A stretch of 64,000 bases of DNA, taken from Beijerinckiaceae bacterium. Lineage in GTDB: Bacteria; Pseudomonadota; Alphaproteobacteria; Rhizobiales; Beijerinckiaceae. Below, in pieces: positions 1 through 64,000 of this stretch. Every line of letters begins with the position of its first letter. Position 1 is the stretch's first letter. Made by a program: the position numbers and the translations under genes. The stretch is from contig JAPZTO010000006.1 of the NCBI GenBank assembly GCA_027532775.1, positions 62,001 through 126,000 of the forward strand, given 5' to 3'. The notes beneath the pieces were generated by a model. The model did no database searches. It had not been told where the DNA came from and saw nothing but the letters and a program-made list of their open reading frames with translations.

Positions 1-654
1 GGGCCGCGCGTCAATGGCATGCCGGCGGCGAAGGCAACGGCGCTGGCGCATGAGTTGCTCGCCAAGGTCGGGCTGGAGCCGCGCCGTTTCGCCGGGCGCT
101 ATCCGCATGAACTCTCGGGCGGCCAACGCCAGCGCGTGAACATTGCGCGCGCCCTCGCCTTCTCGCCGAAGATCGTCATTCTCGACGAGGCGGTTTCCGC
201 GCTCGACAAGTCGGTGGAGGCGCAGGTGCTCAACCTGTTGGCTGACCTCAAGAAAGAACTGGGCCTGACCTATATCTTCATCTCGCATGACCTCAATGTC
301 GTCCGCTACATCAGCGACCGCGTGATGGTGATGTATCTCGGCGAGGTGGCCGAGATCGGGCCGGTCGAGACACTCTATGCCAAGCCGACGCATCCCTATA
401 CCCGCGCCCTGCTCGCCGCGATGCCCTCGATGGATCCGGACCGGCGCACCGAGGAAGCCCCGCTCTCGGGAGATCCGCCCAACCCGATCAACCCGCCCTC
501 CGGTTGCCGGTTCCATCCGCGTTGCAAGGCGGCGGAGAGCGTGTGCAGCACCGGCAGCCCCGGCCTCTTCGTCCTGCCGAGCGAACGGCATCTCGTGGCC
601 TGCCACGCGGCCATTCCCGGCTCTGGCCACAGCCTCGCGGAGATGCCCGCATGA
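1..654 (+). CDS. Oligopeptide/dipeptide ABC transporter ATP-binding protein, 5' truncated by window edge
   Basis: [15 protein letters not shown] signature, Walker [13 protein letters not shown]-terminal oligopeptide-type domain ([12 protein letters not shown]). ORF open to window start. Confidence 0.85.
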
Positions 655-1628
655 CAACGCCGCTGGTGGAAATGAAGGATGTGACCGTGCGTTTCCATGG
701 CGCGCGAACCGTCCATGCCGTGAACGGGGTAAACCTGACGCTGATGCCGGGCGAGACGCTGAGCATTCTCGGCGAGAGCGGCTCGGGCAAGAGCGTGACG
801 CTGAAAACGCTGCTGCGCCTGCTGCCCGAAAACCGGACCCAGATCGGCGGCGAGGTCCGCGTCGCGGGGGCAGATGTGCTCTCGCTGGACGGCCGAGCGC
901 TGGCCAATCATCGCGGCGGCGTGGTCTCGATGATCTTCCAGGATCCGATGCTCGCGCTCGACCCGGTCTACACGATCGGCGACCAAATCGCCGAGGCGGT
1001 GATGCGCCATGAAGGGATCAGCCGGCAGGCCGGGCTCGCCCGCGCGCTCGACATGCTGACCCGCGTGCGCATTCCCTCGCCGGAACGGCGGATGAAGGCC
1101 TATCCGCATGAAATGTCCGGCGGGATGCGCCAGCGCGCGATGATCGCGCTGGCCCTGGCCTGCCGGCCGAAACTGCTGCTGGCAGACGAGCCGACCACCG
1201 CGCTCGATGCAACGGTGCAGATCCAGATCCTGTTGCTGTTGCGCGAATTGCAGCGCGAATTCGGCATGGCGATGATCTTTGTCACGCATGATATCGGCGT
1301 TGCGGTCGAGGTGTCCGACCGGATCGCCGTGATGTATGCGGGCGAATTCGTCGAGACCGGCACCGTTCGGCAGATCATCCGCGAGCCGCGCCACCCCTAT
1401 ACGAAGGGCCTGCTCGCCGCGAACCTGCACGGCGCGGTCAAGGGCGAACGGCTCGATGCCATTCCCGGCGCGCCGCCGGCGCTGGAAACGAAGCCGACCG
1501 CCTGTTCCTTCGCGCCGCGCTGCCTCGTGCGGCAGGACGGGTGCGAGACCGGCCGGCCGCCCGTGGCGAATTTCGATCCCGGGCGGATGGTCCGCTGCGT
1601 CCATGCTGTAGAGCCGGCCATGGCCTGA
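651..1628 (+). CDS. Oligopeptide/dipeptide ABC transporter ATP-binding protein (DppD/OppD-like)
   Basis: [17 protein letters not shown] start overlapping the upstream stop (ATGA). Walker [10 protein letters not shown], signature [12 protein letters not shown], Walker [13 protein letters not shown]. Confidence 0.85.
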
Positions 1629-1693
1629 TGCCCTCCGGCTTGCCGGCATTGACCCGGCAGGCCAAACTCCGCGCCCCGTTTGACGAGAATGCC

Positions 1694-2872
1694 ATGCTGC
1701 TTCCTGAAGATCCTGTCCGCGCCTTCATGCCCTACCCGGCGGTACCGGTTCCGAATGCACCGGAGGGACCGCTGGCCGGGCTGACCTTCGCCGTGAAGGA
1801 TCTGTTCGACGTGGCCGGGTACCGGACGGGCTGCGGCAATCCGGTCAAGCTGGCGCAATCCCCTGTGGCGAGCCGCCATGCCCCGCCGGTCCAGGCGCTG
1901 CTCGATGCAGGGGCCCGCTTTGTCGGCAAGGCGCATACCGAGGAGCTGGCCTGGTCGCTTTATGGCACGAACGCGCATTTCGGCACGCCACAGAACCCCG
2001 CCGCACCGGACCGCGTGCCCGGCGGCTCGTCCTCCGGTTCGGCCAGTGCCGTGGCTGCCGGGCTCTGCGATATCGCGCTCGGCTCGGATACGGGCGGTTC
2101 GGTGCGGGCGCCGGCGAGTTTCTGCGGGCTCTACGGGCTCCGGCCGAGCTTCGGCGCGATCGCGCTCGACGACTGCATGCCGCTGGCCGCGAGTTTCGAT
2201 ACCTGCGGGTTCTTTGCCCGCGATCTCGCGACCTTCGGCCGGATGGCCTCGGTGCTGCTGCCGGCCGATACGGCCGATCTCTCGACGCCGCATCTGATGG
2301 TCGCGGCCGATCTCTTCGCCCGGTTGCCGGCCGCCAGCCATGCCGCGCTTGCGCCGCGGCTGGCGGCGATTGCCGCGATTTCCGGCGAACCGGCCCCGGC
2401 CATCGTCTATCCCGATGCGCAGGCCCCGATCTACGATGCCTTCCGCAAGCTCCAATCCTACGAGGTCTACCAGTCGCACGGGGCGTGGTTCGAAGCGCAG
2501 AAGCCGGTTCTTGGCCCGCCGATCGCCGAGCGTTTCGCCTATGCCCGGACCGTCACCGACGCGCAGGCCGCCGAGGCGCGCACCATCCGCGCCCGGTTCG
2601 CGGAGGGGTTCCGCACCCTTCTCGGCGCGCGAGGCGTGCTCGTCAGCCCGGTTGTGCAGGGCCCGGCCCCGCGTCTTGATGACAGCCCGCAGGTGCTCGA
2701 TGCCTATCGCCACGAAGCCATGGCTTTCCTCAGCCCGGCGGGCCTTTCCGGCCTGCCACAGCTGGTGGTTCCGGCCGGCAAGGTGGATGGCGCGCCGATC
2801 GGCCTGTCGCTGATCGGGCCCGCCGGCTCGGACCGGCAGCTCATCGCGCTGGCAGCGCGGCTCGGTCTGTAA
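1694..2872 (+). CDS. Amidase signature family protein
   Basis: FAVKDLFDVAG, GGSSSGSASAVAAGLCDIALGSDTGGSVRAPASFCGLYGLRPS typical of the amidase signature family. Start may alternatively be ATG 1628. Confidence 0.85.
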   Translation: MLLPEDPVRAFMPYPAVPVPNAPEGPLAGLTFAVKDLFDVAGYRTGCGNPVKLAQSPVASRHAPPVQALLDAGARFVGKAHTEELAWSLYGTNAHFGTPQNPAAPDRVPGGSSSGSASAVAAGLCDIALGSDTGGSVRAPASFCGLYGLRPSFGAIALDDCMPLAASFDTCGFFARDLATFGRMASVLLPADTADLSTPHLMVAADLFARLPAASHAALAPRLAAIAAISGEPAPAIVYPDAQAPIYDAFRKLQSYEVYQSHGAWFEAQKPVLGPPIAERFAYARTVTDAQAAEARTIRARFAEGFRTLLGARGVLVSPVVQGPAPRLDDSPQVLDAYRHEAMAFLSPAGLSGLPQLVVPAGKVDGAPIGLSLIGPAGSDRQLIALAARLGL

Positions 2873-2882
2873 GAATTGGCCT

Positions 2883-3569
2883 GTGAGGAAAGGCGGAGCG
2901 GTGAAAAAGACGACGCGCACCGACACCATCCTGACGCGGCTGACGCAGGATATTCTCGGCAAGCGGCTGGCCCCGGGCACGTCGCTTGACGAGACGCGCC
3001 TCGCCGAGCAGTTCGGGGCCTCGCGCACGCCGATCCGGGAAGCACTCCGGCAGCTGGCGGCCAGCGGCCTCGTCGAGTTGCGGCCGCACCGCGCGCCCTT
3101 GGTCGCGCCGACCAACGATCTCCGGCTGGCCGAGATGTTCGACGTGATGGCCGAACTCGAGGCCCTCTGCGCTTCGCGGGCCACGCTGGCCATGAATGCC
3201 GCCCAGCGCGCCGAGCTGGATGCGTTCCATCGCTCGATGGCGCCGATCGTCCGAGATTCCGATGTCGCAGCCTACCGGGCGGCAAATGTCGTATTCCACA
3301 CGATGATCTATGACGGCGCGCGCAACGGCTATCTCAAGCAGATCGCGCTCTCGACGCGGGAGCGGCTGGCCCCGCATCGGGGTGTGCAGCTCGAGGCGCC
3401 GGCCCGGCTGGCCCAGTCGCATCTCGAGCATGGCGAGATTGTTACCGCTATCCTGCGGGGCGATCACGAGGCCGCCGCCGATGCGATGCGCCGCCACCTG
3501 ACGATCACCCGCGAGACACTGGCCACGCTGGCACCCGCCCGTTCTTCGAGCGATACGCCCAAGAATTAG
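2883..3569 (+). CDS. GntR-family transcriptional regulator (FCD subfamily)
   Basis: N-terminal wHTH (TSLDETRLAEQFGASRTPIREALRQLAASGLVEL) and alpha-helical C-terminal FCD-like domain ending ADAMRRHL. Confidence 0.85.
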   Translation: MRKGGAVKKTTRTDTILTRLTQDILGKRLAPGTSLDETRLAEQFGASRTPIREALRQLAASGLVELRPHRAPLVAPTNDLRLAEMFDVMAELEALCASRATLAMNAAQRAELDAFHRSMAPIVRDSDVAAYRAANVVFHTMIYDGARNGYLKQIALSTRERLAPHRGVQLEAPARLAQSHLEHGEIVTAILRGDHEAAADAMRRHLTITRETLATLAPARSSSDTPKN

Positions 3570-3584
3570 CCAGAATATCTCATC

Positions 3585-3601
3585 TGCATACAATGTAAGC
3601 A
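3585..3601. promoter_or_regulatory. Candidate GntR/FCD operator (imperfect palindrome TGCATACA-A-TGTAAGCA)
   Basis: Near-palindrome located between gntR stop and the allophanate hydrolase operon start. Confidence 0.4.
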
Positions 3602-3773
3602 GCCGCGCTCCGGCCGATGCGCAGCCTGCATTGCCGGGATAGCCCGGGGAAAACCGTCAGTTTCCCGCACGACTCCCCCTCCCGACATGGCGGTTGCCGC
3701 AGCCGCGCATCCGCACTGGGGGCCGCCCTCTCTTGGCACGCACCTTGCTGATCGTGCCGAGGGAGACAACGCC

Positions 3774-5144
3774 ATGCCGACCAGCCATCCGACAATCGCG
3801 ACGCTGCACCAGCGCTACAGCCAGGGCCTCCGCCCGGAAGCGGCGATCGAGGCGGCCTATGCCCGGCTGGCGGCTGTCCATGATCCCGGCATCTTCATCA
3901 CGCTGGTTCCGGAAGCAGACGCCCTTGGCGCGGCCGGAAAGCTGCCCGCCTTCGACCCTGCCCGCTACCCGCTCTGGGGCGTGCCCTTCGCGGTGAAGGA
4001 CAATATCGATGTCGCCGGCCTGCCGACCACAGCGGCCTGCCCGGATTTTGCCTATGTCGCCGAGAGCGATGCGCCCGTTGTGGCGCGGTTGCTCGCCGCC
4101 GGCGCGATCTGCCTCGGCAAGACCAATCTCGACCAGTTCGCGACCGGGCTGGTGGGCGTGCGTTCGCCTTTCCCGGTGCCGCGCAATGCCTTCGATCCCG
4201 GGCGCGTGCCCGGCGGCTCCTCTTCCGGCTCGGCCATCGTGGTGGCGCAGGGGATTGCCTGTTTCAGCCTCGGCACGGATACGGCCGGCTCGGGCCGGGT
4301 GCCGGCGGGGCTGAACAACCTTGTCGGGCTCAAGCCCAGCCTCGGGGCCTTGTCCGGCCGGGGCATGGTGCCGGCCTGCCGCACGCTCGACACGATCTCG
4401 ATCTTCGCCGCCAGCGTGGAGGACGCCGCCCGCGTGCTCGGCATCGCCTCGGGTTATGACGCTGCCGACCCCTATTCCCGCCCGCTGCCGGAGCAATCGG
4501 ACAAGCCGATCCGGATCCTCGGCATTCCCGGCGAGAGGGACCGGCATTTCTTCGGCGACACGCTGATGGCCCGTGCCTACGAGGCCAGCCTCGACAAGCT
4601 GGCTGCCCTCGGCGTGACCCTGCGCGAGGTGGATTTCGAGCCCTTTTTCGCCGCTGCCCGGCTGCTCTATGAAGGCCCGTGGGTCGCAGAGCGCCGCGCC
4701 GCACTGACGCCTTTCATGGATCAGCACCCCGCCGCCTTGCACCCCGTTACCCGGGCGATCATCGGCAAAGCGGACGGGATTTCGGCGACGCAGACTTTCC
4801 AGGCCTTCTACAAACTGGCCGCCCTGCGCCGCCAGACCGAACCGGTCTGGCAGGAACTCGACGGCCTCGCCGTGCCGACCTGCCCGATCGCGCCGACCCT
4901 GGCCGAGCTGGAGGCGGATCCTGTCGAGCCGAATTCGCGCCTCGGCACCTATACGAATTTTGTGAACCTGCTCGATCTCTGCGGCCTTGCCCTGCCCGGC
5001 CCGTTCCGGAGCGACGGCTTTCCGGCGGGGATCACCTTGCTGGCGCCGCGCGGCCATGACCAGAGGCTGGTCAAGCTCGGCAGGCAGTTCTTCCCCGGCA
5101 TCGGCGGATGCGAACGCTTCTCAACCAAGGAGGTCGCGGCATGA
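3774..5144 (+). CDS. atzF: Allophanate hydrolase, amidase domain (AtzF-like)
   Basis: FAVKDNIDVAGLPTTAACP, GGSSSGSAIVVAQGIACFSLGTDTAGSGRVPAGLNNLVGLKPS. Followed directly by a separate ORF resembling the AtzF C-terminal domain. Confidence 0.8.
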   Translation: MPTSHPTIATLHQRYSQGLRPEAAIEAAYARLAAVHDPGIFITLVPEADALGAAGKLPAFDPARYPLWGVPFAVKDNIDVAGLPTTAACPDFAYVAESDAPVVARLLAAGAICLGKTNLDQFATGLVGVRSPFPVPRNAFDPGRVPGGSSSGSAIVVAQGIACFSLGTDTAGSGRVPAGLNNLVGLKPSLGALSGRGMVPACRTLDTISIFAASVEDAARVLGIASGYDAADPYSRPLPEQSDKPIRILGIPGERDRHFFGDTLMARAYEASLDKLAALGVTLREVDFEPFFAAARLLYEGPWVAERRAALTPFMDQHPAALHPVTRAIIGKADGISATQTFQAFYKLAALRRQTEPVWQELDGLAVPTCPIAPTLAELEADPVEPNSRLGTYTNFVNLLDLCGLALPGPFRSDGFPAGITLLAPRGHDQRLVKLGRQFFPGIGGCERFSTKEVAA

Positions 5145-5575
5145 GCGCAGACCAGGCATCCGAGATGATCGAAATCGTGGTTGTCGGCGCCCATCTCTCG
5201 GGCATGCCGCTGAATGGCGAGCTGACATCGCGCGGCGGGCAGTTCCGCCGGGCCGGCGAAACCACGGCCTCCTACCGGCTCAACGCCCTGCCCGGCGGGC
5301 CACCCAAGCGGCCGGGCCTGATCCGGATCGCCGACGGTGAAGGCCATGCCATCGCCGTCGAGGTCTGGGCGCTGCCGGCGGAAGGGTTCGGCACCTTCGT
5401 GGCCGGCATTCCCGCCCCGCTCTGCATCGGCACGGTGAAGCTGGCGGATGGCACCAGCCCGAAGGGCTTCCTCGTGGAGCCGGAGGGGCTGATCGGGGCG
5501 ACCGACATTTCCGAATTCGGCGGCTGGCGCGCCTACATGGCCGCCATCGCCGCAACAACGACGAGCGCCGCCTAA
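5141..5575 (+). CDS. Allophanate hydrolase C-terminal domain as a separate protein (gamma-glutamylcyclotransferase-like fold)
   Basis: ATGA overlap with the upstream gene. HLSGMPLNGELTSRGGQF...TASYRLNALPGGPPKRPGLIR and GFLVEPEGLIGATDISEFGGWRAY resemble the C-terminal segment of fused allophanate hydrolases. Confidence 0.75.
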   Translation: MSADQASEMIEIVVVGAHLSGMPLNGELTSRGGQFRRAGETTASYRLNALPGGPPKRPGLIRIADGEGHAIAVEVWALPAEGFGTFVAGIPAPLCIGTVKLADGTSPKGFLVEPEGLIGATDISEFGGWRAYMAAIAATTTSAA

Positions 5576-5624
5576 GGCGCCCGATCTCCACCATAACGAA
5601 CAAACCAACAGCGAGGACCGAACC

Positions 5625-6581
5625 ATGATCAATCGCCGCCACATTCTTGCCAGCGCCGGGGCCGGCCTTGGCGTCATCGCCATGCCGAACATCCTCCGGG
5701 CGCAGACGCGCACCGTCAAAATGGGGTCGCTCCGGCTGATCCATTCGATGACGCCGCATTTCTACGAGAAATTTGCGCCGTCGAACCTCAAGATCGAAAT
5801 CATCACCTTCGACAGCCCGACCGACGGCAAGAACGCCGTGGTGACCAAGTCGGTCGATTTCGGCGGTTTCGGCATCGCCGCCGCTACGCTCGGGGCCGCG
5901 GCCGGCGAGCCGGTGGTTGTGGTCGGCGCCTTCTGCAACAAGGGCATGGGCGTGATCGCCAAGGCCGGGTCGGACATCAAGACGGTCAAGGACCTCAAGG
6001 GCAAGAAGGTCGGCATCTGGCCGGGCTCGACGCAGGAAGTCTTTATCATGGAGCGGCTGCGCCTCGAGGGCCTGTCGATCCGCGACGTGGTGGCGACCCG
6101 CGTTCCCTTCGGCGAAATGCATGCCATGCTCTCGCGCGGGGATATCGACGCCTATGTCGGCGCCGAGCCAGGCCCGGGCCTCTCGCTCGCGACCGGTGTC
6201 GGCCAGCTCGTCGAATACCCCTACAACACCGCGATGGGTGGCCTGAACATGATCTTCGCGACCTCGGAAGAGATGGTGGCGAAGGACCCCGAGCTGGTGA
6301 AGACCATGCTCACCGTGCATGCCAAGGCCTCCGAGTTCATGATGAAGAACAAGGATGCCGTGGCCGAGATGACGGTGGCGAAGCTCGGCGCGAACAAGGC
6401 GGCGGTCGAGACCGCGCTGAAGGCGGACAATGTCGAGTATATCTGGAAGCTCGACGAGACCGTGCTCAAGCAGGCCCGCACCTATGCCGATCAGATGCTG
6501 TCGTTGAAGCAGATCCGCGCCCTGCCGGACTTCTCGAAGTTCCTCAACCCGTCCTTCTCGAACACCATCACGACGGCCTGA
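5625..6581 (+). CDS. ABC transporter substrate-binding protein, NitT/TauT type (Tat/Sec-like leader)
   Basis: MINRRHILASAGAGLGVIAMPNILRAQTR leader. SsuA/NMT1-like body, followed by cognate permease and ATPase. Confidence 0.8.
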   Translation: MINRRHILASAGAGLGVIAMPNILRAQTRTVKMGSLRLIHSMTPHFYEKFAPSNLKIEIITFDSPTDGKNAVVTKSVDFGGFGIAAATLGAAAGEPVVVVGAFCNKGMGVIAKAGSDIKTVKDLKGKKVGIWPGSTQEVFIMERLRLEGLSIRDVVATRVPFGEMHAMLSRGDIDAYVGAEPGPGLSLATGVGQLVEYPYNTAMGGLNMIFATSEEMVAKDPELVKTMLTVHAKASEFMMKNKDAVAEMTVAKLGANKAAVETALKADNVEYIWKLDETVLKQARTYADQMLSLKQIRALPDFSKFLNPSFSNTITTA

Positions 6582-6587
6582 TGCTGC

Positions 6588-6616
6588 GGGCCCGCGCCGC
6601 CGGCCGGCGCGGGCCC
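6588..6616 (+). other. Strong intercistronic hairpin between SBP and permease genes
   Basis: GGGCCCGCGCC-(7 nt)-GGCGCGGGCCC, perfect 11-bp stem followed by TTTCCCC. Confidence 0.7.
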
Positions 6617-6657
6617 TTTCCCCAACCCGGGCCCTTTTCCCAACCGGAGAGTGATAC

Positions 6658-7509
6658 ATGGTGGATGTGACCAGTTCCGCCCCGGCCGCCGAAGAGGCGC
6701 CGCCGCGGAAGGCCAGCCTTCCCCATCTCGGCAAGGCCCGGGATTTCGCGCTGGCGATGATCGTGCCCGGGCTGCTGCTGCTGCTCTGGTATATCGCGAC
6801 AACGCAGCGTTGGACGCGGCTGATCCCCACCCCTGCGGAGACGGCCGAATACATGGTCGATTTCGCGTTTGGCGGCATCTATGACGATGCCTTCTCGGCC
6901 ACGCTCCATATCCACCTTCTCGCCTCGATGAGCCGCGTCTATGGCGGCTTCCTGCTGGCGGCGATGGTGGCCCTGCCGCTGGGGCTGCTGATCGGGCGCA
7001 TTCCGCTGGCCCGGAAGACGCTCGACCCGTTCTTCCAGCTGATGCGGCCCATTCCCGTCACCGCCTGGCTGCCGCTCTCGATGATCCTGTTCGGGCTGGG
7101 CGCGAAATCGGCCTTCAGCCTCGTCTTCCTCGGCGCCTTCTACCCGATCCTGCTCAACACGATCTTCGGGGTGAAGAATGTCGATCCGAAGCTGTTCGAG
7201 GCGGCCTCGATGCTGGGTTGCCGGGGCAATGCGCAGTTCTTCCGCGTGGTGCTGCCGGCGGCCCTGCCCTCGATCTTCACCGGCCTCCGGCTTGGCCTCG
7301 GCCTTGCCTGGTTCGTCATCGTCGTCGGCGAGATGACCGGCGTGCCGCAGGGCCTCGGTGCCGTCATCATGGACGGGCGCACCCTGTCGCGCACCGAACT
7401 TGTCATCTGCGGCATGATCATCATCGGCATTGTCGGTTATCTGTCCGACCGGGTCGTGATGATGATCGGCAACCACCTCCTGCGCTGGAGCCCGACCCAT
7501 CATGGCTGA
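6658..7509 (+). CDS. ABC transporter permease (SsuC/TauC-like)
   Basis: Multi-TM protein with EAASMLGCRGNAQFFRVVLPAALPSIFTGLRLGLGLAW (EAA loop). Confidence 0.85.
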   Translation: MVDVTSSAPAAEEAPPRKASLPHLGKARDFALAMIVPGLLLLLWYIATTQRWTRLIPTPAETAEYMVDFAFGGIYDDAFSATLHIHLLASMSRVYGGFLLAAMVALPLGLLIGRIPLARKTLDPFFQLMRPIPVTAWLPLSMILFGLGAKSAFSLVFLGAFYPILLNTIFGVKNVDPKLFEAASMLGCRGNAQFFRVVLPAALPSIFTGLRLGLGLAWFVIVVGEMTGVPQGLGAVIMDGRTLSRTELVICGMIIIGIVGYLSDRVVMMIGNHLLRWSPTHHG

Positions 7510-8296
7510 GACCGACACCCTGTCCGCCCCGCTGCCGATTATCGACATCCGGAATGTCTCGAAAACCTTCTGGCTGGGCGAGCAGAAGATCGAGGCGCTG
7601 TCCGGCGCCAATCTCCAGATCCGCAAGGGCGAGTTCATCTGCCTGATCGGCGCCTCGGGCTGTGGCAAATCCACGCTGCTGCGGATCATGGCCGGGTTCG
7701 AGCAGCCGACCGGCGGCGAAGCGCTGATGTGGGGCAAGCCGATCACCGAGCCGGGGCCGAGCCGGGGCATGGTGTTCCAGGATTACGCGCTCTTCCCCTG
7801 GCTGACCGTGCGCAACAACATTGCCTTCGGGCCGAAGTCGCAGGGCCGCTCGACCGGGGAGGTCAAGGAGATCTGCGACCGCTTCATCGAGATGGTCGGG
7901 TTGCAGAAATTCGCCAATGCCTATCCGCACCAGCTTTCCGGCGGCATGCGCCAGCGCGTCGCCATTGCCCGCGTACTCGCCAATGATGCCGAACTCGTGC
8001 TGATGGACGAGCCGTTCGGCGCGCTCGACGCAATGACGCGCGAACGCCTGCAGGATGAGTTGCTGGAGATCTGGGAGCGGACCAAGCTGACCGTGGTTTT
8101 CGTCACCCATGCGATCGAGGAGGCCATCTTCCTTGCGGACCGCGTGGTGGTGATGTCCCCCGGGCCGGGCCGGATCGACAGCGATAACCGCCTCATCCTG
8201 CCGCGCCCGCGTGACGTCGCCTCGCCGGAATTCAACGAGATCCGGCGCGATCTCTCCGCGCGGCTCCATTCGCACCACGCCAAGAAGGCGGCGTGA
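7502..8296 (+). CDS. ABC transporter ATP-binding protein (SsuB/TauB-like)
   Basis: [52 protein letters not shown]. Confidence 0.9.
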   Translation: MAETDTLSAPLPIIDIRNVSKTFWLGEQKIEALSGANLQIRKGEFICLIGASGCGKSTLLRIMAGFEQPTGGEALMWGKPITEPGPSRGMVFQDYALFPWLTVRNNIAFGPKSQGRSTGEVKEICDRFIEMVGLQKFANAYPHQLSGGMRQRVAIARVLANDAELVLMDEPFGALDAMTRERLQDELLEIWERTKLTVVFVTHAIEEAIFLADRVVVMSPGPGRIDSDNRLILPRPRDVASPEFNEIRRDLSARLHSHHAKKAA

Positions 8297-9177
8297 TGCG
8301 GCCGGAAGCCCGCCTGCCCTATCGCGCCAGCATTGACCGGCCTCCCCTTGCCCTGCCGGATGGGAAATCGGTCGCCTGCTGGTTCATCGTCAATGTCGAG
8401 AACTGGCTGATCGACAACCCGATGCCGCGGCAGGTACTGGTCGCGCCGACCGGCGCGGCGTTGCAACCGGATATCGCCAACTGGGCCTGGCATGAATACG
8501 GCATGCGCGCCGGGTTCTGGCGCCTGCTGGCTGCGTTCGAGAAACGCGGAATCCGGCCGACGCTCTCGATCAACGGTTCGGTCTGCCACGCCTATCCGCG
8601 CGTCGCCGGAGCGGCGCACGAGGCCGGCTGGGAATTCATGGGCCATGGCTTCGTGCAGGTGCCGACGCACCGGGTCGAGGATCAGCGCGCGATGATCGGC
8701 CAGACGGTGGAGACGATCCGCGCCTTTACCGGCAAGCCCTGCATCGGCTGGCTCGGGCCCGGCCTGACCGAGACGCTCGACACGCCGGATCATCTCGCCG
8801 AGGCGGGCATCCGCTATATCGCCGACTGGGTGGTGGATGACCGGCCCTGCCGGCTGGCGACGCGGCATGGAACGGTGCTGACCATGCCCTACACGGTCGA
8901 GCTCAACGACATTCCCACCATCATGATCCAGCATCACCCCGCCGAGGAGCTGGGCCACCGCGCCCTGCGCACGGCGGACAGGCTGGCGCGCGAGGCCGGT
9001 TCCGGCGAAGGCGCCAAGATCATGAGCATTGCCATCCACCCCTACATTACAGGGGTTCCACACCGGATTGACATCTTCGAGGCGCTTCTCGACGATCTGA
9101 TCCGCCGGGGCGATCTCGCCTTTCTGCAAGGGCACGACCTTCACGATTGGTATCTGGCGAGTGGCGATGACACCTGA
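8293..9177 (+). CDS. Polysaccharide deacetylase family protein (PuuE-like)
   Basis: NodB-homology-type protein with VNVENWLIDNPMPR, WHEYGMRAGFWRLLAAFEKRGIRPTLSINGSVC, EFMGHGFVQ, SIAIHPYITGVPHR. Confidence 0.75.
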   Translation: MMRPEARLPYRASIDRPPLALPDGKSVACWFIVNVENWLIDNPMPRQVLVAPTGAALQPDIANWAWHEYGMRAGFWRLLAAFEKRGIRPTLSINGSVCHAYPRVAGAAHEAGWEFMGHGFVQVPTHRVEDQRAMIGQTVETIRAFTGKPCIGWLGPGLTETLDTPDHLAEAGIRYIADWVVDDRPCRLATRHGTVLTMPYTVELNDIPTIMIQHHPAEELGHRALRTADRLAREAGSGEGAKIMSIAIHPYITGVPHRIDIFEALLDDLIRRGDLAFLQGHDLHDWYLASGDDT

Positions 9178-10015
9178 CGTTCCGGCCTGGCGGCACTTCA
9201 GCCAAAGCGATCTCGATTCTGCCTATAACAACACAGCCGCAGTGGCACGCTCCGGCGAGATCCTGAATTCGTTGACCGCCCGGTCGGTCAAGACGCGCGA
9301 GCGGTCAGCGATTGCACTCGACCTCGCCTATGGGCCCGGTGCGCGCCAGACGATCGACATTTTCGCCTGTGGCCATCCGCATGCACCGATGCTGGTCTTC
9401 CTGCATGGCGGCTACTGGCAGCGCAATGCCAAGGAGATGTTCTCAGTTCTGGCCGAGGGGCCGCTGGCCCATGGTTTCGACGTGGCGATGCCGGGCTACA
9501 CCCTGGCGCCGGAAGCCTCGCTGACGCGGATTGTCGAGGAATGCGAAACGGCGATCCGGCTGCTCCGGGTGGTCGGGCCGTCGATGGATGTCGCGGAATC
9601 GCGCCTGATCGTCAGCGGCTGGTCGGCCGGCGGGCATCTCGCGGCGCGACTTTCGGAAATGCCGGAAGTCGATGCCGCCTTGGCAATTTCCGGTGTTTTC
9701 GATCTCGAACCGATCCGGCACAGCTACCTTCAGGCGGCGCTCCGGCTCAGCTCCGAGGAAGCACATTTCCAGAGCCCGCAGCATCGCGTGGCGCAGGCGA
9801 CAAAGCCGGTCTCGGTGATCTGGGGCGGGGCAGAACTGCCCGAATTGCAACGCCAGAGCCGGGATTACATCGCAGCCCGTGCGACTGCCGGGATGCCGGT
9901 CAGCGGCGGGGCGATCGAGGGTGAGGACCATTTCACGATCCTCGCGCAGCTGGCTGACCCGACCAGCCAGGTGACCGGCCATCTCCTTGCGCTCGATTCC
10001 GGATTGGGCGACTGA
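9167..10015 (+). CDS. Alpha/beta hydrolase (arylformamidase/KynB-type HGGYW motif)
   Basis: MLVFLHGGYWQRNAKEMFS oxyanion motif, GWSAGGHLAARL nucleophile elbow, overlapping the upstream deacetylase gene. Confidence 0.75.
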   Translation: MTPDVPAWRHFSQSDLDSAYNNTAAVARSGEILNSLTARSVKTRERSAIALDLAYGPGARQTIDIFACGHPHAPMLVFLHGGYWQRNAKEMFSVLAEGPLAHGFDVAMPGYTLAPEASLTRIVEECETAIRLLRVVGPSMDVAESRLIVSGWSAGGHLAARLSEMPEVDAALAISGVFDLEPIRHSYLQAALRLSSEEAHFQSPQHRVAQATKPVSVIWGGAELPELQRQSRDYIAARATAGMPVSGGAIEGEDHFTILAQLADPTSQVTGHLLALDSGLGD

Positions 10016-10102
10016 CGGCCTCAGGGCCGGACGTTGCCGGCCGGGCGGTTGCGGATCCCGGGAGCCTGTTCCCCCCCTTGGAAAGGCCCACCTGCAAAAC
10101 AC

Positions 10103-10149
10103 CGTCCCGCCAAAAAAACAACGTCCCGCCAAAAAAACAACGTCCCGCC
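10103..10149. repeat. Tandem 19-bp repeat (CGTCCCGCCAAAAAAACAA x2 plus 9-nt partial)
   Basis: Units at 10103-10121 and 10122-10140, third partial CGTCCCGCC at 10141-10149. Confidence 0.95.
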
Positions 10150-10164
10150 TGGAGGGGCGGGACG
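10103..10164 (-). terminator. Rho-independent terminator of the puf operon with triplicated 3' arm
   Basis: Minus strand: CGTCCCGCC-CCTCCA-GGCGGGACG-TTGTTTTTTT-GGCGGGACG-TTGTTTTTTT-GGCGGGACG, immediately downstream of pufM. Confidence 0.85.
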
Positions 10165-10212
10165 CCGGTGTGGCACAGGGATCAAGGGGAGATGCGCGTG
10201 CCCTACCACAGT

Positions 10213-10239
10213 GCCGGGGGAAGGAGGCCTGCCCCCGGC
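10213..10239 (-). other. GC-rich hairpin at pufM 3' end
   Basis: GCCGGGGG-(11 nt)-CCCCCGGC inverted repeat between pufM stop and the terminator; no U-tract. Confidence 0.6.
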
Positions 10240-10256
10240 CTGATTCTGTCAGGGCG

Positions 10257-11213
10257 TCATTGCGCCGGCGGCGTGGCCGGCCACCAGTTCGGATCGGCCG
10301 GCACGATGCCGTGCTTGATGCCCCAGTCATACCAGTTGTCGACCACGGTGCCGGTGAGCAGGATGCCAATGCCGCCGGTGATCGGGCAGAGGATGGCGAA
10401 CCAGTAGGCCCAGCGATGGATGGATTCCATCGAGGCGTTGAAGCCCATCGTCCAGCGCCAGAAGAGGGCTGCACGTTCCGAGGCGGTGCCGCGATCGGTG
10501 ATCTGCTCGATCTCGCGTTCGCCGCCGTAACGGGTGACCGCGAGGATGGTGCCCGCATGCATCGCGAAGAGGAGCGCCGATCCGTAGAGGAAGGCGATCG
10601 AGAGCGCGTGGAACGGGTTGTAGAAGAGGTTGCCGTAGCGCAGCGAGAAATTCTGCGTCCAGTCGAGATGCGAGAAGATGCCGAAGGGCACAGCCTCGCT
10701 CCAGCTGCCCATCATGACCGGCCGGATGAAGCCGAGCACGAGATAGAGCCAGATGGCGGCGGCAAAGGCCCAGGCGACATGGGTGCCCATGCCGAGCGCG
10801 CGGGCCCGGCGATAGGTGCGCACCCACCACAGGATGATGGAGGTGGTCAGGAAGAACCCGGCCATCAGCCACCAGCCGCCATCCGCCAGCGGCGGGATGG
10901 AGAGACCGTATTCCGGCTTCGGCGGATCGAGCGAGAGCCAGAAGAGCTTGCGGATGAACTGGACAGGGTCCCAGCCCACCGAAGCCCACATGTTCAGCCC
11001 GATGATCTCGATGGCGATGATGCCGCAGATGATCGAGGTGACGCCCGTCCAGCCGAGATAGACCGGGCCGAGCTGGGCATCGCCGAACTTGCCGAGCCAG
11101 TAATTATGGCTGGTGGTCTTGCCGCGCTCGGAAGGGCCTGCCGGCAGCGGCACACCCAGATCCGCGTCACCGTGGACCTGAACCCGTGTGAAGATGTTCT
11201 GATAATAGGCCAT
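10257..11213 (-). CDS. pufM: Photosynthetic reaction centre M subunit
   Basis: [24 protein letters not shown]..., [73 protein letters not shown]. Confidence 0.98.
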
Positions 11214-11241
11214 GATACAATCCTCGCTTCAGGTTCGGCTG

Positions 11242-12090
11242 TCAGGACCGCGGGGAGATGGCGGAATCGGCCCAGAAGGACCAGTTCAGCCACCAGTTCC
11301 ACCATTCGGCCCAGCCCTGGGTCCAGACGGGCCCGCTGATGATGATGCAGACCGCGCTCCAGAACACCGCACTCAGCGCCAGGAACAGGCCGAGACGGTG
11401 CACGCCGAGCGTGCCGATCGAGTAGCCGATCGTGTCGCGGAAATAGCTGTTCTCATGTTCAGGGGTCTTCACCTGCTCGCCCTTGGCCGGGTTGGTGGCC
11501 GAGAGGATCAGCCCGCCATGCAGCGAGAGCGCGAGCGTCGTCGTGAAGAAGAACGTGATCGCGATCATGTGCGCAGGGTTGTAGTGGAACTGCAGGTACT
11601 GGTACCCGACATTCGACACCCATTGCAGGTGGCTGAAGATGCCATAGGGGAAGCCATGTCCCCAGGCGCCCAGAAGGAAGGGCCGGAACACCACCAGCGT
11701 CACATAGGCGAGGATCGCGAAGGCGAAGGCGAACGGCACATGGTAGCCCATGCCGAGCTTTCGGCAGATCTCGACCTCACGAAGAGCCCAGGACCCGAAG
11801 GCCCCGATGGCACAGATCGTGACGATCTGCCAGAGCCCGCCATCATTCAGGGGCGCGAAGCCCAGCCCATACGCCACATCGGGCGGGTTGATGCTGATCA
11901 GCCAGATGTTCCAGGTCGGTCCCTGGCTGGCGCCATACACGATCAGGGCCGTGCCAACGATCGAGAAAAAGGCTGCGGTAACCCCGAAGAAACCGACATA
12001 GAACGGCCCGACCCAGAAATCGAAGAGATCCCCGCCGATCAGCGTTCCACCGCGTACGCGGTATTTTCGTTCGAAACTGAGTAATGCCAT
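11242..12090 (-). CDS. pufL: Photosynthetic reaction centre L subunit
   Basis: [82 protein letters not shown]. Confidence 0.98.
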
Positions 12091-12107
12091 CTGGGCCTCC
12101 TCAAAGA

Positions 12108-12179
12108 CCGACGGCGTCCGTCGGGTGAGGTTGTTGAGGAAAGGCGGACGGGATATCCGGGGAGGATACCCCGTCTGCC
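12108..12179 (-). promoter_or_regulatory. pufA-pufL intercistronic hairpins (mRNA stability elements)
   Basis: Minus strand: stem GGC(A)GACGGG(G)TATCC/GGATATCCCGTCCGCC (12143-12179) and CCGACGG-ACG-CCGTCGG (12108-12124). Confidence 0.75.
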
Positions 12180-12195
12180 GGTTTTGTCGTTCCGA

Positions 12196-12408
12196 TCAGG
12201 CGATCGTCTTGAAGACGATGCCCGGGGTCGGCGGTACCATTTCAATCGTGACGCTTGCTGCCTTGCGGGCGGCACGCGGGCCTTCGATCCAATTGAACCG
12301 ATCGGTCGAAAGCAGGATGAAATGAATCAGCACAGCCAAACCGAAGAGGAACGTAAACAGTGCGACCAGCGCGCGGCGCGGGTCGAAGATCTTCCAGATC
12401 TGCCACAT
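12196..12408 (-). CDS. pufA: Light-harvesting complex 1 alpha polypeptide
   Basis: [43 protein letters not shown]; His ligand in the TM segment. Confidence 0.97.
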
Positions 12409-12424
12409 GGTGACGTTCCTTTTT

Positions 12425-12646
12425 TCAGGTGATGAGGTTGACGAGCGCCGAAGCAGCTGTCGTCACGCTGTCTTGCAGCGATGCGTAGCCCTTCACGCTG
12501 GGCAGCCACGGGCGCCACATCCACACCAAGAAGTGTGCGATGACAGCGACAACGGTGAACCCGATGAAGCTCGTCATGAAGAAGCCGTGGAACTCACGGG
12601 CTTCTTCGTCAGTCAATCCCGTAAGGGATCCTTGTCTATCCGCCAT
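12425..12646 (-). CDS. pufB: Light-harvesting complex 1 beta polypeptide
   Basis: [40 protein letters not shown]. Confidence 0.97.
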
Positions 12647-12661
12647 GATCGTAATCCTTTT

Positions 12662-12700
12662 CGACTAGGGGTTAGTCGTCACCGTGCAACTCCCGCACGG
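12662..12700 (-). other. Pair of inverted repeats in pufQ-pufB intercistronic region
   Basis: CGACTA-GGGGT-TAGTCG (12662-12678) and CCGTGC-AACTCCC-GCACGG (12682-12700). Confidence 0.6.
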
Positions 12701-12780
12701 CTGGTTAGCTGCAGCTCACCCGCAGCATGTCCCTGGGCCGGAAGATTCCGGTCATGGGGCAAGCGTTTTCCAGGGCAAAA

Positions 12781-13020
12781 CTACCCCATGAAAATGTAGG
12801 GGATGATCGCGCTGGCATCGGCCCGGGCCTCGGCGAAAACCGAAACCGGCGGGCTCCCCGAATTCTGCCCGGCCAGGCGCCGGAAGGCGCGGCGAAGCAG
12901 CACAACCGGAACAAGGAGAGTCGCGGTGACCAGCGTCATGCGCTGGCACAGTCGCTTCTGCTCGGCATGGGACTTCATCCTGGAGGATGGATCCAACTTG
13001 ACGGCGTGAGCCATGCTCAT
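12781..13020 (-). CDS. pufQ: PufQ-like protein (79 aa)
   Basis: MSMAHAVKLDPSSRMKSHAEQKRLCQRMTLVTATLLVPVVLLRRAF...VFAEARADASAIIPYIFMG; single TM, position between bchZ and pufB. Confidence 0.75.
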   Translation of the reverse strand: MSMAHAVKLDPSSRMKSHAEQKRLCQRMTLVTATLLVPVVLLRRAFRRLAGQNSGSPPVSVFAEARADASAIIPYIFMG

Positions 13021-13047
13021 CTCCTTTGAACACGCAGGCGGGAAAGG

Positions 13048-13092
13048 GCGGTGCTCCGGTCCCGGTCCAGAAACCGGACCGGAGACACCGCC
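13048..13092 (-). other. Long hairpin in bchZ-pufQ junction
   Basis: GGCGGTG-C-TCCGGTCC ... GGACCGGA-GA-CACCGCC inverted repeat. Confidence 0.65.
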
Positions 13093-13120
13093 AGTGACCG
13101 AAGAGGTTGGCGAGTGGGCT

Positions 13121-14569
13121 TCATGACGAAACCTCCTCGCGCTGCCGGGCTTCGGGATCGAGATGTTCGGGCCGGACGCAATCGCCGCCGGCGGCACGGG
13201 CCGCGCGCTCGGCATTGTCCCGCAGCCTCTTGGCAGCGGAGATCCGGACCAGAACCGGTTGTTGTTCGAGGAAGCTGTCCAGCATGACCTTGGCCTCGCG
13301 CGCCCAGGCCAGCTCGCGATGCGCGCGGGCAGGGGTGCGGTCGACAGCGTCCATCTGGCCGGCCAGCGGCAGGATATGGAACAGCGCGTCGAACAGCGCG
13401 TTGCAGACTTCCTGCACAAGATAGGTGGCGCCGGAATAGCCCATGAAGGGCGTGCCGGTATGGCGGCGGATGATCGCGCCCGGGAAGGAGGCGGGGATGT
13501 ACATCGCCCGCGCACCGGCCTCGGCCATGTACATCCGCTCATTGTAGCTGCCGAACAGGATGAGCGGCGGCTTCTCGCGGATCATCCGGATGATCGCCTC
13601 GTTGTCGGTCTTCGTTCCGGCGCTTCGCGACACGGCGAAGTTGCAGGGCAGACCCATTTCCTCCTCGAGGAAAAGGCGGATACCGCGCGAATAGGTCTCG
13701 TTCGCCACGATGCCGAAGGAGGCGGTGCCGAAGAAATCCTGCGTGACCGACCGCCAGAGATCCCAGAGCGGCTTGATCGTCGTGTGCTTCTCGCGCTCGA
13801 TGAAGGGCTCGGGGTCAAGGCCGAGCAACTCACCGAGGGTGCGCAGGAATTTCGTGGTCGAATGCAGGCCGATCGGCGCCTGGAGATAGGGCCGCTCGAG
13901 CTGCTCGCAGAGCAGACGCCCGAATTCGCGGTAGAGACAGACATTGACTTCCGCCTCGGCCAGCTTGCCGATATCGGCGAGATGGGTTCCCAACGGGAAG
14001 CTCATATGCACTTCGGCGCCGATGCCCTCGATCAGCCGGCGGATCTCCGCCAGGTCGGAGGGCATGTTGAACATGCCATAGGCCGGGCCGATGATGTTGA
14101 CCTTGGGCTTTGCGCCTTCAGCGCGTGGCTTGAGTTTCGGCACCTTTTTCGGGCCGTATTCCGTCCAGAGCCACATCATGGCCCGGTTCGCGCATTGCCA
14201 CTGGTCCTCGTCGATCGTGCGCGGAAGGAACCGCTGGATCGAGGTGCCCTGGGGCGTCACGCCGCCGCCGATCATCTCGGCGATCGAACCGGTAACGACC
14301 ACCGAGGGCAGGCCGCTGTCGAGCACCGAATAGGCCTGCTTCATCGCGCCTTCGGTGCCGTGCTGGCCGAGTTCTTCCTCGCCCAGGCCCGTAACGACGA
14401 TGGGCAGTTCATGCGGCGGCAGCGCGTCCGTGTAATGCAGGACCGAGGTGACCGGCAGGTTCTCGCAGCCCACCGGGCCATCGATGATCACCTGCAGGCC
14501 CTTGACCGCGGTGAAGATATAGACCGCGCCCCAATAGCCCCCTGCCCTGTCATGATCGAGGATCAACAT
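13121..14569 (-). CDS. bchZ: Chlorophyllide a reductase subunit Z
   Basis: [68 protein letters not shown]. Confidence 0.97.
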
Positions 14570-16122
14570 TACGGAATCTCCTCGGCTGCGCGCTTCGCCT
14601 TGATGGCTCTCGCCTCGAGACGCTTGCGCTGGTCGGGATTCTCGTGCGGGGTATCCTGCCAGATCCCGGCATTGTAGCCGGTGCCGACCCCCGCGAAGAA
14701 TTCGGTCATGATGTCGAACCGCGCCTTGTTGCCGAGCGCGGCATTGATCACCGTGGCAAGGCTGCCGGCACCGGCCGGGCCGAAGAGCGGGCGGGCCGAG
14801 ATCAGGTTGGTGAAGTAGAGCGCAGGAATGCCCTGCTCCTTCGCCTTCTGCACGACCGGGGTGGTGCCGATGGCGAGATCGGGCCTGAATTCCTCGATGG
14901 CGGCGAAATCCTGCTCGATTGCAGCACGGAAATTGACGATGACGCCCCGCGCCTCGAGCCAGTCGCGGTCGGCGGCGGACCATTCGGTGCGCGGGCAGGC
15001 CGTGCCGACATAGCGCAGGTCGGCGCCGCTCTCGACGAGCAGGCGCGCCACCAGCAGTTCCGAGCCTTCATAGCCCGTCAGCGTGATGCGCCCCTTGATC
15101 GGGCGCGCGGCCAGCGCGCCGCGGATGGCCGGGAGAATGGCGTTCTGCGCGGCGGCGATGCGATCCGCCGGCACGTTGCAGGCAGCACCGATCCCGGCGA
15201 GCCAGGCGGCGGTGCCGTCGACACCCACGGGGGCCGAGCCGACAACCTTGCGGCCTGCGGACTGGAACTCACGGATCGAGGCCGTGTAGAACGGGTGAAT
15301 GGCGGCCACCGCCGCGCAATCGAGCGCAGCATAGAGCTCGCGCCATTCCCGGGTCGGGACGACGGGGCCGGCCGCGAGGCCCATCGGCTCCAGCATCATG
15401 CCGATGCCAACCGGATCGGCCGGGAACATCTCGCCGAGCAGCGTGACGGTGGGTTTTTCGGACTTGCCGCCGCGCGGCGCCTGGACCGGGCCGAGTTCGG
15501 CCTCCTGGCGGGCATAGGCCAGCATGGCGCCGGCGAGGATGTCCTTCGCCTCGGCATGGGTGGGCACGCCGAAACCGGGCACGTCGATGCCGATGATGCG
15601 GACGCCGTTGATTTCCTTCGGCAGCAACCGGAGGGGCACGCCGGAGGCGCTCGGCACGCAGAGATTGGTGATGACGATCGCGTCGTAGAGCTCCGGATCC
15701 GCCATCTTGAAAACAGCTTCGCGGATATCCTCGAACAGCTTGCCGGTGACGAGCGTCTCGGAATTGAAGGGCACATAGCCCACCGAGCGCCGGGCGCCGT
15801 AGAAATGCGAGGTAAAGGTCAGGCCATAGACGCAGCAGGCCGAACCCGAGAGGATCGTCGCCGTGCGGCGCATGCGGAGGCCGACACGGAGCGAGCCGAA
15901 GGCCGGGCACATGCTCTGCGGCTTGTCATGCGGGCCGGCGGGATAATCCGCCGCATAGCGTTCCAGGGTCTCGCCGAGGCCGGCCTTCGTTGCCGCCGCG
16001 CGCATCGCGTCCTTGCCCGTGTGGCAGCCGATCCCGTCCGTCATCTCGACGGGTTGGGCCAGGACCATCTCCGCCGGGGCCGGGATGGCCTGGGGATCGG
16101 GTTGGGGCTGGTGAACGGTCAT
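14569..16122 (-). CDS. bchY: Chlorophyllide a reductase subunit Y
   Basis: [11 protein letters not shown]..., [67 protein letters not shown]. Confidence 0.97.
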
Positions 16123-16150
16123 GGACGTCTCTCGCAAGGGAGGGCGGGGT

Positions 16151-17200
16151 TCAGGCGTTGTCGTAGATGATTTCGAGGGTCGGCTTGGTGATGTCGGACT
16201 TGCCGCACATCTGCTCGATCGTGGCCGGAATGAGCACCACATCGCGGCCGACGGTGTCGCCGTCGAACAGGCCGAGCAGGCCATCCGGCGACATCGGCGT
16301 CGGACGGACGGGCGGCGCTTCGGCGACGCTGCTGGCGAGCCCTTCGAACAGGGAGGCCCATTGCGTACCGGGACGGCCGATAATCTCGTATTTCGCGCTC
16401 TTGCGGCGGATATCCTCATCCGCCGGAATAGCGGCGAGGATCGGGATGCCAACCGCCTCGGCGAAGGCAGCTGCCTCGCCCGTGCCGTCATCCTTGTTCA
16501 CCACGATGCCGGCGACACCGACATTGCCGCCGAGCTTGCGGAAATATTCCACGGCCGAGCAGACATTGTTCGCGACGTAGAGCGATTGCAGGTCGTTCGA
16601 GCCGACGATGATGACCTTCTGGCACATGTCGCGGGCGATCGGCAGGCCGAAGCCACCGCAGACCACGTCACCGAGGAAGTCGAGCAGGACATAGTCGAAG
16701 CCCCATTCGTGGAAGCCCAGCTTTTCCAGCAGCTCGAAGCCGTGGATGATGCCGCGCCCGCCGCAGCCGCGGCCGACTTCCGGCCCGCCGAGCTCCATGG
16801 CGAAGACGCCGTCCCGCACGAAGCAGACATCGCCGATGGCGACATTCTCGCCGGCCAGCTTCTTCTTCGAGGAGGTTTCGATGATGGTCGGGCAGGCCTT
16901 GCCGCCGAAGAGCAGCGAGGTGGTGTCGCTCTTCGGATCGCAGCCGATCAGCAGCACCTTCTTGCCTTGCTGGGCCATCATGTAGCTGAGATTGGCGAGC
17001 GTGAAGCTCTTCCCGATGCCGCCCTTGCCATAAATGGCAATGACCTGCGTTTCCTTGGTCACCGGTCCGGTTTCCGGCCCCGCAAGGTCCTCGCTGGCTT
17101 CCTGGCGGAGCTTTTCCGCCATGGCTTCCTGCGCGGTTTTCCCCGCATGGGTGACAAGCACGTTGCGCTGTTTGTCGAGAACGCGAAGCTGCACATTCAT
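16151..17200 (-). CDS. bchX: Chlorophyllide a reductase iron protein subunit X
   Basis: [47 protein letters not shown], NifH-like, 3' of bchC. Confidence 0.97.
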
Positions 17201-18138
17201 GGATGGGCTCTCCAATCGAGGATCATCTTGAGGCAGCGGGCATCGCTGAAGGCGGTCCGATAGGCCGCTTCGGCATTGCAAGCCGGTTGGGTGTGGGTGA
17301 TCAGGCCGTCGAGGCTGAGGCGGCCGGAAGCGATCAGGCGGCGCGTCAACTCGAGATCGGCCTCGCGCCATTCCGCAGCGATGCGGATCCGCGCTTCGCG
17401 CATGAAAGCAGGGGCGAAGGCGAAGCTGATCGGGCGCTCGTAGAAACCGGCCAGAACCAGTTCGCCGCCCGGGGCGAGCCTCGAGATCAGCGGATCGACG
17501 AGGGATTCATCGCCCGAGACATCGTAGATGGTCGGATAATCGCGGCGGGAATCGGCGTCAGGATCAACAACGGTATAGCCGGCCGCGCCTGACTGGCGGT
17601 CCGGGTTCTTTTCCCAGACGACCGGGCTTGCGCCCAGCGCAACGGCGACACGGGCCAGCAGCCGGCCCAGAACACCATGGCCGACGATGAGATCCGGGAG
17701 GGCAGCGCCCTGAGTCTGAACGGCATGGATCGCGGTGGCCGCGAGGGCCATCAGTACGCCCTCGGGGCCGGAATCGGCCGCATCCAGGGTGATCGCACGG
17801 CGACCCGCCACGACGAGCCGCGAGGCGGCGCCGCCGAACAGGCCGCGGGCATCGCGGAACCCGCGGGAGCCCGGCACAAAGACCGACTCGCCGACATGGT
17901 GGCCGGAAGCCTCGCCCGCCATCACGACGGTGCCGACCGATTCGTAACCGGGGACGAGCGGGTAACCGAGGCCGGGGAATTGCGGCATGCGCCCGGTCCA
18001 GAGCAAGCGCTCGGTGCCGGTGGAGATGCCGCTCCAGGCAATGTCCACCACGATGTCATCCGCTGTGGCCTCGACGAGATCGAGGCGGCGGAGCGAGAGG
18101 TGCTCCGGCTTCTCCATCACGACAGCGAGCGTTTCCAT
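17197..18138 (-). CDS. bchC: 3-hydroxyethyl bacteriochlorophyllide a dehydrogenase
   Basis: [69 protein letters not shown]. Confidence 0.96.
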
Positions 18139-18183
18139 GGTGATTTTTCCCAGCCACCTGTCCATCCGGTGGTCTCTTCTATG

Positions 18184-18227
18184 TGTAAGCTTAGAGTGAC
18201 AGTTCTTAATGTCAATCCAGCCTGACA
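18184..18227. promoter_or_regulatory. Paired PpsR/CrtJ operators upstream of bchC (8-bp spacing)
   Basis: TGTAAGCTTAGAGTGACA (18184-18201) and TGTCAATCCAGCCTGACA (18210-18227), both TGT-N12-ACA. They overlap a minus-strand TTGACA -35-like element. Confidence 0.85.
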
Positions 18228-18244
18228 ATTAAATGGGCAAAGTG

Positions 18245-19360
18245 TCAGGCCACCGCCGGAACGCGGGCTTCGATGGCGCTGGTCAGCAGCGGGCGCCGGG
18301 TACGCAGGGGCCGGATATCGAGGAATCCCGCCTGCTCCAGCATTTCCCGGATTTCCTGTGGGCGGCGCGCCCGGCCGGACCCCATCGCCAGAAGGTAGAA
18401 GCCGAAATAGGCATCGGCCATGGCCTCTGCACCGCGTATGCCGGCCATGGGCTCGGCGATCAGCAGGGTCCCGCCGGGCGGCAGCGCCGCGCGGATGTTC
18501 CGCAGGATCGCCATGGCTTCCGGATCATCGTGATCATGCAGCACGCGGATGAGCGTCACGAGATCGGACCCGCCGGGAACTGGCCCGGCAATCGCGTCGC
18601 CGGCGACGGCCGAAAGCCGGCTGGCCTGTGGCTCAGCCGCCAGCCGGTCGCGCGTTTCGGCGATCACGCCGGGCAGGTCCAGCACGGTGGCAGCGAGCCC
18701 CGGCACGCGCTGCGTGACCGCGATGGCGAATCGGCCGGTGCCGCCGCCGATATCCAGCATCCGGCGATGGCGGGCAAAGGGGAATGCGTCGAGCACGTCC
18801 TCGACCACCAGCGAGAGCGAGTCGGCCATGAGCGCGCTGTAGTCGGAAACCGCGTGGCCGGTTTCCTCACGCTCGCCGGCGGCATAGGGCCAGAAAGCCC
18901 CGAGGCCGGTGCCGGCATGCTCGCCGCGCAGCAGGGCGACAGGATCGGCGAGGTCGCGGTAGAGGATCCGGTGATGCTCGATCATGCGCATCGCGCCAGG
19001 ATTGCCGAGCAGGGCCGCCCCCTTCATGCCGAGGCCATGGCGGCCGCCCTGCCGGGGCGATACGAGGCCAAGGGCCTGCGCGGCGCGCAGGAGCCGCTCC
19101 ATTGCCGCCGGCTCCAGTTTCGTCGCTGCTGCCAGTTCGGCGGTGTCATGCGGGCGTTCGGCGAGGCGCGGCAGGATGCCCAGCTCGACCACGGCCGCCA
19201 GCACCTGGGAATAGACGAACCCGGCGCAAAGATCGAAAACCGCGCGGGATTGCCGCTCGGCAACAGGCCTTGTCAGCGGAAAGCGCGCCGCGAAACGCTG
19301 GAAGCCGGGGCTGCTGACCAAGCGGTCACGCCAGGCCAGCAGGCGGTCCGGAACGGCCAT
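18245..19360 (-). CDS. crtF: Hydroxyneurosporene/demethylspheroidene O-methyltransferase
   Basis: SAM methyltransferase, MLDIGGGTGRFAIAVTQRVPGL, AEPMAGIRGAEAMADAYFGFYLLAMGSGRARRPQEIREML; between bchC and crtE. Confidence 0.94.
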   Translation of the reverse strand: MAVPDRLLAWRDRLVSSPGFQRFAARFPLTRPVAERQSRAVFDLCAGFVYSQVLAAVVELGILPRLAERPHDTAELAAATKLEPAAMERLLRAAQALGLVSPRQGGRHGLGMKGAALLGNPGAMRMIEHHRILYRDLADPVALLRGEHAGTGLGAFWPYAAGEREETGHAVSDYSALMADSLSLVVEDVLDAFPFARHRRMLDIGGGTGRFAIAVTQRVPGLAATVLDLPGVIAETRDRLAAEPQASRLSAVAGDAIAGPVPGGSDLVTLIRVLHDHDDPEAMAILRNIRAALPPGGTLLIAEPMAGIRGAEAMADAYFGFYLLAMGSGRARRPQEIREMLEQAGFLDIRPLRTRRPLLTSAIEARVPAVA

Positions 19361-19368
19361 GGCGCGCG

Positions 19369-20229
19369 TCACGCGGCCCGGCGGGCCAGCTCCTCGGGCA
19401 GGAAACTGTTGGCCTGGATGCGGATCTGGGCCTGAAGTTCCGCCCGGCCGGGGCAAGCCGGGACCTGTTCGATCGCACCCACGATCATGGAATCAAGATG
19501 GCGCACAGCACCCGAAAGGCCGAGCTGGTGCACGACATTGGGCCGGTGCAGCATGGCATCCTGCCCGTTCGGCTTGCCGATCTCCTCGGGCCTGCCGGCC
19601 ACGTCGCGGATATCATCGGCAACCTGGAAGGCCGCGCCGATCTGCTCGCCAAGCGCCCGCCATTCGGCATAGGGCATGCCGGCTGCCGCAGCACCGGCCA
19701 TCGTGGCGCCCGCAAAGAGCGCGCCGGTCTTGGCCTGATGATAGCAGTCGAGATCGATCTCGGGTTCGGCCTCCCAGGCCTGCCCGGCGGTGATTCCGCC
19801 CCGGCTGCCCACAGCGCCGGCGATGATCCGGACGAGGTTTCCGAGCCGGGCCGGCGCCACGCTTGCGGAGCGCGTCAGCACCTCGAAGGCCAGAACGATG
19901 AGCGCATCGCCGGCCAGCACGGCGAGCGGCTCACCGAAGGCACAATGGACCGTCGGCTTGCCGCGCCGGAGATCGGCATCGTCGAAACAGGGCAGATCGT
20001 CATGGACGAGCGAGGCGCAATGCAGCAACTCGATCGCCGCCGCAGCGGACAAAGCGAGCCCTGGATCCCGGGCCCCGCAGGCCTTGGCCACGGCGAGAAC
20101 GAGCCTCGGCCGGATGCGGGCGCCGCCCGGAAAGACCGAGTAATGCATCGCCTCGCCGAGGCGCGGCGGGCAACCGGCGCCTTGCGCGTCCCGGAGCACA
20201 GCCTCCAGCTTCTCTTCAAACCGGATCAT
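19369..20229 (-). CDS. crtE: Geranylgeranyl diphosphate synthase
   Basis: LLHCASLVHDDLPCFDDADLRRGKPTVHCAFG and FQVADDIRDVAG (DDxxD motifs). Confidence 0.95.
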   Translation of the reverse strand: MIRFEEKLEAVLRDAQGAGCPPRLGEAMHYSVFPGGARIRPRLVLAVAKACGARDPGLALSAAAAIELLHCASLVHDDLPCFDDADLRRGKPTVHCAFGEPLAVLAGDALIVLAFEVLTRSASVAPARLGNLVRIIAGAVGSRGGITAGQAWEAEPEIDLDCYHQAKTGALFAGATMAGAAAAGMPYAEWRALGEQIGAAFQVADDIRDVAGRPEEIGKPNGQDAMLHRPNVVHQLGLSGAVRHLDSMIVGAIEQVPACPGRAELQAQIRIQANSFLPEELARRAA

Positions 20230-20272
20230 GCTTCCCTCCCTGTCAGGCGATCCTGATCAGTGACTTTCTGAG

Positions 20273-20316
20273 TGTAAGGTTGCCTTGACAGTTTTCATTG
20301 TCAAGTGAAGATGTCA
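20273..20316. promoter_or_regulatory. Paired PpsR/CrtJ operators in divergent crtE/crtD promoter (8-bp spacing)
   Basis: TGTAAGGTTGCCTTGACA (20273-20290) and TGTCAAGTGAAGATGTCA (20299-20316, one mismatch in the right half-site). Confidence 0.8.
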
Positions 20317-20326
20317 TGATGCGTGT

Positions 20327-21886
20327 ATGGCAAGTGTGACATCGCGTGATCGGGTCGTGGTCATCGGGGCGGGCATCGGCGGGCTCAGCGCCGCCCTGCT
20401 TCTCGCCGGGCATGGATTCGCGGTTACCGTGATCGAGGCTGCCGGCAGCCCGGGCGGCAAGATGCGGCAACTCGCAGTGGGTGGCCATGCGCTGGATGCC
20501 GGCCCGACCGTTTTCACCATGAAGGCGGTGTTCGAGCAGCTCTTCGCCGAGGCCGGACTGGATTTTGCGGCCCGCGTCCCGCTCCGGCGGCTCGATGTTC
20601 TGGCCCGCCATGGCTGGCCGGATGGCAGCCGGCTCGACCTTCATGCCGACAGGCAGGCCAGCCGCGAAGCGATCGCCGCCTTTGCCGGCGCGGAGGCCGG
20701 CCGGCTTTATTCGGAATTCGCGCGCGAGGCGGAGGCGATCTGCCGGTCGCTCGAACAGAGTTTCATGCAGGCGGAGCGCCCCTCCCCGCTCGGACTGGTG
20801 CGGCAGGCCGGGATTGGCGCGATGCTGCGGACGCAACCTTTCTCGACCATTTGGAAGGCGCTCGGCCGCTTCTTCCCCGACCCGCGCCTGAGGCAGCTTT
20901 TCGGCCGCTATGCCACCTATTGCGGCTCCTCGCCGTTCCGCGCCCCGGCCACGCTGATGCTCATCGCCCATGTGGAGCAGGAGGGCGTCTGGCAGATCGA
21001 AGGCGGCATGCATACGCTTGCCCGGGCCATGCAGGCCGCCATCGAGGGGCTGGGCGGCGTGTTCCGCTTCGGAGAGCGGGTGACCACAATCGAAACCGCG
21101 CAGGGCCGGGCCAGCGGCATCCGGCTGGCGGACGGAACGCGGCTCGACGCGGATTTCGTGATCAGCAATGTCGACCGCGAAGCGCTTGCCGGCGGGTTGC
21201 TGGGGCCGGAAGCCACGCGTTCCGTCCCGCCGCTGCCGCGCGAGGGTCGCTCGCTTTCCGCCATCACACTCAGCGGGCGCGGGCAATTCTCCGGCTTTCC
21301 GCTGCATCACCATACGGTGCTGTTCTCGGCCGATTATCCGGCCGAATTCGCCGCGCTCGATCGCGGTGCCGTTCCTGCGGACCCCACCCTCTATATCTGC
21401 GCGCTGGACCGGCATGGTTCCGCAGCGCCAGAGGGCGAGGAGGGATTCCTTCTGCTCATCAATGCGCCGGCCCGTGGCGACGAAGCCGTGGCCGGCCTGC
21501 CGGAGATCGAGACATGTCACAGGCTCCTTTCGCATGCCCTGAGCCGCCATGGCCTGACGCTGAACCCGGGCCCCGCGCCACCGGTCCTGACACGGCCGCA
21601 GGATTTCGCGGCGCTGTTTCCGGGCACGGGCGGGGCGCTGTACGGGATGGCGACGCATGGAGCGATGGCCTCGTTCCAGCGCCCGGGCTCGCGCAGCCGC
21701 ATGCCGGGCCTCTACCTGACGGGGGGGAGCGTGCATCCGGGACCAGGCGTTCCGATGGTGGCCCTTTCGGGCCGGTTGGCCGCCGAGGCGCTGATCCGGG
21801 ATCGGGCTTCGACACGGCGGTTCCTGCCGGGGGCTACGCCTGGTGGTATTGCGATGCGATCAGCGCCGACGGCCGGTTCGGGCTGA
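20327..21886 (+). CDS. crtD: 1-hydroxycarotenoid 3,4-desaturase
   Basis: VVVIGAGIGGLSAALLLAGHGFAVTVIEAAGSPGGKMRQL FAD-binding; phytoene desaturase family, divergent from crtE and followed by crtC. Confidence 0.93.
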   Translation: MASVTSRDRVVVIGAGIGGLSAALLLAGHGFAVTVIEAAGSPGGKMRQLAVGGHALDAGPTVFTMKAVFEQLFAEAGLDFAARVPLRRLDVLARHGWPDGSRLDLHADRQASREAIAAFAGAEAGRLYSEFAREAEAICRSLEQSFMQAERPSPLGLVRQAGIGAMLRTQPFSTIWKALGRFFPDPRLRQLFGRYATYCGSSPFRAPATLMLIAHVEQEGVWQIEGGMHTLARAMQAAIEGLGGVFRFGERVTTIETAQGRASGIRLADGTRLDADFVISNVDREALAGGLLGPEATRSVPPLPREGRSLSAITLSGRGQFSGFPLHHHTVLFSADYPAEFAALDRGAVPADPTLYICALDRHGSAAPEGEEGFLLLINAPARGDEAVAGLPEIETCHRLLSHALSRHGLTLNPGPAPPVLTRPQDFAALFPGTGGALYGMATHGAMASFQRPGSRSRMPGLYLTGGSVHPGPGVPMVALSGRLAAEALIRDRASTRRFLPGATPGGIAMRSAPTAGSG

Positions 21887-22725
21887 CCGTCATCGCCTTC
21901 ATCGGCTCGGTCTTCTCGCCCTATTATGCCTGGGCGCGGCGGCGGGGCGACGCGGATCCGATGGCGCATTGCGCGATCAATGTGGCGCTTTACGGCCCCG
22001 GCGCGCGGCGCTGGGCGATGACCGAACGCGGTGCGGCGGCGGTGGAGCGCGCGCCCGGCCTGTTCCGGGTCGGCCCGAGCACGCTGGAGGAACAGGGCGA
22101 GGATCTCGTCATCCGGATTTCGGAGCGCGGCATGCCGATTCCCCGTGCCGTGCGCGGCGAGATCCGGCTCAAGCCTGAAGCCCGGGGCGATACGAGCTAT
22201 CTCCTTAACCCCCATGGTCAGCATGTCTGGCGGCCTTTGGCACCGCGCTGCCATGTCGAGATGGCTTTCGAGGAGCCCGGCCTCAGCTGGCAGGGCACCG
22301 GCTATCTCGACCATAATCGCGGCGCGATGCCGCTGGAGACCGGCTTTCTCGACTGGAACTGGTGCCGGGGCGATACGGAAGCCGGTTCGCTGGTGGGCTA
22401 TGCCGGCCGGCATCAGGACGGGACCCCCTTCTCGCTCGGACTTGCTTTCGATCAGGCGGGTCATGCGCAGCGCTTTCCCCTCCCCGCCAACCAGCCCTTG
22501 CCGGGCACGTTCTGGCGCGTCCGCCGCGAGGTGCCGGCCGATCCCGGCACGCGGCCGGACGTCACCGAGACGCTGGAAGACACGCCGTTCTACGCGCGGT
22601 CGGTCATCCGTACGCAGCTGGCCGGACGATCAGTGACGGCGATGCATGAAAGCCTGTCGCTGACGCGCTTTGCCAGCCCGATCGTGCAGGCCATGCTGCC
22701 GTTCCGGATGCCAAGGCGGGGTTGA
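21883..22725 (+). CDS. crtC: Carotenoid 1,2-hydratase (start uncertain; homologous reading frame extends upstream into crtD)
   Basis: IAFIGSVFSPYYAWARRRGDADPMAHCAINVALYGPGARRWAMTERG..., upstream in-frame GGYAWWYCDAISADGRFGLT. No ATG/GTG/TTG near the expected N-terminus; CTG 21883 overlaps crtD stop (CTGA). Confidence 0.85.
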   Translation: MTVIAFIGSVFSPYYAWARRRGDADPMAHCAINVALYGPGARRWAMTERGAAAVERAPGLFRVGPSTLEEQGEDLVIRISERGMPIPRAVRGEIRLKPEARGDTSYLLNPHGQHVWRPLAPRCHVEMAFEEPGLSWQGTGYLDHNRGAMPLETGFLDWNWCRGDTEAGSLVGYAGRHQDGTPFSLGLAFDQAGHAQRFPLPANQPLPGTFWRVRREVPADPGTRPDVTETLEDTPFYARSVIRTQLAGRSVTAMHESLSLTRFASPIVQAMLPFRMPRRG

Positions 22726-22737
22726 AGGCGACGCCGT

Positions 22738-22902
22738 TCAGGCGGCAGAGCCCTTCCCGCCAGTGCCTGCTTCGCGGGCCGCTTTCTCGCGCGCTGCCTT
22801 TTCCTTCGCGCGGCGGAGCGACCAGAGTTGCTGGACGCCAAAGCCGATGGCCAGTGCGCCGAACAGCAGCAACTCGATCAGGCCATAATAGCGATCGTCC
22901 AT
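22738..22902 (-). CDS. 54-aa small membrane protein downstream of crtB
   Basis: MDDRYYGLIELLLFGALAIGFGVQQLWSLRRAKEKAAREKAAREAGTGGKGSAA; GGAGG Shine-Dalgarno 5 nt before ATG; not in the supplied ORF track (<60 aa). Confidence 0.75.
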   Translation of the reverse strand: MDDRYYGLIELLLFGALAIGFGVQQLWSLRRAKEKAAREKAAREAGTGGKGSAA

Positions 22903-22920
22903 TCGCGCCTCCCCGCCATT

Positions 22921-24021
22921 TTACGTCTGGGGCTGGCGCATCGGATTGCTGCCCAGCGACAGGTCCCGCTCGGCGCGTTCCAGCTTCTCGAGGATCGGGA
23001 GAATGGTCAGCAACCGGCCCGAGAGATCCCACCAGGCGAGACCGCCGGAAACCGGAACCGCCGGCATCGCGAGATCCGGCAGGCCGGACATCATGAAACG
23101 CACGGCCTCGTGCGGCGGCGGCAGCGCCTGACGGGCATGGGTCAGGCCCTCATCGGGCAGGCGGGCCAGAGCGGAGAGCAGGAGCCGCCATTTCCGGCCG
23201 CGCGGCACCACGGTCCGACGCAGGATATCGGCGCTGGGGTTGCGGAGAATGGCCCGGCCGATCTCGGCATAGATCAGCCGGGCAGCGCGGATGGCAGGCC
23301 GACAATCCGGTGGCAGCAGCGCGATGCCGAGTTCGGCGCGGCGATAGAGCCGTTCGGCCTCGTCAAGCAGGCGACGGGCAGCAAGGCGGATCGCCGGGTG
23401 ATCCTGCGGATCGGCCAGCCAGGCGACAGGGTCGAGCCCGGCCTCGCGCAGCCAGAGCCGGGGCAGATAGAGCCGCCCGTTGCGGGCATCCTCGCCGATA
23501 TCGCGGACGATATTGGTGAGCTGCATCGCCATGCCGAGATCGGCGGCGCGCGCCAGAGCGGCATCCTGCGGGCGGCCCATGATGGCGCTCATCATCACGC
23601 CGACGGAGCCGGCCACGCGGGCGGCATAGTCCATCACGTCATCCAGCGTTTCGTACGGGCGCTCCTCCGCATCCCAGGCGAAGCCCTCGACCAGCGCATC
23701 GACAGCCGGGCGCGGTATTGCGCAGGCTTGCACCACGGCCGCAAAGGCCCGGTCCGCAGGATGGGGAAAGGGCTCGCCGCGATAGATCCGCTCAACCCGC
23801 AATCGGACCAGTTCGACCCCGGCCTCGGCCTTGCCGGTCATGTCGATCAGATCATCGGCGATGCGGCAGAAGGCATAGAGCCCCGTCGCCGCAACACGGA
23901 GACGGCCGGGCAGCAGATGCGAGGCGAGCGCAAAGGATTTCGAGCCCTGCGCGAGCAGCGCGCGGCAGGCGGCAAGATCCCGCGCGGGCAAGTCGGGGAT
24001 AGGATCACGCATCGGCTGCAT
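22921..24021 (-). CDS. crtB: Phytoene synthase
   Basis: SKSFALASHLLPGRLRVAATGLYAFCRIADDLID, MQLTNIVRDIGEDARNGRLYLP. Confidence 0.96.
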   Translation of the reverse strand: MQPMRDPIPDLPARDLAACRALLAQGSKSFALASHLLPGRLRVAATGLYAFCRIADDLIDMTGKAEAGVELVRLRVERIYRGEPFPHPADRAFAAVVQACAIPRPAVDALVEGFAWDAEERPYETLDDVMDYAARVAGSVGVMMSAIMGRPQDAALARAADLGMAMQLTNIVRDIGEDARNGRLYLPRLWLREAGLDPVAWLADPQDHPAIRLAARRLLDEAERLYRRAELGIALLPPDCRPAIRAARLIYAEIGRAILRNPSADILRRTVVPRGRKWRLLLSALARLPDEGLTHARQALPPPHEAVRFMMSGLPDLAMPAVPVSGGLAWWDLSGRLLTILPILEKLERAERDLSLGSNPMRQPQT

Positions 24022-25537
24022 GGGGCACCACCTCGTCGAGGATGCGGGCGGAACAGAGGACGCCGGGAACGCCCGCGCCGGGATGGGTGCCTGCGCCGAC
24101 GAGATAGAGGTTCGGCACCTCCTCGCTGACATTATGCGGGCGGAAATAGGCGCTCTGGAACAGCAAGGGCTCCGGCCCGAATGCCGCGCCGGCCTTCGAA
24201 CGGAGGCGTGTCTCGAAATCGAGCGGCGTGATCATATGCGAGGAGACCACGGAATCCGACAGGCCGGGCAGCAGGGTCGCCTCGAGATGGCGGGCAATGC
24301 GCTGCCGGAAAGGCTCGGCGAGGCTGGCCCAATCCTGCCCGCCCTGGAGATTGGGCACCGGGACAAGGGCATAGAAGGCGTCATGCCCGGGCGGAGCGAC
24401 GGAGGGGTCGGTCGCGCTCGGGCGATGGAGATAGAGGCTGAAATCCTCCGCCACGATCTTCTTGTGAAAGATGTCGTCCAGCAGGCCGCGATAGCGCGGG
24501 CCGAGCTGGATCGTATGGTGCGGAACGGCCTCATACCGCCGGTTCGTGCCGAAATACCAGACGAAGACGCCCATCGAAAAGCGGGTGCGCCTCAGCTTCG
24601 CGCTGGTCCAGCGCTTGCGCTTCACGCCGGCCAGCAGCGTGTCATAGGTATGGCCGATGCAGGCATTCGAAACGACGATATCCGCCTCGATCCGCTCGCC
24701 GCCCGCCAGCCGGATGCCGCTGGCGCGGCCGGAATCAACCTCGATCGCCTGTACGGGCGAATTCATCCGGAAGGTCGCGCCCTGCCGGTGCAGCAGGTTG
24801 ACCAGCCCCTGCACGAGCGCCGCCGTGCCGCCCATGACGTAATGGACGCCATGGGTCTTCTCGAGATGCAGGATCAGCCCGTAGACCGAGGTGACATCGA
24901 ACGGGTTGCCGCCGATGAAGAGCGGATGGAAGCTGAGCGCGGTGCGCAGCCGCTCGTCCTTCACATGCTTCGCCGCCAGCCGGTAGAGCGAGCGGTCGGC
25001 GCGCATGCGGACCATGTCCGGCAGCACCTTGAGCATGTCGGTGAGCTTCGTGAAGGGCACCGCGCTGAGTTCCTCGAAACCGATCCGGTAGATAGCCTCG
25101 CTCTCGGCCATGAAGCGGAGATAGCCGGCCTCGTCGCCCGGGCACAGGGCGCGGATGCGGGCGCGCATTGCCGCCATGTCGCCATTGCATTCGAGTGAGG
25201 AGCCATCCGCGAAATCAAGCCGGTAGAACGGGTCCATCGGTTTGAGGGTAATGTCATCCGCCATCCGGCGGCCGCAGAGCGCCCAGAGTTCTTCCAGCAG
25301 GAAGGGCGCGGTGATGATGGTCGGGCCGGCATCGAAGAGGAAGCCATCCTGCCGCCAAGGCGCAGCACGCCCGCCCGGTTCGGCCAGCGCATCGACCAGC
25401 GTGACGCGATAGCCGCGCGCGCCCAGCCGGATGCCGGCGGCAAGGCCGCCGAGGCCCGCGCCGACGATCACCGCATGGGGCCGGGCATCCCGTGTGCCGG
25501 CGGCAAGGGCCGATTTCGGCGGTTCCGGTTGCCACAT
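24005..25537 (-). CDS. crtI: Phytoene desaturase
   Basis: HAVIVGAGLGGLAAGIRLGARGYRVTLVDALAEPGGRA..., NLYLVGAGTHPGAGVPGVLCSARI. Confidence 0.96.
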   Translation of the reverse strand: MWQPEPPKSALAAGTRDARPHAVIVGAGLGGLAAGIRLGARGYRVTLVDALAEPGGRAAPWRQDGFLFDAGPTIITAPFLLEELWALCGRRMADDITLKPMDPFYRLDFADGSSLECNGDMAAMRARIRALCPGDEAGYLRFMAESEAIYRIGFEELSAVPFTKLTDMLKVLPDMVRMRADRSLYRLAAKHVKDERLRTALSFHPLFIGGNPFDVTSVYGLILHLEKTHGVHYVMGGTAALVQGLVNLLHRQGATFRMNSPVQAIEVDSGRASGIRLAGGERIEADIVVSNACIGHTYDTLLAGVKRKRWTSAKLRRTRFSMGVFVWYFGTNRRYEAVPHHTIQLGPRYRGLLDDIFHKKIVAEDFSLYLHRPSATDPSVAPPGHDAFYALVPVPNLQGGQDWASLAEPFRQRIARHLEATLLPGLSDSVVSSHMITPLDFETRLRSKAGAAFGPEPLLFQSAYFRPHNVSEEVPNLYLVGAGTHPGAGVPGVLCSARILDEVVPHAADA

Positions 25538-25552
25538 ATCGCGCCCTCCCCT

Positions 25553-26443
25553 TCAGGCCGCCTGCGCCAGGCCATGATCGGCGGCGACGCGATCCACGAG
25601 CTCGACAACCCTGGCGGGCTGCTCCTCGTGGCAGAGATGGCCGAGGCCGGGCAGGAAATGCAGCCGGATGGACGGCATGGCCTGCTTGAGGCCGCGCGCC
25701 TGTTCCGGCGAAACCGCCTTGTCGCCGAGGCCGACAATCAGGTGCAGCGGCACGGCGAGATCCGGCATGGCCTTGCGCAGGGAGGCAAGATCCCAATAGG
25801 CCATCATGGCCAGAGTGGCGCGGACATGGTCGCGCGAGCGGAACAGGCGCTGATAGAGCGCCAGACCTTCGGGTGAAAGGCGGGATCCGGTCGATTCCAT
25901 CAGCCGGGAAATTGCAGCGACATCCGTCGCCTGCCAGGTGAAGAAGCGCGGCACGAAAGGGTTCAGCGTCAACAGCCGGGCGAGCGGCGGGAATATCCGC
26001 TCGGCCGCGCCGCCGAAAGGCACGAGGGCGGCGTTGATGCCGACAATGGCGCGCGGCGTGATCGAGCCATCCAGCGCCATGCGGATCGCGATGGCCGCGC
26101 CGGCGGAATGGCCAATCACGAGATCGACCTCAGCATCGAGCGCCACGAGGAGCGCCGCGACCGCCTTTGCCATGCCCGGCAGGCCGGCCTCGGCTTCGGG
26201 CAGCGGATCGGTGAAGGCATGGCCGGGCAGATCCGGGACGATCAGGCGGAAATGCGGCGCGAGCAGCGGGATGACATCGCGCCAGGAATGCGTGGAGGCC
26301 CCGGTCCCGTGCAGGAGAAGCAAAGTCGGCCCCTTGCCGAAAACCTGCACATGCCAGTTCAGGCCCGCGGCCTCGACGAAGCGGCTCGCCTCGCGATGCG
26401 GCCAGTCCGCCCCGTCCTGCTGCCAGTCAAGCCGGCCGGTCAT
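25553..26443 (-). CDS. bchO: Alpha/beta hydrolase BchO
   Basis: LLLLHGTGASTHSWRDVIPLLAPHFRLIVPDLPGHAFTD, LVIGHSAGAAIAIRMALDG; adjacent to bchD. Confidence 0.94.
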   Translation of the reverse strand: MTGRLDWQQDGADWPHREASRFVEAAGLNWHVQVFGKGPTLLLLHGTGASTHSWRDVIPLLAPHFRLIVPDLPGHAFTDPLPEAEAGLPGMAKAVAALLVALDAEVDLVIGHSAGAAIAIRMALDGSITPRAIVGINAALVPFGGAAERIFPPLARLLTLNPFVPRFFTWQATDVAAISRLMESTGSRLSPEGLALYQRLFRSRDHVRATLAMMAYWDLASLRKAMPDLAVPLHLIVGLGDKAVSPEQARGLKQAMPSIRLHFLPGLGHLCHEEQPARVVELVDRVAADHGLAQAA

Positions 26444-28212
26444 GCCCTGTGCGCGGCGCGGGGCGCCGGCCTTTCCTGGCTGACGGCATGCACCACCAGT
26501 TCCGGCGCGGCATAGGGCAAGGGGAGGTAACGGGCCTCCATGGCATCCGCCAGAATAGCCGCCGCCTCGCCAGGCTTGTTCGCCGTGTCGATGAGGATCG
26601 TCGTCTGGCCGAGCGCGGCGAGTTCCCGCGCGGCCTGCCGGGCATCGGCCATGGCGCGCTCGCGGCCGGGCTGGCCATCGCGGCCGATATTGGCGCGGGC
26701 ATCGGTCATGAAGACGAGAACCGGCGTGCGGCCCGAGCGCATGATGCCCTCCGCCACCTGACGGGCGGTATCGATCGCGGTGGCGAGCGGCGTCCCCCCG
26801 CCACCGGCCAGGCCGGCCAGGGCGCGGGCGGCGCGCGCGAGAGCGCGGGTCGGCGGCAGGACCATTTCGGCCACGCGGCCCCGGAAGGTGATCAGTGCCA
26901 CCTCGTCGCGGCGGACGTAGCATTCCGCCAGCAGCAGCTGCACGGCGCCCTTGGCCTCGCCGAGGCGCTGGAGCGCGGAGGAGCCGGAGGCATCGACAAT
27001 GAAGAGCGTGGTGGTGCGGCGCCGGGCCCGGCGCCGGACAATGCGGAAATCCTCGCGGCGGACGGCGATGGTGCCATCGCCGAAAGAGGCGCCCCGGCGC
27101 AGCTTCTGCCAGGGTGCAGCCGCGCGGAGTGTATCGATCAGGCCGAGCCGCGCGCCCGTCCGGGGATCGCCGGGCTTGACGCCGACAGCCCGGCCGCGCC
27201 GGGCATTCTTCTCTCGCGCACCGGCCTTGCCGGCAGAACGCTGGCGGCCGGAAGCCGCGCGGGCCTTGAGATCGGCCAGCAGCCCAGCCGGCAATGCGGC
27301 CAATGCCGACTGGCTCATCACGTCATCGGGCGGATCACCGGACTGTTCCTGCGGCGGGTTTTCCGGCGGCGGGGTGTCGGCATCCGGCGGCGGCGGGGGC
27401 GGCGTTTCCTCCTCCTGCTGCTCCTGCCGGCTCGGCCATTGCACGGCGCGTGGCGCCAGAACGAGCGCGGCGGCGAGGATCGCATCCTCGTCTTCCACGT
27501 CGAGCCGGCCATGCAGCGCAGCGAGGGCACGAGCCACAGCGACGGCCTGCAGCGACGGGCGCAGCGAGGCCAGGCCGAAGCCGGCCGCAGCCGCACAGAG
27601 TTCGCCGATGATGCGGGCGGAGGTCGCCACGACGGGCAGGCGCTCGCGCGCGGCCGTCATGGCCTGGAAAGAGAAGGGCGACTCGCCGAAAGGAGCATGG
27701 GCGAGATCAAGCACAAGGCCCAGACGCTCGGTCAGCAGCGAGGGCGGGGCTTCGTCATCGATGCCCTCATCCAGCGCCACCATGGCGAACTGGGCCGGCA
27801 GCGTCTGCGTCACGCCATCGCGCTCGACATGCAATTCGCCGGTTTCGGCGGTGGCCGCAACAAGGCTTGCCAGCCAGGGATCAAGCCGCTCGGCCATGCT
27901 GATGACGAGATAGCCGCCATCGGCCTCGGCAAGCAGGCCGCGCTCGGTGACGGGCAGACCGGAGGCGAGGGTCGCGGCGAGATCGAGCCCGCCGATCAGC
28001 CGGGATTCGGCGATGCCGGCCGGCATGCGCCGGAAGGGCACGCCCGGCACGGCAGAGGCACGCAGGGCGGCGAGCCAGCGATCGCGGTCGGGACCGGCCT
28101 GGGCCCGCAGCCAGATGCCCCCCGCCGCTTCAGGCGCGACGGCGAGCACGGCAAGCGCCAACCCGGCCAGATCCGCCCCGGTCGGATCGCTTCTGGCCGG
28201 ATCGGGAGTCAT
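26440..28212 (-). CDS. bchD: Magnesium chelatase subunit D
   Basis: Position downstream of bchI; acidic/proline-rich linker EEETPPPPPPDADTPPPENPPQE; VWA domain FIVDASGSSALQRLGEAKGAVQLLLAECYVRRDEVALITFRG. Confidence 0.96.
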   Translation of the reverse strand: MTPDPARSDPTGADLAGLALAVLAVAPEAAGGIWLRAQAGPDRDRWLAALRASAVPGVPFRRMPAGIAESRLIGGLDLAATLASGLPVTERGLLAEADGGYLVISMAERLDPWLASLVAATAETGELHVERDGVTQTLPAQFAMVALDEGIDDEAPPSLLTERLGLVLDLAHAPFGESPFSFQAMTAARERLPVVATSARIIGELCAAAAGFGLASLRPSLQAVAVARALAALHGRLDVEDEDAILAAALVLAPRAVQWPSRQEQQEEETPPPPPPDADTPPPENPPQEQSGDPPDDVMSQSALAALPAGLLADLKARAASGRQRSAGKAGAREKNARRGRAVGVKPGDPRTGARLGLIDTLRAAAPWQKLRRGASFGDGTIAVRREDFRIVRRRARRRTTTLFIVDASGSSALQRLGEAKGAVQLLLAECYVRRDEVALITFRGRVAEMVLPPTRALARAARALAGLAGGGGTPLATAIDTARQVAEGIMRSGRTPVLVFMTDARANIGRDGQPGRERAMADARQAARELAALGQTTILIDTANKPGEAAAILADAMEARYLPLPYAAPELVVHAVSQERPAPRAAHRA

Positions 28213-29384
28213 GAGCCGAAAACCTCGCCGATCGCGCGCTCGACCCGTGCCGTGGCGCGGGAATCATCGAGGGGCGAGCGACGCAGGCGATGGCGGAGCG
28301 CCATGGGCGCGACGATACGCACATGCTCCTCCTCGACCGAATCCTCGCCCTGATAGGCCGCAAGCGCTCGGGCGGCGCGGATCAGCGTCAACTCGCCGCG
28401 CAGGCCGTCGGTGCCGAGCGCAATGCATAATTCCGTGGCGCGACGCAGGGCGCCCTCGCTGGTTGTCATGCTGCCGATCCTCTTCCGCGCGGCGGAGATA
28501 CGGCGGCGAATTCCGGCATCGCGGCCGCGCCAGGCATCGGCGAAAGCCTCGGGATCGCGGTCAAAGGCATCACGGCGCCGGACGACCTCGATCCGCGTCT
28601 CCAGATCGGAGGGCGTCTCGACATCGACCGACAGGCCAAAGCGATCGAGCAATTGCGGGCGCAATTCGCCCTCTTCCGGGTTGCCGGAACCAACAAGCAC
28701 GAAGCGGGCGGGGTGGCGGATACTCAGCCCCTCGCGCTCGACGACATTTTCGCCGGAAGCCGCCACGTCGAGCAGCACGTCGACGAGGTGATCCTCGAGG
28801 AGATTGACTTCGTCGATATAGAGGAATCCGCGATGCGCCTTGGCCAGCAGACCAGGCTGGAAGGCCTTTTCGCCCCGGGCCAAAGCCCGTTCGAGATCGA
28901 GTGCGCCGACGACACGGTCTTCCGTGGCGCCGAGCGGCAGGTCAACGACCGGCACGGGAACGAGATGGGATTCGGCCTGGCCGCGCCGGCCCTTGTCGAG
29001 CGAGAGCCTCTGGCAATGCTCGCAGGAAGCGGCCGGACGACCGGGCTCGCAGCCATAGGGGCAGCCGACAATGGCACGCATGCGCGGCAGCAGGGCCGCA
29101 AGGGCGCGGATCGCGGTGGATTTCCCGGTGCCTCGATCGCCGAAGATCAGCACGCCGCCGATGGTTGCATCGATGGCGGAGAGGATCAGCGCGTTCTTCA
29201 TCTCCTCCTGTGCCACGATGGCGGAGAAAGGAAACGGCACGCGCTGGCGTGGCGCCGGAGCCGGCGTGACCCGGAGCATCCGGTTGGCACGATCGACGGG
29301 TGCGGGGTGCCCGGCGAGCGTTTCGCGCAGGGGTTCTTCCCGGTCCGGAAGGGGGCGCTGGGCGCCATAGGCTTCTGCCGACAT
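28209..29384 (-). CDS. bchI: Magnesium chelatase ATPase subunit I
   Basis: PFSAIVAQEEMKNALILSAIDATIGGVLIFGDRGTGKSTAIRALAALLP, LYIDEVNLLEDHLVDVLLDVAASGENVVEREG. Confidence 0.97.
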   Translation of the reverse strand: MSAEAYGAQRPLPDREEPLRETLAGHPAPVDRANRMLRVTPAPAPRQRVPFPFSAIVAQEEMKNALILSAIDATIGGVLIFGDRGTGKSTAIRALAALLPRMRAIVGCPYGCEPGRPAASCEHCQRLSLDKGRRGQAESHLVPVPVVDLPLGATEDRVVGALDLERALARGEKAFQPGLLAKAHRGFLYIDEVNLLEDHLVDVLLDVAASGENVVEREGLSIRHPARFVLVGSGNPEEGELRPQLLDRFGLSVDVETPSDLETRIEVVRRRDAFDRDPEAFADAWRGRDAGIRRRISAARKRIGSMTTSEGALRRATELCIALGTDGLRGELTLIRAARALAAYQGEDSVEEEHVRIVAPMALRHRLRRSPLDDSRATARVERAIGEVFGS

Positions 29385-29394
29385 GGCGCTCTCC

Positions 29395-30378
29395 TCAGGT
29401 TCGGGCGGTGCTGGCAAGCCGGACGGGCAAGCGGAACACGACATCTTCCTCGACACCTTCCAGTTCGGTGATGGACACATCCCGGAAGTGACGAAGCCAG
29501 TCGATTGTGGCCTGGATCAGCTCTTCCGGGGCGGAAGCGCCGGCAGAGAGACCGAGCGTGGACACGCCCTCCAGCCAGGTCAGGTCGATGGAAGCCGGCC
29601 CCTCGACGAGATAGGCCGGCACGCCGAGTTGCGCGCCGATCTCCCGGAGGCGGCTGGAATTGGAACTCTGCCGCGAGCCGATGACGAGGATCATCTCGGC
29701 GCGCCCGGCCATTTCCTGCACGGCGGCCTGGCGGTTCTGCGTCGCGTAGCAGATGTTGCGCGTATCGGGGCCGACAATATCCGGAAAGCGCGCCTTCAGC
29801 GCCGCGATCACATCCCGCGTGTCCTGCACGCCGAGGGTCGTCTGGGTGATGTAGGCGACGCGGGAGGGATCCGCGATCTCGAGATCTGCCACTTCTTCCG
29901 GCCGGGCGATCAGGTGCAGGCGGCCATCGATCTGGCCGCGCGTGCCCTCGACCTCGGCATGGCCGGCATGACCGATCAGCACCACATCATGGCCCTGCTC
30001 GGCATGGCGGCGGCCCTGGACATGGACCTTCACCACCAGCGGGCAGGTCGCGTCGATGACATCGAGGCTGCGATCCGCGGCCATGGCTTCGACCTTGCGG
30101 GAGACGCCATGCGCGCTGAAAACGGTGATCGCGCCTTCGGGGATCTCGTCGACCTCGGACACAAAGATCGCGCCGCGCGCCCGCAACTGTTCCACGACAT
30201 GCGTGTTATGGACGATCTCGTGGCGGACATAGACCGGCGCGCCATGGATCTCGAGGGCGCGCTCGACAATCTCGACCGCCCGGATCACGCCGGCGCAGAA
30301 GCCGCGCGGCTTGGCCAGCAGCACTTCCAGCGGCGCGAGATCGGGCTCGAAGCGGCGTTGCGGGGCATGGCGGTTCAT
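29395..30378 (-). CDS. ispH: 4-hydroxy-3-methylbut-2-enyl diphosphate reductase
   Basis: [75 protein letters not shown]. Confidence 0.97.
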
Positions 30379-32375
30379 GACCCGGCGGCCCCTTCAGCCT
30401 GGAATTCCGGCTGGCGCAGCACCTTCCTCGCGGAAGGCTCGGCCAGCGAGATCAGCCTCGGCCCTGCGCCCTGGATGACCCGGAGCTTGCTGGCCGGCTG
30501 GACGATGCTCATCGCCAGCCGGATGATCGCATCGCAATCAAGCCCGGCCTCGGCATAGAGGCGTGCCTGCGTGTCATGATCCTGGAAGCGATCCGGCAGA
30601 TGCATCGAGCGGAGCTTCAGACCATGCTCGAGCCAGCCGTTATGGACCAGATATTCCATGACGAGCGCGCCGAACCCGCCCGAGGAGCCATCCTCGACGA
30701 GGATCAGTGCCTCGTGATGCCCGGCGAGCTGTTCCACCAGCGCCCGGTCGAAGGGCTTGGCAAAGCGTGCATCGGCCAGCGTGGTCGAAATGCCGAGTTC
30801 ATCGAGGCGTTCGGCCGCAATCCGGCATTCCTGCAGGCGCGTGCCATAGGACAGGATGGCGAGGCGGCTGCCTTCGCGGAGGACGCGCCCCTTGCCGATC
30901 GGCAGCGGGACGCCGGTTTCGGGCAGGGCCACGCCGGTTCCATCCGCGCGGGGATAGCGGAAGGCAATCGGGCCGGCATCATGCGCCGCCGCGGTGGCGA
31001 CCATATGGACAAGCTCGGCCTCGTCGCCGGGGGCCATCAGCACCATGTTCGGCAGGCAGGCCATGTAGGCGATATCGAAAGCGCCGGCATGGGTGGGCCC
31101 GTCGGCACCGACCAGCCCGGCCCGGTCCAGCGCGAAGCGGACCGGCAGGTTCTGCAGCGCCACATCATGCATGATCTGGTCATAGGCGCGCTGCAGGAAG
31201 GTGGAGTAGATCGCGCAGAAGGGCTTCATGCCGTCACAGGCGAGGCCGGCGGCGAAGGTCACCGCGTGCTGCTCGGCAATGCCGACATCGAAGAAGCGTT
31301 TCGGGAATCGTTTCTCGAACAGGTCGGTGCCGGTGCCGGAAGGCATGGCCCCGGTGATCGCGATCACGCGGTCATCCTTTTCGGCCTCCTTCACGAGGCT
31401 CTGGCCGAATACCTTGGTGTAGGACGGCGCGGCAGCCTTGGACTTTTCCTGCGCACCCGTGGCAACATCGAACTTCACCACGCCATGATACTTGTCGGCG
31501 CTGGCCTCGGCCGGGGCATAGCCCTTGCCTTTCTTCGTGATGACATGAAGCAGGATCGGGCCCTGATCGGCATCGCGGATGTTGCGCAGGATCGGGACGA
31601 GATGATCGAGATCATGTCCGTCGACCGGCCCGACATAATAAAGGCCCAGCTGATCGAACAGCGTGCCGCCGGTGAAATACGAGCGGGCATGCTCGATGGC
31701 CCGGGTGATCGTGCGGTCCATCCGGTCGCCGAACCTGCGGGTCAGCTTGCGGCCGGCCTCGCGCATCGTGAGATAGGTCTTGCCCGAGAGCAGATGCGCC
31801 AGATAGGTCGACATCGCGCCGACAGGCGGGGCGATCGACATGTCATTGTCGTTGAGGATGACGATCAGCCGCGAGCCAAGCGCGCCGGCATTGTTCATCG
31901 CCTCGTAGGCCATGCCGGCGGACATTGCGCCATCGCCGATCACGGCGACGACATGGCCGTCCTTCTGCTGGAGATCCCGCGCGACGGCATAGCCGAGAGC
32001 GGCGGAAATCGACGTCGAGGTATGGGCGGCGCCGAAGGCGTCATATTCGCTCTCGCCGCGCTTGGTGAAGCCGGAAAGGCCTCCCCCCTGCCGCAGGGTG
32101 CGGATCCGGTCGCGCCGGCCGGTCAGGATCTTGTGCGGATAGGCCTGGTGGCCGACATCCCAGATCAGCGTGTCCTTCGGGGTCTCGAAGACATGGTGCA
32201 GGGCGACAGTCAGTTCGACGACGCCGAGGCTGGCGCCGAGATGGCCGCCGGTGGTCGAGACTGCATCGATGGTTTCAGCCCGCAACTCGTCGGCAACCTG
32301 CTTGAGGTCCGAGGCCGGGAGCGCGCGGAGATCGGCGGGCGTGGCGATCAGGTCCAGGAGAGGAGTTTCCGGCAT
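30375..32375 (-). CDS. dxs: 1-deoxy-D-xylulose-5-phosphate synthase
   Basis: [79 protein letters not shown] 32390 is an alternative start. Confidence 0.97.
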
Positions 32376-32397
32376 CGGCTTGATCTCCACGGCCGAA

Positions 32398-32439
32398 TGT
32401 CTGCATTGGGTGACATTCTTGTGTCTAGCATTCTTGACA
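32398..32439. promoter_or_regulatory. Paired PpsR/CrtJ operators upstream of dxs (6-bp spacing)
   Basis: TGTCTGCATTGGGTGACA (32398-32415) and TGTCTAGCATTCTTGACA (32422-32439), both exact TGT-N12-ACA. Confidence 0.85.
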
Positions 32440-32502
32440 CTTTGGCGAATTCCGCAAGGGGAAAATCACCCGATCGGCCGAATTCGGAGGACAAAATCGG
32501 GG

Positions 32503-32775
32503 TCAGGCCCGGTCTGTCCGCGTTATTCTGCGTATGAGATCAATGGCATGAGCAAGACCGCCCAGCATCAGCAGGGCGGCCATGGCCCAGGCAGGCCCGT
32601 CATCCAGTGCAAGGCGCAGGGCCAGAATGAGCGTCAGGCCTGCCGCGGAGACGAGCAGGATGGTCGCCACGGGCAAACCGCGACCTGTCAAGACTCGATG
32701 ACAGATCAGCGCCAGCGCTTCGATGACGAGAATCGCGATGGCAGAATCGACCCCGATCCGAAGCAGCTCACTCAC
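32503..32775 (-). CDS. Small hydrophobic protein (90 aa, about 3 TM) translationally coupled to tspO
   Basis: GTG start overlapping tspO TGA (GTGA). VSELLRIGVDSAIAILVIEALALICHRVLTGRGLPVATILLVSAAGLTLILALRLALDDGPAWAMAALLMLGGLAHAIDLIRRITRTDRA. Confidence 0.7.
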   Translation of the reverse strand: MSELLRIGVDSAIAILVIEALALICHRVLTGRGLPVATILLVSAAGLTLILALRLALDDGPAWAMAALLMLGGLAHAIDLIRRITRTDRA

Positions 32776-33275
32776 CGACTTGCCCCCCGGAACGAGCCGT
32801 TGAGCCGCAAGATCTCCCAGTTCAGGAAGCCCGCCGTCGAGACCCAGAGGATATAGGGCAACAACAACACGGCGGCGCCCGGCGAGAATGGCCAGAGCAC
32901 GAGGATCATCGCCAGGATCGACAGCCAGAGGAAGACAAGTTCGCCCAAGGCCCAATCCGGTCTGCGGAACTTGAAGAACAGAAAACTCCAGACGATATTG
33001 AGAACTGCGTTCACCGCGTAGACGACAATCAGCATCCGGCGGGCATCCGCGCCGGGCGCATCACGCCAGCCCATGGCGAAAGCGATGACTGCGAGTGCAA
33101 AGATGGTTGTCCAGACCGGGCCGAACAGCCAGTTCGGCGGCTGCCAGAACGGCTTGCGCAGGGCCTTGTACCAATCCCCGACATCGGTGGCGACACCGCC
33201 GAGGATGGCGACAATGACGGCGGCACCCGCTGCTGGCAGCAGGATCCATGTATCGAGGCCCGAGAAATTGATCAC
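32772..33275 (-). CDS. tspO: TspO/MBR family tryptophan-rich sensory protein
   Basis: DWYKALRKPFWQPPNWLFGPVWTTIFALAVIAFAMGW, YAVNAVLNIVWSFLFFKFRRPDWALGELVFLWLSI. Confidence 0.96.
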   Translation of the reverse strand: MINFSGLDTWILLPAAGAAVIVAILGGVATDVGDWYKALRKPFWQPPNWLFGPVWTTIFALAVIAFAMGWRDAPGADARRMLIVVYAVNAVLNIVWSFLFFKFRRPDWALGELVFLWLSILAMILVLWPFSPGAAVLLLPYILWVSTAGFLNWEILRLNGSFRGASR

Positions 33276-34471
33276 GCGCGGGCAAAGCCAAGGAGGTGAC
33301 GGACATCGTTGAGGAAGATCCGGACATGCGCCATGAAGCGGCCCCGGACGAATGCCTTGTTCATATAGGATTCCCAGGTCAGCTTCTGCACATCCGGATC
33401 GCGGCAGATCTTCACGAACTGTTCGCGGCTGCGGTCATTGCGGTACCAGAAATACTGGAGCAGGCCGAGCACCCAGAAGACCCTGCCATGCTTGGCCATG
33501 AAGGTCTTGCGGGCACCGGCCAAAGCCCGGGCATCGCCCGTGCGCAGCACAGCGGCCGTGGCCTCCGCAGCGAGGCGGCCGCCATACATGGCGTAGTAGA
33601 TCCCCTCCCCCGATGCCGGCGCGACCACGCCGGCGGCGTCGCCGGCCAGCAGGACATCGCGGCCATTGTCCCAGCGCTTGAGCGGCTTCATCGGGATCGG
33701 CGCACCTTCCTTGCGGATGGTTTCCAGCCCCTCGAAGCCGAGTTCCCTGCGCAGGTCGGCAATCGAGCCCCGCAGCGAAAAGCCCTTGTGGGCACTGCCG
33801 GTGCCGATGCTCATCGTCTCACCATGGGGGAAGACCCAGCCGTAGAAATCCGGCGAGACCTTGCCCTGGTAGATCACGTCGCACCGGGCGGAATCGTAAT
33901 GCGGCGAGCCCGGCACCGGCGCGCGGACAATCTCGTGATAGGCAAAGACGAAGGGCACGCGCTTCACATCCGGCAGGGCGATGCGGGCAACCTGCGAATT
34001 TGCGCCATCCGCGCCGATAACCAGCCGGGTGCGGAGCGAGACCAGCCGGTCTTCGTCGCCCTTCGGCCGGAATTGCACGATCGGGTGGCCGCGATCATCG
34101 CGGGTGATCGTCTCGAATGTGCCGTTGAACCGCGTCGCGCCGGACAGGGCGGCCCGTTCGCGCAGGAATTCATCGAAATGCTCGCGATCGACCATGCCGA
34201 CAAAGCCGTTCTCGATCGGCATGTCGACGCCGATTTCCGACGGGGCGACCATGCGCGCGGAGCGGATCCGCGCGACGATCTGCGAATCCGGGATCTGGAA
34301 TTCCCGGATGCAGCAAGGCGGCACGGCCCCGCCGCAGGGCTTGATCCGGCCGGCACGATCGAGCAGCGCAACGCGGTGTCCGGCCCGAGCAAGATCCTCC
34401 GCGGCAATGGCACCGGACGGACCGCCGCCGATCACGACGACATCGAACCGGGTGTTTTCAGCTTCGTCCAT
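33272..34471 (-). CDS. bchP: Geranylgeranyl diphosphate/bacteriochlorophyll reductase
   Basis: FDVVVIGGGPSGAIAAEDLARAGHRVALLDRAGRIKPCGGAVPPCCIREFQIPD, VLLAGDAAGVVAPASGEGIYYAMYGGRLAA. Confidence 0.96.
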   Translation of the reverse strand: MDEAENTRFDVVVIGGGPSGAIAAEDLARAGHRVALLDRAGRIKPCGGAVPPCCIREFQIPDSQIVARIRSARMVAPSEIGVDMPIENGFVGMVDREHFDEFLRERAALSGATRFNGTFETITRDDRGHPIVQFRPKGDEDRLVSLRTRLVIGADGANSQVARIALPDVKRVPFVFAYHEIVRAPVPGSPHYDSARCDVIYQGKVSPDFYGWVFPHGETMSIGTGSAHKGFSLRGSIADLRRELGFEGLETIRKEGAPIPMKPLKRWDNGRDVLLAGDAAGVVAPASGEGIYYAMYGGRLAAEATAAVLRTGDARALAGARKTFMAKHGRVFWVLGLLQYFWYRNDRSREQFVKICRDPDVQKLTWESYMNKAFVRGRFMAHVRIFLNDVRHLLGFARA

Positions 34472-34492
34472 GCGTGGTTCCTCCCTGCCCTG

Positions 34493-35854
34493 TCATTCCG
34501 CCGGGCGGCCAAGCGCGAGATCCGGCATATCTGGCGCCGCCGGCCGGCGGCTGGCCGGCTGCCGGGCCTGGCTGGCGACGCGATCTGCCAGAACCGCCGA
34601 GATGATGAAAAGCACGCCTTCGGCCGCAAAGACGGTGGCATAGGCCGCAACCTGCGACGTGATGAGATAGCGTGCGATATCGGCCGCCAGTGCGCCGAGG
34701 AAGCCCCCTGCCCCGAAGGCAATGCCCTGCGCTGCGCCCCAGAGGCCCATGCGCACGCCGGCCCGCTCCGGATTGCCGGCATTGACCAGCCGCATCATCG
34801 CGCCGATCGCCGCAGCTGCGAAGGCACCGTTGGCAACACCGAGCAGGAAGACATTCGGACGGAACGGAAATTCCGGACCGATCAGGGCTGCGGCAACGAG
34901 GCCGGCCAGCGCGAAGGCGGAGGCAATGCAGCCGCCCACCGTCCAGAAGCGCGTGGTCCCGGGGCCGCGATTGCCATAGAGCGTCGACACAATGGCCACG
35001 AGGATCATCCCCGCCAGCACCCCGCCATGCTGGAGGCCGGCCAGCTTCGTGGTCTCGCCGGGCGTATAGCCGAAGACCGCGCCGGCAAAGGGCTCGAGGA
35101 TGAGATCCTGCGCGCTGTAGGCGATCATCGACAGGAAGATGAAGATGGCGAAGAGGCGCGAATGCGGCTCGGACCAGACCTCGCGCAGCGCTTCGCGGAA
35201 GGAATCGGCCGGCACGGTCGCGCCGGCTGCCGGCGCGGGTGGCGATGCGCCCTCGACGCCCCAGACAGCGACAACACTGACGATGAAGGCGAGCAAGCTG
35301 ACCACCGCAGAGACCGCAACCAGCCGGCCCATCGAGAAGGGGTCGAGGAAGTGACCGGCAGTGCCGGCCGTGACGATGAAGCCCATGATCATCATCACCC
35401 AGACGATCGTTGCCGCGGCGGGGCGGCGGGCATCGGCCACGCGGCGCGAGAGCAGGACGAGCAGCGAGGTGCCGCTGGCACCGACGCCGATGCCGATGGC
35501 GAGAAAGGCAAGAACCGACATCAGCAGCCCGGCCACCGGCATGCTGGCCATCATTGCCACCGCCAGAGCGGCGCCGAAGCCGCCCAAAGCCAGCATCGCC
35601 ATGCCGCCGATGATCCAGGGCGTCAGCCGCCCGCCGATATCGGCGCCATGGCCCCAGCGCGGACGGAGCACCTGCACGGCATAATGGAGAGCCACCAGCG
35701 CGCCGGGCAGCATGGCCGGCAGCGCCAGTTCCACCACCATGACGCGGTTGATGGTCGATGTGGTGAGGACAACGATCGCGCCGAGCGCCGTCTGCACGAG
35801 CCCGAGCCGCGCGATGCCGAGCCAACCCAGCGGAGTCAAACCCAGCGGCGTCAT
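34493..35854 (-). CDS. BCD-family MFS transporter (PucC/LhaA-related, 'bch2' position)
   Basis: ARLGLVQTALGAIVVLTTSTINRVMVVELALPAMLPGALVALHYAVQVLRPRWGHGAD; between bchG and bchP. Confidence 0.92.
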   Translation of the reverse strand: MTPLGLTPLGWLGIARLGLVQTALGAIVVLTTSTINRVMVVELALPAMLPGALVALHYAVQVLRPRWGHGADIGGRLTPWIIGGMAMLALGGFGAALAVAMMASMPVAGLLMSVLAFLAIGIGVGASGTSLLVLLSRRVADARRPAAATIVWVMMIMGFIVTAGTAGHFLDPFSMGRLVAVSAVVSLLAFIVSVVAVWGVEGASPPAPAAGATVPADSFREALREVWSEPHSRLFAIFIFLSMIAYSAQDLILEPFAGAVFGYTPGETTKLAGLQHGGVLAGMILVAIVSTLYGNRGPGTTRFWTVGGCIASAFALAGLVAAALIGPEFPFRPNVFLLGVANGAFAAAAIGAMMRLVNAGNPERAGVRMGLWGAAQGIAFGAGGFLGALAADIARYLITSQVAAYATVFAAEGVLFIISAVLADRVASQARQPASRRPAAPDMPDLALGRPAE

Positions 35855-36792
35855 GGGGCAACTCCCGAAGCAAGCATGCGCAGGGCGAAGGCCGACACCA
35901 TCATGCCGGAGACATAGAGGGTAATGCCGGTCGCGTTGTACCAGGGTGCCCGCCCGCGCGGATCGGAGAGCAGGCGCTTCATCAGCGCGATCTGGGCCAG
36001 CAGGATGCCGGCGACGAGACCGGCATGGACCGGCGCATTCCAGAGCCAGAGCAGGAGGATGACCACGACCTGCGGCAGCGCCATGACCCAGCAGGCCAGC
36101 AGGGCGGCGCGTTCGGCGCCCAGTTGCGCCGGCACGGAGCGCAGCCCCATCTGCCGGTCGCCCTCGATCGACTTGAAGTCGTTCAGCGTCATGATGCCAT
36201 GCGCGCCAAGGGAATAGAGCAGCGCGATCCAGACCAGGCGGGAATCCGGGAACGTGCCGAGAATGGCCGCAGCCGCAGTGAACCAGGGCAGGCCCTCGTA
36301 GCACAGCCCGACTGCGGCATTGCCGATCCAGCCATTGCGCTTGAGGCGGAAGGGGGGTGCCGAATAGGCCCAGGCCAGAGCGAGCCCGAGCATGGTTGCC
36401 GCGAGGACCCACGGGCCCAGCAAGGCGGCCACCAGCGCCGAGACGATTGTCCAGACGACGGCGAAGCCGAGGCCCCATCGCCCCGGCACCCGGCCGGAGG
36501 GAATCGGCCGGTTGGGCTCGTTGATCGCATCGACATGGCGGTCAAACCAGTCATTGACGACCTGGCTCGTCCCGCAGACCAGCGGGCCGGCCAGCAGCAC
36601 GCCTGCTGCTGCCGCTATCCAGCCGCCTGCGCCGGCAATGCCGACGGAGGCGACACCGCAGGCATAGGCCCACATCGGCGGAAACCAGGTGATTGGCTTG
36701 AGCAATTCGACCATGGCGCTCAGCGCAGGCCGGTTCAATGCCGCGGCAGGAACCGGCTGCGGGCCACCGGAAGGGACAGGCGCCTCGATCAT
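35851..36792 (-). CDS. bchG: Bacteriochlorophyll synthase (geranylgeranyl/phytyl transferase)
   Basis: ELLKPITWFPPMWAYACGVASVG, CGTSQVVNDWFDRHVDAINEPNRPIPSGRVPGRWGL, LNDFKSIEGDRQMGLRSVPAQLG. Confidence 0.97.
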   Translation of the reverse strand: MIEAPVPSGGPQPVPAAALNRPALSAMVELLKPITWFPPMWAYACGVASVGIAGAGGWIAAAAGVLLAGPLVCGTSQVVNDWFDRHVDAINEPNRPIPSGRVPGRWGLGFAVVWTIVSALVAALLGPWVLAATMLGLALAWAYSAPPFRLKRNGWIGNAAVGLCYEGLPWFTAAAAILGTFPDSRLVWIALLYSLGAHGIMTLNDFKSIEGDRQMGLRSVPAQLGAERAALLACWVMALPQVVVILLLWLWNAPVHAGLVAGILLAQIALMKRLLSDPRGRAPWYNATGITLYVSGMMVSAFALRMLASGVAP

Positions 36793-36821
36793 GGGGCAAC
36801 GGTAGTCCCCGTCACCCGATC

Positions 36822-36863
36822 CGTCAATTTAGATTTACACTATTTTGTCGCGGCGGACTGACA
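36822..36863. promoter_or_regulatory. Paired PpsR/CrtJ-like operators upstream of bchG (6-bp spacing)
   Basis: CGTCAATTTAGATTTACA (36822-36839, one mismatch) and TGTCGCGGCGGACTGACA (36846-36863, exact). Confidence 0.7.
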
Positions 36864-36864
36864 C

Positions 36865-36882
36865 ATCACAGCCGCCTGTGAT
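36865..36882 (-). other. Hairpin overlapping the ppsR stop codon
   Basis: ATCACAG-CCGC-CTGTGAT perfect 7-bp inverted repeat; no U-tract. Confidence 0.55.
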
Positions 36883-38330
36883 CATTCCTCGGCCGGCACT
36901 TCCGGATCGAGATCGCCGAGGCCGTGGCGGCGCATCTTGGCGTAGAAGCTCTGCCGGCTCAGCCCGAGCATCTGGGCGGCGGAGGCGCGGTTGTCACCCG
37001 ACCGTTCCAGAGCGGCCTCGATGCAGAGACGCTCGATCATGTCGCTGGACTCGCGCACCATGTCCTTCAGCGACACCCGGCCGACCAGCTCGGTGAGCTG
37101 CTCGACGGAGCGGTGAAGCGACCGGCCGCGATGGCCGTTCAGCGCCTGGCGGATGCCGTTGTTGCGGATGACGAAGCCGTAGGTCGGCACTTCGCCGGAC
37201 AGGGCTGGCACGGCCGAGACTTCAACCTGCTCGACGCTGCCATAGGAACCGCGAAGCACGGTCGCGAAGGCGCGCATCGCCCGGCTTTCCTCGAGCCGCG
37301 CCATGATGAGGTCCATGTCAACACCCGGCCGGCCGAGCCAATGCTCGAGAGGCTCGCCGAGCGCCTGCGTCTTGGCGCCAAGCTGGGCCAGATCAAGGAA
37401 GGCCTGGTTGCATTCGACGATCTTGAGATCGCCGTCGATGACAACAAACCCGTCAGGCAGTTGCTCGATGACACCCATGACCTTGCTGGCCAGCCCATCA
37501 CCCCCCGCGACAGGTTGCGTGCCGGCATGCGGCGTCAGCCGGACGAGGAGGAAAACCGCCTGATCCTGCCGGAAAACCGAGGCAGCGACCGAGAAAAGCT
37601 GGCCGTTCTGGGCGAGGCGGGCCTCGACTTCCGGCACCTTGCCGGCGCGGCGGGCGGTCTTCAGCGCAGCTTCGAGCGCCTCGGCGCCATCATAGGTGAA
37701 ACAGGAGAGGATCGACTGGTTGACCAGGCGCTCCGCGCCATTGCCGATCTGGCGCAAAGCCGCCGGGTTGGCCTCGACAATACGCAGGGTTATGGAATCG
37801 ACGATCAGCACCGGCTCGGAAGCGAGGTGGAACAGCATGCGGTAGCGGGTTTCCGCCGCGCGCATCCGCGCGTATTCCTGCTCCATGGCCTCCTGGGTCT
37901 CGACCAGGCGACGCTGCAACTGCGCCAGGCTGCGCAGATCGCGGCCAATGGCGACAAACCGGCCGCTCTTGCCCAAAGCCATTGTGGAATAGCGGATCGG
38001 GACATCGATCCCCGAGCGGGCGGGGTGGTTGATCTCACGCGGCTGGACAAGACCGCCCCGGAGAGAACCGCGGATCAGATCATCGACCTTGGGCCGGCTT
38101 TCCTTGGTGACGATCTCGTTCCATTTGCGACCGCGCCAGTCCGGATCAACCTCTCCGGCCAGTTCGGCATTGCCGAGGACCACATCATGGATGACGCCAT
38201 CGGCATCTATGATGAGCGCGATATCGGACATCGACGCGAGCAGCTTCTCGGCGATATCGGGCGACAGGCCATCGGCCCAGCCGACCCTCAGGCCGTCAGC
38301 GTTGTTGCTGCTGGATGATCCGAATTCCAT
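36882..38330 (-). CDS. ppsR: Transcriptional regulator PpsR/CrtJ (PAS-PAS-HTH fis)
   Basis: PAS-like segments (MSDIALIIDADGVIHDVVLG; FVVIDGDLKIVECNQAFLDLAQLG) and Fis-type HTH LCIEAALERSGDNRASAAQMLGLSRQSFYAKMRRHGLGDL. Confidence 0.97.
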   Translation of the reverse strand: MEFGSSSSNNADGLRVGWADGLSPDIAEKLLASMSDIALIIDADGVIHDVVLGNAELAGEVDPDWRGRKWNEIVTKESRPKVDDLIRGSLRGGLVQPREINHPARSGIDVPIRYSTMALGKSGRFVAIGRDLRSLAQLQRRLVETQEAMEQEYARMRAAETRYRMLFHLASEPVLIVDSITLRIVEANPAALRQIGNGAERLVNQSILSCFTYDGAEALEAALKTARRAGKVPEVEARLAQNGQLFSVAASVFRQDQAVFLLVRLTPHAGTQPVAGGDGLASKVMGVIEQLPDGFVVIDGDLKIVECNQAFLDLAQLGAKTQALGEPLEHWLGRPGVDMDLIMARLEESRAMRAFATVLRGSYGSVEQVEVSAVPALSGEVPTYGFVIRNNGIRQALNGHRGRSLHRSVEQLTELVGRVSLKDMVRESSDMIERLCIEAALERSGDNRASAAQMLGLSRQSFYAKMRRHGLGDLDPEVPAEE

Positions 38331-38439
38331 GTTCTCTCGGCTTCCTTGGGTCGATCTACCTCTGGTCAACGTGTCAGGCAAGGTTCAGGCCAAACAGGGT
38401 GGCCGACGAAGTGTGTGTAAACGGCGGCAGCATCCCGAC

Positions 38440-39414
38440 TCAATCAAGACGCGCCGTCTTCATCATACGATTGACTGCTGCAACAACATCGGGTCCGGCG
38501 CAAGCCTCGATATCGGCGCCGAGGGAAAGAGCCAGGGTCGGCTCCACAAGAAACGCCGATCCCCCGAGCAGTATTTTCACGCCGGGGTTGAGGGATGCTT
38601 CCCGGATCCGCCGGACGAGCCCCGACAGCTGGTTGACCGAGGCATCGCAGCTTGCAGTCAGGCCGACAACATCGAACCATTCCGTCCGCACGCGCTCGAG
38701 CAGCTCCATCCGCGAGAGGCCGACCTCGGCCATGACGTCCCAGCCCGCCCGGATGAAGAACGCCTCGGCGATCGAGGCGCCGAATGTATGGGTCTCGCCG
38801 GGCGCGGCCGAGATGAAGATCCGGCGCGACTCGATACCAGGGTCGAATTCCGGCGCCAGGGCAGGGCCATAGACGCGGATCAGCTGCTGGAGGCGCGACA
38901 TTGCAATCGTGACCTCGACGAAGCTCAGCACATCCTCTTCCCAGAGGCGCCCGAGCTTGCGGGCCGCCGGCTCGAGCAATTCGAGGACGAGCCGCTCGAA
39001 GGGCACATCGCTGATCAGCAGATCGTCGATGAAATCGATCGCGGCATCAACAGGCTGGTCGATCAGGATCCGGAGGAAACGCTCCGCGATGGCGGGTGCC
39101 TCGATATTCGGGATGGCCAGCATCTTCGCGGAAAGCCCCTCGCTCGGCTGCCGGCGAGGCATTGCCTCGCGGTGGAGCAGCATGAGGCGGGGAATGATTT
39201 CGGATTCGATGGTCCGGGCGAGCGGCGCCATATCCGGCATCGCCGGCGCGTAATGTGTGTGCTCTGACCGGTGACGATCCGGCCTGTGACGGTCGAGTCT
39301 GTGGGATGTCCCGCGCGGCATGGCACCCTCCGTGCCCGACCGCGAACCCGCATTGTCATCCCTGTGATCGGGAACGGCGTCGGCGCCGATCATGTCGTCC
39401 GAAGTGCTCGCCAT
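38440..39414 (-). CDS. ppaA: PpaA/AerR B12-binding antirepressor homolog
   Basis: B12-binding-like C-terminus (RIFISAAPGETHTFGASIAEAFFIRAGWDVMAEVGLSRMELLERVRTEWFDVVGLTASCD) and position upstream of ppsR. Confidence 0.93.
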   Translation of the reverse strand: MASTSDDMIGADAVPDHRDDNAGSRSGTEGAMPRGTSHRLDRHRPDRHRSEHTHYAPAMPDMAPLARTIESEIIPRLMLLHREAMPRRQPSEGLSAKMLAIPNIEAPAIAERFLRILIDQPVDAAIDFIDDLLISDVPFERLVLELLEPAARKLGRLWEEDVLSFVEVTIAMSRLQQLIRVYGPALAPEFDPGIESRRIFISAAPGETHTFGASIAEAFFIRAGWDVMAEVGLSRMELLERVRTEWFDVVGLTASCDASVNQLSGLVRRIREASLNPGVKILLGGSAFLVEPTLALSLGADIEACAGPDVVAAVNRMMKTARLD

Positions 39415-39696
39415 CCCACTCCTCCCAGAGTGTTTCGGTACGTGCGGGACATCTTGGCTTGCGCGCCCTCTCTGACGGGGCTGCAGGAGTCTCTGCGTGC
39501 TGGAAAAGATGTGACAACCAAGCGAGACACAATCTGACAGAATGCCCGCTCTTCCGCAAATCTTTCCGGTTTTTATCACCCAGAAAACGCAGCGACTGTG
39601 AAATGTCGTTGCACCAGCTCGATGGCTCGACCGGGAAAACCCTGTGTTGGCAACACCCTCCATCATTTGGACGCGTCCCGAACGCGCCTTGTTGAC

Positions 39697-39739
39697 TGAC
39701 CATATTAAATGACAACCAAAGTGTCTAGTTAGATTGACA
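39697..39739. promoter_or_regulatory. Paired PpsR/CrtJ operators upstream of bchF (7-bp spacing; divergent with ppaA)
   Basis: TGACCATATTAAATGACA (39697-39714, one mismatch) and TGTCTAGTTAGATTGACA (39722-39739, exact). Confidence 0.75.
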
Positions 39740-39816
39740 GATGTTTTTTTGGGGCCCACACTCTGCTCAAATTGGTGTCAACCCGGACGAGGGGGATACC
39801 GGATAGGGAGCATACC

Positions 39817-41627
<1,811 letters not shown>

Positions 41628-41628
41628 G

Positions 41629-43207
41629 ATGCAACTTACAGTCTGGACCTATGAAGGCCCTCCCCATGTCGGCGCGATGCGCATCGCCACCGCGATGCGT
41701 GATCTGCACTATGTGCTGCACGCCCCACAGGGCGACACCTATGCCGATCTGCTCTTCACGATGATCGAGCGCCGGTCCAAGCGGCCGCCGGTGACCTACA
41801 CCACCTTCCAGGCCCGCGATCTCGGCGGCGACACCGCCGCCCTGTTCCAGACCGCGTGCCACGAGGCCTATGAGCGGTTCAAGCCCAAGGCGATGATCGT
41901 CGGCGCGTCCTGCACCGGCGAGCTGATCCAGGATGATCCGGCGGGGCTCGCCAAGGCGAGCGGACTGCCGATCCCCGTGATCCCGCTGGAATTGCCGAGC
42001 TACCAGAAGAAGGAAAACTGGGGCGCGGCCGAAACCTTCTACCAGATCGTCCGGCATCTCGCCGGCCCGCATGCCCTCCCGCCGAATGCCGCCCGCCCGG
42101 TCCGGGCTGCCGGCGAGAAGCCGCGCTGCAACCTGCTCGGCCCGACCGCGCTCGGCTTCCGCCACCGTGATGATGTCCGGGCGATCTCCGGGCTGCTGGA
42201 GCGGATGGGCATTGCCATCAACGTGACCGCGCCGTGGGAAGCCAGCCCGGCGGATATCGCCCGGCTCGGCAATGCCGATTTCAACGTGGTGCTCTATCCG
42301 GAAATCGCCGGCCCCGCTGCCCAATGGCTGAAGCGGTCGTTCGGGCAGCCGATCGTCTCGACCGTGCCGATCGGCGTCGGTGCGACGCGCGACTTCATCA
42401 CCGAAGTCGCGCGGCTGGCTGAAATCGATCCGGCCCCCTTCCTCAAGGCCGAGGAAAGCCGCCTTCCCTGGTATTCGCGCTCGGTGGACTCGACCTATCT
42501 CACCGGCAAGCGCGTGTTCATCTTCGGCGATGCGACCCATGCCATCGCCGCCGCCCGCGTCGCACGGGAGGAACTCGGCTTCGAAGTTGTCGGCCTCGGC
42601 ACCTACAGCCGCGAATTCGCCCGCGATGTCCGCGAGGCCGCTGCCCGCCACGGCATCGAGGCGCTGATCACCGACGATTACCTCGAAGTCGAGGCGAAGG
42701 TGGCGGAACTCCAGCCCGAACTGGTGCTCGGCACGCAGATGGAACGCCATATCGCCAAGCGACTCGGCGTGCCCTGCGCGGTGATCTCGGCGCCGGTCCA
42801 TGTGCAGGATTTCCCGGCGCGCTATTCGCCGCAGATGGGGTTCGAAGGCGCCGATGTGCTGTTCGACACCTGGGTCCATCCACTGATGATGGGCCTCGAG
42901 GAACATCTGCTCGGCATGTTCCGGGATGATTTCGAGTTCCATGACGGGGCTGCCCCCTCGCATCTCGGCCATGCCAGCCGGGCCCCTGCCCGCGCCGCGG
43001 AACCGGTAATCGAGGTGGCGGTTCCGGCGATGGCCGAGGCCGGAAGCGCGGAAGTTGCCGTTGAAGAAGGACCGACCGGCTGGGCCCCCGAGGCCGAGCA
43101 GGAACTGCGCAAGATCCCGTTCTTCGTTCGCGGTAAGGCCCGCCGGAATACGGAAAGCTTCGCTGACCAGCGTGGCATCCGCCTGATCACCGTGGAGACG
43201 CTGTACG

Positions 43208-43233
<26 letters not shown>
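41629..43233 (+). CDS. bchB: Dark-operative protochlorophyllide reductase subunit B
   Basis: [49 protein letters not shown]. Confidence 0.98.
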
Positions 43234-47843
<4,610 letters not shown>

Positions 47844-47844
<1 letters not shown>

Positions 47845-48557
47845 TGACAAGCACCACGTACACCAAGCGCAAGGGCGAGCTGGAAACCTATTTCGATCGC
47901 ACGGCGGCCGATGCCTGGGCGCGGCTGACCTCGGATGTGCCGGTTTCCGGCATCCGCGCGACCGTTCGCGCGGGGCGGGATTCGATGCGCCAGCGCCTGA
48001 TGGGCTGGCTGCCGGACGACATGACGGGCTTCCGCCTGCTCGATGCCGGCTGCGGCACCGGGGCGCTTTCGGTCGAGGCTGCACGACGCGGTGCCGATGT
48101 GGTGGCGATCGATATCTCCGCGACGCTGATCGCCCTGGCCCAGGAGCGCAGCCCGCGCGATCTCGGCGGTGGCTCGATCGATTTCCGGGTCGGCGACATG
48201 CTCGACCCGGCGCTCGGCCGGTTCGACGGCATGGTCGCGATGGATTCGCTGATCCACTACGACACGGCTGACATTGCCCGCGCCCTTGCCGGGCTGGCGG
48301 ACCGGGTTGCCGGGCCGATGCTGGTGACGGTGGCGCCGAAAACCCCGCTCCTCACGGCCATGCACATGGCCGGGCGGCTCTTCCCGCGCGGCGACCGTGC
48401 GCCGGCCATCGTGCCGGTCAGCGCGGCGCGGCTCGGCCGCGAAATGACCCGCCACCTGCCGCTTGCAGGCCGGGCCATCCGCGAGACCCATCGGGTGTCG
48501 CGCGGCTTCTACATCTCGGAAGCCCTGCGCATTGCCCCGGCGGAGGGCCGCGCATGA
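47844..48557 (+). CDS. bchM: Magnesium protoporphyrin IX methyltransferase
   Basis: LLDAGCGTGALSVEAARRGADVVAIDIS; position between bchL and lhaA. Confidence 0.96.
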
Positions 48558-49984
48558 GCAGCCTGAACCGCCTGATCCTGGACCGGCTGAAGCGGATCGA
48601 CGCCCGCTACCTGCCGTTCGCCGATGCCGCGACGCCGGAGCTTCCGCTCGGGCGGCTGATGCGGCTCGCGCTGTTCCAGGTTTCGGTGGGCATGGCGACC
48701 GTGCTGCTGCTCGGCACGCTCAACCGCGTGATGATCGTCGAGCTGGGCGTCTCCGCCTCGCTCGTGGCCATCATGGTGGCGATTCCCTTCCTCGCCGCGC
48801 CGTTCCGGGCGCTGGTGGGGTTCCGCTCCGACACGCATCGTTCGGCCTTCGGCTGGAAGCGGGTGCCTTACGTCTGGGCGGGCACGATGCTGCAATTCGG
48901 CGGGCTTGCCATCATGCCGTTCTCCCTGCTGCTGCTGGGCGACGACCATGACGCCCCGGTCTGGGTCGGCCAGGCCGGCGCCGCGCTCGCCTTCCTGCTG
49001 GCCGGCGCGGGGCTGCATACGACGCAGACCGCCGGGCTTGCCCTCGCCACCGATCTTGCAGCCGAGGAACAGCGCCCTCGCGTGGTCGCGCTGATGTATG
49101 TGGTGTTCCTGATCGGCACGATCGTGAGCGGCTATGTGTTCTCGCTGCTCCTCGCCGATTTCAACCCGATGCGCCTGATCCAGGTGATCCAGGGCGCTGC
49201 GGTGGCGACTTTCCTGCTCAATGTCGTCGCGCTCTGGAAGCAGGAGGCGCGCCGCGCCCCGCCGCCGAAAGCCGAGACGAAGCCGAGCTTCCGCGAGGCC
49301 TGGGCCCTGTTCTCGGCCAACCGTCCGGCCCGGCGTTTTCTTGTGGCGGTCGGTCTCGGCACCGCCGGGTTCAACATGCAGGACATCATCCTCGAGCCCT
49401 ACGGCGCCGAGGTGCTCGGCCTTTCCGTCAGCGCCACCACCATGCTCACTGCGCTGCTGGGCATGGGGTCACTGCTGGCCTTCGCGCTGGCAGCCCGCTG
49501 GCTGGCACGGGGCATCCATCCGTGCCGGCTGGCCGCGATCGGCGTGCTGGTCGGGCTGGTCGCTTTCTCGATGGTGATCTTCGCCGGCGCGCTGCAATCC
49601 CCCGTGCTGTTCCGGGCCGGTGTCTGCCTGATCGGGTTCGGCGCCGGGCTCTTCGCCGTCAGCACGCTGATGGCCGCGATGTCGCTGGAAACCGGCGGCC
49701 TGACCGGCCTCGCGCTCGGCGCCTGGGGTGCGGTACAGGCCAGTTGTGCCGGTCTCGCCATCGCCGTGGGCGGCATCGTCCGCGACAGCATCGCCATGCT
49801 GGGCAAGGCGGGCTCCCTCGGGGCAGCCTTCGCCTCACCCTCCGCGGCTTATGGCTTCGTCTATCACATTGAAATCCTGCTTCTTTTCTCGACGCTTGTC
49901 GCACTCGGCCCGTTGGTCCGGGCGCGGTTCAGCCGCGAGGAAAGGGGCTCGACCCGACTGCGTCTTGCCGAGTTCCCCAGTTAA
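48554..49984 (+). CDS. lhaA: LH1 assembly protein, PucC/BCD family
   Basis: LFQVSVGMATVLLLGTLNRVMIVELGVSASLVAIMVAIPFLAAPFRALVGFRSDTHRSAFGWKRVPYVW; between bchM and puhA. Confidence 0.95.
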   Translation: MSSLNRLILDRLKRIDARYLPFADAATPELPLGRLMRLALFQVSVGMATVLLLGTLNRVMIVELGVSASLVAIMVAIPFLAAPFRALVGFRSDTHRSAFGWKRVPYVWAGTMLQFGGLAIMPFSLLLLGDDHDAPVWVGQAGAALAFLLAGAGLHTTQTAGLALATDLAAEEQRPRVVALMYVVFLIGTIVSGYVFSLLLADFNPMRLIQVIQGAAVATFLLNVVALWKQEARRAPPPKAETKPSFREAWALFSANRPARRFLVAVGLGTAGFNMQDIILEPYGAEVLGLSVSATTMLTALLGMGSLLAFALAARWLARGIHPCRLAAIGVLVGLVAFSMVIFAGALQSPVLFRAGVCLIGFGAGLFAVSTLMAAMSLETGGLTGLALGAWGAVQASCAGLAIAVGGIVRDSIAMLGKAGSLGAAFASPSAAYGFVYHIEILLLFSTLVALGPLVRARFSREERGSTRLRLAEFPS

Positions 49985-50008
49985 CCCCCGCTTCGAGGAG
50001 GACATCCC

Positions 50009-50785
50009 ATGGAGCCACAAAGTCTCGCCGACCATTATGATCTCGCGATCATATCGCTCTACCTGTTCTGGATCTTCTTCGCCGGGCTGATCTACTATCT
50101 GCAGCGCGAAGCCCAGCGCGAGGGGTACCCGGTCGAGGAAGCGACGCAGCCCGGCAAGTTCCGGCTCTCGAGCCTCATGTTCTATCCGCCGGCGAAGACG
50201 TTCCGCCTGCCCGACGGGACGACCAAGCTCGCCCCGGATGGCCGGCCGGATGCCCGCCCGGTTCCGGGCAAGGCCACCTCGATCCTGCCAGGCGCCCCGC
50301 TGGAGCCGAACAACGCGGTTCCGCTGAACGATTGCATCGGCCCGGGTTCCTGGGCGGAGCGCGCCGACAAGCCGGACATGACCACCCACATGACGCCGCG
50401 CATCGTGCCGATGCGGGTGGCCACGTCCTATGCCACTGCCTCGCGGGATCCCGATCCCCGCGGCATGCCGGTTGTCGGCTGTGACGGCGAGATCGGCGGC
50501 AATGTCGTCGATATCTGGGTCGACCGGTCGGAAGCCCTCGCCCGCTATCTCGAGGTCGAGACCGCCAAGGGCAAGCGCCGCGTCCTGCTGCCGATGACCT
50601 TCTCGGTGGTGAAGACCTGGCCGGGCCGTGTGGTGGTGGAAGCGATCACCGGCGCCCAGTTCGAGAATGTTCCCGGCACCGCCAAGGCGGATGTCGTGAC
50701 CCTGCTCGAGGAAGACAAGATCTGTGCCTATTACGGCTCGGGCACCCTGTATGCGACGCCGGAACGTGCGGAGCCCCTGATATGA
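50009..50785 (+). CDS. puhA: Photosynthetic reaction centre H subunit
   Basis: DLAIISLYLFWIFFAGLIYYLQREAQREGYP, MTTHMTPRIVPMRVATSYATASRDPDPRGMPVVGCDGEIGG. Confidence 0.98.
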   Translation: MEPQSLADHYDLAIISLYLFWIFFAGLIYYLQREAQREGYPVEEATQPGKFRLSSLMFYPPAKTFRLPDGTTKLAPDGRPDARPVPGKATSILPGAPLEPNNAVPLNDCIGPGSWAERADKPDMTTHMTPRIVPMRVATSYATASRDPDPRGMPVVGCDGEIGGNVVDIWVDRSEALARYLEVETAKGKRRVLLPMTFSVVKTWPGRVVVEAITGAQFENVPGTAKADVVTLLEEDKICAYYGSGTLYATPERAEPLI

Positions 50786-51468
50786 GCGATCATGACGATT
50801 TCGCCGTAGAGCCGGTGCGGGGCCTTCCCGCCCGGCTTCCGGAGGGCGAAACCCTGCTCTGGCAGGGAGCGCCCGACTGGAAGGTCCTCGCCTGGCGTGG
50901 TTTCCACCTGCGCTTCGTCTCGGCTTATTTTGCCGTGCTGATCGGCTGGACCGCCTTCAGCACCTGGTGGGTCGGCGGCGGCTGGCCGATGGTGCTCCGC
51001 TCCGTCGTACCGATCACGGTCGCCGCCCTGCTGGCCGTCGGCCTGCTGGCGCTGGTCGCCTGGCTGGTCGCGCGGTCGAGCGTCTACAGCATCACCTCGA
51101 AGCGCGTCGTGATGCGCATCGGCGTGGCCCTTCCGATGACGTTCAACCTGCCCTTCGGCTGCATCGAAGGGGCCTCCGTTCGCCGCTGGGCGGATGGTTC
51201 CGGCGATATCAGCCTCGCCATGGGCAAGAACGGACGTCTGAACGCGCTGGTGCTCTGGCCGCATGCCCGGCCCTGGCACCTGAGCAAGCCGCAGCCGAGC
51301 TTCCGCGCCCTTGCGGATCTCGATGCCGTCGCCGCCGTGCTGGCCCATGCCCTCCAGGCAGCCAGCCCGGAAGGCGAGACCAGCCTTACCCTGCCGGCGA
51401 CGCGCCTGGCGCCGCAGCCCGAAACGCCACTGATCGAGGGACCGTCCCTCGCCTCGGCCGCCCGCTAA
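50782..51468 (+). CDS. puhB: Photosynthetic complex assembly protein PuhB
   Basis: LPEGETLLWQGAPDWKVLAWRGFHLRFVSAYFAVLIGW, YSITSKRVVMRIGVALPMTFNLPF; position 3' of puhA. Confidence 0.95.
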   Translation: MSDHDDFAVEPVRGLPARLPEGETLLWQGAPDWKVLAWRGFHLRFVSAYFAVLIGWTAFSTWWVGGGWPMVLRSVVPITVAALLAVGLLALVAWLVARSSVYSITSKRVVMRIGVALPMTFNLPFGCIEGASVRRWADGSGDISLAMGKNGRLNALVLWPHARPWHLSKPQPSFRALADLDAVAAVLAHALQAASPEGETSLTLPATRLAPQPETPLIEGPSLASAAR

Positions 51469-51483
51469 GGACAGGAGACGCAC

Positions 51484-51978
51484 ATGGCCACCACCACCAA
51501 GGGTTCGGTCTTTCCGGGATGGTTCCTGGCGGGTGCCGCCAGCCTGATGGTGCTGGCCATCGTCTCGGCCGGGATCGGCCGCTACCAGAAGGCGGTCAAC
51601 GGACCGGCGCCGATGCCGGCCGTGGTCGCCGAGGTGTCGATCCGGTTCGAGGCCCGGCCGGATGGCAGCATGCTGATCCGCCGCCTGCCCGATGACCGGG
51701 TGATCGAACATCTTCCCACCGATGGAAGCGGCTTCATGCGCGGCATCCATCGCAGCCTCAACCGCGACCGCGCCATGCGTCAGCTCGACCCGGCCGCGCC
51801 CTACCGGCTGGTCAAGCGCGCCAATGGCCGCCATGCGGTCATCGACCCGCTTTCGGGCGAGAGGATCGAACTCGACGGCTTCGGCCCCAGCCACAGCCAG
51901 CATGTCGGCCGGCTGATTGACCAGGGACAAAGCCAGACCGGCCTTTCCACGCCTAACCTGACAAGAAACCAGAACTAA
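51484..51978 (+). CDS. puhC: Photosynthetic complex assembly protein PuhC
   Basis: Single TM, ARPDGSMLIRRLPDDRVIEHLPTDGSGFMRGIHRSLNRDR; position 3' of puhB. Confidence 0.93.
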   Translation: MATTTKGSVFPGWFLAGAASLMVLAIVSAGIGRYQKAVNGPAPMPAVVAEVSIRFEARPDGSMLIRRLPDDRVIEHLPTDGSGFMRGIHRSLNRDRAMRQLDPAAPYRLVKRANGRHAVIDPLSGERIELDGFGPSHSQHVGRLIDQGQSQTGLSTPNLTRNQN

Positions 51979-52010
51979 ACGCAAAAACCCGAACGAAACG
52001 GAGGATAAAG

Positions 52011-52328
52011 ATGCAGCTTGGAACCCATTCCCCCCCCGACATCAACGCCCGCAAGTTCGATGTCGGCTGCACGATCCGCGTGTCGCATACATTCGAGAGC
52101 CTGCATGCCCATGTCGAACTTGACGACAATGTGCCGATCTTTCCGGGCGACGAGGTCATCGTCCATGGCTCGCCGGTGAAGGTGCCCTATGGCGAGACGG
52201 CGGAAATCCGCCGGACGGCGACCGTCGTCCGCGCCGGTCCGATCGAGCGCCTGTGGACCAAGGCCACGGGCCGCCTCGAAATGATGGAACTGCTTGAATT
52301 CAGCTTCTCGGAAAGGACCCGGCTATGA
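52011..52328 (+). CDS. PGC-associated protein of unknown function between puhC and acsF (105 aa)
   Basis: [62 protein letters not shown]...; overlaps acsF start. Confidence 0.85.
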
Positions 52329-53410
52329 GCGCGACCACCACACTCGATGTCCGCAATGCCCCGGTGATCGACACCACGGAAGCCACGCGGATCGCGCAGG
52401 CCGACACGGTCCTGACGCCGCGCTTCTACACGACCGATTTCGAGGAACTCGACAAGGTCGACGTGACGCCCGTCCGGGAGGAATGGGATGCGCTGCTCGC
52501 CGAGATGAAGAGCGACCCCAACAAGGGCCATTTCCAGCGCAATGCCGAGTGGAACTCGGACATGTCGCATCTCCAGGGCCAGCTCCGGAAGGAAATGATC
52601 GACTTCCTGATCAGCTCCTGCACGGCCGAATTCTCGGGCTGCGTGCTCTATGCCGAAATGAAGAAGCGCGGGACCAACAAGGAAATCTGCGAGCTTTTCA
52701 AGTATATGAGCCGCGATGAGGCCCGCCATGCCGGCTTCATCAATGATGCGCTGAAGGATTTCGGCGTTGGCGTCGATCTCGGCTTCCTGACGAAATCGAA
52801 GAAATATACGTATTTCAAGCCGAAATACATCTATTACGCGACCTATCTCTCCGAGAAGATCGGCTATGCGCGCTATATCACGATCTTCCGGCACCTCGAA
52901 AAGCATCCGGAACTGCGCATCCACCCGATCTTCAAGTGGTTCGAGGAATGGTGCAATGACGAGTTCCGCCATGGCGAGGCCTTCTCGCTGCTGATGCGGG
53001 CCAACCCGCATCTGCTGCGCGGCTACAACAAGTACTGGATCCGCTTCTTCCTGCTTGCGGTGTTCGCGACCATGTATGTCCGGGACCATGCACGGCCGGC
53101 CTTCCACAAGGCGCTGGGCATCGATCCGAAGGAATACGGCATGCGCGTCTTCCGGGTGACGTCGGAAATCTCGCGCCAGTGCTTCCCGCTGGAACTGGAT
53201 ATCGACCATCCCGCCTTCCAGCCCGGGCTCGAACGTCTTCTCATACTCAACGAGAAGATCGCCGACGCCGACGAGCAGGGCGGGGTGATCGGCAAGGTGA
53301 AGCGCTATGCTGCCATGGCCCAGATCGCGGCCACGATGGCGAAGCTCTACTTCCTGCCGGTCAAGTCGAACACGATCCCGGCCACCAGCCGGCTCCAGCC
53401 GACCTACTGA
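52325..53410 (+). CDS. acsF: Mg-protoporphyrin IX monomethyl ester (oxidative) cyclase
   Basis: Di-iron motifs [53 protein letters not shown]. Confidence 0.98.
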
Positions 53411-53423
53411 ACCGGAACCGGCC

Positions 53424-54332
53424 ATGGACGCGCTCGCCCTCCCGATTGTCATGACGCTCTTCGTCTGGTGGTTCGCCACCGGCGCGGTGCTGTTCCTGAC
53501 CGGGCTGCCGCGCGCGACCTATGGCTGGAGCATGGCCATCGCCACGCTGGTCGGACTGGGCGGCCTCGCCGCCCTGTTCGCCAGCGCACGCATGACGACA
53601 CCCGCCGGGGCCTATATCGCCTTCTTCGGCGCGATGGCCGTCTGGGCCTGGAACGAGATCGGGTTCCTGCTCGGGCATGTCACCGGCAGCCGTCGCACGC
53701 CCTCACCGCCCGGCATCCGGGGCTGGGCGCGGTTCGCCGCTGCCACGCAGACGCTGATCCATCATGAACTGCTGATCCTTGCTTCGGCCCTCGCGATCGT
53801 CGCGGTGACCTGGGACGAGCCCAACCAGGTCGGCACGCGGCTCTTCCTCGTGCTCTGGCTGATGCGGCTCAGCACGAAGTTCAACATCTTCCTCGGCGTG
53901 CCGAACGTGACGGTGGAATTCCTGCCGCCGCATCTCGCCTATCTCGCCACCTATTTCAAGAAACGGCCGATGAACGGGCTGTTTCCCTTCTCGGTCACGA
54001 TCTCGACGCTGGTGACGGCCTGGCTGTGCCACAGCATGCTGGCTGCGCCGGCCGGCAGCTTCGAGGCGACCGGCCATGCCCTGATTGCCGCGCTGATGGC
54101 GCTGGCGGTGCTGGAGCACTGGTTCCTCGTCATTCCCCTGCCTTTCGGCGAGCTCTGGTCATGGGGTCTCGCCTCCCGTCCGCCGGTGCCGGAAGCACCG
54201 AAGCCGACCGAAGCCGCGGAGCGGGCAGCTGCCTGCCCCGTGCTTCTCCCGATAAGCCAGCCTGGAACGGCGCCCGCCGTTGCGCCGGAAACCTGGCCGA
54301 AGTCCCTAGTCTGTGGAGGAACCAGCCGATGA
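53424..54332 (+). CDS. puhE: Photosynthetic complex assembly protein PuhE (DUF3623)
   Basis: [25 protein letters not shown]..., [43 protein letters not shown]. Confidence 0.95.
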
Positions 54333-55540
54333 AATTCGAGACTTTCTTTCGCCGCGAGCTGGCCTCGCTCCGCAACGAGGGCCGCTACCGCGTTTTCGCC
54401 GATCTCGAACGCAGGGCCGGGCAATTCCCCCGGGCCATGTTCCACGGACCGTCCGGGCCGCGCGAAGTCACTGTCTGGTGTTCGAACGACTATCTCGGCA
54501 TGGGGCAGCACCCGGCGGTGCTGGAGGCCATGCACGAGGCGCTCGACACATGCGGCGCCGGTGCGGGCGGCACGCGCAACATTGCCGGCACCAACCATTA
54601 CCATGTGATGATCGAGAAGGAGCTGGCGGCGCTCCACAACAAGGAAGCGGCGCTGCTCTTCAATTCGGGCTACATGTCGAACTGGGCCGCGATCAGCACC
54701 ATCGCGTCGAAGCTGCCGGAATGCGTCATCCTCTCGGATGCGCTCAACCATGCCTCGATGATCGAGGGCATGCGCCACAGCCGGGCAAAGAAGGTCGTCT
54801 TCGAACACAACAACCCGGATGACCTGCGGCGGCACCTGCGTGCGCTGGATCCGAAAGTGCCGAAATTCGTGCTGTTCGAATCCGTCTATTCGATGGATGG
54901 CGACATCGCGCCGGTCCGCGAGATTGTCGAGGCCGCCGAGGATTACGGCGCACTGACCTATATCGACGAGGTCCATTCCGTCGGGCTCTATGGCCCGGGC
55001 GGGGCGGGCATTGCGGCGCGGGACGGAATGAGCGACCGGATCGACATTGTCGAGGGCACGCTCGGCAAGGCCATCGGCGTCCTGGGCGGCTATATCGCCG
55101 GCTCGGCAGCGATGTGCGACTTTGTCCGCAGTTTCGCCTCGGGCTTCATCTTCTCGACGGCCCTGCCGCCGGCCATTGCGGCTGGCGCGCTGGCCAGCAT
55201 CCGGCACCTCCGGAACAGCGATGCCGAGCGGATCGGCCATCAGGCGCGCGTGGCGCAGGTCCGGACCGCACTCGACGAGGCCGGCATTCCGCATATGCCG
55301 AATCCCAGCCATATCGTTCCGGTGATGGTGGGGGATGCCGCCCTGTGCAAGAAGCTCAGCGATGACCTGATCGAGCGCTTCGACATCTATGTGCAGCCGA
55401 TCAACTACCCGACCGTGCCGCGCGGGACCGAAAGGCTGCGGATCACCCCGACCCCGTTGCATTCGGACGAGGATATCCGCAAGCTGGTGGAAGCGTTGTC
55501 CTCGATCTGGTCCATGGTGGGGCTGAAAAGGGCGGCGTGA
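54329..55540 (+). CDS. hemA: 5-aminolevulinate synthase
   Basis: [81 protein letters not shown]. Confidence 0.98.
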
Positions 55541-55621
55541 CATGCTGTCATCCAGTCCGGCCTTTGCCGCGTATATCAAATCATCGCGGGTGAGTACCGC
55601 GAACCAAGCCGAGGAAATGCC

Positions 55622-56005
55622 ATGAGAGCTCTTGTATTTTCGGTCGCCGCGCTTGCCCTGACGCCGTTCGCGGCCAAGGCCCAGGATGCCGAGGCCGGCG
55701 GGCGGATCTTCGCCCAGTGCCGCACCTGCCACCAGATCGGTGAAACCGCCAAGAACGGCGTTGGCCCCCAACTGAATGGCCTTTTCGGCCGCAAGGCGGG
55801 CTCCGTCGAAGGCTATTCCTATTCCAACGCCTACAAGGCGCTCGACAAGGTGTGGAGCGAAGAGAATTTCACGGTCTACATCAAGGATCCGCGCGGCGTG
55901 ACGCCCGGCACCAAGATGGTCTATCCGGGCCTGAAGGACGAGACGCAGATCAAGAACCTGATCGCCTTCCTCAACCAGTACGGCGCGGACGGGAAGAAGA
56001 AGTAA
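55622..56005 (+). CDS. cycA: Cytochrome c2
   Basis: Signal peptide, CRTCH haem motif, GVGPQLNGLFGRKAGSVEGYSYSNAYK, PGTKMVYPGLKDETQIKNLIAFL. Confidence 0.95.
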   Translation: MRALVFSVAALALTPFAAKAQDAEAGGRIFAQCRTCHQIGETAKNGVGPQLNGLFGRKAGSVEGYSYSNAYKALDKVWSEENFTVYIKDPRGVTPGTKMVYPGLKDETQIKNLIAFLNQYGADGKKK

Positions 56006-56030
56006 GCCTTTTCCTCGGAGAGAATGCGCG

Positions 56031-56055
56031 AAAGGCCGGCCAAGCCGGCCTTTTT
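56031..56055 (+). terminator. Rho-independent terminator of the bchF...cycA run
   Basis: AAAGGCCGGC-CAA-GCCGGCCTTTTT. Confidence 0.9.
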
Positions 56056-56127
56056 GCTGTCTGCTTTCCTGAATCTGCCTGCGACTGGCTCCCCTTGAGC
56101 TGCATGCGGCTGGCCGATCCGTCCCGC

Positions 56128-57207
56128 TCAGGTCAGCGCGCCGCGCGCCTCGACCTCGGTCCGGCCAATGATCTCGTCGCCCCGGACAAACACGAGACTG
56201 CCGACGACATTGACGACAGGGCAGACATGGTTGGGGATGACCCGGACGATGTCGCCGACTTTCGGGCGATCGTTGCAGCGCGAAAGATCGAGAAAGCCAT
56301 GTTCCTCGGCGAAGCGCGCCACCTCGCCCTCGGGATGCTCGAGGATGTGGCCATAGCCCGTCAGGCCCCAGCCGGTATCAGTGGTGAAGACTTTCGAGCC
56401 CGCATCGAGGATGCCGCGCTCCGGCCCGCCGCGGCTGACCACAGTGGTATAGACCATCAGTGCGCAATCTTCCTGCCGGGCATAGCCGGCCGCCATCATC
56501 ATCCGGTCATTGAAGATCGAGGTGCCGGCGCGATGCTCGGTCTGCCCGTCGATCGTGCCGAGGGTGAGGAGGTTTGGCGTGCCGCCGGAGGACAGGGTTT
56601 CGAAGGCGATGCCGTGTTCGGCCAGCCCGTCGCGCACCGCCTGCACGAAGGCATTGGTTACGGCTGCGCCATCTTCCGGCGGGTAGAGCATCAGCCCCTC
56701 GAAGACGAGTCCCGGCGTTGCTGCGATCTGCCGTGCCAGCGCGATGGCCTCGCCCGGCGTTTCGACGCCGGCGCGCTTGCGGCCGGTATCCACTTCGACG
56801 CGGACGAAGAGGGTGCTGCCGGCCTGTGCCGCCGCCCGGCCGAGATGCTCGACGACCAGCGGATTATCCGCCGCCACGCGCATCGTGACGCCCTGCATGA
56901 GCCGGGCCAGGCGGGCCATTTTCTCCTCGCCGAGGAGATTGTAGGAAATGAAAATGTCGTCAGCCCCGCCGGCGGCCATGGCCTCCGCCTCGCCGATCTT
57001 CTGGCAGGTGATGCCCTTGGCGCCGGCCTCGAGCTGCCTCTGCATCAGCTCGACGGATTTATGCGTCTTGATATGCGGGCGGTTGGCGATGCCCTTTGCA
57101 TCGCAGGCCGCCTGTGCCTTGGCGATATTGCGATCGACCACGTCGAGATCGACAACCAGCTGGGGCGTGCCGAATTCCTGCGCGATGCGGGTTTTCAGAT
57201 CGGCCAT
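56128..57207 (-). CDS. D-threonine aldolase / D-serine dehydratase-like PLP enzyme (alanine racemase N-terminal fold)
   Basis: GTPQLVVDLDVVDRNIAKAQAACDAKGIANRPHIKTHKSVELMQRQLEAGAKGITCQKIGEAEAMA; C-terminal H..C metal motif GDIVRVIPNHVCPVVNV. Confidence 0.85.
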   Translation of the reverse strand: MADLKTRIAQEFGTPQLVVDLDVVDRNIAKAQAACDAKGIANRPHIKTHKSVELMQRQLEAGAKGITCQKIGEAEAMAAGGADDIFISYNLLGEEKMARLARLMQGVTMRVAADNPLVVEHLGRAAAQAGSTLFVRVEVDTGRKRAGVETPGEAIALARQIAATPGLVFEGLMLYPPEDGAAVTNAFVQAVRDGLAEHGIAFETLSSGGTPNLLTLGTIDGQTEHRAGTSIFNDRMMMAAGYARQEDCALMVYTTVVSRGGPERGILDAGSKVFTTDTGWGLTGYGHILEHPEGEVARFAEEHGFLDLSRCNDRPKVGDIVRVIPNHVCPVVNVVGSLVFVRGDEIIGRTEVEARGALT

Positions 57208-57210
57208 GGC

Positions 57211-57672
57211 TCAGCCCTTCACCAACAGGATCGCCTCGATCTCCACCGCCATGCGGTTCGGCAGCGAGCCCATGCCCACGGCAGAGCGGGCATGGCGACC
57301 GGCATCGCCGAGGATATCGACCAGCAGGTCGGAGCAGCCGTTGATCACCTTGGGATGATCGGCGAAATCCGGCTCGGCATTGACCATGCCGAGCAGCTTC
57401 ACAACCGCCTCGATGCGGGAGAGTTCGCCCAAAGCGGCCTTTGCCACGGCCAGCAATTGCAGGCCGGTGAGCCGGGCTTCCTGATAGGCCTCCTCGATCG
57501 AGATGTCACGGCCGAGCCGGCCGGCGCGATAGGTGCCGTCGGGCCGCTTGGGCCCCTGCCCGGAAAGGTAGAGCAGGTTGCCGGCGAAGCGGTAGGGCAC
57601 GTAATTCGCCACCGGCACGGGCACCGGCGGCAGGATGATGCCAAGGCTGGCGAGGCGATTTTCGGGCGTCAT
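57211..57672 (-). CDS. RidA/YjgF family protein
   Basis: AGNLLYLSGQGPKRPDGTYRAGRLGRDISIEEAYQEARLTGLQLLAVAKAALGELSRIEAVVKLLGMVN. Confidence 0.88.
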   Translation of the reverse strand: MTPENRLASLGIILPPVPVPVANYVPYRFAGNLLYLSGQGPKRPDGTYRAGRLGRDISIEEAYQEARLTGLQLLAVAKAALGELSRIEAVVKLLGMVNAEPDFADHPKVINGCSDLLVDILGDAGRHARSAVGMGSLPNRMAVEIEAILLVKG

Positions 57673-58829
57673 GCATTCACCTTCGGAAAGCGGTTCGAAC
57701 GCTTCGGATGCCACCATTTACCCTTCAGCACCACGCCCTCCGAGACGATCTTCTGGTTGCCGAGCAGGTGCTCGCCGGTCACGTCGACATAGTCGAACTT
57801 GCCCTCGCGCACAGTGAGGATCGTCGCGTCGCCCAAAGCCCCGACCTTGAGCGAGCCGTATTCCGGGCGCTTCAGCATCATCCCGGCATTGGCGGTCGAG
57901 GCCTTCACCACTTCGTAGAGGCTGACGCCGAGGCAGAGGAATTTCGACATCGTCGTCACCTGGTCGAAGGCCGGGCCATTGATGCAGAGCTGGTGGACAT
58001 CCGAGGAGATCGTGTCCGGCAGGAAGCCGTTGGCCAGCATGGCGCGGGTGGTCTTGAAGGCAAAGGAGCCCTTGCCATGGCCGATATCGAACAGCACGCC
58101 GCGCTTGCGGGCAGCAAGGACGGCCGGCTTGACCGTGCCCTGCGCCGTGGCCGGCGAGTTCGGGAAGGGCCGGAAGGCGTGGGTCAGCACGTCACCGGGG
58201 CGGAGCATGTCCAGCACCTCCTCGTAGGAAGGCGGCGGATGGTCGATATGACACATCAGCGGCATGCCGACTTCCTCGGCGACCTGCAGTGCGATGTTGA
58301 GTGGCGCTGTGCCCTGTTCGCCCGAGGCGTGGAGGCCGACGCGCACCTTGATCCCAACGATGAGATCGCGGTTGGCATCCGCCACCTCGGCGCATCCGAT
58401 CGGGTTCATCATCCGAAGGTCATGGCTTTCCCCCACCATCACGCGCTTGTCGAAGCCGTAGATGCCGGCATGGCTGACATGGAGATAGGCGAGGATGCGG
58501 GCCTGGCTGTGCTCGATCACATGATTGCGGAAGCCGGGCCAGTTGCCGGGACCGGCCGAGCCGGTATCGACCGAGGTGGTGACACCGGACAGGCGACAGA
58601 ATTCGTCCGCATCGATGCCGAGCGAGGTGCCGCCCCAATAGACATGGGTATGCATGTCGATCAGCCCGGGCGTGACGATATAGCCCGAGACATCACGCGT
58701 TTCCTTCGCGCCCTTCAGGTCCTTGCCGAAGCCGGAAACCTTGCCGTCGGTGAAGGCGACATCGAGAATGCCGTCATGCTTCTGGGACGGGTCGATTACC
58801 CGGCCACCTTTCAGGATCAGATCATGCAT
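57669..58829 (-). CDS. Amidohydrolase/deacetylase family metallohydrolase (dihydroorotase-like)
   Basis: LILKGGRVIDPSQKHDGILDVAFTDGKVSGFGKDL, VTPGLIDMHTHVYWGGTSLGIDAD; C-terminal amidohydrolase beta-sandwich. Confidence 0.85.
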   Translation of the reverse strand: MHDLILKGGRVIDPSQKHDGILDVAFTDGKVSGFGKDLKGAKETRDVSGYIVTPGLIDMHTHVYWGGTSLGIDADEFCRLSGVTTSVDTGSAGPGNWPGFRNHVIEHSQARILAYLHVSHAGIYGFDKRVMVGESHDLRMMNPIGCAEVADANRDLIVGIKVRVGLHASGEQGTAPLNIALQVAEEVGMPLMCHIDHPPPSYEEVLDMLRPGDVLTHAFRPFPNSPATAQGTVKPAVLAARKRGVLFDIGHGKGSFAFKTTRAMLANGFLPDTISSDVHQLCINGPAFDQVTTMSKFLCLGVSLYEVVKASTANAGMMLKRPEYGSLKVGALGDATILTVREGKFDYVDVTGEHLLGNQKIVSEGVVLKGKWWHPKRSNRFPKVNA

Positions 58830-58906
58830 GGCGTTCTTCCTCGGTTGCGCCTGTCGGGATTGGTGTGATCGTCATGGCCAGCCCGGCCCCGCCATGACCT
58901 CGTTTG

Positions 58907-59854
58907 TCATTCCGGCAGCACGGCGCCCTTGCGTTCGGCGATCATGCGATATTGCGCAGGTTCGCGGTGGCGCGCGAAATTGAAGGTCGAGTTCTTGTAG
59001 CTCTGGCCGAGATCGAGATCGCAGCGCGCAACGACAAGCTCGTCCCCGCGCGTCACCGCCTGGGCGACGATCTCGCCGGTCGGCGCGATAATGCAGGAGC
59101 CGCCGATCATCTCGCAGCCTTCCTCGGTGCCGCATTTCGCCACGCCGACGACCCAGCTGGCATTCTGGTAGGCGCCGGCCTGCATGACGAGGTGGTTGTG
59201 GAAGTCACCCAACCGGTCATGATCAGGGGCCGGCGGGTTATGCACCGGCGTATTGTAGCCGAGCAGGATCATCTCGACGCCCTGCAGGCCCATGACGCGG
59301 TAGCTCTCCGGCCAGCGGCGGTCATTGCAGATCATCTGGCCGAACAGGCCGGAATGCAGGTCAGCACCCGCCCGGGCAACCGGCCATGAAAGGTTGCCGA
59401 CTTCGAAATAGCGCTTCTCCAGATGCTGGAAGGCACGCCAGGGCTCGTGTTCGGCATGGCCGGGCAGATGGATCTTGCGGTATTTCGTGAGGATCCGGCC
59501 GTCCTTGCCGACGAGGATCTGCGTGTTGAAGCGACGGGTCCGCCCTTCCTCCTCCGTGAGTTCGGCATAGCCGAGCGTGAAGGCGAGGCCGAGTTCGCGC
59601 GCGGCGTTGAACAAGGGCGCGGTCTCGTTCGAGGGCATCTCGCGCTCGAAGAAGCTGTCGACCTCCGCCTTATCCTCCATGAACCAGCGCGGAAAGAAGG
59701 TGGTGAGCGCCAGTTCCGGAAAGGCGACGAGATCGCAGCCATTGCGGGCCGCCTCGCGCATCAGCACGACCATGCGCGCGACTACATCGGCGCGGCTGTG
59801 GCTGCGCTGGATGGCGCCAAGCTGTGCGGCACCGATGGTGAGAACCCGGCTCAT
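58907..59854 (-). CDS. N-carbamoyl-D-amino-acid hydrolase-like (nitrilase superfamily)
   Basis: DLVAFPELALTTFFPRWF, KYRKIHLPGHAEHEPWRAFQHLEKRYFEVGN, FGQMICNDRRWPESYRVMGLQG (E-K-C triad, carbamoylase subtype). Confidence 0.88.
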   Translation of the reverse strand: MSRVLTIGAAQLGAIQRSHSRADVVARMVVLMREAARNGCDLVAFPELALTTFFPRWFMEDKAEVDSFFEREMPSNETAPLFNAARELGLAFTLGYAELTEEEGRTRRFNTQILVGKDGRILTKYRKIHLPGHAEHEPWRAFQHLEKRYFEVGNLSWPVARAGADLHSGLFGQMICNDRRWPESYRVMGLQGVEMILLGYNTPVHNPPAPDHDRLGDFHNHLVMQAGAYQNASWVVGVAKCGTEEGCEMIGGSCIIAPTGEIVAQAVTRGDELVVARCDLDLGQSYKNSTFNFARHREPAQYRMIAERKGAVLPE

Positions 59855-60963
59855 TCCTCGACCTCTTCCGGCGTGCGGCCGACAATCGCCGCGTAGACGG
59901 CGGGATCGGTGGCGCCTTCGGTGCCATAGAACAGGATGCGGGACATGGCATCGATGCCGAGCGCCGCGCGCCATTCGGGATGGGCGCAGACCTGCCGGAA
60001 CCCGGCCAGCCCGGCCACGCCGGATTCGCCGCCGACCACGCCCTCCTCCGCCAGCCGGCGCATGGCCGAGGCGGCGTCCTCATCGCTCACGGTCATGAAG
60101 GCATCGGCACCGGGATCGAGGATTTGCCAGGCGAGGATCGAGGGTTCGCCGCAGGCCAGGCCGGCAATGATGGTCTCGAGATCGCCTGTGACATTGGTTA
60201 TGCGGCCGGCGCGCGCACTGGCGAGCAGGCAGGCCGCGTTTTCCGGCTCGACGACGATCAGCTTCGGGCGCGCCGCGCCGAACTTTTCCCAGCGATAGGA
60301 AAGGACGGCCGCAGCAACGCCGCCGACCCCGCCCTGCACGAAAACATGGGTTGGCTTGCCGCCCTGCTCCTCGATTTCCATGGCAAGCGTGGCATAGCCC
60401 TGCATCACATCCCGCGGGACATCCTCGTAGCCGGGCCAGGAGGTGTCAGAGACGATCTGCCAGCCATTGCGCGCTGCCGCCTCGGCCGAGGCCCGCACTG
60501 AAGCATCGTAGTTGAAGCCCTCGCGGACGACCTCGGCGCCATAGGAGCGGATCGCCTCTGCCCGCCCCTCGCTGACGCCTTCATGGACATAGATCACCGC
60601 CCGGATACCGGCCCGCTTCGCGCCCCAGGCCACGGCGCGGCCATGGTTGCCATCGGTGGCGCAGGTGACGGTCAGCCCCTCGCGGCCGCGTTTGGCCACC
60701 AGCCGGTCGACCGCATAGGCGCCGCCCAGCGCCTTGAACGAGCGCAGGGTGAAGCGCTTGCCTTCGTCCTTGTAGAGGATTTCCGCGACGCCGCTCTCGC
60801 GGGCCAAGGCGGGCAGGCTACGGAGCGGGGTGGGCGCGTAGCCCTGCCATTGCCGGATTGTTTCCCGCGCCTCGCTTGCGCCGGCCAGCGAGAGGATGGC
60901 CTGCAGTTCCGGTCCGTAGAGGCTGGTTCGGTCGAGATGCGGATTGGGCAGGAAGTCAGGCAT
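59851..60963 (-). CDS. Diaminopropionate ammonia-lyase
   Basis: LYKDEGKRFTLRSFKALGGAYAVDRL, TCATDGNHGRAVAWGAKRAG, FVQGGVGGVAAAVLSY, EPSILAWQILDPGADAFMTVSDEDAASAMRRLAEEGVVGGESGVAGLAG. Confidence 0.88.
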   Translation of the reverse strand: MPDFLPNPHLDRTSLYGPELQAILSLAGASEARETIRQWQGYAPTPLRSLPALARESGVAEILYKDEGKRFTLRSFKALGGAYAVDRLVAKRGREGLTVTCATDGNHGRAVAWGAKRAGIRAVIYVHEGVSEGRAEAIRSYGAEVVREGFNYDASVRASAEAAARNGWQIVSDTSWPGYEDVPRDVMQGYATLAMEIEEQGGKPTHVFVQGGVGGVAAAVLSYRWEKFGAARPKLIVVEPENAACLLASARAGRITNVTGDLETIIAGLACGEPSILAWQILDPGADAFMTVSDEDAASAMRRLAEEGVVGGESGVAGLAGFRQVCAHPEWRAALGIDAMSRILFYGTEGATDPAVYAAIVGRTPEEVEE

Positions 60964-61960
60964 CAGGGGTTCCGGACGGCTCTCCGGCCGCTTCGACAAG
61001 ATGGCAGGCGGCGACATGCTGGCTGCCGACAATCCGCAAGGCAGGTTCCTCCGTCCGGCAGCGATCGACGGCATAGGGGCAGCGCGTATTAAACCGGCAG
61101 CCCTTGGGCGGGTTGATCGGGCTCGGCACATCTCCCCGGAGGATGATGCGTTCACGCCGGATTTCCGGGTCCGGCACCGGTACGGCGGAGAGCAGCGCCT
61201 TGGTATAGGGGTGCTGCGGATTGGCGAAAATCGCCTCGCGCGGGCCCTTCTCGACGATCTTGCCAAGATACATGACCGCAACGCGATGCGTCATATGCTC
61301 GACGATGGCGAGGTCATGGCTGATGAAGAGCAAGGCAAGGCCAAGTTCCTGCTGCAGGTCGCAGAGCAGGTTGACGATCTGCGCCTTGACCGAGACATCG
61401 AGCGCGGAAACGGCCTCGTCGCAGATGATGAGATCCGGCTCGGCCGCCAGTGCGCGGGCAATGCCGATGCGCTGGCGCTGCCCGCCGGAAAACTCATGCG
61501 GCCAGCGATCGATCGCATCTGCCGGCAGGCCAACCTTCTCCATCAGGGCGCGCAGCCGGGCATCGATCTCGGCCCGCGTCTTCAGCAGGCCAAAATTCGT
61601 GATCGGCTCGGCGAGGATATCGCGCACGCGCATGCGCGGATTGAGCGAGGAATACGGGTCCTGGAAGACCACCTGGATGCGCTGGCGCAAGGGCCGCAGC
61701 GCAGAGGGCGAGAGATCGTCGATGCGTTGGCCATCCAGCACCACCTGCCCGGAGGTCAGGTCGAACAGTCGGAGGATCGCCTTGCCGACAGTGGATTTGC
61801 CGCATCCGCTCTCACCGACCAGCGAGAGGGTTTCTCCCTTGGCGATGGAGAAGGACACGCCATCAACCGCGAAGACATGGCCGGTCACGCCGGACAGGAT
61901 GCCGCCCCGGATCGGGAAATGCTTCTTGAGGTCGTTGACCGCGAGAATGGGCTGGTTCAT
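60956..61960 (-). CDS. Dipeptide/oligopeptide ABC transporter ATP-binding protein (DppF-like)
   Basis: [64 protein letters not shown]. Confidence 0.9.
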
Positions 61961-62949
61961 GCGACCGACGCCTCCCGTTCGGCATGGTGGCAGGCGACAA
62001 TCTGGCCGGGCGCCTTCATTTCGAGGCCCGGCGCGATGCGACGGCAGAGTTCGGTGACTTTCGGGCAACGGCCGGCAAAGACACAACCCTCGATCCGCTT
62101 CTTGAGGCTGGGCACCATGCCGGGGATTTCGGCGAGGCGCTGCATGCCCTGCCCTTCCAGCGAGGAGCCAAGCTTCGGCACAGCGCCGAGCAGACCCTGC
62201 GTGTAGGGATGCTTGGGCGAGCGGAAAAGCTGGCGGACCGGCGCTTCCTCGACCTTGCGGCCGGCATACATGACGACCACCTGATCGGCGACTTCGGCCA
62301 CAACACCGAGATCATGCGTGATCAGCATGATGGCGGCGCCGACGCGGGATTTCAGATCGCGCATCAGATCGAGGATCTGAGCCTGGATTGTCACGTCGAG
62401 CGCGGTGGTGGGCTCGTCGGCGATGAGGAGCTTCGGCGAGCAGGCCAGCGCGATGGCGATCATCACACGCTGGCGCATGCCGCCGGAAAGCTGGTGGGGA
62501 TATTCATGCACCCGCCGGCCGGGCTCCGGTATCCCGACCAGCTTGAGCATCTCGACCGCCTGGGCCAGGGCCTCCGCCTTGCCGAGCCCCTGATGGAGAC
62601 GCAGGCTCTCGGAGATCTGCCGGCCGATAGTCAGGACCGGGTTCAGGCTGGTCATCGGCTCCTGGAAGATCATCGAGATCTCGTTGCCGCGAATATGGCG
62701 CATCTCCTCCGGCGTGCAATCGAGCAGGTTGCGGCCCTCGAAGCGGATCTGCCCCGCCAGCTTGCCCGGCGGCTCGGGGATGAGGCGGAGGATGGACATG
62801 GCGGTGACCGATTTCCCGCAGCCGCTTTCGCCGACCACGGCGAGCGTCTGCCCCGCCTCGATGGAGAAGGACACGCCGTCCACCGCACGGTTGATGCCAT
62901 CCGGCGTGCGGAAATGCGTCTGGAGCTGGTCGATCTCGAGCAGGGCCAT
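61957..62949 (-). CDS. Dipeptide/oligopeptide ABC transporter ATP-binding protein (DppD-like)
   Basis: [57 protein letters not shown]. Confidence 0.9.
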
Positions 62950-62951
62950 GA

Positions 62952-63875
62952 TCAGAGCCTTTTCGCCATGCGCGGGTCCAGCGCGTCACGCAGGCCGTCG
63001 CCGACAAGGTTCACGGCAAGGACGGTGAGCGACAGGAAGATCGCCGGGAAGACGATGATATGCGGCCGGACCTGCCAGAGCGTGCGGCCATCGGCCATGA
63101 TATTGCCCCAGGTGGGCACGGTCGGCGGGATGCCGGCCCCGATGAAGGAGAGGATCGCCTCGACGATCATCGCGCTGGCGCAGATATAGGTGGCCTGCAC
63201 GATCATCGGCGCCAGCGTGTTCGGCAGGATGTGGCGGAAGATCAGCCGCGGCATGCGGGTGCCGGCGGCGATGGCGCCATCGACATAGGGCTGCTCGCGC
63301 AGGGTCAGCACCACGCCGCGGACCAGCCGCGCCACGCGCGGGATCTCGGCGACGGTGATCGCGATGATGACGTTCTGCATCGAGCCGCGCGTCAGGGCCA
63401 TGAGTGCAATGGCGAGAAGGATCGGCGGGATCGACATCATGCCGTCGATCATCCGCATGATCAGGCTGTCGGCCCAGCGCACCATGCCCGAGACGAGGCC
63501 GATGACGAGCCCGGCAATCGAGGCGAGGATCGCCACCGAGAAGCCGACCATGAGCGAGACGCGCGTGCCGTAGAGCACGCGGGAATAGATGTCGCGGCCC
63601 AGCATGTCGGTGCCGAACCAATAGGCTTCCGAGGGCAGGCGCGTACGCCGGGAGGGCGAGAGCGAGGTCGGATCAACCGTGCCGAGGAAAGGCGCGAAGA
63701 CGGCGAGGAAAACCATCAGCGCCAGCAGGAAGAGGCCGAACGCCATGGCCGGATTGTTGCGGATGAAGCCGAGCACGCCTTTGCGCGCTTTCCGGGCGGG
63801 CAGGATATCCGGCAGGTCGGGCGCAACGGCCAGACGGGATTCATCGACGGGGGGGAGCGGTCCGGGCTGGTTCAT
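62952..63875 (-). CDS. Dipeptide ABC transporter permease (DppC-like)
   Basis: HLLGTD-type motif [54 protein letters not shown]. Confidence 0.9.
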
Positions 63876-63878
63876 GGC

Positions 63879-64000
63879 TCAGTACCGGATCCGCGGGTCG
63901 AGCAGGGTGTAGATGATATCGACCACGAGATTGATGAGGACATAGACAAAGGAGAACATCAGCACGACGCCCTGGATGACGGGATAGTCGCGGCGGAGAA
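63879..64000 (-). CDS. Dipeptide ABC transporter permease (DppB-like), C-terminus only (truncated by window end)
   Basis: Minus-strand reading ...LINLVVDIIYTLLDPRIRY* directly upstream of dppC. Confidence 0.75.
   Translation of the reverse strand, partial: LRRDYPVIQGVVLMFSFVYVLINLVVDIIYTLLDPRIRY

Follow-up and report, generated by a model that had tools for sequence, protein, structure and literature searches.

A predicted puf operon terminator with a tandemly duplicated 3' half in a Beijerinckiaceae bacterium

The puf locus and its repeated 3' end

The window analyzed here, a stretch of 64,000 nucleotides from the genome of a Beijerinckiaceae bacterium, carries on its minus strand a puf operon in which the products of pufL and pufM (10257..11213) match the Pfam family Photo_RC, with two antenna genes, likewise confirmed by Pfam, located upstream. 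Converging on pufM from the plus strand is an alpha/beta hydrolase gene (9161..10015), also confirmed by Pfam. Between these two genes, about 92 bp past the pufM stop codon (10259-10257), lies a repeat that reads, on the minus strand, CGTCCCGCC-CCTCCA-GGCGGGACG-TTGTTTTTTT-GGCGGGACG-TTGTTTTTTT-GGCGGGACG-GTGTTTTGC (10164-10103 for the arms and the sequence between them). A single 5' arm, CGTCCCGCC (10164-10156), preceded by a CGG (10167-10165) able to lengthen its pairing, is followed by the loop CCTCCA (10155-10150), which is the same in all five species aligned, and then by three identical 3' arms, GGCGGGACG, at 10149-10141, 10130-10122 and 10111-10103. The first two arms are each followed by TTGTTTTTTT, so that the segment at 10130-10112 is an exact tandem duplicate, without a 5' arm, of that at 10149-10131. 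The third copy (10111-10096) is degenerate: its arm is intact and runs into GTGTTTTGCAGG, with one mismatch past the arm and a tail of GTGTTTT that turns GC-rich instead of forming a proper U-tract. This arrangement of one 5' arm and three 3' arms had been read in a preliminary description of the locus, and direct reading of the sequence bears it out to the base.

Tandem Repeats Finder (TRF) describes the array as 2.8 copies of a 19-bp period with a 97% match and a score of 101, the highest among the arrays of the window, and its occurrence far exceeds chance expectation. The 19-mer is unique to this site in the 3.8-Mb genome when scanned with up to two mismatches.

Several features indicate that the repeat region is the intrinsic terminator of the puf operon with its 3' half tandemly duplicated, in agreement with the identity first proposed for it. 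Among the terminator-like sites of the region it ranks first, with 12 pairs and the tail TTTTTTT, and, as in Rho-independent terminators generally, a stable GC-rich stem of 9-12 pairs with a 6-nt loop lies 3' of an operon and is directly adjoined by a U-tract, the 5' arm being paired with arm 1 in computed folds. On the plus strand no T-tract follows the stem. Transcription of the operon probably ends here, the 5' arm and the segment at 10149-10131 together being the predicted functional terminator. The site differs from an ordinary intrinsic terminator in that the 3' arm and U-tract are repeated downstream without further 5' arms.

Competition among the three 3' arms

On paper the 5' arm can pair with any of the three copies, and nested alternative hairpins had been proposed on this basis. 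Computed folds of growing transcripts, however, place the 5' arm on arm 1 with a mean probability of 0.85-0.999 in nearly all prefixes, the lowest value (0.68) being found in one short context that ends inside arm 3. The nine-pair hairpin formed with arm 1 has an energy of -19.4 kcal/mol, against -17.1 kcal/mol for arm 2 and -16.8 kcal/mol for arm 3, i.e., the alternatives are weaker by 2.3-2.6 kcal/mol. These folds describe equilibrium and not kinetics; arm 1 is also the first to be transcribed. Since arm 1 dominates the folds and emerges first, a role of arms 2 and 3 as fail-safe hairpins is unlikely. Tandem terminators likewise place U-tracts in series 3' of one operon, but each of them forms its own full hairpin, whereas the puf site has a single 5' arm and its second and third 3' arms are seldom paired. 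The second U-tract could by itself still aid termination.

The terminator in related genomes

The same stem-loop with a single 3' arm follows pufM in four congeneric genomes, G013, G014, G015 and G016, the last of which has the same downstream sequence as Rhabdaerophilum sp. SD176; two further members of the genus are metagenome-assembled genomes deposited as Methylobacterium sp. Because these four congeners carry one 3' arm, the duplication is most plausibly a derived trait, confined to the window's species within the Rhabdaerophilum group. This agrees with the earlier proposal of a 19-bp tandem duplication of 3' arm plus U-tract. The U-tracts of the four relatives are weaker and interrupted (TTGTCGTTCGG, TTGTTCGTTTGG, TTGTCGTTCGG and TTGTCTTTTGG), the first U-tract reaching a simple T-score of 3.99 in the window's species versus 2.42-2.96 in the relatives. 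In the other four puf-bearing members whose pufM 3'-UTR was inspected, the terminator is of another sequence and has a good T-tract. A search with the terminator DNA in 99 genomes sampled across the family returned the genome itself and one weak 24-bp match, and nothing else.

As a separate observation, the nearest relative of PufM is that of G014 (97%), and that of ribosomal protein L1 is in G015 (99%), a mismatch for which horizontal transfer of the puf genes or uneven rates are possible explanations.

Repeated 3' arms elsewhere in the genome

The preliminary description held that no common terminator is known to have this layout. Indeed, we found no description of one 5' arm serving many 3' arms in the open-licence literature; the puf layout is nevertheless not unique, because the terminator of rplA in this genome (L117 18544-18640, contig C14) shares it. 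There, GCCCCGCGCC-TCC is followed by three copies of GGCGCGGGGC, each with five or six T residues, spaced by 29 and 30 nt. The copy number is one in the relatives G015 and G016 and two in G014, where the second is weaker; arrays of this type are absent from the other 12 relatives with sequence downstream of rplA. When this terminator is folded computationally, arm 2 takes over the pairing in transcripts of intermediate length. A weaker case lies in the window at 6590-6645 on the plus strand, where an intra-operon hairpin between two transport genes carries an 18-bp duplication of the partial end of its 3' arm and a T/C tail; related forms are shared by G000, G014 and G016, and not found in G013 and G015.

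How often such arrays arise was surveyed in 1.88 Mb of the genome, taken in pieces, and by pattern scans over the whole of it. The surveyed 1.88 Mb contain 187 terminator-like sites, at six of which a 7-mer from the 3' arm recurs no more than 60 nt away, and just two of these six, puf and rplA, are clear arrays of arm plus T-tract. The whole-genome scans for T-tract patterns gave no additional clear case: two loci with repeated T-tracts (C13:559923 and C15:33313) were rejected for having no 5' arm that fits the repeat, and C15:239871 because its own terminator stem was absent on inspection. Of 81 terminator-like sites drawn from the window and from further loci, mostly other puf regions, the puf site alone has copies of arm plus U-tract. 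Short tandem arrays are frequent here: the 1.88 Mb contain 169 non-overlapping ones with periods of 12-40. Three of them overlap the 3' half of a terminator, where uniform placement, which takes no account of intergenic location, predicts 0.66 and reaches three in 2.9% of shifts; the overlap is thus just mildly above the uniform expectation.

The duplication of half a terminator at three loci of one genome suggests that terminators may evolve by small steps, and loci with one, two or three arms offer natural test pairs for 3'-arm competition during termination. At C17:279692-279730 on the minus strand of this genome (L246) lies an overlapping double terminator with GAAGGCGCC arms; between its T-tracts is a segment that G014, G015 and G016 share in nearly identical form.

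Origin of the extra arms

The preliminary description left the choice between a fail-safe device and a product of slippage, and the second of these is favored here. It is likely that the 5' arm pairs with arm 1 as an ordinary puf terminator, with release of the RNA at the first U-tract, and that arms 2 and 3 are by-products of a tandem duplication, specific to this lineage, of 3' arm plus U-tract, probably through replication slippage beside the hairpin. Lacking a 5' arm, the extra copies would at most provide a further U-rich stretch for a polymerase that slips past the first, and they are presumably nearly neutral. The layout is explained most economically by recurrent tandem duplication, for which the ordinary process, perhaps assisted by the hairpin, suffices. 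Against the by-product reading, the duplication accompanies a better first U-tract than that of the relatives, the operons carrying it (puf and rplKA) are both ones for which high expression is expected, and the rplA fold switches to arm 2 at intermediate lengths. The first two of these leave some room for selection for stronger termination.

A stepped fail-safe, in which a polymerase reading through the first U-tract would be stopped by new pairing of the 5' arm with arm 2 or arm 3 at the next one, could draw on the exact identity of arms 2 and 3 to arm 1, on the U7 tract behind arm 2 and on the ability of arm 2 to dominate at intermediate length in the rplA parallel. Such a device is nonetheless improbable at puf, as arms 2 and 3 have no 5' arm of their own; moreover, in computed folds about 99% of the 5'-arm pairing is already with arm 1 once the second U-tract has been transcribed, displacing it yields no energy gain, and arm 3 has no U-tract.

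Somewhat less probable still is selection acting on the U-rich 3' tail, its lengthening or doubling being favored for stronger termination or for better Hfq binding by the released puf 3'-UTR RNA. The two U7 tracts of the window's species, set against the poor, interrupted tracts of its relatives, and the strong conservation of the puf 3'-UTR (see below) would fit this explanation, but a point mutation would be enough to improve the tract, with no need of duplication, and the stem persists in the relatives although their tracts are weak, so that termination strength is apparently not needed. An assembly artefact in the repeat count is very improbable, since the 62-bp array has unique flanks and fits within a short read, and its third copy has differences of its own.

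The conserved 3'-UTR closed by this terminator merits more attention than the repeat.

A conserved three-hairpin element in the puf 3'-UTR

The terminator closes a conserved element of about 103 nt (10240-10138, minus strand). Three hairpins are predicted for it in all five species, H1 (10240-10211), H2 (10202-10172) and H3, the terminator itself. Its last ~70 nt (about 10208-10138) are nearly invariant across the five species, with unchanged runs of 24 and 31 bases; the longer run spans the terminator and is the longest within an alignment of ~2 kb that includes pufM, whereas the noncoding DNA just 3' of the element has 6% invariant columns. The five-species alignment contains no compensatory changes, because there is too little variation, and the fold is therefore supported by energy and not by covariation. 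The covariance model finds one copy per genome in these five genomes, always after pufM, and none in any other genome of the genus; nor did covariance model R1 give a convincing copy at 39 other puf loci. In the other clade of the genus, an unlike sequence at the same place is likewise predicted to form three hairpins with C-rich loops. At one locus (L010), ~115 bp of extra hairpin-rich sequence lie 3' of pufM, before the conserved 3'-UTR of that clade.

In Rhodobacter sphaeroides, the sRNA PcrX is made from the puf 3'-UTR (PMC8625941, PMC9438474). The element at 10240-10138 is similarly a conserved RNA, predicted to be structured, that lies between the final puf gene and the operon's terminator, with the difference that pufM is the last gene of the operon here. 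The likeness is one of position; a PcrX-type sRNA would, in addition, be released by RNase E and regulate the puf mRNA. A puf 3'-UTR sRNA that is PcrX-like in position is a reasonable hypothesis, and the conserved RNA ended by this terminator is a candidate for puf 3'-UTR regulation outside Rhodobacter.

Another point of comparison is the alpha-r14 or cuckoo sRNAs, such as NfeR1, which have three hairpins with anti-Shine-Dalgarno loops and an unpaired CCUCCUCCC motif in each (PMC10746234). The puf element resembles them in its three consecutive hairpins and C/U-rich loops, CUCCCCUU in H2 and CCUCC in H3, but it does not have CCUCCUCCC in each of its loops and would be part of an mRNA 3'-UTR. 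Membership in this family (RF02344) was rejected, as the score is 24.4 bits against an Rfam gathering score of 58.8 and unpaired CCUCCUCCC is not present in each of the three predicted hairpins; an Rfam search at a permissive threshold gave only sub-threshold matches, to the rnk leader, Rhizobiales-2, ar14 and tfoR, none of which was accepted as membership. It is rather doubtful that the puf 3'-UTR of this Rhabdaerophilum group encodes a conserved three-hairpin sRNA with anti-Shine-Dalgarno-like loops for which, in the window's species, the multiplied 3' arm would provide several alternative 3' ends or tails and so adjust its abundance or its binding to Hfq. The predicted loops are CCUCCUUC in H1, which differs among species, CUCCCCUU in H2 and CCUCCA in H3. 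Taken alone, matches to the complement of the conserved H2 loop segment in the same genome are not informative: one site, with two mismatches, lies 7 bases 5' of an ATG (C13:695477), and the others are weaker.
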